Origin: Collinsella sp. An2
GTDB taxonomy: Bacteria; Actinomycetota; Coriobacteriia; Coriobacteriales; Coriobacteriaceae
DNA length: 41,697 nucleotides
Direction of reading: 5' to 3'
Assembly (NCBI RefSeq): GCF_002160065.1
Contig: NZ_NFJW01000017.1
Span: 1-41,697, forward strand
Below the pieces are notes generated by a model. The model did no database searches, was not told where the DNA came from, and saw only the letters and a list, made by a program, of their open reading frames with translations. A program made the position numbers and the translations under genes. Within the stretch, counting starts at the first letter, position 1. Each line of letters begins with the position of its first letter. Below are positions 1-41,697 of the stretch, piece by piece.

Positions 1-360
1 GAATCCTACACCTGCGGGGACGCGTCCGGAAGGCCGCCCGCAAGGGCGCGCCCCCGTCGCGCTAGGTGCGGAAACGCCCTGATCGCTCAAAGCGTTTCGC
101 TGAGGTTGAAAATCAACCGAAACCACGCTGAGCGCCGGGACGAACGATGTCGGGGACAAGTTGCCCGACGTACGATCGGGCTTGAGGCGCAGACGCAGAA
201 TGCTACGACGCGCGCTGTGGGGCTGGCACGCAAAGGAGACGGGCGCCGCTCTAACATCGCACATGCGCACCACGTCTACTATATATAAGTGTACGTGAGA
301 CTCACCCGCGCGCGGCTCTGCCAGGCACCGCGCGGACGATACAGGGAAGAGGGGCATGCC
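1..360. other. Window edge, no confident gene
   Basis: No convincing complete gene is seen. One plus frame (3-65) stays open from the window edge and ends with a basic tail and a TAG stop at 63-65, so it could be the last 20 residues of a gene that lies outside; composition alone does not prove it. Another frame stays open to 288 but is arginine-rich and looks like chance in GC-rich DNA. An AT-rich run at 280-289 could hold a -10 element for the next gene, but no good -35 box is visible. Confidence 0.3.
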
Positions 361-873
361 ATGCGGAAGATGCGACTGGCGAAACGAGAGCTGCGAGAGC
401 AGGAACAGCTGCGAGAGATTGTCGACACCTGCCAGACCGTGCGCGTAGGCTACAGTGACGATGAAGGCATGGCGATCGTGCCCATGAGCTTTGGCTACGA
501 ATGGACCGGGGACGACGCAGAAGCGAAGCACCTCGTGCTGTGGCTTCATTCCGCGGGCGAAGGACGAAAGGCGGATGCCTTCTCGCGCAACGGCGAGGCC
601 GGCGTGCCCGTGGCAATCGAAATGGATATTGAAGACGGACTCATCACCGGCGATTATAGCTGCGCCTATTCTTACGCCTACCGCAGCATCATGGGCGCGG
701 GCACGATTCGTCCCGCGGTGACGGTGGACGAGAAACGGCACGGCCTCGACCGCATCATGGAGCACCTGGCGCCCGGGTATCCCACGGGCTATTCCGATGA
801 AGCGCTCGAGCGTGTCTTCGTGTGGCGCGTTGACCTCGACCACATCACCGGAAAGCAGCGTGCCCCGAAATAG
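361..873 (+). CDS. NimA-like pyridoxamine 5'-phosphate oxidase-family protein
   Basis: A 170-residue protein of the split-barrel flavin-binding family that includes pyridoxamine phosphate oxidase and the NimA nitroimidazole-resistance proteins. The pattern seen is typical of the NimA branch: an N-terminal basic helix, a VPMSFGYEW segment near residue 42, an HSAGEGRKADAF segment near residue 62, and a YRSIMGAGTI strand near residue 105. These proteins usually bind FMN or a related cofactor and reduce small molecules; the substrate here cannot be told. The ATG at 361 follows a GAAGAGG ribosome site; a GTG at 289 in the same frame would add 24 arginine-rich residues and is unlikely. It stands alone, with a repeat block after it. 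Confidence 0.85.
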   Translation: MRKMRLAKRELREQEQLREIVDTCQTVRVGYSDDEGMAIVPMSFGYEWTGDDAEAKHLVLWLHSAGEGRKADAFSRNGEAGVPVAIEMDIEDGLITGDYSCAYSYAYRSIMGAGTIRPAVTVDEKRHGLDRIMEHLAPGYPTGYSDEALERVFVWRVDLDHITGKQRAPK

Positions 874-940
874 AACGCCCAGCAGAGCACCTAGCAGAAC
901 GCCTAGGGAGGGCGGCTCCGCCATGAGCACTTGCTGGCGA

Positions 941-1034
941 TTCGTCAACGCTCAGTAATGTTCCGGAATCAGCCTCGATTTTGAAGCGAAACTGAGCGTT
1001 GGCGAACAGGGCGGCCGTCGACACTCAGTTTCGC
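941..1034. repeat. Overlapping inverted repeats (two exclusive hairpins)
   Basis: The arm at 941-956 (TTCGTCAACGCTCAGT) is the inverse complement of 991-1006 with one mismatch. The segment 986-996 (GCGAAACTGAG) is also the perfect inverse complement of 1024-1034. Both hairpins use bases 991-996, so they cannot form together. The block lies between a plus gene and the 3' end of rpmE on the minus strand. There is no U-run, so it is not an ordinary terminator. It may be a small dispersed repeat. Confidence 0.6.
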
Positions 1035-1130
1035 CCCACATGCTTCGCTCCACACGCCTCGCTCCACACGTATTACGCGGCGCACCTGATGCCCGGACCC
1101 GTCACCGCGCTCACATTCTCTTCCCTTCTA

Positions 1131-1169
1131 TGCAAAACGCCCTGCATCGCATGAGCGGTGCAGGGCGTT
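1131..1169 (-). terminator. Rho-independent terminator of rpmE
   Basis: A 15-bp stem (1136-1150 with 1155-1169, one G-U pair, loop ATGA) is followed on the minus strand by TTTTGC. It lies 25 bases past the rpmE stop codon, so it fits as the end of that transcript. Confidence 0.75.
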
Positions 1170-1193
1170 GCAGTTCCCGATATGTTGAGAACG

Positions 1194-1628
1194 CTACTCG
1201 GCGGCAGCCTCGGTCTCAGCAGCCTCGGCAGGAGCCTCAGCGGGCTCAGCGGCAGCCTTAGCAGCCTCGGCCTCGGCCTTCTTGGCGGCCTCGGCGGCGT
1301 ACTTCTCAGCACGCTTGGCCTTTTCGGCAGCCTTGGCCTCGCGCTCGGCAGCCTTCTTGGCAGCGGCCTCCTCGGCGGCCTTGGAGCGAGCAGCCTTCTT
1401 GGCAGCCTCGCGCTCGAGGGCGGCCTGAGCAGCGCCACCGAACTTGTCGGCGAAGCGCTGGACGCGTCCACCGGTGTCAACGAACTTCTGCTGACCGGTG
1501 TAGAACGGGTGGCACTCGTTGCAAAGCTCGACGCGGATCTCCGGGACCGTAGCGCGGGTCACGAAGGTGTTGCCGCAGGAGCAGCGAACCGTGCACTCCA
1601 TGTACTCGGGATGGATTCCAGGTTTCAT
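1194..1628 (-). CDS. rpmE: Ribosomal protein bL31 with long Ala/Lys/Glu tail
   Basis: The first 65 or so residues are a normal bL31, a protein of the large ribosomal subunit at the intersubunit bridge. It is the zinc-binding form, with Cys16, Cys18, Cys36 and Cys39, and the [17 protein letters not shown] block. Residues 70-144 are an extra tail made almost wholly of Ala, Lys, Glu and Arg, probably one long charged helix; bL31 is usually 65-90 residues, so the tail doubles its length. The ATG at 1628 follows AAGGAG. The 5' leader has two stable hairpins (see 1651-1699) and the gene ends in its own terminator, so it is likely monocistronic. Confidence 0.95.
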
Positions 1629-1650
1629 AGCAGGGACTCCTTATGGTCGT

Positions 1651-1699
1651 GTCCTGGTTACCAATCAGGACGTAAGGCGTCTTGGTTTCCGACCAAGAC
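1651..1699 (-). promoter_or_regulatory. Two-hairpin leader of rpmE, candidate bL31 autoregulatory element
   Basis: On the minus strand the rpmE leader holds a perfect 8-bp hairpin (1699-1692 with 1686-1679, loop CGGAA), a 7-base spacer, and a second hairpin (1671-1666 with 1656-1651) that ends about 10 bases before the AAGGAG ribosome site. Both stems carry similar ends (GTCTTGGT and GTCCTG). bL31 mRNA leaders that bind the protein are known in several bacterial groups, so autoregulation is a reasonable inference but not shown. Confidence 0.55.
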
Positions 1700-1805
1700 A
1701 GAACAAGCCGATAGTGTAGCACACCGTCGATCTTCCTTTGCCGCACGACATTGCGCCACAAAAGGTTCACCAACGCGGCGACTGCTCGGCCGAGAAGTCC
1801 GGCTG

Positions 1806-1903
1806 GCCGCTTCTGCCAGTCGGTTCCGCTCGCCGCTTCCACTCGTCCCCTCCGCCCGCCGCCCGGCTCGCCGCTTCTGCCCGTCGGTTCCGCTCGCCGC
1901 TTC
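1806..1903. repeat. 34-bp direct repeat in a C-rich gap
   Basis: The segments 1806-1839 and 1870-1903 match at 33 of 34 positions and lie 64 bases apart. Shorter pieces of the same words (CTCGCCGCTTC, CCGCCCGCC) fill the rest of 1790-1970. The gap 1700-2234 holds no convincing gene. A TACAAT box at 2066-2071 could be the -10 of the next gene, but its -35 is poor. Confidence 0.6.
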
Positions 1904-2234
1904 TACCCGTGCCGCCAGTCGCCCCCGCCCGCCGCCCCTAGTCGCCCCTGCTCGCCGCTGCACGCGGCGCGCCTTGCCCCCCTCTCTCTCTTAACGCGCC
2001 TTCATATCTGTGTTGCCTGCGTGTGTCGTGATAACGAGGACGAATGAACCGAGCTTAGACGCGGGTACAATGCTGGATACGTGCATCGCTTTCGGCTGGA
2101 GCGACATGGCTCTGCCCCGCAGCACAAGCGCATGCCGCACCTCGCGGGCGAACGGTCGCCCAGCGAGCTCGGGGGCCAGCCGGTCTCCCGGCCCAATCCC
2201 CGCGGGCCCGCCCCGCCAACCAGAAAGGACTTCC

Positions 2235-2522
2235 ATGGCCGACCTCGCCTCGAACCGCATCGTCATCACCGTCCTCGGCAAGAACCGCCCCGGCATCGTC
2301 GCCGGCATCTCGCGCGTCCTCGGCGAGGCCACGGTAGACATCCGCGACATCACGCAGAGCATCATCGAGGACATCTTCACCATGACCATGCTCGCCGACA
2401 TGGGCGACTCCCCGTTGGACTTTACCGAGCTCCAGGAGAAGCTGCAGGCCGCCGGCGACGAGATCGGCGTCACCGTTCAGATGCAGCGCGAGGACGTTTT
2501 CAACTTCATGTATCGCCTGTAA
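2235..2522 (+). CDS. ACT domain protein (UPF0237 family)
   Basis: A 95-residue single-domain protein. The start, with RIVITVLGKNRPGIVAGISRVL, is the typical first strand and helix of an ACT fold, which binds amino acids or other small ligands. The second half (DIFTMTMLADM, then an acidic helix and VTVQMQRED) completes the fold. Members of this family are often next to a PFL-like (UPF0210) gene; here the next gene is citrate synthase, so that partner is missing from the spot. The ATG at 2235 follows AGAAAGGA at a good distance. Function beyond ligand sensing is not known. Confidence 0.85.
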   Translation: MADLASNRIVITVLGKNRPGIVAGISRVLGEATVDIRDITQSIIEDIFTMTMLADMGDSPLDFTELQEKLQAAGDEIGVTVQMQREDVFNFMYRL

Positions 2523-2685
2523 GCCACAGACTCGCAGGCCTCGAGGGACGCGCCGCCATCCGCAGGTAGTAAGCACCGCGCCAAAGCGGCGCGCCTCGAC
2601 ACCGACAATCGGCACACCGCACGAAGCGTCTGCACCGACGCTCGCTTTGTCTTAACCATAGGGATCATCTAGATGGGAGGCAGCT

Positions 2686-4098
2686 GTGATAGATCAGTAT
2701 TACAACCACAGCACCGTATATCAGCGCCATACAACGGACTTTGCTAAATCGCGTCGCCTCTCGCCGGCATCGAAGCGCCTGTACACGGGCGCCTCGATGG
2801 AACCCTATGATGAAGAGCTCTACCGCGAGCATAACGTCAAGCGCGGCCTGCGCAACGCCGACGGATCCGGTGTGGTCGCCGGCCTTACGCGCATCTCCGA
2901 CGTTCACGGATACCGTATAGAAGACGGCGAGTTCATTCCCGACGAGGGCAAACTCACCATTCGCGGCTATGACATCGCCGACCTCATCGACAACGCACAG
3001 GCCGAGGACCGTTTTGGCTACGAAGAGCTCGCCTACCTGCTGCTGACCGGAGCACTTCCCCGCTACGACGAGCTCGAGAGCATCGGCGCGCGCATCGGCA
3101 GCCTGCGCCTGCTGGAGGACGAGTACATCTCGGAGTTTCCTATCGCTACGAAATCCAAGAGCATCATGAACGTGCTTCAGCGCGCCGTGCTGCTGCTCTA
3201 CGCATTCGACGAGACGCCCGACGACACGTCGGCGCCCCATGAGGTAGACGTGGCGCTGTCGCTGCTCGCCCGTTTGCCGCGCATCGCCGCGATCGCCCAC
3301 ATCACGCACGAGGCCGAGACGAGCGGCGTGCGCGTTGTGGTGCCCGCGCCCAACGCGTCGTCCTCCATGGCCGAGGCCATCCTGGAAGTGCTGCGCGGCG
3401 GCCCCGACTTCACCCATGAAGAGGCCATGCTCCTCGACGTCATGCTCATGCTCCACGCCGAACACGGCGGCGGCAACAACTCGACCTTCGCATGCCGCGT
3501 GCTTTCGTCCTCCGCGACCGACGCGTACTCTGCCTATGCCGCAGCCATCGGCTCGCTCAAGGGGCCTCGCCACGGCGGCGCGAACGCCCAGGTCACCAAG
3601 ATGCACGCGGACATTCGCGAGCACGTCGAGCACTGGGACGATGACGACGAGGTTGCAGACTACCTGGCAAAGATCCTGCGCCGCGAGGCCTTCGACCATT
3701 CGGGCCTCATCTACGGCATGGGACACGCGATCTACACGCTCTCCGACCCGCGCGCCCAAATTTGCAAGCGCTATGCGCGCCATCTGGCCGAAGACAAGGG
3801 TCTGGGCGAGGAGTTTGCCCTCATCGAGCGCATTGAGCGGTTGGCACCCGAGGTCATGCGCGACGTGCGCGGCACCACGAAGCCCATCTGTGCCAACATC
3901 GACCTCTACACGGGGTTCATCTACAATATCCTGGGCGTGCCCGAGACCCTCTTCACCCCGCTGTTCGCCGTGGCCCGCATGGCAGGTTGGGCAGCTCATC
4001 GCATGGAAGAGCTCTACGGCGCCCACCGGATCATCCGCCCCGCGTACAACTCGGTCATGGACGACGTCACCTACGTGCCTATCGCCGATCGTCACTAG
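2686..4098 (+). CDS. Citrate synthase (citrate/2-methylcitrate synthase family)
   Basis: This 470-residue enzyme joins acetyl-CoA and oxaloacetate to give citrate. The catalytic set of the family is present: His260 in LHAEHGGGNNSTF, His347 in GMGHAIYTLSDPRA and Asp406 in CANIDLYTGFIYN, with the HGGANAQ loop between. It is the longer type found in gut anaerobes, with about 40 extra N-terminal residues. In a fermenting organism it probably feeds 2-oxoglutarate and glutamate synthesis rather than a full cycle; a 2-methylcitrate role cannot be excluded from sequence. The GTG start at 2686 is chosen because GGGAGG sits 5 bases before it. The HAD gene begins 45 bases after the stop and may be co-transcribed. 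Confidence 0.93.
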   Translation: MIDQYYNHSTVYQRHTTDFAKSRRLSPASKRLYTGASMEPYDEELYREHNVKRGLRNADGSGVVAGLTRISDVHGYRIEDGEFIPDEGKLTIRGYDIADLIDNAQAEDRFGYEELAYLLLTGALPRYDELESIGARIGSLRLLEDEYISEFPIATKSKSIMNVLQRAVLLLYAFDETPDDTSAPHEVDVALSLLARLPRIAAIAHITHEAETSGVRVVVPAPNASSSMAEAILEVLRGGPDFTHEEAMLLDVMLMLHAEHGGGNNSTFACRVLSSSATDAYSAYAAAIGSLKGPRHGGANAQVTKMHADIREHVEHWDDDDEVADYLAKILRREAFDHSGLIYGMGHAIYTLSDPRAQICKRYARHLAEDKGLGEEFALIERIERLAPEVMRDVRGTTKPICANIDLYTGFIYNILGVPETLFTPLFAVARMAGWAAHRMEELYGAHRIIRPAYNSVMDDVTYVPIADRH

Positions 4099-4143
4099 CG
4101 TCGCGTCCTGCCGAGCGAGCCGCATGTAAGAACCAGGACTCCC

Positions 4144-4965
4144 ATGATCGTATTCTCCGACCTCGACGGAACGTTTTTCGACTCGCACAAGCGCATTCCC
4201 GCGCTGAATGCCAAGGCGATGGACGAGCTTGCCGCACGCAGCATAGAATTCGTGCCCTGCTCGGGACGTCCCCTGGCCGGCATCGTTCCCGAGGTGCTGG
4301 AGCATCCGTCGGTGCACTACGCCATCTCAGCAAACGGCGCCGCGGTGACCGACGTTCGCACGGGGATGACGCTGCATCGCATTGACCTGGGGCTTGAGCG
4401 GGCACTCGCCATATACCAGCTTGCCTGCAACCACGACGTGACCTTCGACTTCTTCGCCGACGGCCACGACTACATGTGCCGCGAGCAATACGACCGCCTG
4501 GCCGAGTTCGTGGACGACCCCTATGTGCTCGCCTCCATGCGCACCACGCGTACCCCGTTCGACGGTGACCCCGTGGACTTCGCGTATACGCTAAAGCACA
4601 TCGAGCGCATCGCCATCTACTGGCGCGACCCCGCCGACCGCGACACCCTGGAAGCGCAGATCTCTCAGGATGAAAGCGTCGCCATCGTGCGCTCGTACGA
4701 CACGAATATCGAGGTCTCCGACGTACGGGCCTCCAAGGGATCCGCACTCACGTGGCTCTGCGACCACCTGGGGATTCCCGTTGCCGAGGCCGTCGCGTTT
4801 GGAGACAACATCAACGACATCTCGATGATTGAAGCCGCGGGAACCGGCGTCGCCGTGGCAAACGCCGAGCCCGAGGTTCGCGCCGCTGCCGATGTCATCG
4901 CGCACTCGAACGACGAGGCGGGCGTAGGACGCTTTGTGCTGGAGCAGCTAGGAGCAACGCTGTAG
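4144..4965 (+). CDS. Cof-type HAD-IIB family phosphatase
   Basis: A 273-residue HAD hydrolase of the Cof/YbjI kind, which remove phosphate from sugar phosphates, cofactor precursors or similar small molecules. Motif I is DLDGT at residues 7-11, motif II is the Ser in AISANGAA near residue 60, motif III is the Lys in ASKGSAL near residue 199, and motif IV is GDNINDISM near 220. The C2-type cap lies between motifs II and III. The ribosome site is weak, and its closeness to citrate synthase suggests translation from a shared message. The exact substrate cannot be told. Confidence 0.88.
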   Translation: MIVFSDLDGTFFDSHKRIPALNAKAMDELAARSIEFVPCSGRPLAGIVPEVLEHPSVHYAISANGAAVTDVRTGMTLHRIDLGLERALAIYQLACNHDVTFDFFADGHDYMCREQYDRLAEFVDDPYVLASMRTTRTPFDGDPVDFAYTLKHIERIAIYWRDPADRDTLEAQISQDESVAIVRSYDTNIEVSDVRASKGSALTWLCDHLGIPVAEAVAFGDNINDISMIEAAGTGVAVANAEPEVRAAADVIAHSNDEAGVGRFVLEQLGATL

Positions 4966-5107
4966 ATGCCGCTCTAGAGTGCACGCAGACGCCCCCGGCT
5001 CCCGACGACGAGTGGCCCGTCCGCGGCGCACGCCTCTTTCGACAGGGCCATTCACCCGTGGCGCATGGCCCAGAGGATGCGATTTAAAGGCTCGTGACAT
5101 AGCTCCC

Positions 5108-5258
5108 GAAAAACTCGTTTCGGTTTTATGCAGTTAAAAATCAAAACACCGAGTAGAGGGCCCAATTGCACCAACAAAACCCCTGGATTCGCGGCGTCGA
5201 CACGATGGTCTACTCGTCAAATTGGAAATTAACTGCATAAAAACGAAACGAGTTTTTC
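5108..5258. repeat. MITE-like element with 30-bp terminal inverted repeats
   Basis: The arms 5108-5137 and 5229-5258 are inverse complements at 29 of 30 positions. The arms start GAAAAACTCGTTTC and end GCAGTTAA. Inside lies a second inverted pair (GAGTAGA near 5151 with TCTACTC near 5210). The 151-bp unit has no gene, is more AT-rich than its surroundings, and has the form of a miniature inverted-repeat element. No clear target-site duplication is visible. It could also stop the transcript of the HAD gene. Confidence 0.65.
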
Positions 5259-5314
5259 AATGCCATAAAAAGACCCACTGGAAACGGTTCAAAAAGCCCT
5301 TGATTGCACCACCC

Positions 5315-5498
5315 TGAAGTTACGAGCACGATTCCGAAAATACGAGCACCTTCCCGAAGTTGCGAACACGATTCCAAAATTGATAGAGCTTTTCGTCCAA
5401 AAACACCTTGAAAACAGGGGTGGAATGGCCGAATCGCGCACGTAACTTTAAGCGGGCGTACGCATTTTCAATCGAGCGCACGCAACTTCAAGCAGACG
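5315..5498. repeat. Head-to-head tandem repeat block
   Basis: Three 20-bp units run in tandem at 5315-5334, 5335-5354 and 5355-5374 (core GAAGTTACGAGCACGATTC). After a 55-base centre, at least three related units of 20-24 bp follow in the opposite direction at 5429-5498 (core CGCACGCAACTTCAAGC). The whole could fold as one long imperfect hairpin. No gene is seen in it. It lies just before the C-box of the XRE gene. Confidence 0.6.
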
Positions 5499-5587
5499 CA
5501 TGGAGCGCTACTCGGCTGTGCGCAATATTGACCGACGTGTCTTTCAGGATGGCCAACTCAACGCCATGCGTCCATCCTGCGTTGTAG

Positions 5588-5642
5588 AGACTTATTGTCT
5601 GTAGACCATCTGTCGGCATTCCTGGATATTCCTTCGCGAAGG
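5588..5642 (+). promoter_or_regulatory. C-box-like double operator and promoter
   Basis: Two palindromic sites lie side by side: AGACTTATTGTCT (5588-5600, perfect dyad) and AGACCATCTGTC (5603-5614), separated by GT. This matches the layout of C-boxes of restriction-modification controller genes (GACT...GTC repeated, joined by GT). A possible -35 (TAGACC, 5602-5607) overlaps the second site and sits 17 bases from a possible -10 (GATATT, 5625-5630), as expected if the distal site activates and the proximal site represses. A perfect 12-bp palindrome (5631-5642) covers the likely start of the transcript and touches the ribosome site. Confidence 0.65.
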
Positions 5643-5649
5643 GGTACCC

Positions 5650-5922
5650 ATGAATGTTATTCACGTGTTTGCCAGCAATGTTCGGATGTATCGAAAGCGC
5701 CTCGGCCTTTCGCAGGAGGCGTTTGCCGAAAAATGCGGCCTGCATCGCACCTACATCAGCTCGCTTGAGCGTGAAAAGCGGAGTATCTCACTCAAGAACA
5801 TCCAACTTATCGCCGAGGCGCTCGGCATAGAACCGTATCGCCTCTTCATTGAGCACGACTCTCCCGCCGACCTCGACGCCGAGGACGCCCTGTTTGCCGA
5901 CCGAACCCATAAGCAGCAATAA
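5650..5922 (+). CDS. XRE-family regulator resembling an R-M controller (C) protein
   Basis: A 90-residue protein that is almost wholly one helix-turn-helix domain (residues 6-66). The recognition region HRTYISSLEREKRSISL is very like that of restriction-modification controller proteins, which share RTYIS-x-x-ER and a following Arg. Such proteins are 75-100 residues, act as dimers, and bind a double C-box to control their own gene and the nuclease gene. A matching double operator lies 36 bases before the start. No methyltransferase or nuclease gene is in the window, so this may be an orphan left from a lost system or one that controls a distant target. The ATG at 5650 is preceded by GAAGGGG. 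A general SinR-like role is the main alternative. Confidence 0.85.
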   Translation: MNVIHVFASNVRMYRKRLGLSQEAFAEKCGLHRTYISSLEREKRSISLKNIQLIAEALGIEPYRLFIEHDSPADLDAEDALFADRTHKQQ

Positions 5923-6259
5923 CGCGCCCCGCCTCCGTGGACGGCCCATACAACGACGCCTTTGAATCAGCGAAAACCTACGCTCGCGGCGCCTAACAGT
6001 GCCTCGTCGCATCCTCCTGCGCCGCGCCAACCCGCAGCAAGATACTCTATATTCGTAGAAGCACCATACGTGCCGCCAATCGATCGCGGGGGCACCGAAA
6101 ACCGCACTAACGGCGCTCGTCACTCAAGGCGCGCGGCGTCTGGTCGGGTGTCCCGGCGCTATGGCCCGACGCGCCATCGCCGTGACCGGGCATCCAATCG
6201 CCGCGGCCATCCGCCGCCGGACGCTGCTCGGCGGGCTATTGATAGAGGAGGAACCTGCT
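5923..6259. other. Intergenic gap before the ABC importer
   Basis: No gene is supported. A TATATT box at 6048-6053 could be the -10 of the importer operon, though the -35 is poor. The start-site side is GC-rich with several short inverted words (such as TCGGG with CCCGA near 6148-6172). The THI-box words of a TPP riboswitch were looked for, because the binding protein is of the NMT1 kind, and were not found. Confidence 0.35.
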
Positions 6260-7426
6260 ATGAACCGCATCGGACATACCACCAACGCGGGATCGAGAGC
6301 CATGTCGGTCAGCCAAATGTCGGTCAGTCGACGTGGTTTCGTGATGGGTGGCCTCGGCATCCTCGCCGGGCTGACGCTTGCCAGCTGCACGAACGCCGAT
6401 GACCACAGCGCCGCAGGCTCGGCGCAGGCCGGCTCTGCACCCACAACGTCCGACGCTGTAACCATGCGCATCGGCGCTTTGAAGGGTCCGACCGGCATGG
6501 GCCTTGTCGGTCTCATGGACGCCACGGGCGCGCTCTCCGCGCCCGATAACGACGCAGCGAGCCCGGTGGGCACCGACCCTGCCGGCATCGGAAGCCTTGC
6601 CACGACCTATGAGTTCACCCTCGCCGGATCTGCCGACGAGCTCGCTCCCCGCCTCATCCAGGGAGACCTCGATGCCCTCTGCGTACCGGCGAACCTTGCC
6701 GCGACGCTCTATCAGCGCACCGAGGGCAACATCGTGGTATCGAACATCAACACGCTGGGAGTGCTCGATATCGTGGAGGCCGGACAGACCATCCAGACGG
6801 TACACGACCTGGCCGGAAGGACCATTCATTCTGCCGGACGCGGCTCGACGCCGCAGTATGCGCTCGAGTACATCCTGCGAGCGGCAGGGCTCGAGCCGGG
6901 CACCGACGTCTCGATTGAATGGCACAGCGAGCACGCCGAGTGCCTTGCTGCGCTGCAGGCGGACCCTACCGCGGTGTGCATGCTGCCCCAACCGTTTGCA
7001 ACGAGCGCCCTGTCCAAAGTCGATGGCGCGCGAATTGCCATCGACCTCTCCGAAGCGTGGAATGACGCCGCGGCGAGCGCCGGAAGCGACGCCACCCTTG
7101 TGACGGGTGTAACAGTAGTGCGCCGAGCTTTCGTGCAGGACCACCCCGACGCCGTCGAGGAATTCCTGGACGCCTACGCGCGCTCCGTGGACTTCGTCAA
7201 CGATGACCCCGCAACGGCGGCGCAGCTCATCGAGGCCGCGGGCATCATCGACGCGACGGTGGCGGAGCGTGCAATCCCCTACTGCCACATCGTGTGCACG
7301 CGCGGCGAAACGATGCATAGCGAGCTAGAAGGGTACCTGCAGACCCTCGCGGACGCCGACCCCTCCAGCGTGGGCGGATCCATGCCGGACGACGATTTCT
7401 ATCTGGTCGACGCGACCTCTGCATAG
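6260..7426 (+). CDS. ABC importer substrate-binding lipoprotein (NMT1/SsuA-like)
   Basis: A 388-residue exported binding protein. The N-terminus has a twin-arginine signal (SRRGFV near residue 23), a hydrophobic stretch and a lipobox (LASC, Cys near 40), so it is probably exported folded by Tat and tethered to the membrane. The mature part has the two-lobe fold of the nitrate/sulfonate/thiamine-precursor group: IGALKGPTGMG at the first strand, DLAGRTIHSAGRGSTPQYALEY in the middle, and a C-terminal helical end. The substrate is unknown. The ATG at 6260 follows GAGGAGG. The permease-ATPase gene starts 4 bases after the stop, so the two form one operon. Confidence 0.88.
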   Translation: MNRIGHTTNAGSRAMSVSQMSVSRRGFVMGGLGILAGLTLASCTNADDHSAAGSAQAGSAPTTSDAVTMRIGALKGPTGMGLVGLMDATGALSAPDNDAASPVGTDPAGIGSLATTYEFTLAGSADELAPRLIQGDLDALCVPANLAATLYQRTEGNIVVSNINTLGVLDIVEAGQTIQTVHDLAGRTIHSAGRGSTPQYALEYILRAAGLEPGTDVSIEWHSEHAECLAALQADPTAVCMLPQPFATSALSKVDGARIAIDLSEAWNDAAASAGSDATLVTGVTVVRRAFVQDHPDAVEEFLDAYARSVDFVNDDPATAAQLIEAAGIIDATVAERAIPYCHIVCTRGETMHSELEGYLQTLADADPSSVGGSMPDDDFYLVDATSA

Positions 7427-7429
7427 CCT

Positions 7430-9037
7430 ATGCCAGACCGAAAGCACAGCACAGGCGGGCGAAACGCCATCGCCAACGACACCCGCGCCGCACAGCGGCA
7501 CGAGGATCGCCATCAACGTGGCTCGGGACGACGCCTTCGCGGCTGGGGGCAGCGCCGTCGCAGCCGGGAGCAATGCCTGCCGAACGACGGCCGAACGGGC
7601 CCACGTGGGAGCTCGACAGCCCCGGCCGCGTCGAAGCGCCCGACGCGTGGCCTATCCCTGTGGGCAATCGCAACCTGGCTTGTGCTGTGGCAGCTTGCGG
7701 CCCTGGCGCTTGACAGCGAACTGCTGTTGCCAGGCCCCTTGTCTGTGCTTTCACGTCTCGCTATGGCAGCGCTGCAACCCTCCTTTTGGGGCCGTCTGGG
7801 ATTCTCGCTCATCCGCGTGGTCGCCGGCTTCGCAGGCGGCATGGCCATCGCCTCCCTGGGAGCTTCGCTCGCCGTGCGCCGCCCACACATAGAGGCGTTT
7901 CTTGCCCCGCCGATCGCGCTTGCCAAGAGCGTTCCCGTTGCGGCGATCACGGTCCTCGCCCTCGTGTGGCTGCGCGCAAGCGAGCTCTCCGTACTCGTTG
8001 TGATGCTCGTCGTGACGCCCCTTGTCTACGAAGCCCTGCTTGCCGGCCTGCGTGCTCGTGATCCACATCTCGATGAGCTGGCCCGCGTCTTTCACCTCGC
8101 ACGCTGGCGCCGCGCTCGCTACATAACCTTGCCCCAGCTCATGCCGGCCATACGGTCTGCCTGCACAACGGGGCTCGGCATGGCGTGGAAGGCATGCGTC
8201 GCAGCCGAGGTCATCGGCATTCCTCTGGGCTCTGTTGGCGAGGCGTTCTACGATGCCAAGGTCCATTTCGACACGCCCGGGCTCTTCGCCTGGACCGTCG
8301 CAGTGGTAGTGGCTTCCGTGGCGATGGAGAAGCTGCTTGTCGTCGCCCTGGATGTGCTGCACAGGGCGGCGTTGAGTGACTTTACGGTCGAACGGATTTC
8401 CGCGGTGGGCGCGCCGTCTGTTCCCGGTTCCAGCTGCCCCGCGAGTGACAGAGCGCCGAGTGCGCTCCGCCTTGACGAGGTATCTCGCCACTTTGTCGGA
8501 GGCGCCGGCGTCGGCCCCATCTCGCTTGATGTGCGTCCCGGAGCGCCGATTGCCGTCATGGCCCCCTCCGGAGCCGGCAAGTCGACGCTGCTGCGCATCG
8601 CCGCCGGACTCGAGGTGCCGGGCGCTGGTACCGTCGCGCGACCTGGTAGCGGGCGCGCGTCCACGGTCTTTCAGGATGACCGGCTCATCGAGGGGGCAAG
8701 CGCGCTCACCAACGCGCGCCTAGCGGTTCCAGCAGGTTCGCGCGAGTGGCAAGAAGCACCCGATCTGTTGCGCCACCTTGGACTCGAGGACTGCATGGCG
8801 CGCCCCGTCGAGACCTGCTCGGGCGGCCAGCGCCGACGCATCGCGCTTGCCCGGGCACTTCTCGCTCCACATGACGTTTTGCTGCTGGACGAGCCCTTCA
8901 CCGGCCTGGATGACGAATCCCGCGCCGCAGCGGCGGCGCTGGTTCGCACGCGTGAAGAGGGTCGCTGCGTGCTCGTTGCCACGCACGACCTGCGCGACGC
9001 GGACCTTCTCGGCGCGCAGGTCGTGTATCTCAGCTAG
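7430..9037 (+). CDS. Fused ABC permease-ATPase (SsuC-SsuB-like)
   Basis: A 535-residue single chain. Residues 70-335 are a six-helix inner-membrane permease of the SsuC/TauC type, with the EAA loop around LDELARVFHLARWRRARYITLPQLMP. Residues 345-535 are an ABC ATPase: Walker A APSGAGKST with Lys384, Q-loop VFQDDR, signature CSGGQ (Cys in place of the usual Leu), Walker B LLLDEP and the switch His in VATHD. With the lipoprotein upstream it makes a complete importer of two genes; two fused chains would give the full transporter. The first 65 residues are Arg-rich and unlike a protein domain; the ATG at 7430 fits the operon, but a later start is possible. The same domains are usually encoded by two genes. 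Confidence 0.88.
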   Translation: MPDRKHSTGGRNAIANDTRAAQRHEDRHQRGSGRRLRGWGQRRRSREQCLPNDGRTGPRGSSTAPAASKRPTRGLSLWAIATWLVLWQLAALALDSELLLPGPLSVLSRLAMAALQPSFWGRLGFSLIRVVAGFAGGMAIASLGASLAVRRPHIEAFLAPPIALAKSVPVAAITVLALVWLRASELSVLVVMLVVTPLVYEALLAGLRARDPHLDELARVFHLARWRRARYITLPQLMPAIRSACTTGLGMAWKACVAAEVIGIPLGSVGEAFYDAKVHFDTPGLFAWTVAVVVASVAMEKLLVVALDVLHRAALSDFTVERISAVGAPSVPGSSCPASDRAPSALRLDEVSRHFVGGAGVGPISLDVRPGAPIAVMAPSGAGKSTLLRIAAGLEVPGAGTVARPGSGRASTVFQDDRLIEGASALTNARLAVPAGSREWQEAPDLLRHLGLEDCMARPVETCSGGQRRRIALARALLAPHDVLLLDEPFTGLDDESRAAAAALVRTREEGRCVLVATHDLRDADLLGAQVVYLS

Positions 9038-9046
9038 GTCAATCGG

Positions 9047-9152
9047 CTGCGCCCCAGCCCGGACGACGCCGGTGCGGGCGGGCACATGCCGGCGCGGGCG
9101 GCCGCACCCCAGCGCGGACAATCCCGGTACAACCCACTGCGCCCCAGCCCGG
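9047..9152. repeat. Degenerate C/G-rich repeats between convergent genes
   Basis: CTGCGCCCCAGCCCGG occurs at 9047-9062 and again at 9137-9152, with partial copies (CACCCCAGCGCGGACAAT; GCGGGCGG words) between. The gap lies between the 3' ends of the importer and adenine deaminase genes. No gene or clear terminator was seen. Confidence 0.5.
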
Positions 9153-9199
9153 GCGCACGCCGACGCGACCAGCCACATGAACCCACTTGGTGAACCCGC

Positions 9200-11029
9200 T
9201 TACACGTATTCGAAGCGCTCGGCGTCGAAAACACCCTCCGGACGAATGCGCATGACCGGAATGACGGGAAGCGGCAAAAAGATCATGCCCATGATGGGGT
9301 CGAGCGGTGGCTCAACGCCCGTGGAGCGAGCTTCGCGCATGAACAGGTCGTGCTCGCGTGCGACCTCCTCGGCAGGCTTATCGCTCATAAGGCCACCCAG
9401 CGGTAGATCGATGCGCGCCACCACCTTGCCGGCGCGCACCAAAACAAAGCCGCCCTGCCCCACCGCCTGAACAGCGGCGAGCATGTCGGCGGGATTATCG
9501 CCCACCACGCACACGTTGTGAGAATCGTGCCCGATCGTAGAGGCGATGGCACCGCCCGAAATGGTGTAGCCGCGCACCCAGCCGCGCCCGATGTGCTTGC
9601 CGACCAGCCCCAGGCCCGCGGGCCCCTGGCCGTCTGCACCCGCAGCCTGCGCCGCCACGCCGCGACCGTGGCGCTCCACCAGCGCGATGCGCCGCAAGCC
9701 CTCGCCGCTCTCGGGCCGTGCGACGCCGGTGACGGCATTGCCGGGAATAACGTCGATCACTGCCTCGCCCGGCGTGAAGGGATAATCAAACACCTCCTGG
9801 GAAAGCTCCGGAAGATGGACGGACCCGCGCAGCGTGGCCTCGAGGCGGGCAACCTCCTCGGACTCCGGAAGAACCTCGCCCACGAACGCGCCGTCGCGCG
9901 CAACCAGCTTGCCCGCAGAAAAGACGAAGGCCGGCGGACGCACAAACGCCAGGTCATCCAGAAGCAGCAAGTCCGCACGTTTGCCGGGGGCAATGGCGCC
10001 GCGCCGCTCGAGCGGATCGGACACGCCATGGTCCAGCCCAAAGCACTCGGCAGTCGAAAGCGTTCCCATGGCAATCGCCGTCACAGGATCGATGCCGGCA
10101 TCGATAGCCATGCGACACGCATTGTCGATCATGCCCACGCTGATCGCGTCCGAGGGCGCACGGTCATCGGTTGCCAGACAGCACCGACGAGCCCGGAAGG
10201 GATCATCCCGAACAAGCGGCGCAAGCTGCGCAAGGTCATGGCTGCAGGTGCCCTCCCTCAGCATGATGTACATCCCGCGCGAAAGCTTGTCGAGGGCCTC
10301 CTCGGGCTGCGTGCACTCATGGTCGGCGATGATGCCCGCCGCGGCATATGCGTTGAGGTCACGCCCCGCCGCGAGCGGCGCATGTCCGTCAACCTGGCGC
10401 GACATCGTCTGGGCGGCCACGCCGACGCGCCGTACGGTCTCCTCGTCCGCGGCATAGATGCCGGGCGTGTTCATCATCTCGCCCAGACCAAAGATCTCGC
10501 CGGGATGCTCATCCATAAACGCGCGCATGTCCTGCGCGGTAATGCTTGCCCCGGCCTGTTCATCGGGCAGCGCCGGTACGCACGAAGGCATCATGAACTT
10601 GATGTCGAGCGGCGCGCGGCGCGCATCCTCAATCATGAACGCCAGGCCATCGAGGCCGCAGACATTGGCGATCTCGTGGCTGTCTGCGATGGCGGTCGTG
10701 GTGCCGCGGGCAAGCGCCATGCGCGCGTACTCAGCCGGGCGCACGTTGCTCGACTCAATATGCAGGTGTCCGTCGATGAAGCCCGGCGCAAGGAACCTGC
10801 CCTTGCAGTCGATGACCTCGCGCGCCTCGTCGTCGGGCACCTCCGAGTCGCGGTCGTCAAACAGCACGGACGCGATCGCCCCGTCGCGCACCGCCACGCG
10901 ACCCGGCACCACGCGATGCCCGTACACGTCCACGATGCGCGCGTTGACGAACAGCGTGTCCGCAGGCTCGCGCCCCTCGGCGGTGTCAATCAGCTTCTTG
11001 TGCTGCGCATCCAGCATGTCTGTTTCCAT
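9200..11029 (-). CDS. ade: Adenine deaminase
   Basis: A 609-residue enzyme of the amidohydrolase superfamily that converts adenine to hypoxanthine and ammonia in purine salvage. Family blocks are clear: the metal-binding DGHLHIESS, then GTTTAIADSHEIANVCG, the PSCVPA stretch, HAPLAAGRDLNAYAAAGIIADHE, and the C-terminal LDPIMGMIFLPLPVIPVMRI. The length fits the family. The ATG at 11029 is preferred because AGGGGAG lies just before it; starts further upstream would add Arg-rich residues. It follows the terminator of tyrS and so is probably transcribed on its own. Confidence 0.94.
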   Translation of the reverse strand: METDMLDAQHKKLIDTAEGREPADTLFVNARIVDVYGHRVVPGRVAVRDGAIASVLFDDRDSEVPDDEAREVIDCKGRFLAPGFIDGHLHIESSNVRPAEYARMALARGTTTAIADSHEIANVCGLDGLAFMIEDARRAPLDIKFMMPSCVPALPDEQAGASITAQDMRAFMDEHPGEIFGLGEMMNTPGIYAADEETVRRVGVAAQTMSRQVDGHAPLAAGRDLNAYAAAGIIADHECTQPEEALDKLSRGMYIMLREGTCSHDLAQLAPLVRDDPFRARRCCLATDDRAPSDAISVGMIDNACRMAIDAGIDPVTAIAMGTLSTAECFGLDHGVSDPLERRGAIAPGKRADLLLLDDLAFVRPPAFVFSAGKLVARDGAFVGEVLPESEEVARLEATLRGSVHLPELSQEVFDYPFTPGEAVIDVIPGNAVTGVARPESGEGLRRIALVERHGRGVAAQAAGADGQGPAGLGLVGKHIGRGWVRGYTISGGAIASTIGHDSHNVCVVGDNPADMLAAVQAVGQGGFVLVRAGKVVARIDLPLGGLMSDKPAEEVAREHDLFMREARSTGVEPPLDPIMGMIFLPLPVIPVMRIRPEGVFDAERFEYV

Positions 11030-11129
11030 GCTCGCTCCCCTCGATGTCGCTCGTTGGATGCATCGTACCCGAGAGCGGCCGCCGCGATGCACCATACTGC
11101 CAACGGCGCACAGCTGTACCGCAGCCATA

Positions 11130-11162
11130 TAAAACAGGGTCGCGGCGCTGCGCCACGACCCC
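11130..11162 (-). terminator. Rho-independent terminator of tyrS
   Basis: A 12-bp stem (11137-11148 with 11150-11161, one G-U pair) is followed on the minus strand by TGTTTTAT. It lies about 70 bases past the tyrS stop codon and before the start of adenine deaminase. Confidence 0.7.
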
Positions 11163-11230
11163 GTGTCTCAATCGATTTTCGTCCTGCCGCGTTCCTTGGG
11201 GACACCGCAGAAAGAACGTATGGGCCCGTC

Positions 11231-12445
11231 CTACTTCAGGCGCGCGAACTTACGCTTGCCCACCTGCAGGACGACGCCCGCATGCAGCAGCCCGGGCTCG
11301 ACGTTGTAGCTCTTGGGGGCAACCGGCTGCTGGTCGATCTTCACGCCGCCGCCATCGATCAGACGACGGGCCTCGCCCGTCGAAGGTGCCAAGCCGGCTG
11401 CGCGCAGCACGCCCGCCAGATAGATCTTTCCCTCGTCGTTGGGGGTCAGGTCAACCTCGACCTCGGCGATGTCCTCGGGCAGCTGGCTCTCCTTGAACAC
11501 GCGGTCGAACGCGGCCTCGGCCTCCTCACCCGCGCCGGCGCCGTGGTAGGTGTCGCACAGGTCGCGCCCGAGCGCACGCTTGAGCTCGTACGGGTCGGCG
11601 GAGCCGTCGGCGAGCGCGGCCTCGATCTCGTCCACCTCGGCCGGCGTCTTAGAGCTTGCCAGGCGGTAGTACTTGCCAATCATCTCGTCGGGGATGGACA
11701 TGGTCTTGCCAAACATGTCGGCCGGCTCGTCGGTGAGGCCGATGTAGTTGCCGTAGGACTTGGACATCTTGCGCACGCCGTCGGTGCCCTCGAGCAGCGG
11801 CATGGTGAGCGCGACCTGCGGCTCCATGCCCATCTTCTCCATGAGCTCACGGCCGGCGAGCAGGTTGAACAGCTGGTCGGTGCCGCCCATCTCCACATCG
11901 GCCTTGATCTTGACCGAGTCGTAGGCCTGCATGACGGGGTACAGGAACTCGTGCAGGGCGATAGGCGTCTGGGACTGGTAGCGCTTGGTGAAGTCGTCGC
12001 GCTCCAGGATGCGAGCGACCGTGAACTTGCTGCAGAGCTCGAGCATGCCCTTGAGGTCGAGCGACAAGATCCAGTCGCCGTTGTGCACGATCGTGGTCTT
12101 CTCGGGGTCGAGGATCTTCATGGCCTGGCTCACGTACGTGGCGGCGTTGGCCTCGACCTGCTCCTGGGTGAGCTGCGGGCGCGTGGTGTTCTTACCGGAG
12201 GGGTCGCCGATCATGGCAGTACCGTTGCCGATGATGAGCGTGACCTTGTGGCCGAGGTCCTGGAACTGGCGCATCTTGCGAAGCGGCACCGCGTGTCCCA
12301 GATGCAGGTCGGGGCTCGTGGGGTCGACGCCCAGCTTGATGTTGAGCGGCACGCCGCGCTCGAGCTTCTTCCTCAGGTCCGCCTCGGGCACAATCTGGGC
12401 GGCGCCAGACGTGATGATGCGCATCTGCTCGTCGACTGGCAGCAA
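11231..12445 (-). CDS. tyrS: Tyrosyl-tRNA synthetase
   Basis: A 404-residue class I synthetase that charges tRNA-Tyr. The HIGH motif appears as HLGH (48-51) and the KMSKS loop is intact (226-230); the tyrosine pocket block QAYDSVKIKADVEMGGTDQ lies between them. The C-terminus is an S4 RNA-binding domain (TGEARRLIDGGGVKI). It is the TyrZ-like type. The TTG at 12445 is chosen because GAGGAGG sits 8 bases before it; a GTG at 12472 would add 9 residues but has no ribosome site. No T-box leader was found upstream. Confidence 0.95.
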   Translation of the reverse strand: MLPVDEQMRIITSGAAQIVPEADLRKKLERGVPLNIKLGVDPTSPDLHLGHAVPLRKMRQFQDLGHKVTLIIGNGTAMIGDPSGKNTTRPQLTQEQVEANAATYVSQAMKILDPEKTTIVHNGDWILSLDLKGMLELCSKFTVARILERDDFTKRYQSQTPIALHEFLYPVMQAYDSVKIKADVEMGGTDQLFNLLAGRELMEKMGMEPQVALTMPLLEGTDGVRKMSKSYGNYIGLTDEPADMFGKTMSIPDEMIGKYYRLASSKTPAEVDEIEAALADGSADPYELKRALGRDLCDTYHGAGAGEEAEAAFDRVFKESQLPEDIAEVEVDLTPNDEGKIYLAGVLRAAGLAPSTGEARRLIDGGGVKIDQQPVAPKSYNVEPGLLHAGVVLQVGKRKFARLK

Positions 12446-12530
12446 ATCTCTGTCCTCCTCATGAGATAGCACCCTCGCCTACGGCCGGCCATCGGCGCGG
12501 TGGCGGTGCTGGTGTTCGCATAACCCATCT

Positions 12531-12560
12531 AATATAGCCGAGAAATCCGTTCGTCGTGAA
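12531..12560 (-). promoter_or_regulatory. Possible tyrS promoter
   Basis: On the minus strand TTCACG (12560-12555) and TATATT (12536-12531) are 18 bases apart, a fair match to a housekeeping promoter. It would give a leader of about 80 bases. Confidence 0.4.
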
Positions 12561-12615
12561 TGATTCATGTGAGAGTGCGGCCCGTTATGCCGAGCAACAA
12601 AACGTACACTCGCCC

Positions 12616-12751
12616 GCGGTTGTGCAGCAATCCACATGCTCGTCTGCGGTTCTGCAGCAATCCACACGTTCAACCCCCGTTTTTTGGCCTCGAACGTGTG
12701 AATTGCCACCAAACATGTCCCGAGCGTGAGAATTGCGCAAAGATGCGGCCC
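12616..12751. repeat. Head-to-head 30-bp repeats
   Basis: Two 30-bp units at 12616-12645 and 12646-12675 share GCGGTT-TGCAGCAATCCACA. Two more units in the opposite direction start at 12692 (GAACGTGTGAATTGCC) and 12722 (GAGCGTGAGAATTGCG), again 30 bases apart. The inverse complement of the left units shares the core GA(A/G)C-TG-G-ATTGC with the right ones. The rest of the 12446-12769 gap holds only the tyrS promoter region. Confidence 0.55.
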
Positions 12752-12769
12752 CACTCGTCGGAGGCTTGC

Positions 12770-14650
12770 CTACAGCTGCCCGTGATATCCCACGATCGAT
12801 TCCTTGCCGTACCACTGGGCCAGGCGGAAGTTGATGTAGTTGTCCATGTTGTCGCGAATATCCCCCATGAAGAGGACCTTCGGCCCCACCGTATAGAACG
12901 GGACCTCGAGCTGATCTTCGGGACTCGATTCAATGAGGTCGATGCGGTCGCACACCTGTTGGTCGTACTCCTGGGCCGTGCCGGTCATGAGCGCATGTGC
13001 CGCAGAGATGGAGACGAGGTCGTCCACATGACGACTGTCGACGGCGAGCGCTACCAGCGAAAACGCAAGCACCGCAGCAATCGATGCGTACAGCACGGCA
13101 AGAAGACGGCGACAGGACGAGGCCCGTTGCGCGCCGACTGTTTGGACGCCCGCGCCCGGCAACGCGGCTCGTCCATCGACTTCAGACACCGCGGGCCGCG
13201 CATGGGCACCCAACGCTGCGGGACGCTCCGCGGGAGGCGACGCCGCATCGAGCAGCCCGTGCGCCTCGGCACGGCGAACACACCAGCCCACGAACCATCC
13301 CACACACAGCAACACCGCCAATACGAACAGGTCGTAGCGAATGTTCTGAACGCGACCCGGGCCGACGGTTCCCATCGAGTAAAACGTGGGAGCAAAGCTC
13401 GCCATAAAGAGCGCCAGCGACGCCAGGGCGGGAACGCCGGGCAGATGATAGGAGCACCTTGCCTCTTGGGCGATGCGCACCATGACGGGCAGCAGGGCAA
13501 GCAAGCCCAGGACGAGGTAGCCGTTTGTCCACAGCACCGCATACTCGATACCCGCCAAGCCGCTGCGCACCAGCGTGAGTACCACGCCCAGGTTGTCCCC
13601 GGCAAACTGCGATACCTGGCGGGCCTCGTTTCCCGGCGCGGCCATGGAGACCACGAAGCCAGCAACAAGAACAAAGAGCGCCGGCAGCAGCAAGGCGGCA
13701 CGACGCGGCCTGCGGGCAAGCCCTGCAACCGCCACAGCAAAGAGTCCGACGGCGCTCACAAGGCCCGTGACGAAGTTGCCGCCAGCCACCACAAACGCAA
13801 GCGCGGTAAGCAGGAGCGACCGCAGCACAACGCCGTGGCGAGTGAGCGGCCCCCGATGCGTGCATCCGCGTAGCAACCTTACGGCAAGCCCTGCCATCCC
13901 AAGCATGAGCGCATGGTAGAACGTGTAATAGATGGCCGAGTTATACCACCAGAATCCCTCCACGGGACTCGGCAGCAGCTGGGTCTGCAGCAACAGCGCC
14001 ACGCACGTCACCGCAAGCCACGGCGCGCGGCTTGCGCCCACAACGTCCCGCACGGCAACCGACGTCGCATACCCCGTCGAGAGGACCAGGCTCGCCATGA
14101 TGCCCACAGCGCCCGCGCCGTAAAGCGCCTCCGAGAACACGCCGGGCTGCAACGCCATAAGAAAGATCGCTGAGTAGGTGCCCTGCCAGGAATCGTAGGT
14201 ATCGATGACCTCCTGGATCGCCGCGCGCACGGCACCCGCTATGCCGCCTCCCGCCTGCAGCACGAGATAGGCATCGACGCCGTAGTGCCAATCGTCGGCG
14301 TAGCTGTGGTCAAAGGCAGAGATCGCCACCATAGGGACCAGCGCGACCACAAGCAATGCCACCAACGCGGCGGCCAAAAGAACGAGCCAACGCGGGCTGC
14401 GGACTGGGTACGCACCCGTTATGGTGAGCGGCGGAGAGGCCTGCGCGGAATCAGGGGGCGCCACCGTCGACCCAGGGGACGCCTCAGCTGGCTCGGGAGA
14501 CGCGCCTGTCGGCCCCGGTGTCACTGCGGTCAACCCGGAGGACGCGCCGCGGCAAACCGCAGGGGCTTCCTCCACCGCAGGGGATGCCCCAGCCGGCTCG
14601 AAGGCCGCCCGCACCGATTGCCGTACCCGCTTATGCCCGCTCAGTGACAT
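12770..14650 (-). CDS. Polytopic membrane protein, DUF6056/GtrII-like
   Basis: A 626-residue inner-membrane protein of about 10-12 helices. After a Pro/Ala/Ser-rich N-terminal tail (residues 15-80), the first helix (RWLVLLAAALVALLVVALVP) is followed by an outer loop with YADDWHYG, then TYDSWQGTYSA, FLMALQPGVF and PVEGFWWYNSAIYYTFYH. This set matches a family of membrane proteins related to lipid-linked glucosyltransferases of the GtrII kind (DUF6056); an Asp-rich first outer loop is usual in such GT-C folds. A role in cell-surface sugar transfer is an inference. The ATG at 14650 follows GGAGAGG and lies 8 bases past the U32 stop, so it shares a message with that gene. Residues 450-510 form a cytoplasmic low-complexity insert. 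Confidence 0.75.
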   Translation of the reverse strand: MSLSGHKRVRQSVRAAFEPAGASPAVEEAPAVCRGASSGLTAVTPGPTGASPEPAEASPGSTVAPPDSAQASPPLTITGAYPVRSPRWLVLLAAALVALLVVALVPMVAISAFDHSYADDWHYGVDAYLVLQAGGGIAGAVRAAIQEVIDTYDSWQGTYSAIFLMALQPGVFSEALYGAGAVGIMASLVLSTGYATSVAVRDVVGASRAPWLAVTCVALLLQTQLLPSPVEGFWWYNSAIYYTFYHALMLGMAGLAVRLLRGCTHRGPLTRHGVVLRSLLLTALAFVVAGGNFVTGLVSAVGLFAVAVAGLARRPRRAALLLPALFVLVAGFVVSMAAPGNEARQVSQFAGDNLGVVLTLVRSGLAGIEYAVLWTNGYLVLGLLALLPVMVRIAQEARCSYHLPGVPALASLALFMASFAPTFYSMGTVGPGRVQNIRYDLFVLAVLLCVGWFVGWCVRRAEAHGLLDAASPPAERPAALGAHARPAVSEVDGRAALPGAGVQTVGAQRASSCRRLLAVLYASIAAVLAFSLVALAVDSRHVDDLVSISAAHALMTGTAQEYDQQVCDRIDLIESSPEDQLEVPFYTVGPKVLFMGDIRDNMDNYINFRLAQWYGKESIVGYHGQL

Positions 14651-14658
14651 GGCCTCTC

Positions 14659-16791
14659 CTACCTTTCGCCCTCGTCTTCGCGTGCGTCACGCTCCGGGTC
14701 AGACACGCCGCAGGGCTCCACCCCGCAAGCACCTGCCTCGACGGCCCAGACAACCCGATCGCCGAGTGCGCGCAACAGGTCGCGACGAACCGTTGGGCGC
14801 TCGTCGAAGATCCGCGTCCTTCCGCGTGCGTCCACCACCACGGACAGCCGCGCGCCGCCGGTCTCGACCAGCCAGCGCCTCTGTCGGCGACGCGAGCACG
14901 AGGCGCACCTACCGTCGCAGGGGCCCTCAGCGGTGAGCAGGCAATGCTCGCACACCATAAGCTCGGAGCGCGCGGCCGCGACCATGCCCATCGTGACCTC
15001 ATCGCCCACGGCATCGACCACCAAGGGCGCATCATCCGCATCAAGCTCGCCGGACAACCAAACGCGCCGCGCCCCCATGCGCGCAAAGGCGCGGACCGCC
15101 TCCGCGTTGGTCGCATGCAAGGGCGTTGCGGTATCGAAGGACGCGCCCGTCTGGCGCGCGAGCTCGATCTGCCCCAGGTTGCGGCACACCACGCGCCCTG
15201 CCCGGGAACAGACCTGCAGGACCCGGTCCACATCGTCAGCGCGAAGCACCTCGTCGAGCACCACGGTCAGCCGGCCCAGGAGGTCCTCCCACGCAGCGAA
15301 GTCCTCGGCGATGCGCCAGGCAAGGACCGCGACTTCACGGCCCTGTGCAGTTGCAAGCGCGCGCGACGCCGCGTCGACGCTGTCGACGAGCACGACCTGC
15401 GCTCCGGCGACAGAAGCGCGCGCGTCCGCCCCATGCGAGCTCGCGCTGCGTGGGCCCAGCGACGCGCCCGCCGATTTGTCGGCACCCGTATCCGCCCACG
15501 TTTCGGGCAGGTCCCCAAAGGCGTACGCCTGCTCGATCGCGTCGAGGTCGGCATGCGCACGCTTTAGCGCGGCGGACGTCTCGGCGAGCACCCGGGCGCT
15601 GCGCACCAGGTGGACGACGCTGCCGACCGTGACCTTGCGCTTACAGCGAATCCACAGGCGCTCCCCCGCCGCCCCATCTGCCGTACACGGCACCTGGGGC
15701 CACCGTGCAGGAACGTCGGGCGGCGTGTCCGGCCCCGGCACAAAGCGGATCTCGAGCGTGTCTCCCGCAGCAACATCTCCCTCAAGCTCCACGAGTACCG
15801 CTTCGTGACGACGCTCGACCACCGTGCCCACCCGCACGCCTTGGTTACACGAGCGCTCCGTGCTCATGAGGTCGGCACCCGAGTCGCCGCGTAGGTACCC
15901 ATCTGTAAACCCACGGTTGAAGGAGCGCCCGAGCTCTCGGGCAAGCGCCGGCGCGTCATACGGCACCCCCGCCGCCGCGGCGTCGAGCGCCATGCGATAG
16001 ATGCGCGTCACGTTGTAGACGTAGTCGGGGTTCTTCATGCGCCCCTCGATTTTGAGCGACGCCACCCCTGCCGCACATAGCTCGGGAAGGTGCTCGAGCC
16101 CCAGATAGTCACGCGGGCACAGCAGCTTGTCGCCATCCGATCGGGCGCACGTGTGCCCCTCCTCGTCCTCCAGGCCATAGGACAGCCGGCACGGCTGCGT
16201 ACAGTCGCCCCGCATGGCAGAGCGACCGCGGCGGCAAGCCGAAAACGCGCAGGCGCCCGAGTACGAGATGCAGATGGCCCCGTGGCAGAACACCTCAATG
16301 GGAACGCCCGTCTCCGTCAGGCCGAAAATCTCGCCGGTAGTGAGTTCGCGGGCCGAAGTCACACGAGAACATCCCAGCTCACGGGCCATGCGAACCGCCT
16401 GTACCGACTGCGCGCCCGCCTGCGTGGAGAGGTGCAGCTCGACGCCCCCCACGTCGCGAAGCAGGCGAGACGCCAGCCCCAGATCGGCCACGATGAGGGC
16501 ATCCGCGCCGGCGTCGAGCACCTGGCGCGCCAGGGCTACCGCCCCGTCGAGCTCCCCCTCATAGACCGTCACATTGAGCGCCGCATAGACCCTCACGCCA
16601 TGCTCGTGGGCATACGCGCAGGCACAGGCCAGCTGGCGGGGCGTGAACCCCTCGGCGCTCACGCGGGCGTTCATGCTGCCGGCGCCCACATAGACCGCGT
16701 CCGCCCCGGCGGCCACGGCAGCCAGCAATGCGTCCACGCCGCCGGCAGGAGCCAACAGCTCGGGAACCGCACCTGCGCCTTGCGTCATCAT
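14659..16791 (-). CDS. U32 peptidase-family protein (tRNA/rRNA hydroxylase-like)
   Basis: A 710-residue protein with an N-terminal TIM-barrel-like U32 domain (PELLAPAGGVDALLAAVAAGADAVYVG at residues 10-36) and the family signature around residues 168-205: EVFCHGAICISYSG, SACRRGRSAMRGDCTQPCRLSY. The Cys residues there probably bind an iron-sulfur cluster. The C-terminal part resembles the extra domain found on longer U32 proteins (DUF3656), including a Cys-rich stretch near 650 (CEHCLLTAEGPCDGRCASC). Family members such as TrhP and RlhA are needed for prephenate-dependent hydroxylation of tRNA or 23S rRNA; others were called collagenases. RNA modification is the better inference. A paralog lies at 38255-40810. 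ATG at 16791 follows GAGAGGGG. Confidence 0.85.
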   Translation of the reverse strand: MMTQGAGAVPELLAPAGGVDALLAAVAAGADAVYVGAGSMNARVSAEGFTPRQLACACAYAHEHGVRVYAALNVTVYEGELDGAVALARQVLDAGADALIVADLGLASRLLRDVGGVELHLSTQAGAQSVQAVRMARELGCSRVTSARELTTGEIFGLTETGVPIEVFCHGAICISYSGACAFSACRRGRSAMRGDCTQPCRLSYGLEDEEGHTCARSDGDKLLCPRDYLGLEHLPELCAAGVASLKIEGRMKNPDYVYNVTRIYRMALDAAAAGVPYDAPALARELGRSFNRGFTDGYLRGDSGADLMSTERSCNQGVRVGTVVERRHEAVLVELEGDVAAGDTLEIRFVPGPDTPPDVPARWPQVPCTADGAAGERLWIRCKRKVTVGSVVHLVRSARVLAETSAALKRAHADLDAIEQAYAFGDLPETWADTGADKSAGASLGPRSASSHGADARASVAGAQVVLVDSVDAASRALATAQGREVAVLAWRIAEDFAAWEDLLGRLTVVLDEVLRADDVDRVLQVCSRAGRVVCRNLGQIELARQTGASFDTATPLHATNAEAVRAFARMGARRVWLSGELDADDAPLVVDAVGDEVTMGMVAAARSELMVCEHCLLTAEGPCDGRCASCSRRRQRRWLVETGGARLSVVVDARGRTRIFDERPTVRRDLLRALGDRVVWAVEAGACGVEPCGVSDPERDAREDEGER

Positions 16792-16960
16792 GCTGTCTGA
16801 CCCCTCTCATCGCCGCCGATAAGGTATGCAATCGGTCTGGAATTTGCCTGCGTCTAGGATACACGAGGGCCTTTGGGAGCCGCTTGCGCTAATGTGTAAT
16901 AACTTATGTTCCTCGCTAATCCCCGAAGCCCCTCGCTCCGGGGCGTCATTGGAGGTCTTC

Positions 16961-19246
16961 ATGGGTCCACGCGAACGTCATCGTCGCACCGTTGCCAAAA
17001 CGCATACCGCACCCATCGTCATCGTCTCGCTGCTCGGCTTCTTTTTGGTCGCAGGCGTCGCATTTGGCGTAGGTATGATCGGCAACGTCAACCGCTGGCT
17101 TCAGAACCTGCCCGACTACACCAACACCGACCTTTACCTCACGAGCGAACCCAGCGTGGTGCTGGACGCCGCGGGGAACGAGATCGCGCGCTTCTACACC
17201 CAGAACCGCACCAACATCTCGTGGGACGAGTGCTCGGACTACGTGAAGGATGGCATGGTCGCCACCGAGGATGAGCGCTTCTACGAGCACAACGGCGTCG
17301 ACCTCATCGGCATCGCGCGCGCCGTCATGGTGCACCTCACGGGCGGCTCCGAGGGTGCTTCGACCATCACGCAGCAGCTCGTGCGCAATACCATCCTGTC
17401 CGACGAGCAGTTCGACATCACCCTCGAGCGCAAGGTGCGCGAGGCGTATCTGGCGCTCAAGGTCGAGGAGACCTACTCCAAGCAGGAAATCCTCATGATG
17501 TACCTGAACGCCATCTACTACGGACACGGTGCCTACGGCATCGAGGCTGCCTCGCAGACCTACTTCTCCAAGCACGCCAGCGAGCTCACCCTCGCCGAGG
17601 CCGCGCTGCTCGTGGGCCTGCCCAACTCGCCGTCCACCTATGACCCCACGATCAACCCCGACCTGGCCATGCAGCGTCGCAACACGGTTCTCGACCGCAT
17701 GCTCTCGAACGGCAAGATCACCCAGGAGGAGCACGACGCCGCGCAGGCCGAGCCCATCAACCTCAACGTCACCGAGAGCTCCGGTACCGGCAAGGACGTC
17801 TACGCGTATCCCTACTTCGTGGACTACGTGCTCGAACTTCTGCAGGACCAGTTCTCCTACACCGCCATTTTCTCGGGCGGCCTTACCATCCAGACCTCGA
17901 TTGACCCCACCGTGCAGCAGGCGGCCGAGCAGGCCGTCACCGACCGACTGAACACCGTGGGCCTCGACGGGCTTGAGGCCGGCGTGACCATCATCGACAA
18001 CAAGACCGGCCAGATCAAGGCGATGGTGGGCGGCCGTGACTACTACGCCGACGAGAGCCACACCAACCACGCGACCGCCGGCCGCCAGGTGGGCTCCTCT
18101 TTCAAGGGCTTCACGCTTGCCACCGCCATCAAGGAGGGCATGAACCCGAGCATCCCCATCAACTGCAACTCGCCCATGACCTTCGACAACGGCACGAGCG
18201 AGATCCACAACTACGGCAACCAGAGCTACGGCACCATTCCGCTCACCCGCGCGACCGAGCTCTCGTCCAACACCGGCTTCGTGCAGGTGGCCAAGGCCGT
18301 GGGCAACGACAAGATCATCGAGCTTTGCCGCCAGCTGGGCATCGACGCCGACATCCCCGACGTGACGAGCACCACCCTGGGCGTGGCGAGCATCTCCACG
18401 CTTGAGATGGCCGAGGCCTACTCCACCTTCGCCACAGGCGGCCTGCACCGCGACGCCGCGGCGATCGTCTCGGTTACCAACCGCGACGGCGAGACCGTCT
18501 ACCAGCAGGACACCACCGGCGAGCAGGTGCTTGACACCGGCGTCACCGAAGTCGTGACCGACGTGCTCTCGGGCGTCATCTCCCGCGGTACCGGTACGGC
18601 TGCGCGCCTGTCGGTGAACCAGCCCTTCGCCGGTAAGACCGGTACCACCACCGACGTTGCCGACCTGTGGTTCTGCGGCTACACCCCGCAGTACACCATC
18701 GCAACCTGGACCGGCTACTCCGAGGGTGCCATCCCCATCCGCATCGGTGGACGCGACGCACTGGGCGACGACCTGACCCTGCCTATCGTGCGCAACATCA
18801 TGAACACCATCCTTGCCGATGTTCCGCGCGAGGAGTTCCCCACCGGCGAGACGCCCACCTATAAGAGCAACAGCGTGTGGCAGGTCGAAGGCAAGTCGCT
18901 CGTTGGCCTGAAGTCTGCAAGCACCGATGAAGAGGACGATGCCGAGTCTCCCGATTCCAGCGAGTCGCCCGAGTCGCCTTCTTCGCCTACGACCAGCCCC
19001 TCGTCGCCGAGCAGCCCGTCGTCGCCGTCGACCACGCCCGATTCGCCCACGGTGCCCGAGTCTCCGACTGAGCCCACCACACCTGTCGATCCCGGCACCG
19101 GCGGTGGCACTGGAGGCGGCGGAGGCACCGGCGGCGGCACTGGCGGTGAAACCGGAGGCGGTGGTACCGGCGGTGAGACGGGCGGCGGCACCGGTGGCGA
19201 AACCGGAGGCGGCGCTGGCGGAGAAACGGTTACTCCCGCAGCGTAG
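16961..19246 (+). CDS. Class A penicillin-binding protein (PBP1a-like)
   Basis: A 761-residue bifunctional enzyme that polymerises and cross-links peptidoglycan. A short cytoplasmic basic tail and one membrane helix (residues 18-42) lead to a GT51 transglycosylase domain with Glu103 in EDERFYEHNGVD and the GASTITQQLVRN block. The transpeptidase domain has Ser379-x-x-Lys382, Ser435-x-Asn437 and KTGT at 559-562. From about residue 650 the chain is disordered: acidic, then Ser/Pro repeats, then a Gly/Thr run, which may thread the wall. The ATG at 16961 has GGAGG 7 bases upstream; the in-frame start at 16826 lacks a site. Divergent from the U32 gene. Confidence 0.94.
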   Translation: MGPRERHRRTVAKTHTAPIVIVSLLGFFLVAGVAFGVGMIGNVNRWLQNLPDYTNTDLYLTSEPSVVLDAAGNEIARFYTQNRTNISWDECSDYVKDGMVATEDERFYEHNGVDLIGIARAVMVHLTGGSEGASTITQQLVRNTILSDEQFDITLERKVREAYLALKVEETYSKQEILMMYLNAIYYGHGAYGIEAASQTYFSKHASELTLAEAALLVGLPNSPSTYDPTINPDLAMQRRNTVLDRMLSNGKITQEEHDAAQAEPINLNVTESSGTGKDVYAYPYFVDYVLELLQDQFSYTAIFSGGLTIQTSIDPTVQQAAEQAVTDRLNTVGLDGLEAGVTIIDNKTGQIKAMVGGRDYYADESHTNHATAGRQVGSSFKGFTLATAIKEGMNPSIPINCNSPMTFDNGTSEIHNYGNQSYGTIPLTRATELSSNTGFVQVAKAVGNDKIIELCRQLGIDADIPDVTSTTLGVASISTLEMAEAYSTFATGGLHRDAAAIVSVTNRDGETVYQQDTTGEQVLDTGVTEVVTDVLSGVISRGTGTAARLSVNQPFAGKTGTTTDVADLWFCGYTPQYTIATWTGYSEGAIPIRIGGRDALGDDLTLPIVRNIMNTILADVPREEFPTGETPTYKSNSVWQVEGKSLVGLKSASTDEEDDAESPDSSESPESPSSPTTSPSSPSSPSSPSTTPDSPTVPESPTEPTTPVDPGTGGGTGGGGGTGGGTGGETGGGGTGGETGGGTGGETGGGAGGETVTPAA

Positions 19247-19415
19247 CGTCGAGCGCCCGAGGTTGAGCGTCGCCCCGCTTCGTCCGAGGTCTCGCCTGAT
19301 TGGGAGCGACGACCGCACGTGCCTCCTTCGTCGACAGAGCTTACGTTCGTCGTTCTTGCGTCTCTCGTCATTGTTCCTCCGGCGCCTCTACATCCGACAC
19401 CTCTACATGGATATG

Positions 19416-19446
19416 AGAAAGGCCCCTTCGCGGGGCCTTTCTTTTT
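19416..19446 (+). terminator. Rho-independent terminator
   Basis: A perfect 11-bp stem (19416-19426 with 19432-19442, loop TTCGC) is followed by TTTTTG. It closes the transcript of the penicillin-binding protein gene, 170 bases past its stop. Confidence 0.9.
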
Positions 19447-19528
19447 GCCTGGATGACGCGTTGTTGGTGTCGCGTTGCCTAGATGTCGCGTTATGGATGT
19501 TGCGCTGTTGGTGTCGCGTTTCGAAAGA

Positions 19529-19656
19529 TGGTCAATAGTAGTTGCTGGACTGATTTTCGCCACGTTATTCGACCAAGAATTAGTCAAAGGTAGTTGCTAG
19601 TCTAAAAAGCGGCGCGCCAAGCGGCGAAAAGATAGTCAAACGTAGTTGTTGGACTA
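19529..19656. repeat. Three 24-bp palindromes at an exact 52-bp period
   Basis: Copies at 19529-19552, 19581-19604 and 19633-19656. The best copy reads TAGTC-A-AAC, six bases, GTT-G-GACTA, a dyad of 9+6+9 with one mismatch; the others keep GTCAA, GTAGTTG and (G/T)CT. The 28-bp spacers are unrelated to each other. The period is CRISPR-like but the copies differ too much, there are only three, and no cas gene is near. Confidence 0.6.
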
Positions 19657-19698
19657 CATTTGGCAGCCGGGACTCCCAAGAGCAAGGCCGAGCAAGCG

Positions 19699-19803
19699 CT
19701 ACTGCTTACGCGTATGCAAAAAGTAGTAGACCAGCAGTGCGATGAGCGCGATGGGAAGCAGCATCACCAACGCCATGACCAGGATATGGATGAGTGCGAT
19801 CAC
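19699..19803 (-). CDS. Small single-helix membrane peptide (34 residues)
   Basis: A short reading frame starts at GTG (19803) with GAAGGA 8-9 bases before it. The product is MIALIHILVMALVML, then LPIALIALLVYYFLH and TRKQ: one long membrane helix with a positively charged C-terminal end, so the N-terminus would face out. No family is recognised. Small membrane peptides often act as subunits or tuners of transporters or sensor kinases, but nothing next to it suggests a partner. The hydrophobic run, the good ribosome site and the basic end argue that it is real; codon evidence alone is too short to prove it. Confidence 0.5.
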   Translation of the reverse strand: MIALIHILVMALVMLLPIALIALLVYYFLHTRKQ

Positions 19804-20099
19804 GATAACGTCCTTCTCGATAGATCATCATGCTTGGTCGACAGTCCTCTGCAGCCCTGGGACCAAGCTTTGAGTGTACACGACGCTGCGGTGCTCAACC
19901 ACCCCTGCAAGAGCCTGATATCGCGTAGAGGCTGATGTGCTCCCCCGCTCGCATACCTGTCGGGGCAAGGCGCAGCAACGCTCATACGGCCAGCGTCGCC
20001 CCACACAGGGAACGAGTCCGCATCGCCCCCACACAGGGAACGCACCCCTTTCGCCGCCCACATGCATGAACACATGCACGAAGTACCTACGGCTCCGCC
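19804..20099. other. Gap between the small peptide and argR
   Basis: No gene is supported. A 20-bp word (TCGCCCC-ACACAGGGAACG) is repeated at 19996-20014 and 20023-20042. A perfect 6-bp hairpin (TGCATG, AACA, CATGCA) lies at 20063-20078 past the argR stop but has no U-run. A TACACT box on the minus strand near 19874-19879 could belong to a promoter for the small peptide. Confidence 0.35.
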
Positions 20100-20537
20100 T
20101 TAACGATGGGGATTGCAGAGCTTGCTGATAAGCGCCTCGAGACGTTCGCCGTCCTCGACCGTCTTCGCAATAACGAGAATGGTGTCATTGCCCGCCAAGG
20201 AGCCCAGGACATCGGGCAGCTCGGCAGCGTCGACAGCCGCAGCGATGCCCGACGCCGTTCCTGGCTGAGCCTTGATAAGCACAAGGTTGTCGGTGCGAAG
20301 CACCTCGACTACCAGCTCGGAGACCATGCGCTGCAGATGCAGGTCCTCGGCCAACACATAGACACCCTCGGGCAGCTTGCGCAGTCCCATGTCGGCGATG
20401 TCGCGTGATACGGTCGCCTGCGTGCAGTCGTAGCCACAAGCCTTGAGCTCATCCACCAGCATGCGCTGCGTGCGGATATTCTTGTTGCGCACGATGTCCC
20501 GGATGGCGTCCTGACGCCCGTTCCGCTTTTTTGCCAT
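20100..20537 (-). CDS. argR: Arginine repressor ArgR
   Basis: A 145-residue regulator. Residues 8-70 form the winged helix domain (RQDAIRDIVRNKNIRTQRMLVDELKACG, then TQATVSRDIADMGL, the recognition helix). Residues 80-145 form the hexamer and arginine-binding domain, with the family's GTASGIAAAVDAAELPDVLGSLAGNDTILV block. With arginine it represses arginine synthesis genes and can activate catabolism. No arg gene is in the window. The start at 20537 follows GAGG; an ATG at 20588 would add 17 residues. A half-site resembling an ARG box (TTTTGAATTATTTG) lies upstream on the minus strand at 20640-20627, so self-control is possible. Confidence 0.93.
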   Translation of the reverse strand: MAKKRNGRQDAIRDIVRNKNIRTQRMLVDELKACGYDCTQATVSRDIADMGLRKLPEGVYVLAEDLHLQRMVSELVVEVLRTDNLVLIKAQPGTASGIAAAVDAAELPDVLGSLAGNDTILVIAKTVEDGERLEALISKLCNPHR

Positions 20538-20745
20538 ACGCCGTACCTCGAATCTGGATGCTTTTGAGAATCTCTCGTGATTGTGCATAGTTTACTCAAG
20601 ATACACCGCAATGATGCATAGCTTGGCAAATAATTCAAAATGTAACGAATGATAGATGGATGTATGATGCACCGCGGCAGCCCGAGCCGCCCGATGCAAG
20701 TTCTGCGGGCTATACGGTATGGGGGGGTAAACACCTACAGCGGAT

Positions 20746-21070
20746 GCGCTAGGAAGGAGATCGCTTCCCCCAGCAAAAGCCGACCGCCGGCCGCCAGGCC
20801 GCAGAACCGCCGCGCTAGGCTGAAGAACTAGGCCGCTTCACCCTGCAGGGCCCGTCCGATGCCCCTAGGCCACAGAACCGCCATGCCAAGCGAAGAACTT
20901 GGCCAGTTTCACCCAGCAGAGCTCGACCGGCGCGCTAGGCAGGAGATCGCTTCCCCAGCAAAAGCCGACCGGCGGCCGCCAGGCCGCAGATCCACCACGC
21001 TAGGCCGCAAATCCGACGCCGCCAGGCTGCAGAACCGGCGCCTCGAGGCTGAAAGAACTAGGCTGCAGAG
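20746..21070. repeat. Higher-order degenerate repeat block
   Basis: A 73-bp unit at 20746-20819 (with AGATCGCTTCCCC and AGCAAAAGCCGACCG) returns almost unchanged at 20932-21005, 186 bases away. Between them a second unit of about 70 bp (CCGCAGAACCGCC ... TTCACCC) occurs twice in tandem from about 20798. Fragments continue to 21070 and run into the end of the glycosyltransferase gene, whose last residues come from the repeat. No gene is seen in the block. Confidence 0.6.
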
Positions 21071-22179
21071 CCTGCACCGATAAACGGCAGGTGAGACCCG
21101 CGAGCAAAGCGATTGAGCTTTGCGCTGAAGCAGCAGGCAACGACGTTGCCCTTCGCGATAGGCCCAAACATGATGCCAAACCTGTGGCCGTCCCCCTGCA
21201 GGGCAGCAATGGTATCGCGCGTGCTTGGAGCCTCAATCATGTCGCGCACCCGCTCGGTCCGCTCGATGGACGAGACGGAGCGCGTAGAGCACACATTCTC
21301 GATGCTCATGATGATCTGCGACAGATGCATGCGATGAATGGCGCGAGAGAAATGCGCGTCCTCGGCCATGTTCCAGCATGTCGCCAGGTTCTGAAGCCGC
21401 TCGTGCTCGTGCTCGCAGCGCACGTACAGGAAGGGGTCGAGCGTCGTCGGAATACCGCGCTGCTCGCGCGGCGCGTGATAGGCCGCCTCCTCAACCGACC
21501 CCACGCGGGAAACATCCTCTATGTAGCGGAAGATGAAGTCCTCGGGGTCGCCGGCAATGCCAAACCGCAGTCCAAGCTCGTCAAGGCGGTCGCGCTGCAG
21601 CAGCTTGCCCTTGTGAAGGTCGAACAGGCCCTCTTCGATCAGCATATAGGCGTTGCGCCGAAACTCGGACGCCGTCGTCGTGACCTCGCTCGAAAAGCTC
21701 ACCACGTGCGACGAGCGCTCGCCGCTGGAGAAGTACGTGTCAAACGAGTACGAGGGGATGACCATCTGCAGGTCGTTGCGCTCGGCAGCCTCAACAAGGC
21801 TCTCGAGCCCCCGCATGCCAAACCAGTCCTCCTGCTCCATGATAAGCAGATAGGTGCCGCGCGCGGCATCGATGGCGGCATCGAGCCCGCGGCACACATC
21901 GTCGGTATCGAGATGGATGACATCAAGGCGCATGTCGCGCTCGGCGGCGCGGGTGCAAATCTGCAGGGTACGGTCGGTCGATGCGCAATCGGCCACAACA
22001 AGCTGGACGCTTTCCAGCTCCTGCCCCAGGACGCTCTCTGCGAGGCGCGCGATGTGCGTAGCAGCATTGTGCGCCGCAACCACGACGGTAACCCGCGGAC
22101 GCTGTTTCATTCGACGCGCCAACTGCTCAGCCTCCAGAACGACGGAATTCGGCCTGTTATGCCATGGTATCACCATCAT
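21058..22179 (-). CDS. Family 2 glycosyltransferase
   Basis: A GT-A fold enzyme that moves a sugar from a nucleotide sugar to an acceptor. The N-terminal half shows VTVVVAAHNAATHIARLAESVLGQ, the DCASTDRT loop and the acidic EQEDWF at the metal site. The C-terminal 200 residues are helical and not recognised; they may bind the acceptor. There is no membrane helix, so it is probably cytoplasmic. The start is uncertain: ATG at 22179 has a GGAAAG site, a TTG at 22122 has a better GGAGG, and a GTG at 22221 is also possible. It follows truA on the same strand after a 90-base gap. Acceptor and sugar are unknown. Confidence 0.8.
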   Translation of the reverse strand: MMVIPWHNRPNSVVLEAEQLARRMKQRPRVTVVVAAHNAATHIARLAESVLGQELESVQLVVADCASTDRTLQICTRAAERDMRLDVIHLDTDDVCRGLDAAIDAARGTYLLIMEQEDWFGMRGLESLVEAAERNDLQMVIPSYSFDTYFSSGERSSHVVSFSSEVTTTASEFRRNAYMLIEEGLFDLHKGKLLQRDRLDELGLRFGIAGDPEDFIFRYIEDVSRVGSVEEAAYHAPREQRGIPTTLDPFLYVRCEHEHERLQNLATCWNMAEDAHFSRAIHRMHLSQIIMSIENVCSTRSVSSIERTERVRDMIEAPSTRDTIAALQGDGHRFGIMFGPIAKGNVVACCFSAKLNRFARGSHLPFIGAGSAA

Positions 22180-22234
22180 TTTTTGGCTTTCCGTCAACAG
22201 GGAGGGCTGCACGCCATGCACAGATGTTCATCAC

Positions 22235-22255
22235 GCGGGGAACACACTTCCCCGC
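22235..22255 (-). terminator. Hairpin after truA, possible weak terminator
   Basis: A perfect 8-bp stem (GCGGGGAA, loop CACAC, TTCCCCGC) lies just past the truA stop on the minus strand. There is no U-run, so stopping would be partial at best. Confidence 0.35.
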
Positions 22256-22271
22256 CGACTCTGCGGGCGCG

Positions 22272-23111
22272 TTACGGAACCGGCACGAAGGCACCCTCGT
22301 CATAGCGCACGCTTGCAAAGGTAAGACCCTCGGCAGGAGCCGTGGGACCCGCTGCGGTACGCTCGCACGCGGCCAGCGCGTCTGCAACCCACGAGGGCTC
22401 GCGTCGATGCATGCCCACCTCGACAAGCGTGCCCACGATCGTGCGCACCATGGAGTGTAGAAACGCGTTGCCGGTAATGGTGAAGGCCAGCACATCCTCG
22501 CCCAGCTCGCAGGTGCGCTCGAATCCGACCTCCATGACGTTGCGGCACGTCGGCTTACCCACGGCCGAGGCGACTTTGCAGAAGCTTTTGAAGTCGTGCT
22601 CCCCCACCAGATGCTGCGCCCCCTCGAGCATGGCGTCTTCGTCAAGCGGCAACCGGTGCCACCAGACGTGCCCACGCGTGAGCACGGGACGGTCGGGACG
22701 GTCGGCGATGCGATAGATGTAGGTGCGCGCCCTGGCGTCGAAACGCGCAGAGAAGCCCTCTGGGGCTCGGAAGACCTCGCCGATGGCGATGTCGCGCGGC
22801 AGCAGGGCATCCATAGCGCGCAGCCAGCGGCGCTGGGGAATCTCGAGCTCGGCAGACGTCGCCGGCACGCTGACGTACTGGCCAAGGGCATGCACCCCGG
22901 CATCCGTGCGCCCGGCGCAGGTGAGGTCCACCTCACGCCGCAGGAACGTCTCGAAGGCGCAGCGGAGCTCTCCCGCCACGGTATGGACGTCGGGCTGGGG
23001 CTGCTCGGCAAATCCGCTGTATGCGGTGCCGTCGTATCCCAAACGGAAAACGAGGGCCCCGTCCCAGGCCGTATCCTGCGGAGTCGTGGGCGTCGCGATG
23101 TCGGTCGTCAT
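22272..23111 (-). CDS. truA: tRNA pseudouridine(38-40) synthase TruA
   Basis: A 279-residue enzyme that makes pseudouridine at positions 38-40 of the tRNA anticodon arm. The catalytic block CAGRTDAGVHA gives Asp70; LGYDGTAYSGF at the N-terminus and FLHSMVRTIVGTL near residue 220 are typical. The ATG at 23111 follows AAGGAG. The order rplQ, ecf genes, truA is the conserved one in many Gram-positive bacteria. A 230-base gap separates it from the ecf gene, so it may also have its own promoter. Confidence 0.95.
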   Translation of the reverse strand: MTTDIATPTTPQDTAWDGALVFRLGYDGTAYSGFAEQPQPDVHTVAGELRCAFETFLRREVDLTCAGRTDAGVHALGQYVSVPATSAELEIPQRRWLRAMDALLPRDIAIGEVFRAPEGFSARFDARARTYIYRIADRPDRPVLTRGHVWWHRLPLDEDAMLEGAQHLVGEHDFKSFCKVASAVGKPTCRNVMEVGFERTCELGEDVLAFTITGNAFLHSMVRTIVGTLVEVGMHRREPSWVADALAACERTAAGPTAPAEGLTFASVRYDEGAFVPVP

Positions 23112-23339
23112 GGTTGGCTCCTTGCTCGGGTTGTTGACGCTATTGTATCCAAGGCACGGCGCCGCGCAGGGCGTGACGATGCGGCGCGCGAGGCGTCGCC
23201 GTGTGTCCACGCCGCATATCGGCTTAAACATGGGGCCGTGGGGCTGCGAGGCTGCGAGGCCGCTGGGCCGCGCCGACGCAGCCTGAGCCCGCGGGCCCAA
23301 CACGTCGGCTCGACATGCGGAAGGGCTTGCCCGGTGTTT

Positions 23340-25967
23340 CTAGAGCTGCGCCGTCCCCACAACGATCGCGACGATCACCGCAGCTCCCACGGCAAGCGTC
23401 GCGCGGTCGAGGCCGGTGAGTGGACGGGGCGGCAAGTCGCTTCGAGACGCTTCCTCGTAGCAGCGCGCATCCATGGACTCCGCCACCCGGTCGGCACGGC
23501 GAAACAGCGACACCACCGCCGGCACGAGCACCGCACCCCACAGGCGGATACGATGCACGAGCCCGCCCTCATCGAACCGGACGCCGCGAGAGCGCTGGGC
23601 GAGATTGATGCGCGACACTTCGTCCATGGCAAGCGGGATGAACCGCAGCGAAAGCGACAGCACCAGCCCGATGGGACCCACCGGCACTCCGACGCGCCTG
23701 AGCGGGCGCATGAGACGCACGCACGCGTCGGCAAGCTGGGTAGGCGTCGAGGTGTCGGATACGGCAAGCGCAAGCCCCACGAGCAACACGATGCGCATGA
23801 CCGCTCCCCCCGCACGCCACGCCCCGGCCAGACTGAGGCCGAAGGGGGCGGCAAGCATGATCTGGGCGGAGCCGTCGCACGAGATGAGGTTCGCGCACAC
23901 GACGAGCACCAGCAGGGCCACGACAGGCCTGAGGGCGCGCACGGCTCGGCGCGGCCCAATCGAGCCGGCGGCGAGGACGCCCAGCAACACCAGCACCCAC
24001 ACTGCAAGCGCAAGCGGAGTCGGCGTCGCAAAGATCGCAATCGTAGCGGCCATGAGCAGCCCGATCTTGACTCGAGTATCCACGCGATGGAGCAGCGAGT
24101 CCGGGACGGAAGACGCCTTGGGTCGGCGCACGTCCGCCACCTCGTCCGACGTGGACGCAGCGGGTATCCCGGCGCAGACGTCCTCAACACACCAGCGCAA
24201 CGTCCACGCCTCGGGTGCGGCCAGCCCTGCCCTACCGAACGCCCCGCGGTCCTGCGAGAGCTCCGTCACCGTGCCCGACCATGCAATCTCACCGGAGCGC
24301 AGCAGCACCACACGGTCGGCGACCTCAAGCCACTCCTCGAGGTCGTGGCTCACCACGATCACCGGAGCACCCTCATACGCCAGCGTGCGGACCACGCGGT
24401 GCATGTCGGCGCGTCCCGCGGCATCAAGCCCGCTCGTTGGCTCGTCAAACACGTATGCACGCGGCTTCTGAGCAAGGATACTCGCGACGGCAACGCGGCG
24501 CGCCTGACCTCCCGAGAGCGAAAACGGATCGCGAGGCAGCAGCTCATCCGCGACACCAGCCACCTCGCAGGCGCTCGTCACATACGTGCTCAGGTCATCC
24601 TCGGCAACGCCCGCATTGCGCGGCGCGAATGCGATTTCATCCGCGACGCTCCCCAAAAACATCTGGCGCTCAGGATTTTGAAAGGCGACACCCACCATAC
24701 CGGCCGTCGCCGTCCTGCCGTCAACGAGCGCATGGCCCGAACTTGGGACATACAGACCCGCCACGACGCATCCAAGCGTCGACTTGCCAGAACCTGTGGC
24801 ACCCGCAACCAGCAACACCTCGCCGGGGGCGGCATCGAGGGTCACGTCATCAAGCGCCGCATCCATGCCATAGGAATACGAGACGCCCTGCAGCTGGACG
24901 CCCGCCGTCTGAACGCCGCCGCCTCGCTTGTTTGAAGCGCCCGCCTGCGCACCGCCGCCTCGCATATTTGAAGCCCGCGTCTGTGAGCCGTCGCCTCGCC
25001 CGTCGGCAGCCCGTGCCGGCCCATCGACCCGGTCCGCGTACGCGCCTCCCACGCCTGTCGCACGCATAAGATCGCGTACCCATGAGCTGCAAGTGTCGCC
25101 AGAGCGCTCCAGACCGTCTGTAAGCCACGTTACAACCTGCTCGGGTGCCCAAGTACCCGAAGGCCGATACCCGTGGCTCAAAGCGCATCTGAGCGAATCG
25201 ATATATCTACTTGCGACCAACGTGCGGTCCCAAAGGCCGCCAGACGACAGCAAAAGCTCGAACGGAGCCCCCTCCCAAACGACGCAACCCTGCTCGAGCA
25301 CAAGGACGCGATCGCTCATGAGAACTTCAATGGGATCATGAGTGACCTGTATGACTCCCATGCCACGTTCATGTGCAAGAGCGCAGAACAGCGTCCTCAA
25401 CGCGGGGCGCGACGCGCTATCAAGCTGCGCCGTGGCCTCGTCCAGCAGCAAAAAGCGGGGCTCCATAGCAAGTACGGAGGCAATGGCCAGGCGCTGCTGC
25501 TCGCCACCGGAAAGCGCTTCCACCTCCCGGGCCTCACAGCCGGCAAGCCCCACCGTTGCAAGCGCCGCCCCAACACGCGTCTCAACCTCGCGCTCTTCAA
25601 GACCGAGGTTCCGCGGACCAAAGGCGACCTCGTCGCCAACTACGGTGGACACCATCTGATCGGCAGGGCTTTGAAATACATGGCCGACGAGGCGCCTCAC
25701 CTCACGGCGGGACACCTCGTCCGCTGCGGGGTCAAGGCCCTCGACACGCACCATGCCGGGATGCGCCAACATGGCGCCACAAAGAAGGTTCACAAGCGTC
25801 GACTTGCCCGAGCCGTTCGCCCCCACCAAGGCGACGACCTCACCCGTGCGAAACGTGCAGCTCACGCCTTGAAGCGCGTGAATGGCTGGAGATGTCGGCT
25901 CGCCATCGGCGACGTCGGCTTGCTCCCGACCGCCAAAGCTCACCTGTGCATCGCGCACCTCGATCAT
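23340..25967 (-). CDS. ECF transporter EcfA-EcfA-EcfT triple fusion
   Basis: An 875-residue chain holding the whole energizing module of an ECF vitamin importer. The first ATPase has Walker A GANGSGKST (49-57), LSGGEQQ and LLLDEA; the second has GATGSGKST (Lys395), LSGGQARR and VFDEPTSGLD. Residues 624-875 are EcfT: several membrane helices and two coupling motifs, RSRGVRFDEGG and SMDARCYEE. The module pairs with separate S proteins for vitamins, which are not in the window. A linker near 315-350 is built from three 36-bp DNA repeats (24918-25025). The ATG at 25967 has a GGGGTG site. These parts are usually three genes at this same place after rplQ; the frame is open throughout, so the fusion looks real. 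Confidence 0.92.
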   Translation of the reverse strand: MIEVRDAQVSFGGREQADVADGEPTSPAIHALQGVSCTFRTGEVVALVGANGSGKSTLVNLLCGAMLAHPGMVRVEGLDPAADEVSRREVRRLVGHVFQSPADQMVSTVVGDEVAFGPRNLGLEEREVETRVGAALATVGLAGCEAREVEALSGGEQQRLAIASVLAMEPRFLLLDEATAQLDSASRPALRTLFCALAHERGMGVIQVTHDPIEVLMSDRVLVLEQGCVVWEGAPFELLLSSGGLWDRTLVASRYIDSLRCALSHGYRPSGTWAPEQVVTWLTDGLERSGDTCSSWVRDLMRATGVGGAYADRVDGPARAADGRGDGSQTRASNMRGGGAQAGASNKRGGGVQTAGVQLQGVSYSYGMDAALDDVTLDAAPGEVLLVAGATGSGKSTLGCVVAGLYVPSSGHALVDGRTATAGMVGVAFQNPERQMFLGSVADEIAFAPRNAGVAEDDLSTYVTSACEVAGVADELLPRDPFSLSGGQARRVAVASILAQKPRAYVFDEPTSGLDAAGRADMHRVVRTLAYEGAPVIVVSHDLEEWLEVADRVVLLRSGEIAWSGTVTELSQDRGAFGRAGLAAPEAWTLRWCVEDVCAGIPAASTSDEVADVRRPKASSVPDSLLHRVDTRVKIGLLMAATIAIFATPTPLALAVWVLVLLGVLAAGSIGPRRAVRALRPVVALLVLVVCANLISCDGSAQIMLAAPFGLSLAGAWRAGGAVMRIVLLVGLALAVSDTSTPTQLADACVRLMRPLRRVGVPVGPIGLVLSLSLRFIPLAMDEVSRINLAQRSRGVRFDEGGLVHRIRLWGAVLVPAVVSLFRRADRVAESMDARCYEEASRSDLPPRPLTGLDRATLAVGAAVIVAIVVGTAQL

Positions 25968-26106
25968 GGTTTCACCCCGTCTGTTATGCCCGTTCGGCAA
26001 AAAAACCGGCAAAATGCGAAGACCCCACAGCCTGGCGTTCCATCCACGCGAGCAACCTGCACGGTCCCATGGCTCAGCATCACGGCACGCCTGACATCCC
26101 TACATA

Positions 26107-26135
26107 CAAAACGAGGGGCGCATATGCACCCCTCG
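26107..26135 (-). terminator. Rho-independent terminator after rplQ
   Basis: A stem CGAGGGG with CCCCTCG encloses a second palindrome GCATATGC (26112-26135), and TTTT follows on the minus strand. It lies 30 bases past the rplQ stop and should end most of the ribosomal transcript; some read-through could reach the ECF gene. Confidence 0.75.
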
Positions 26136-26164
26136 CATACTTGGCATATTGTGCCACCGCTGTG

Positions 26165-26662
26165 TTACTCAGCGGTCTCCTCGGTAGCCTCAGCAACCTC
26201 GGGAGCCTCCTCGGCAGCCGGCTCCTCGACCTTCTCAACCTTGGTCGGGGCAGCAGCCTTCTTGGGGGCGGGAGCAGCCTTGCGCTCCTTCTTTACCACG
26301 GGCTCGGAAACGATCTCCATGATGACCATGGGGGCGTTGTCGCCCTTGCGGGGACCGAGCTTCATGATGCGGGTGTAGCCGCCGTTGCGGTCGGCCCACA
26401 TGCCCTGAGCGGCCTTGTCGAAGACCTCGGCGACGAGGTGCTTGTCGCCCAGCTTGGCGATGGCAAGACGACGGGAGTGCAGGTCGCCCTTCTTAGCCCA
26501 GGTGATGATGGGCTCGACATAGCTGCGCAGCGCCTTGGCGCGGGTCTCGGTGGTCTTGATGCGATCGTTCGCAAGAAGGGCCTGAGCAAGGCTCTTCTTC
26601 ATCGCACGGGTATGAGCGGCGTCGGTGCCGAGCTTCAGACCCTTCTTCTTGTTGTGACGCAT
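26165..26662 (-). CDS. rplQ: Ribosomal protein bL17 with acidic tail
   Basis: The first 118 residues are a normal bL17 of the large subunit near the exit tunnel (HNKKKGLKLGTDAAHTRAMKKSLAQALL, then GGYTRIMKLGPRKGDNAPMVIMEI). Residues 122-165 are an added tail of Lys/Ala/Pro and then Glu/Ala, not part of the core fold. The tail recalls the longer one on bL31 in this genome. ATG at 26662 follows AGGAG. It ends the alpha operon. Confidence 0.97.
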   Translation of the reverse strand: MRHNKKKGLKLGTDAAHTRAMKKSLAQALLANDRIKTTETRAKALRSYVEPIITWAKKGDLHSRRLAIAKLGDKHLVAEVFDKAAQGMWADRNGGYTRIMKLGPRKGDNAPMVIMEIVSEPVVKKERKAAPAPKKAAAPTKVEKVEEPAAEEAPEVAEATEETAE

Positions 26663-26690
26663 GTGTACGTTCTCCTCTATACGCGAAGCA

Positions 26691-27632
26691 TTAAGCCTTC
26701 AGGCTCAGGCCCATGGACTCAAGCTTGTCTTTGACTTCCTCAATGGACTTCACGCCAAAGTTGCGGATGTTCAGCAGGTCGTTCTCGGAGAACTCGACAA
26801 GCTGACGAACCGAATGGATGCTGGCACGCTTGAGGCAGTTGTAGGAGCGGACGGAAAGGTCCAGGTCCTCGATCTGCTTATCGAGCTCGGCGTTGTCGCT
26901 CGAGACCTCGGGAGCGAAGATCGAAACCTCCTCCTCTTCCTCGGGGGTGTCGGCAAGGTTCATGAAGGCCTGCATGTGCTGGTTGATGATGTTGGCAGCC
27001 TGCACCACGGCGTCACGCGGCGTGAGGGCACCGTTCGTCTCGATCTCCAGCACCAGACGATCGTAGTCGGTGTGCTGGCCGACGCGGCATGCCTCGACAA
27101 GCTTGGCGCAGCGACGCACAGGAGAGAACAGCGAGTCAACATGAATGACACCGATCGGATCGTTGTCACGCTTGTTGCCCTCATACGAGACATAGCCACG
27201 GCCGTAGCCGATGCGCATGCTCATGGTGAGGTGACCACCCTCGTTGAGGGTAGCGATGTGCTGCTCGGGGTTGACAAGCTCAAACTCAGACGGGATGAAG
27301 AAGTCCGCACCGGTGACCTCGCAGGGACCGTCAACCGAGATGGTAGCGGTCGCCTCATCGGTGGTGCCGAGAGACCTGAAGACCAGACCCTTGACGTTCA
27401 GGACGATGTCGGTGACGTCCTCGACCATGTTCGGGATGGTCGTGAACTCGTGCTGGGCACCATCGATCTGGATCGCCTCGACTGCAGCGCCCTCAAGGGA
27501 GGACAGCAGAACGCGGCGGAGCGAGTTGCCAAGCGTGTCACCATAGCCGCGCTCAAGCGGCTCAACGGAGACGCGCGCAGACGTCTCGTTGATTTCATCG
27601 ACCTGAACCTGAGGCCTAATGAATTCTGACAT
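26691..27632 (-). CDS. rpoA: RNA polymerase alpha subunit
   Basis: The 313-residue alpha subunit, which starts polymerase assembly and contacts regulators. The N-terminal dimer domain (ERGYGDTLGNSLRRVLLSSLEGAAV) and the C-terminal DNA-binding domain (IEDLDLSVRSYNCLKRASIHSVRQLVE, then IRNFGVKSIEEVKDKLESMGL) are both complete, joined by an acidic linker with a run of five Glu. It sits between rpsD and rplQ, as in nearly all bacteria, with 28 bases to rplQ. Confidence 0.98.
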   Translation of the reverse strand: MSEFIRPQVQVDEINETSARVSVEPLERGYGDTLGNSLRRVLLSSLEGAAVEAIQIDGAQHEFTTIPNMVEDVTDIVLNVKGLVFRSLGTTDEATATISVDGPCEVTGADFFIPSEFELVNPEQHIATLNEGGHLTMSMRIGYGRGYVSYEGNKRDNDPIGVIHVDSLFSPVRRCAKLVEACRVGQHTDYDRLVLEIETNGALTPRDAVVQAANIINQHMQAFMNLADTPEEEEEVSIFAPEVSSDNAELDKQIEDLDLSVRSYNCLKRASIHSVRQLVEFSENDLLNIRNFGVKSIEEVKDKLESMGLSLKA

Positions 27633-27664
27633 GTATTACCTCCAGCCTCAGCAGCCCAAATGGA

Positions 27665-28261
27665 CTACTTGGAGTAGAGCTCGACGATGAGCTGCTCTTT
27701 GATATCGGTGCTGATCTGCTCGCGGGTCGGGAGCGAGAGAACGTTGCCGGACAGCTTCTCGATATCGACCTCGAGCCAGCCGGGAACCTCGAAACGCTCG
27801 GACTGGATGAGAGCCTCTTTGATGGGGAGGAGGTCACGATACTTCTCGCCTACAGCGACGACGTCGCCCGGCTTCACGAGGAAGGAGGGGATGTCGACGC
27901 GGCGGCCGTTCACGGTGAAGTGGCCGTGACGCACGGTCTGACGGGCCTCGCGACGGGTGCGAGCGAAGCCGAGACGGAACACGACGTTGTCGAGACGGCT
28001 CTCGAGGAGCGTCATCAGGTTGTCACCGGTGACGCCGGGCATCTTGAGAGCGCGCTCATAGTAACGGCGGAACTGCTTCTCGAGCACACCGTAGATGAAC
28101 TTAGCCTTCTGCTTCTCGCGCAGCTGCATGCCGTACTCGGATTCCTTGCGGCGACGCTTGGGCTGGCGAATAGATTCCTTCTTGCTGCTGTAACCCAGCT
28201 CAACGGGATCGATCCCGAGCTGGCGGCAGCGCTTGAGAACAGGCGTCCTGTCGATTGCCAT
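27665..28261 (-). CDS. rpsD: Ribosomal protein uS4
   Basis: A 198-residue primary binder of 16S rRNA. The S4 RNA-binding domain (LESRLDNVVFRLGFARTRREARQTVRHGHFTVNGRRVDIPS) is near residues 90-130. The N-terminal part has one Cys only, so it is the zinc-free form. In many bacteria uS4 represses its own operon; no matching pseudoknot was identified here. Starts at ATG 28261. Confidence 0.98.
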   Translation of the reverse strand: MAIDRTPVLKRCRQLGIDPVELGYSSKKESIRQPKRRRKESEYGMQLREKQKAKFIYGVLEKQFRRYYERALKMPGVTGDNLMTLLESRLDNVVFRLGFARTRREARQTVRHGHFTVNGRRVDIPSFLVKPGDVVAVGEKYRDLLPIKEALIQSERFEVPGWLEVDIEKLSGNVLSLPTREQISTDIKEQLIVELYSK

Positions 28262-28282
28262 TGTATTTCGATCCTTTCAGAG

Positions 28283-28690
28283 TTACACGCGACGACGCTT
28301 CTTGGGGCGGCAGCCGTTGTGCGGAATGGGGGTCTTGTCCTGGATGCTCGTAACCTCGAGGCCAGCAGCCTGGAGGGAGCGAATGGCGGTCTCGCGACCA
28401 GAGCCAGGACCCTTCACGAACACGGCGACCTTGTGCATGCCGTGCTCCATAGCGGCCTTGGCGCAAGCCTCGGCAGCCATCTGCGCCGCGAACGGCGTGC
28501 TCTTGCGGGAACCCTTGAAGCCGACCTGGCCAGCGGAGCGCCAAGCGATGACGTTGCCTTGGGGATCGGTGATCGACACGATCGTGTTGTTGAAGGTGGA
28601 ACGGATATGAGCCTGACCCACCGAAATGTTCTTGCGGTCCGCGCGCTTGATACGGGTGGCGGCGCCGCGCTTGTTCTTTGCAGTAGCCAT
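28283..28690 (-). CDS. rpsK: Ribosomal protein uS11
   Basis: A 135-residue small-subunit protein of the platform next to the mRNA exit. Typical blocks are [41 protein letters not shown], and the end [16 protein letters not shown]. The gap to rpsD is 21 bases. Confidence 0.98.
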
Positions 28691-28705
28691 CTTCTAGCGC
28701 TCTCC

Positions 28706-29080
28706 TTATTTCTTCTTCTTGGCACCGATCTGACGCTTCGGGCCCTTGCGGGTGCGAGCGTTCGTGTGGGTGCGCTGGCCGCGGACCGGGAGGCCCTTGC
28801 GGTGACGCAGGCCACGGTTGCAGCCGATGTCCATGAGGCGCTTGACGTTCTGGTTACGCTCACGACGGAGATCGCCCTCGATCATGAGGTGATTCTCGTC
28901 GATGTACTTACGGATGACGTCAACTTCCTCCTCGGTGAGGTCCTTGACGCGCGTGTCCGGATTGATGTTCGTATCCGCGCAAATCTTCGTCGCGGTCGTG
29001 CGGCCGATGCCGTAAATGTAGGTCAGACCGATCTCAACGCGCTTCTCGCGCGGCAGATCGACACCGCTAATACGGGCCAA
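28706..29080 (-). CDS. rpsM: Ribosomal protein uS13
   Basis: A 124-residue head protein of the small subunit that contacts the P-site tRNA and the 50S bridge. Seen: [25 protein letters not shown] at the start, [21 protein letters not shown] near the end, and a basic KKKK tail. The gap to rpsK is 15 bases. Confidence 0.98.
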
Positions 29081-29095
29081 CGTAGTTCTCCTCTC

Positions 29096-29209
29096 TTAAC
29101 CCTGACGCTGCTTGTGACGAGGATTCTCGCAGATGACGAGAATCTTGCCATGACGCCTGATGATCTTGCACTTGTCGCACATCTTCTTGACCGAAGGACG
29201 TACCTTCAT
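29096..29209 (-). CDS. rpmJ: Ribosomal protein bL36, zinc form
   Basis: A 37-residue protein of the large subunit, starting [17 protein letters not shown] and ending RHKQRQG. The zinc ligands Cys11, Cys14, Cys27 and His32 are all present. The ATG at 29209 follows AAAGGAAG. It lies between infA and rpsM as usual. Confidence 0.97.
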
Positions 29210-29358
29210 CGTTCTTCCTTTCGGTAGTGCTCAGACTTCAACCTACTATCTACTCGCCCAGCCGCAGGCGTGAAACACAATGGCTGGATCTACACATGCC
29301 AACGCGACCGCAGGTTGAGCAGGCCGGCGATCGCAGAAACGCACGTGTTGTGCTGGCG

Positions 29359-29577
29359 TTACTTATAGCGATACGTAATGCGCCCGCGCGTAAGATCGTA
29401 CGGAGAGAGCTCCACCACAACCTTATCGCCGGGAAGGATGCGGATATAGTTCATGCGGATCTTGCCCGAAATGGAGCAGAGAACCTTATGACCATTCTCG
29501 AGCTCAACGCGAAACATTGCGTTGGGCAGGGGTTCGGTAACCGTACCCTCGAGTTCGATTGCATCTTCCTTCTTCAC
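29359..29577 (-). CDS. infA: Translation initiation factor IF-1
   Basis: A 72-residue OB-fold protein that blocks the A site during initiation. [32 protein letters not shown] and the end [15 protein letters not shown] are standard. The start is taken at the GTG 29577, which gives the usual length with a GAGAAAG site 8 bases before; a GTG two codons earlier is also possible. The 350-base gap before it holds two hairpin elements. Confidence 0.95.
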
Positions 29578-29690
29578 AAGCACATCTTTCTCTCGAAACG
29601 ACAGCAACTGAGCATGATACAACACAAACGTGCCATATCTGCCTTTTTCGTCAACGCTTCACAAATTGTTGCAGCAACGATTTCGCTGTA

Positions 29691-29766
29691 GCAGGGCGGG
29701 ACATATCATCCCGTGCTCAAACAGCGCTTACGCGAACTGCGCGCGGGACGATATGTCCCGCCCTGC
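29691..29766. repeat. Hairpin element, copy 1
   Basis: The ends 29691-29713 and 29744-29766 are inverse complements at 22 of 23 positions (GCAGGGCGGGACATATC). The inner part (GTGCTCAAACAGC and CGAACTGCGCGC) is shared, in the opposite direction, with copy 2 at 29838-29919, but the outer arms differ. It lies between map and infA. Confidence 0.7.
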
Positions 29767-29837
29767 CTCTCGACCGTTGACTGTCTAGAGGCGATCAAGT
29801 CGTGGCGACTTGCTTTTGTAAAGCGCCACATATCCGA

Positions 29838-29919
29838 GGGCCCGCCCGATGTATATCGTCCCGCGCGCAGTTCACGCCAGTGCTGTTTGAGCACGGGATG
29901 ATATATATCGGGCGGGCCC
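29838..29919. repeat. Hairpin element, copy 2 (inverted)
   Basis: The ends 29838-29863 and 29894-29919 are inverse complements at 24 of 26 positions (GGGCCCGCCCGAT ... TATATC). The inner part is the inverse of copy 1 and nearly identical. The outer arms have changed on both sides so that pairing is kept. It ends 10 bases before the map stop codon. Confidence 0.7.
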
Positions 29920-29928
29920 CTGGAATAC

Positions 29929-30717
29929 CTACATCACGCCGCCCTGCATGGAGCACCATTCGCCCTGAGCGTCGGCCGTCAGAATGACGGGGCCGTCGTT
30001 CGTGATGGCAATGGTGTTCTCATAGTGTGCAGCAGGCAGATGGTCGTTGGTGCGAACGATCCAGCCATCGGCCCCCACAGTCACGTGGTGCGTACCAAGC
30101 GTGATCATGGGCTCGATGGCAATGACCATACCGGCCTGGAGACGAACGCCCCTCCCCTTCTTGCCATAGTTGGGAACGTTGGGGTCCTCGTGCATGGCAC
30201 GACCAACACCGTGTCCCACGTAGTCGCGAAGCACACCGTAGCCGTTGCTCTCGGCAAGCGTCTGAACGGCATGGCCGATGTCACCAATATGGTTGCCCGG
30301 CACGGCCTGTTCAATGCCCGCTTTCAAGCAGTCACGCGTGACCTCGCAGAGCGCCTGGACCTCGGGGGCAACGTTGCCCACGTAGAAGGTCCACGCGTTG
30401 TCGCCAACCCACCCGTCGACGATGGCGCCGGTATCAATAGAGATGATGTCGCCATCGCGAAGGATGATGTCGGGGTTGGGGATCCCGTGCACCACGGCGT
30501 CGTTGAGCGACGCGCAGATGGAGCCGGGGAAGCCGCCGTAGCCCTTGAATGCAGGGATGCCACCATGCATACGGATGATCTGCTCGGCAAGCTGATCGAG
30601 CTCGAAGGTGGAGACGCCGGGCTGAACCATGGCGCCAACGTGCCGGAGCACCATCTTAGACAGTGCTCCGGCCTTCTTCATAGCCTCGATATCTTCAGGA
30701 GACTTGATCTTGATCAT
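29929..30717 (-). CDS. map: Methionine aminopeptidase, type I
   Basis: A 262-residue metalloenzyme that removes the first Met from new proteins. The two-metal site residues are seen in order: Asp of SIDTGAIVDGWVGD, the His in YVGHGVGRAMHEDPNVPNYG, and the Glu in MVIAIEPMITLG. The ATG at 30717 overlaps the adk stop by four bases (ATGA), so the two are translated together. Confidence 0.97.
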   Translation of the reverse strand: MIKIKSPEDIEAMKKAGALSKMVLRHVGAMVQPGVSTFELDQLAEQIIRMHGGIPAFKGYGGFPGSICASLNDAVVHGIPNPDIILRDGDIISIDTGAIVDGWVGDNAWTFYVGNVAPEVQALCEVTRDCLKAGIEQAVPGNHIGDIGHAVQTLAESNGYGVLRDYVGHGVGRAMHEDPNVPNYGKKGRGVRLQAGMVIAIEPMITLGTHHVTVGADGWIVRTNDHLPAAHYENTIAITNDGPVILTADAQGEWCSMQGGVM

Positions 30718-31340
30718 AGACCGAGCGCTTCCTTCACCGCTGCATAGACCTCGTCGATAGCCTGAGCACCGTCCACGGTCTTCAGCAGACCCTGGCCACG
30801 GTAGTACTCGACAAGCGGGCTCGTCGACTTCTCGTACACATCGAGACGATTCTTGATGGTCTCAGGCTTATCGTCGTCGCGCTGGTACATCTCGCCACCG
30901 CACTTGGGACAGACGGCATCGGCAGCCGTACCGGTATAGCCGCAAGCACGGCAGGTACGACGACCGGACAGGCGCTCGACGATGACCTCGGGCGCGACGT
31001 CGATCAGCAGCGCGCAATCGATCGTGCGACCCATGGCAGAGAGTTCGGAATCAAGCGTCACAGCCTGGACGGTGTTGCGCGGGAAGCCATCGAGGATGAA
31101 CCCCTCCTGCGCATCGTCGTCGGCAAGGCGCTCCTTGACCAGATCGATAACGAGCTGGTCGGGAACGAGCTCGCCGGCATCCATGTACTTCTTCGCCTGC
31201 ATACCCAGCTCGGTGCCGCCCTTGACAGCAGCACGGAGCAGGTCGCCCGTAGAGATGTGGGCAACGCCGAAGTCGGCGACCAGACGCTGGGCCATGGTGC
31301 CCTTGCCGGCACCGGGACCACCCAACAGCACAATATTCAT
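30714..31340 (-). CDS. adk: Adenylate kinase, zinc-LID type
   Basis: A 208-residue enzyme that balances ATP, ADP and AMP. The P-loop GGPGAGKGT is at 7-15, and the LID has four Cys (CRAC, CPKC) that bind zinc, as in many Gram-positive bacteria. Between secY and map as is common. Confidence 0.98.
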   Translation of the reverse strand: MNIVLLGGPGAGKGTMAQRLVADFGVAHISTGDLLRAAVKGGTELGMQAKKYMDAGELVPDQLVIDLVKERLADDDAQEGFILDGFPRNTVQAVTLDSELSAMGRTIDCALLIDVAPEVIVERLSGRRTCRACGYTGTAADAVCPKCGGEMYQRDDDKPETIKNRLDVYEKSTSPLVEYYRGQGLLKTVDGAQAIDEVYAAVKEALGL

Positions 31341-31359
31341 GAGGGTCTCCTTTCTCCCC

Positions 31360-32643
31360 TTACATGAAGAAGCCGTCGTAGTCGTACATCTTCAGCTGGC
31401 TCTCGACCTTCGCGATGGTGTCGAGCACCACACCGACCATGATGAGAATGGAGGTGCCGCCGAAGGACTGGATGAGCTGATTGTTCGTGAACGAGAACAC
31501 AATCGACGGCACGATGGCGATAACCGCCAGGAAGATCGCGCTCGGGAGGGTGATCTTGTTCAGAGCATTCTTAATATAGGCAGCGGTAGCTTTGCCCGGA
31601 CGGACGCCCGGAATGAAGCCGCCCTGCTTCTTCAGGTTGTCGGCCGTATCGTCGGGATTGAACACCATGGAGGTGTAGAAGTACGCGAAGAACACGATGA
31701 GTACGACATTAAGGATCCAGTTGATCCAACCCGAAGAGAGCGCGCCGGCCACAGCCTGAACCCAGCCAACACCAGGGAAGAACACCGCAAGCTGCGCCGG
31801 GAAATACAGCAGCGCCGAAGCGAAGATGATGGGCACGACGCCAGCGGTGTTGACCTTAATGGGCAGGTAGGTGGACTGACCGCCCATGAGGCGACGACCG
31901 ACCACGCGCTTGGCGAACTGCACCGGGATGCGGCGCTGGCCGCGCTCGATGAAGACGATGAGCGGAATCACGATGAGGATCACCAGGAAGATGATCACCG
32001 TGAAGATGACGCCCATCGTGCCGCCCTGCATGGAGGAGATGATCGCCTGGGGTAGACCGGCCATGATGTTCGCAAAGATGATCAGCGACATGCCGTTGCC
32101 GATACCACGCTGGGTGATGAGCTCACCGATCCACATGATGAGCATGGCGCCCGCGGTCAGCGTGCCCACGACCATGATGTCGAAGATGATTTCGGGCGCG
32201 CCGGCACCGGTGAAGCTGATGCCGAAGTTCTTGAACAGGAACAGGTAGCCGATCGAGTTGAGAATGGCGAGCGCGAGCGTGAGGTAGCGAGAATACTGGG
32301 TGATCTTCTGCTGGCCGACCTCGCCCTCGCGAGCGAGCTCATGCAGGCTGGGAACCACGCTCTGAAGCATCTGCAGGATGATCGAGCTGGTGATGTAGGG
32401 CATGATGCCCAGCGAGAAGACCGACACGTAGCTCAGCGCGCCGCCGGAAAACAGATTCAGCAGCGCCATGGCGCCGGCGGCGACGGAGTCGTCACCGCCG
32501 AAAAGGCCCAGCATCCCCTGGACGGGGACGCCGGGCACAGGAACGTGCGCACCGATACGGTACGCGACGAGCATCGCTATGGTGAAGAGAATCTTATCCC
32601 GCAGCTCTTTGACGCGGAACGAATTCTTCAGACCATTTAGCAC
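31360..32643 (-). CDS. secY: Protein translocase subunit SecY
   Basis: A 427-residue channel protein with ten membrane helices. Seen: VPVPGV near residue 37, GIMPYITSSIILQML near 85, the large cytoplasmic loop with ERGQRRIPVQFAKRVVG, and the end with GGTSILIMVGVVLDT. The GTG start at 32643 overlaps the rplO stop by seven bases, so the two genes are translationally coupled. The other Sec subunits are not in the window. Confidence 0.97.
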   Translation of the reverse strand: MLNGLKNSFRVKELRDKILFTIAMLVAYRIGAHVPVPGVPVQGMLGLFGGDDSVAAGAMALLNLFSGGALSYVSVFSLGIMPYITSSIILQMLQSVVPSLHELAREGEVGQQKITQYSRYLTLALAILNSIGYLFLFKNFGISFTGAGAPEIIFDIMVVGTLTAGAMLIMWIGELITQRGIGNGMSLIIFANIMAGLPQAIISSMQGGTMGVIFTVIIFLVILIVIPLIVFIERGQRRIPVQFAKRVVGRRLMGGQSTYLPIKVNTAGVVPIIFASALLYFPAQLAVFFPGVGWVQAVAGALSSGWINWILNVVLIVFFAYFYTSMVFNPDDTADNLKKQGGFIPGVRPGKATAAYIKNALNKITLPSAIFLAVIAIVPSIVFSFTNNQLIQSFGGTSILIMVGVVLDTIAKVESQLKMYDYDGFFM

Positions 32644-33086
32644 GGCTGCTCGACCTTTCCGCCAGCGGCCTCGATCTTGGCCTTGGCGGAAGCCGAGACC
32701 TTATCGACCTTGACCGTGAACTTCTTGGTGGTCTCGCCCACACCAAGAATCTTGACGGGCTCGAACTCCTTCTTGATGATGCCGGCGGCCTTGAGGGCAG
32801 CACCGTCGATCACCGCGCCGTCCTCGAACTTGGCGTCGAGACGGTCGATGTTCACCGCGCTGTACTCAACGCGACGGGGGTTGCGGAAGCCGGGGAGCTT
32901 GGGCAGACGCATCGCGAGCGGGGTCTGACCACCCTCGAAGCCCGAACCCTTGCCGCCACCGGAGCGGGAGAGCTGGCCCTTCTGGCCGCGACCGGCCGTG
33001 GTGCCGTGGCCGGAGGAGTTACCGCGGCCAATACGCTTACGCCGATGCGTGGAGCCCGGCGCGGGAGTGAGATCATGAAGCTGCAT
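32637..33086 (-). CDS. rplO: Ribosomal protein uL15
   Basis: A 149-residue late-assembly protein of the large subunit. The Gly/Arg-rich start (HRRKRIGRGNSSGHGTTAGRGQKGQLSRSGGGKGSGFEGGQTPLAMRLPK) is typical and probably disordered before assembly. It has 3 bases between the rpmD stop and its ATG. Confidence 0.97.
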   Translation of the reverse strand: MQLHDLTPAPGSTHRRKRIGRGNSSGHGTTAGRGQKGQLSRSGGGKGSGFEGGQTPLAMRLPKLPGFRNPRRVEYSAVNIDRLDAKFEDGAVIDGAALKAAGIIKKEFEPVKILGVGETTKKFTVKVDKVSASAKAKIEAAGGKVEQPC

Positions 33087-33089
33087 TTG

Positions 33090-33272
33090 CTACTCCTCTA
33101 CAATCTCAACAAGGTGCTTGACCTTGAAGATCATTCCGCGGACAGACTCGTTGTCGGCAATCTCGCGGGTGCGGTTGATCTTGCCGAGGCCGAGGGCGCG
33201 GACCGTCCTAACCTGGTCCTTCTTGCAGCCGTTGGTGCTGCGGACCTGCTTGATCTTGATGGTGTCAGCCAT
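33090..33272 (-). CDS. rpmD: Ribosomal protein uL30
   Basis: A 60-residue large-subunit protein: IKIKQVRSTNGCKKDQVRTVRALGLGKINRT, then the NESVRGMIFKVKHLVEI end. Two bases separate it from the rpsE stop. Confidence 0.97.
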   Translation of the reverse strand: MADTIKIKQVRSTNGCKKDQVRTVRALGLGKINRTREIADNESVRGMIFKVKHLVEIVEE

Positions 33273-33274
33273 GC

Positions 33275-33802
33275 TTACTGCTCCTTACCAACGAACATCT
33301 CGGCGACGGTAAGGCCACGACGCTGCGCGACCTCCTCCGGGCTCGAGAGCTCCTTCAGGCCCTCGGCAGCGGCCTTGATGATGTTGAGGCCGTTGTCGGT
33401 GCCCAGGGACTTGGCGAGAATGTTCTTGATGCCGGCAAGCTCGAAGAGGGGACGCACAGCGCCACCGGCGATGACGCCGGTACCCTCGACAGCGGGCTTG
33501 ATGATGATGCGGCCGGCACCGAAGTGGCCGATGACCTCGTGCGGAATGGTGCCGGTCTCGGTCACGGGCACGTGGAACATGTTCTTCTTGGCGTCGAGCG
33601 AAGCCTTGGAGATGGCCAGAGGCACCTCGGCGGACTTGCCCATGCCAAGGCCCACGTTGCCCTTGCCGTCACCCACGACGACGAGCGCCACGAGCGACAT
33701 ACGACGGCCGCCCTTGACGGTCTTGGAAACACGGTTGATGAAGACGACGCGCTCCTCGAACTCGGAGGCCTCGCGCTGCTTGTTATCTCGATTACGAGCC
33801 AT
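33275..33802 (-). CDS. rpsE: Ribosomal protein uS5
   Basis: A 175-residue small-subunit protein involved in decoding accuracy. The N-terminal domain has [30 protein letters not shown]-like sequence near residues 30-60, and the C-terminal domain has [23 protein letters not shown]. Fourteen bases lie between it and the rplR stop. Confidence 0.97.
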
Positions 33803-33816
33803 GTGCTACTAACCTC

Positions 33817-34179
33817 CTAGAATTCGAGTCCGGCGGCGCGGGCACCGTCGGCGAGGGCCTTGACGCGGCCATGGTAGATGCGGCCACCACGGTCGAACGC
33901 CACCTTGGTGATACCAGCCTCGAGGGCACGCTTGCCAACGAGCTCGCCGATCTTCTCAGCGGCCTCCTTGTTGGAGTTGTGGCCACCCTTGAACTCGGGC
34001 TCGAGGGTCGAGGCGGAAACGAGGGTGTGGCCCTTGGTGTCGTCGATGATGGCGGCATAGATGTGCGAGTTGGTGCGGGTCACGCGAAGACGCGGACGCT
34101 CGGGCGTACCGAAAATCTTGCCACGAACGCGACGCTGGCGACGCTTCAGACCTGCGAGCTTCGCTTTGTTCTTGTTCAT
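33817..34179 (-). CDS. rplR: Ribosomal protein uL18
   Basis: A 120-residue protein that binds 5S rRNA. Seen: a basic first helix ([18 protein letters not shown]), [21 protein letters not shown], and [26 protein letters not shown] at the end. The ATG at 34179 follows AAGGAG. A hairpin lies in the 64-base gap before it. Confidence 0.97.
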
Positions 34180-34199
34180 TGAGACTCCTTAGTGTGCTG

Positions 34200-34221
34200 C
34201 CAGCACCTGACGGGGTGCTGG
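34200..34221 (-). other. Hairpin between rplF and rplR
   Basis: A perfect 8-bp stem (CCAGCACC, loop of 6, GGTGCTGG) lies in the gap between the rplF stop and the rplR ribosome site. There is no U-run, so it may slow ribosomes, protect mRNA ends or bind a protein. Confidence 0.5.
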
Positions 34222-34243
34222 ACTTACAGGACGCATGCCCCTA

Positions 34244-34780
34244 CTACTTGGCGGCCTTACCGAGCTTGCGACGGATGTGCTCGCCGACGTAGTGGATACC
34301 CTTGCCCTTGTAAGGCTCGGGCGGACGCTTGCCGCGGATCTCGGCGGCAACCTGGCCCACCTGCTGCTTGTCGATGCCCTTCACGTTGATGTGCGTGTTG
34401 TCAGGCACCTCGAAGGTGATGCCTTCGGGAGCGGGGTACAGAACGGGGTGAGAGAAGCCCAGCGAAAGCTCGAGGGTGGTGCCCTTCAGCACAACACGGT
34501 AACCAACGCCGGCGAGCTCGAGGGACTTCGTGAAGCCCTGGGAAACGCCGTCGACCATGTTCTGGATGAGAGCACGGGTGAGGCCGTGGCGAGCACGGGT
34601 CTCACGCTCGTCGTCGGGACGAACGACGGTGAGGACGCCGTCGGCGACCTCGATGGAGAGCTTGCTGTAGATGTCAAGCTCAAGCTGGCCCTTGGGGCCC
34701 TTGACGGTCACATGCGAACCGTCCACTGCCACGTCGACTCCGGCGGGAATCTGGACAGGCTTCTTACCGATACGGGACAC
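34244..34780 (-). CDS. rplF: Ribosomal protein uL6
   Basis: A 178-residue large-subunit protein near the factor-binding site. Seen: SRIGKKPVQIPAGVDV at the start, VTVKGPKGQLELD, and RGKRPPEPYKGKGIHYVGEHIRRKLGKAAK at the end. The start is GTG at 34780 with GGAAAGGAG six bases before. Confidence 0.97.
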   Translation of the reverse strand: MSRIGKKPVQIPAGVDVAVDGSHVTVKGPKGQLELDIYSKLSIEVADGVLTVVRPDDERETRARHGLTRALIQNMVDGVSQGFTKSLELAGVGYRVVLKGTTLELSLGFSHPVLYPAPEGITFEVPDNTHINVKGIDKQQVGQVAAEIRGKRPPEPYKGKGIHYVGEHIRRKLGKAAK

Positions 34781-34813
34781 GGTGTTCTCCTTTCCTTCTA
34801 CGCGCCTAGCCGC

Positions 34814-35212
34814 TTACCACACGTAGGCGACGATCTCGCCGCCGACGCCCAGCTTGCGAGCGTCGCGGTCAGCCATGACGCCCTTGCTGGTCGAGATGAT
34901 GGCGGTGCCGAGACCGCCACGGACGCGGGGAAGGTCCATGACACGGGCATACTTGCGCAGGCCCGGCTTGGAGATACGGCGGATGCCGGAGATGACCTTC
35001 TGCTTCTTGGGGCCGTACTTAAGGGTGATGTGGAGGGTCTTCTGCGGGGTCGTATCCTCAACGGTGTACGACTCGATGTAGCCCTCCTCGTAGATGACGC
35101 GAGCGATCTCCACGAGCTTCTTGGAGCTCGGCATAGAGACCGTGGCCTTATTCGCAGCGTTTGCGTTACGGATGCGCGTAAGCATGTCTGCGATCGGGTC
35201 TGTAAGGTTCAT
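34814..35212 (-). CDS. rpsH: Ribosomal protein uS8
   Basis: A 132-residue primary binder of 16S rRNA helix 21. The start [19 protein letters not shown] and the end [33 protein letters not shown] are standard. The ATG at 35212 follows AAGGAG. In Escherichia coli uS8 represses the spc operon by binding mRNA near rplE; here the mRNA just before rpsH is strongly structured. Confidence 0.97.
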
Positions 35213-35240
35213 ACAGATTCTCCTTCGTTCTTGATGAACT

Positions 35241-35324
35241 CGCACATGCGGTTCTCGTCCACCCGTGGCGGACAAGCCAGGTCATGTGCGCTCTTCCCTG
35301 CACGCGGTGATCATGCCGCATGCA
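35241..35324 (-). promoter_or_regulatory. Structured RNA between rpsN and rpsH
   Basis: The 123-base gap holds, in minus-strand order, a 9-bp hairpin (35324-35316 with 35307-35299, one G-U pair) and a longer stem (35290-35283 with 35248-35241, CGCACATG with CATGTGCG) that encloses an inner hairpin (35273-35257, GTCC with GGAC). The structure ends about 20 bases before the rpsH ribosome site. A uS8-binding control site is possible but the conserved core of such sites was not recognised. Confidence 0.5.
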
Positions 35325-35335
35325 CTGGCAGTGAC

Positions 35336-35521
35336 TTACCAGCTGGCCTTCTTGATGCCAGGAAGCTCGCCCTTGAGCGCAAGCTCGCGGAAGCAGACAC
35401 GGCAGATGCCGAACTTGCGGTAGACCGAATGCGGACGGCCGCAACGCTGGCAACGGGTGTACTTGCGGGTCGAGAACTTCGGCTCGCGCTGCTGCTTGAC
35501 GATCATCGATGTCTTAGCCAC
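35336..35521 (-). CDS. rpsN: Ribosomal protein uS14, zinc form
   Basis: A 61-residue type Z uS14 of the small-subunit head, with zinc ligands Cys24, Cys27, Cys40 and Cys43 ([17 protein letters not shown]). The length fits this form exactly when the GTG at 35521 is used, which has AAGGAGG six bases before it. Confidence 0.97.
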
Positions 35522-35601
35522 GTATTTCCTCCTTACATGTATGTGCAGTCCCGAACCGGCGGAACCCCTTGTTCCGCCGGCCATATCGGGACAGTTCTAC
35601 C

Positions 35602-36159
35602 TTATTTCTTGAACGGGAAGCCAAAGCCGTCGAGAAGCACGCGGGCCTCTTCGTCGGTCTGGGCGGTGGTGACGATGGTGATGTCCATACCACGGGTGCG
35701 ATCCACGGAGTCAAACGGGATCTCGGGGAAGATGAGCTGGTCGGTGACACCCATGGAGAAGTTGCCACGGCCGTCGAAGCTCTTGGGCGAGATGCCGCGG
35801 AAGTCGCGGATACGGGGGATGGCAATCGAGGTCAGACGATCGAAGAACTCCCACATGCGGTCGCCGCGCAGGGTGACCTTGGCGCCGATCGGCATGCCGG
35901 CGCGCAGGCGGAAGGATGCGATGGACTTACGAGCGCGGGTGATCATAGGCTGCTGGCCGGTGATCAGGCGCAGGTCGCGAACGGCACCGTCGATGGCCTT
36001 GGAATCGGTCGCGGCCTCGCCGACGCCCATGTTCACGACGATCTTCTCCATCTTCGGGATCATCATGACGTTCTTATACTGGAACTTCTCCTGAAGCGCA
36101 GGGCGCACCTCCTCGAGGTACTTGGTCTTCAGGCGGGGGACATACTTCTCTTCAGCCAT
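35602..36159 (-). CDS. rplE: Ribosomal protein uL5
   Basis: A 185-residue protein that binds 5S rRNA and contacts the P-site tRNA. Seen: [38 protein letters not shown] near the start and [32 protein letters not shown] near the end. The ATG at 36159 follows AGAAGGAG. Here it is the first gene of the cluster on this strand, while rplX normally precedes it. Confidence 0.97.
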
Positions 36160-36320
36160 GTTCACTCCTTCTGGGGTTTTAAGCACGGGGCTTGGCCACG
36201 CAGCGAACGGTTTTACGACCGAACGCCTTGGGTTGTCCTCGTGCCTCCTGCCGTCGATGTGCCGTGTAGGCTGTCGCGGCACGCCGAATGGCCGACAGGA
36301 GCCGGGCAATACGAGTCGAT

Positions 36321-36349
36321 ATGATACGCGTGTGCGCGAGGAATTGCCA
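36321..36349 (-). promoter_or_regulatory. Possible promoter for the truncated spc operon
   Basis: On the minus strand TGGCAA (36349-36344) and TATCAT (36326-36321) are 17 bases apart. The -10 is good and the -35 poor. Some promoter is needed here, because the usual upstream part of the operon is absent. The 330-base gap 36160-36489 shows no gene; a short frame ending in [13 protein letters not shown] just before rplE might be the worn end of rplX, but this is weak. Confidence 0.35.
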
Positions 36350-36489
36350 GAAAAACTCCGCGACCTGTTGAAATCCACAAACCGACCGCGTATCTGGCAG
36401 CCTGCAGCGGGATGGGCCCGATGGGACCCACACTCCTGCCGAGGTATCATACGTCCGAAGCACTTGACCCATCACAAAGGAGTTCCTCT

Positions 36490-37698
36490 ATGACTTATGA
36501 CTTTACTACACTCATGGACCGCCATGGATGGGATGCTGTAGCGGTCGATGGACTCGGTGCAGGAGGCGGGGCGCCGGAGCCCCCTCGCGCGGGATACGAC
36601 TTCATCCCCATGTGGGTGGCCGACATGAATTTTCCGGTGTTGCCCAGCATCACCGAGGCCATCGGGGCCCGTCTGCAGCAGCCTCACTTTGGCTATTTCG
36701 ATCCGCGGCCGGAGTACTTCGACCGCATTATCTCCTGGCAGCATGATCGCAATAAGGTCGAGGGGCTCGAGCCAGCCCACATTGGTTACGAAAACGGCGT
36801 GCTGGGCGGCGTTGTTTCGACCATCGAGGCGTTCACTGCCCCTGGAGATACGGTGCTGGTCCACAGTCCCACCTATATTGGCTTCACCAAGAGCATTGAG
36901 AACGCGGGCCGCCATATTGAGCTTTCCCCGCTCAAGCAAGATGAGAACGGCGTATGGCGCATGGACTTTGACGACATGGAGAAACGTCTTTCCGAACGAC
37001 GCATCCACGCCGCGGTCTTCTGCTCGCCCCACAACCCCTGTGGTCGCGTGTGGGAGCGCTGGGAGATCGAACGGGCCATGCAGCTGTATAAACAGTATGA
37101 CTGCGTCGTTGTGTCGGACGAAATCTGGTCTGACATCATCCTGCCTGGACAGCAGCACATCCCAACGCAGTCGGTTTCCGAAGACGCCCGAGAGCGCACC
37201 GTTGCGTTCTACGCGCCTTCCAAGACGTTCAACCTTGCCGGCCTCGTGGGGAGCTACCACATCATCTACAACGACTATCTTCGCGACCGCGTAACCGCAC
37301 AGTCTTCCAAGTGCCACTACAACGAAATGAACGTACTGTCCATGCATGCTCTCATTGGCGCATATGGAACTGAGGGGCGTATCTGGGTAGACGAGCTCTG
37401 TCAGGTCATCGAAGGCAACATCGATTGGGCATGCCGCTTCATCGAAGCGCATGTGCCCGGAGTGACGGTTGCACGTCCTCAGGGAACATACATGCTGTTC
37501 CTCGACTGCACCCAATGGTGCGACGAACACGGCTGCGACGTTTCCGAGGTGCTTCATCGAGGCTGGGAGGTCGGTGTCGGTTGGCAGGACGGCCGCCCAT
37601 TCCACGGGCCGTGCCATATCCGCATGAACCTTGCGCTGCCGCTTTCGAGCGTCCAGGAGGCGTTCCAGCGTCTGGAAAGCCACGTGTTTGTCGATTAG
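36490..37698 (+). CDS. MalY/PatB-type PLP aminotransferase (C-S lyase)
   Basis: A 402-residue fold-type I PLP enzyme of the MalY/PatB group, most of which act as cystathionine beta-lyase or cysteine desulfhydrase. Seen: PMWVADMNFPVLPSI near residue 40, CSPHNPCGRVW near 178, SDEIWSDI near 215, and the PLP Lys245 in APSKTFNLAG. It would cleave cystathionine or cysteine to give homocysteine or sulfide, with pyruvate and ammonia. The ATG at 36490 follows AAAGGAG. It is divergent from rplE and ends in its own terminator, so it is a one-gene unit placed at the point where the ribosomal cluster is cut. Confidence 0.9.
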   Translation: MTYDFTTLMDRHGWDAVAVDGLGAGGGAPEPPRAGYDFIPMWVADMNFPVLPSITEAIGARLQQPHFGYFDPRPEYFDRIISWQHDRNKVEGLEPAHIGYENGVLGGVVSTIEAFTAPGDTVLVHSPTYIGFTKSIENAGRHIELSPLKQDENGVWRMDFDDMEKRLSERRIHAAVFCSPHNPCGRVWERWEIERAMQLYKQYDCVVVSDEIWSDIILPGQQHIPTQSVSEDARERTVAFYAPSKTFNLAGLVGSYHIIYNDYLRDRVTAQSSKCHYNEMNVLSMHALIGAYGTEGRIWVDELCQVIEGNIDWACRFIEAHVPGVTVARPQGTYMLFLDCTQWCDEHGCDVSEVLHRGWEVGVGWQDGRPFHGPCHIRMNLALPLSSVQEAFQRLESHVFVD

Positions 37699-37721
37699 CA
37701 GCCTAAACAATCCGCGATGGT

Positions 37722-37766
37722 GGGAGCCCCTGCCGGCCTTGTAGCGCCGGCAGGGGCCCGTTCTTC
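37722..37766 (+). terminator. Rho-independent terminator
   Basis: A 12-bp perfect stem (37726-37737 with 37746-37757), extendable by GGG with CCC, is followed by GTTCTTCATT. It lies 25 bases past the aminotransferase stop. Confidence 0.75.
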
Positions 37767-37881
37767 ATTCGGCCGTACAATATGCAGCATGTGCCGTTAC
37801 TTCCTCAGTTTTATGCAGGCGTTTTCCATCTCGTTTCATGCGCCACGGACCAGCACGGGCCAAGGTGTTCAAAATCGTATC

Positions 37882-37997
37882 TTTTCGGCTCTTGAACTGT
37901 GCGCGCAGAGCCGAAAACCCGTTATGTTGCTCATGGCAGCTGCCCTGTTGCTCAATCTTGGCCTTTATCGGCTCTGCATACACCCTTTGAGAGCCGA
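37882..37997. repeat. Tandem pair of hairpins at an 83-bp period
   Basis: TTTTCGGCTCT (37882-37892) pairs perfectly with AGAGCCGAAAA (37907-37917). A second hairpin, TCGGCTCT with AGAGCCGA, lies at 37968-37997, 83 bases on, with the same loop size. The flanks are loosely alike, so it looks like an old duplication in which only the stem words stayed. The rest of the 37767-38254 gap shows no gene; a TATACT box at 38212-38217 could serve the next gene. Confidence 0.6.
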
Positions 37998-38254
37998 GAA
38001 ATCGCATTTTTGCACACGCGCACTCGAGTAGTTAAAAATATATGCTCTTGTGAGGCAGTGCCGGCCGTTCGCGGCGCCCTTCATAGCGGTACTCCTACCT
38101 CGATGGGTCTTATTAGCATGCACGCCGCCACAAACAGCTGCGTCATAGACATGTCCCCACAAAGGAAATAGGTCATTTGGTCGAGGATGCGCGGCTCCTG
38201 CTACCGACGCGTATACTGGGCGCGTAACCCAAATGCGAGAGATATCGGAACATC

Positions 38255-40810
38255 ATGCAGCACGCCACCAGCCCCCAGACTGGACACAGCACCATCGACC
38301 GCTCCCCCGAGCTTCTTGCCCCCGCCGGCGGTCCCGGCCCCTTTGCGGCGGCCCTCGCCGCTGGGGCCGACGCCATTTACTGCGGCATGGGGTCGTTCAA
38401 CGCACGGCGCAAGGCCGACAATTTCGACGACGACTCCTTTGCCGCCGCATGTCGCTCTGCGCATCTTGCCGGGGCCCGCGTCTACGTGACCGTCAACATT
38501 GTGATCAAGGACTTCGAGATGGTCGACGCCCTTGAGCTCATCCGTCGCTGCTCCACGTTGGGCGCCGACGCCTTCATCATTCAGGACTGGGGCCTGTTCG
38601 CCGAGGTCAGACGCCTCATGCCCACCGTTGAGACGCACGTTTCCACGCAGGCGAACATCCATGACGCGCGTGCGACCGCCTGGTGCCGCGATGCAGGAGC
38701 CGATCGCGTCACGCTCTCCCGCGAGCTGTCCCTTCGCGAAATCGCCTACATCCATGACCGTGTAGACATTGACCTCGAGGTCTTTGCGCACGGCTCCATC
38801 TGCTTCTCGTATTCCGGCGTGTGCCTGCTGTCGAGCTTTGCCTGCGCCGGGCGCTCCGCCAACCGCGGCATGTGCGCTCAGCCGTGCCGCCTCCCCTACA
38901 ACCTGGTTGACGAGCGCGGACACGTGCTCTCCCCCGCAGGTCGCGGTCGTCCACTTTGCCCGCGCGACACCAACACGACCGACCTGCTGCCCGAGCTTCT
39001 TGCCACCGGCGCCCACGCCCTCAAACTCGAGGGACGCATGAAGGCTCCCGACTACGTCTATTCCATCGTCGACGTCTATCGGCGCGACCTTGACGACATC
39101 CTTGCCGGGCACACGCCTACAGAGGATGAGCAGGCGGCGCGCGCACGCCAGCTCAAACGGTGCTTTAACCGCGATTTCACGCATGCCTACCAGGATGGCC
39201 GCTCGGACGACGACATGATGAGCTACGAGCGTTCGAACAACCGAGGCCAGCTGGTGGGCGAGGTCACCGGCTTTACGCCGCGCCGGTCTCAAACGCGTGC
39301 CGAGCGGTTCCGCGAACGCGACAAAGGCCCGGCGGGAACTGCCCACATCGCTCTGTACGAGCCGGTCGGCTCAGGCGACCTCCTGGAACTTCGTCACGAC
39401 GACGAGCCCGATCAGTTCCTTACCGCCCTCGCACGCGAGGACGCCGCAGCGGGCGATGTCATCGATGTCTCTGTACCCCGGCGCATGCCGTCGGGCTGCC
39501 GGGTGCGCGTCATTCGCAGCCAGAGGGCAATTGACGCCGCCGACGAGGTGCTTAAACGAACCGTGCCGCGCAAGCGCCCGGTGGACGTTCGCATTCAGGC
39601 CCGCCTCGGCAAGCCCTTCACCGTCGAGCTCACCTGCGCGGATGCGCCGGATGTCTCCGCCTGTGCTGAGGGCTTTGTCGTAGAGAAGGCGCGCACCAAA
39701 GCCGTCTCCCGCGAGGACCTCATCGAGCACGTGGGGCGCCTTGGCTCCTCGCCGTTTGAGGCCCGCAGCTTCTCTGTCGATATGGATGACACCTGCGGCA
39801 TGGGCTTCTCCGCCGTCCATAAGGTGCGAGCGGAAGCCTGCCGCCTACTTGAGGAGCGCATTCTTGCCCCGTATGCGGAGCGTGCGAGGGCTCTGCAAGA
39901 ACTCCCGGCATTCTCTTCGATCGCGGTTACAGCTGAGCGTGCCGCCGGTGGGGCCGATGATGCGCGGGATGCGTCGACGGACTGGCCTTCGGCCGAAGCG
40001 CCCGTAATCTGCGCGCTCGTCACATCGCGAGAGGCCGCCGAATCCGCCCGAGAGGCCGGAGCGAAGCGACTCTACGCCACGACCGACGACCTGGACGCCG
40101 CCGGCATCTCACCTCATGATGCTGCCGAGCTTGGCCTCATCCCTGTCGTCGACGAAGTATGCCGCGAGGGTGACCACGACCGCCTGGATCCCTGGATTCT
40201 CCCCGATGGGGCCGCCGCTGTTGGCAATATCTCCGAGCTCGCCTATGCCGCCGATCGCTCCTGTCTGGCTGAGCTTCGCTCCTGTATACCCGTCCACAAT
40301 GTCGCTTGCGCTCGCTTCTTGCACGCCAAGGGCGCACGGGGCTTCTGGCTCTCCCCCGAGCTCACGCTCGACGAAATCGAACGCCTTGTTCCGCATGCCG
40401 GCATGTCTGCGGGCATCGTCGTTGTTGGACAGCCGCGCGTCATGACGAGCGAACACTGCATCTTGCAGGTCGCCAACGCATGCATCCATGATTGCGCGCG
40501 CTGCAAGCTGCGTCAGCCCAAGCTGTATCTGCATAACATCGACGACCGGCTGCTGCCCGTCCGCACCGATATCCACGGGCGTTCGCGCCTCTACAGCGCC
40601 ACCCCGCTTGACCTCACGCCTCAGATGCCCCGCCTTCTTGCGGCGGGCGTTACGCGCTTCATGGTCGACGGCACCCTACTGGAGCCCGGCGAGCTGGCCA
40701 CTCAGGTTGGGCGCGCCGAACGCGCGCTCGAGGCTGCGCAGGCGGGACGACGCCCCGCACCGCGGCAAAAGGGCGCGAGCGCCGGCTGCCTCTTCGTAGG
40801 CGTGGACTAG
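38255..40810 (+). CDS. U32 peptidase-family protein, long form
   Basis: An 851-residue paralog of the U32 protein at 14659-16791. The N-terminal domain starts SPELLAPAGGPGPFAAALAAGADAIYCG, and the signature EVFAHGSICFSYSGVCLLSSFACAGRSANRGMCAQPCRLPY lies near residues 175-215, with the Cys set that probably holds an iron-sulfur cluster. GRMKAPDYVYSIVDVYRR follows. The C-terminal 400 residues match the DUF3656-type extension and end in a Cys-rich stretch (HCILQVANACIHDCARCKL). By analogy with TrhP/RlhA, a role in RNA hydroxylation is likely; protease activity is unproven. The pseudouridine synthase gene starts 12 bases after the stop, which supports an RNA-modification unit. The ATG at 38255 has only a weak ribosome site. 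Confidence 0.87.
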   Translation: MQHATSPQTGHSTIDRSPELLAPAGGPGPFAAALAAGADAIYCGMGSFNARRKADNFDDDSFAAACRSAHLAGARVYVTVNIVIKDFEMVDALELIRRCSTLGADAFIIQDWGLFAEVRRLMPTVETHVSTQANIHDARATAWCRDAGADRVTLSRELSLREIAYIHDRVDIDLEVFAHGSICFSYSGVCLLSSFACAGRSANRGMCAQPCRLPYNLVDERGHVLSPAGRGRPLCPRDTNTTDLLPELLATGAHALKLEGRMKAPDYVYSIVDVYRRDLDDILAGHTPTEDEQAARARQLKRCFNRDFTHAYQDGRSDDDMMSYERSNNRGQLVGEVTGFTPRRSQTRAERFRERDKGPAGTAHIALYEPVGSGDLLELRHDDEPDQFLTALAREDAAAGDVIDVSVPRRMPSGCRVRVIRSQRAIDAADEVLKRTVPRKRPVDVRIQARLGKPFTVELTCADAPDVSACAEGFVVEKARTKAVSREDLIEHVGRLGSSPFEARSFSVDMDDTCGMGFSAVHKVRAEACRLLEERILAPYAERARALQELPAFSSIAVTAERAAGGADDARDASTDWPSAEAPVICALVTSREAAESAREAGAKRLYATTDDLDAAGISPHDAAELGLIPVVDEVCREGDHDRLDPWILPDGAAAVGNISELAYAADRSCLAELRSCIPVHNVACARFLHAKGARGFWLSPELTLDEIERLVPHAGMSAGIVVVGQPRVMTSEHCILQVANACIHDCARCKLRQPKLYLHNIDDRLLPVRTDIHGRSRLYSATPLDLTPQMPRLLAAGVTRFMVDGTLLEPGELATQVGRAERALEAAQAGRRPAPRQKGASAGCLFVGVD

Positions 40811-40822
40811 AAGCGAGTCGCC

Positions 40823-41512
40823 ATGGATACCCTACTCGCTGCTGCCCGGCCATCGATTCTTTTCGAGTCGCCGACGCTTCTTGCCGTAGATAAGCCCGCC
40901 GGCGTCATCATCCACGGCGACGGCACCGGTATCGGAACGCTTACCGACACCGTGCGCGCCATGCTGGTCGCGCGCGGCGATGCGCCCGCCTCAGAGGCGC
41001 TACAGGCCCTACAGCGCCTCGACCGCGATACGTCGGGCATCGTGCTCTTCTCGCTCGACAAGGCCACACAGCCCGCCTACGACCGCATGATTGCCGAGCA
41101 CAACATGACGAAGCGGTATCTCGCCGTTGTAGAGGGGCGTGTTCCCTGGCGTCAGCACACGTTTCGCGATCCGATTGGCCGTGACCGCCACGATGCCCGC
41201 CGCATGCGCGTAAGCAAGACCGGCAAGCAGGCCGTAACCCATGTTGAGTTGCTCGACGTGACGACTGTCCGCCGCCGTACCTACTCGTTGCTGTCCGTGC
41301 ACATTGAAACCGGCCGAAAGCATCAGATCCGCGTACACCTTAGCCATGCAGGCTTCCCCATCGTGGACGACACCCTCTACGGCAAAGCGCATCCCCAGGG
41401 CCTCATGCTTCACGCGCGCGAGCTCGCATTCACCGATCCCGTCACACACGGCTCGGTGCGCATCCTCTCCCCTGTTCCGACGCGCTTCCAGATGATGTTC
41501 CCTCAACGGTAG
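40823..41512 (+). CDS. RluA-family pseudouridine synthase
   Basis: A 229-residue enzyme that makes pseudouridine in rRNA or tRNA. The catalytic loop reads QRLDRDTSG (64-72) with Asp67; most relatives have His in place of Gln64. Other family blocks are AVDKPAGVIIHG at 21-32, RYLAVVEG near 98, and ETGRKHQIRVHLSHAGFPIVDDTLYG near 160. It has no S4 domain, so it is like the short RluA/TruC forms. The target base is not known. It is in an operon with the U32 gene. Confidence 0.9.
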   Translation: MDTLLAAARPSILFESPTLLAVDKPAGVIIHGDGTGIGTLTDTVRAMLVARGDAPASEALQALQRLDRDTSGIVLFSLDKATQPAYDRMIAEHNMTKRYLAVVEGRVPWRQHTFRDPIGRDRHDARRMRVSKTGKQAVTHVELLDVTTVRRRTYSLLSVHIETGRKHQIRVHLSHAGFPIVDDTLYGKAHPQGLMLHARELAFTDPVTHGSVRILSPVPTRFQMMFPQR

Positions 41513-41584
41513 TGCGTCCGCGCACCCCGTAATCCAGGCACGCTTCTTAAAACCCAGCCGTCTCTACCACTACGCTTCAATCAG

Positions 41585-41610
41585 AACCACCCGCACAGCG
41601 GGTGGTTTGC
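41585..41610 (+). terminator. Hairpin after the pseudouridine synthase gene
   Basis: A perfect 10-bp stem (AACCACCCGC, loop ACA, GCGGGTGGTT) is followed by TGCTCTT. It lies 70 bases past the stop and probably ends the operon, although the U-run is short. Confidence 0.6.
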
Positions 41611-41613
41611 TCT

Positions 41614-41688
41614 TAGGGTATAACCCTATGGCCCCAGGCCAGGGACTCAAGTCCCTGGCCTGAACTGGCGTTCAGGCCCGATGGCCCC
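41614..41688. repeat. Dense overlapping hairpins at the window edge
   Basis: TAGGGT-ATA-ACCCTA (41614-41628) is followed by a 13-bp perfect stem (41635-41647 with 41650-41662) and by a third stem GGCCTGAA with TTCAGGCC (41657-41664 with 41671-41678). The last two share bases 41657-41662 and exclude each other. GATGGCCCC after them echoes the ATGGCCCC before them. This may be the edge of a mobile element or a structured RNA cut off by the window. Confidence 0.55.
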
Positions 41689-41697
41689 TTGACTCGT

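Follow-up and report, generated by a model that had tools for sequence, protein, structure and literature searches.

Why would a gut bacterium carry the controller (C) gene of a restriction-modification (R-M) system, along with its operator, where there is no R-M system beside that gene for it to control? C proteins are commonly regarded as R-M components, with C dimers activating their own promoter from a left operator (O_L) and then repressing that promoter once a right operator (O_R) is filled. The locus at issue lies in what is here called the window, i.e., the whole stretch of DNA analysed, which is an entire contig (C9; 41,697 bp) from a genome of 2.54 Mb that is in 46 contigs and 99.9% complete. 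An initial annotation saw there an orphan R-M controller with an intact C-box, and offered that this switch may have been kept after loss of its R-M system, may protect the cell against incoming R-M systems of the same specificity, or may govern a distant target. The features involved are as follows, by position in the window.

5000..5900, no strand: low-GC patch (about 45-54%, with flanks at about 60-67%) in which the repeats and the C gene lie.
5587..5618, + strand: whole C-box, 32 bp, GAGACTTATTGTCTGTAGACCATCTGTCGGCA, as modelled from relatives (operator model R1, E 1.8e-5).
5589..5599, + strand: left operator, O_L, GACTTATTGTC (the initial annotation having it as AGACTTATTGTCT, with A and T added at the ends), as aligned with 61 Clostridial C-boxes.
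5602..5607, + strand: putative -35, TAGACC, matching at 4/6, with TAGAC conserved in relatives.
5604..5614, + strand: right operator, O_R, GACCATCTGTC, overlapping the -35, from the sequence and its alignment to Clostridial C-boxes.
5625..5630, + strand: putative weak -10, GATATT, matching at 4/6, with 17-bp spacing.
5638..5644, + strand: likely Shine-Dalgarno, GAAGGGG, as judged from the sequence.
5650..5922, + strand: orphan C-protein (XRE/HTH_3) gene, 90 aa, ATG start, from ORF call, homology and AlphaFold model.

The encoded protein is by sequence and fold a true homologue of R-M controllers, that is, a member of the C-protein family. It belongs to Pfam HTH_3 (E 1.1e-17), and the solved sequences closest to it are those of Neisseria NHTF (1.2e-13), C.BclI (5.8e-10), C.AhdI (1.8e-9) and C.Esp1396I (5.4e-7), the same four proteins being the top Foldseek matches to its AlphaFold model (mean pLDDT 86). 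With C.Esp1396I, residues R35, T36 and R46 contact bases while Y37 contacts the DNA backbone (PMC4041747), and ungapped alignment places R33, T34, Y35 and R44 of the window protein at these positions, all four being invariant across 18 aligned relatives. The position of C.Esp1396I S52 is occupied instead by N50, as it is in every aligned relative. Of the properties by which C proteins are recognized, small XRE HTH homology, contact residues and a tandem C-box over the -35 all are found here, while a linked nuclease and methyltransferase are not.

Two other assignments were considered and rejected. As an antitoxin of a type II toxin-antitoxin pair (HipB/HigA kinds), the protein falls short of every curated cut-off, with a best NCBIfam score of 45.5 versus a cut-off of 71.65, and no partner gene is adjacent. 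As for a virus-borne origin, no relatives of the gene were found in the viral contigs searched, in which there were 14 17-mer matches, and matches to phages are weak, at 48% identity or less.

The DNA preceding the gene contains two dyads, exactly as had been described. The window has a single occurrence of their combined pattern, GAC-N5-GTC-N4-GAC-N5-GTC, versus about 0.02 expected per strand, as based on first-order Markov simulation, with O_L and O_R separated by 15 bp, start to start, and with TGTA between them. Given a weight matrix derived from the 61 Clostridial sites, positions 5587-5618 score 27.8 whereas -13.8 is the best that any other site of the 41.7-kb window attains; z is 10.8 over shuffles of the site's own upstream region. 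The distance from C-box to ATG, 31 bp, lies within the Clostridial range of 30-55 (median 34). As judged by sequence comparison this is a true C-box. Covariation between the arms of O_L, as assessed by eye, is inconsistent.

That the second dyad lies over a possible -35 is borne out as well, with TAGACC overlapping O_R in an arrangement which is seen also in the Clostridial set. The right dyad of Esp1396I likewise overlaps the -35 (PMC3758141). Within the Clostridial set a -10 box is found 17-18 bp past TAGAC, with a mean best match of 5.0/6 versus 2.9 at control positions. A general promoter scan found nothing, which, together with the weakness of the putative -10, is as expected should this promoter be activator-dependent or very weak. 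GAC and GTC are what C.Esp1396I contacts specifically (PMC3758141), and the window operator possesses this canonical form in four of four half-sites, versus no more than two for any one of the 61 R-M operators. Strong binding thus is predicted at both dyads, and from such tight binding strong self-repression would be expected to follow. The resemblance to the C.BclI, C.AhdI and C.Esp1396I systems consists of a small XRE dimer fold, an RTYIS recognition helix with identical base-contact residues, and a tandem C-box of 15-bp separation with its right dyad over the -35. The window locus differs from those systems in having no nuclease or methyltransferase gene, in being monocistronic (i.e., no co-transcribed partner lies downstream), and in both of its dyads being fully canonical.

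The solitude of the gene, which had been noted from the start, extends well past its immediate flanks. There is no methyltransferase in the 41.7-kb window and no nuclease near the C gene, and a translated search around the gene for R-M remnants, employing the neighbour proteins of relatives, matched only the C gene itself. The genome's only Type II R-M system found lies on contig C17 and pairs an unrelated C5 methyltransferase with a MutH/Sau3AI-like nuclease, and a genome-wide search that covered C5 and N4/N6 methyltransferases found none of the N4/N6 kind. Model R1, built from 28 operators, has a single match in this genome (G000), which is the gene's own site, with none further up to E = 5, and near matches to the C-box core are at background level. 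In each of three other genomes (G235, G259, G239) R1 likewise matches only the C gene's own site. The genome scan for double dyads and methyltransferases that the initial annotation had proposed returns one double dyad and one C5 methyltransferase, and its description of the gene as an orphan controller with an intact C-box stands. Its suggestion of a distant target does not fare so well given this lack of a full C-box elsewhere, though it is possible that the protein controls a single weak dyad at some other position. With neither a partner gene nor a second C-box, the only full-operator target in a resting cell would be the gene's own promoter.

The C17 system (L174:186-3163) has its C5 methyltransferase and nuclease genes arranged divergently, both with TACAATAGA at the likely -10. 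Might the window protein control this system in trans? That it is the only Type II R-M system found in the genome, and that two TACAATAGA boxes, with a loose resemblance to part of the C-box, lie in its divergent promoter region, speak for such control, but model R1 finds no C-box there and no C-linked system examined in detail is of such a kind, leaving trans-control very improbable. The divergent promoter itself was rejected as a target, as the TACAAT boxes resemble -10 elements and lie where those of both genes would be expected.

If the switch had been kept following local loss of an R-M system, then traces of that system might be sought at the same site in relatives. The window and congeners share one gene order, namely citrate synthase, HAD hydrolase, substrate-binding protein, ABC permease/ATPase, adenine deaminase, with the window C gene sitting between the HAD hydrolase and the NMT1-like binding protein of the ABC transporter. 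At that position congener G002 possesses a 0.5-kb gap between the HAD and binding-protein genes, while congener G001 along with G057, G062 and G066 possess, by reading of the sequence, a NuoF/NuoG-like pair. At loci L188, L190, L191 and L192 the pair, of about 600 aa each, has the binding-protein gene on one side and the HAD or citrate synthase gene on the other. The site is variable within the family, and no R-M system is present at the syntenic position in any relative examined. Nor is there a close homologue of the window C gene in the other 66 family genomes.

The low-GC patch at 5000..5900 is likely acquired DNA. Within it, and beside the C gene, is a 151-bp palindromic element (5108-5258) whose 50-nt arms are 80% complementary and for which the genome has related copies at about 30 positions, i.e., a MITE- or REP-like family. 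Between this palindrome and the C-box are three direct repeats of ACGAGCACGATTCCGAA type, spaced by 20 bp (5306-5379). Given the patch, it is more likely that the gene arrived alone, or arrived and then lost its partners without trace. Retention after loss of a resident R-M system finds no direct support, there being neither remnants around the gene nor R-M genes at the syntenic site. The window gene consequently is best seen as acquired rather than as what is left of an R-M system once resident there, with loss of partners after arrival possible.

An acquired gene could be simply a recent passenger or relic, one transferred with or without R-M partners and still intact for lack of time. The patch with, next to it, a palindromic repeat present in about 30 copies, the gene's absence from the genus and family, and a syntenic site without R-M genes all are consistent with this. 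Yet the ORF, contact residues, operator and spacing are intact at about 30-45% protein divergence from nearest relatives, the symmetry of the operator exceeds that seen in every R-M-linked relative, and other members of the order maintain orphans of a similar kind. On balance, passenger status is distinctly unlikely.

Those other orphans are informative. The window's own order provides 23 relatives, with none of the 23 having a methyltransferase nearby, and a genome search finds 12 of them to share about 60% identity or more with the window protein. At least eight of these 12 adjoin rplQ/CbiQ and alanine-racemase (alr)/moeA genes, in several genera, and one genus, g52, possesses exactly one copy in each of six species out of six. 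Among orphans of the rplQ/CbiQ/alr locus, dN/dS is 0.06-0.09 where dS is measurable, so that these sister orphans are kept by selection. Selection is measured on them rather than on the window gene, for which neither genus nor family offers a syntenic orthologue. Eleven of the closer orphan genes (L151-L158, L160-L162) resemble the window gene in having no R-M genes nearby and in encoding proteins that are 50-66% identical to its own, but differ from it in locus (rplQ/CbiQ/alr/moeA or other). Two of these, L151 and L152, have a C-box, as does the window, but unlike the window have added a third dyad to it. In G259 a second small XRE gene lies directly 3' of the orphan C gene (L151:2618-2833). 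The remaining 11, more distant order relatives (L163-L173; 41-54% identity) also are orphans, many with C-terminal extensions of up to about 200 aa and several with a variant tandem operator of the GCTACTTATATTCTGTCGATT kind.

The g52 orphans differ from the window gene as well in that their C-box no longer is recognizable even as the protein has been kept, which argues that at least these act on something else. Upstream of five of them (L155, L156, L160, L161, L162), the C-box is replaced by a GCGCTTTAGCCAAA-like element that is partly an inverted repeat. Such retention of the protein, under purifying selection following C-box loss, invites the idea that the window gene too is a domesticated chromosomal autorepressor, that is, a C-derived XRE regulator, without R-M link, of itself and of one or more host genes via single or diverged dyads. 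NHTF, an XRE auto-feedback repressor of itself and of glnD (PMC5722371), offers precedent, and is the window protein's closest solved homologue by fold as well as by sequence (3VK0; E as given above). Four canonical half-sites, in addition, are more in keeping with steady autorepression than with delayed switching. The window gene resembles NHTF in being stand-alone. NHTF, however, represses a neighbour, glnD, and is not known to use a window-type C-box, while neither neighbour of the window gene has an operator before it. Against domestication too are the lack of a second operator in the genome, whether by model or by core pattern, and that the flanking HAD and NMT1-like genes, which have no C-box, are ancestral neighbours, being present as well in relatives that have no C gene. 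This reading is the strongest of the rivals but still somewhat unlikely.

Searching 397 genomes of the order with model R1 yields four sites at E 0.02 or less, of which three belong to orphans (G000, G259, G239) and none to an R-M system, no R-M system with this C-box being found among those genomes. The fourth, in G235 and belonging to one of the 12 closer relatives above, is a consensus C-box which, with its C gene, heads a three-gene ABC-3C operon:

L159:4066-7268: ABC-3C operon, SMEK_N plus CTD10, MC6 and DUF2326.

The C protein there appears to govern a defence operon that is not R-M. The selection seen on lone switches of related bacteria suggests for these a role of their own, perhaps that of excluding incoming systems which possess the same switch.

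Where, then, are such systems? A scan of genome contigs gave 80 loci, 62 of them Clostridial (or other Firmicute), with C proteins 55-71% identical to that of the window. GTTACTTATTGTATGTAGACTTATTGTATTCA or a close variant is found 30-55 bp upstream of the start codon in 61 of these 62. A methyltransferase was identified by phmmer within 6 kb in 56 of the 62, and on reading in two more (L065, L024), making for an R-M methyltransferase in all 58 Clostridial loci with enough flank; the other four end about 0.9 kb or less downstream. The systems are diverse: RE_MjaI is found alongside an N4/N6 methyltransferase and MvaI/BcnI alongside another methyltransferase, and there are C5 enzymes and more. 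By blastp this one C-box is common to 15 or more unrelated clusters of downstream genes, as well as to five of methyltransferases. A homologue of the group is found with an N-6 methylase on the conjugative plasmid pAPRE01 and another, with an MvaI/BcnI nuclease and a methyltransferase, on a mobilizable plasmid of Lactococcus, and these two indicate that such systems are mobile. Clostridial and plasmid loci (L010-L073, pAPRE01, the Lactococcus plasmid) thus share with the window its 32-bp operator and a protein of 55-71% identity, but their C gene heads an operon with a nuclease or methyltransferase whereas the window gene is alone. In the protein tree nearly all of the Clostridial R-M-linked genes form one supported group (99/92), with the window and other Coriobacterial genes outside of it, though this tree has too few columns for rooting or for telling if R-M-linked genes gave rise to the orphans.

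A resident, self-regulated C protein, combined with an operator that is common to mobile R-M systems of many specificities, makes regulatory exclusion the best inference. Tentatively, that is, the window gene would be a stand-alone self-regulated controller whose likeliest consequence is the mistiming of incoming R-M systems that share its C-box. One dimer would bind O_L and a second, cooperatively, O_R over the -35, with transcription of the gene first raised and then shut off such that the protein is held at a set level. Were DNA of a C-controlled R-M system of the same C-box group then to enter, the resident protein could act at once on its C/REase promoter. The nuclease would be mistimed as a consequence, with premature activation killing the recipient and thereby excluding the system, or with the nuclease instead repressed. 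DNA binding, autoregulation and exclusion by the window protein all are inferences here. Protection against incoming systems, as initially proposed, thus is possible and indeed the leading reading, but what must match is the C-box and not, as had been supposed, the restriction specificity, since the one C-box serves so many different downstream and methyltransferase clusters. As order genomes without an orphan C gene equally lack C-box R-M systems (397 genomes), no protective association is one that can be shown.

C-mediated mutual exclusion is an old laboratory phenomenon. A broader proposition is that Coriobacteria keep stand-alone C genes, some of them passed down vertically through many speciations, as an exclusion device against mobile R-M systems of the same C-box, whatever their specificity; this is unlikely as matters stand. 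If true, the device would give its host a regulatory form of immunity to selfish R-M systems. The literature searched, of which the main C-protein survey (Sorokin 2009) was not part, describes no orphan or solitary C-protein lineage. With lone C genes under purifying selection, and with their operator driving in neighbouring gut bacteria a large number of unrelated mobile R-M systems as well as, in one case, an ABC-3C defence operon, mutual exclusion can now be tested as a strategy that hosts employ naturally. Should exclusion be wrong, these genes still would show a route from selfish-element regulator to host gene.
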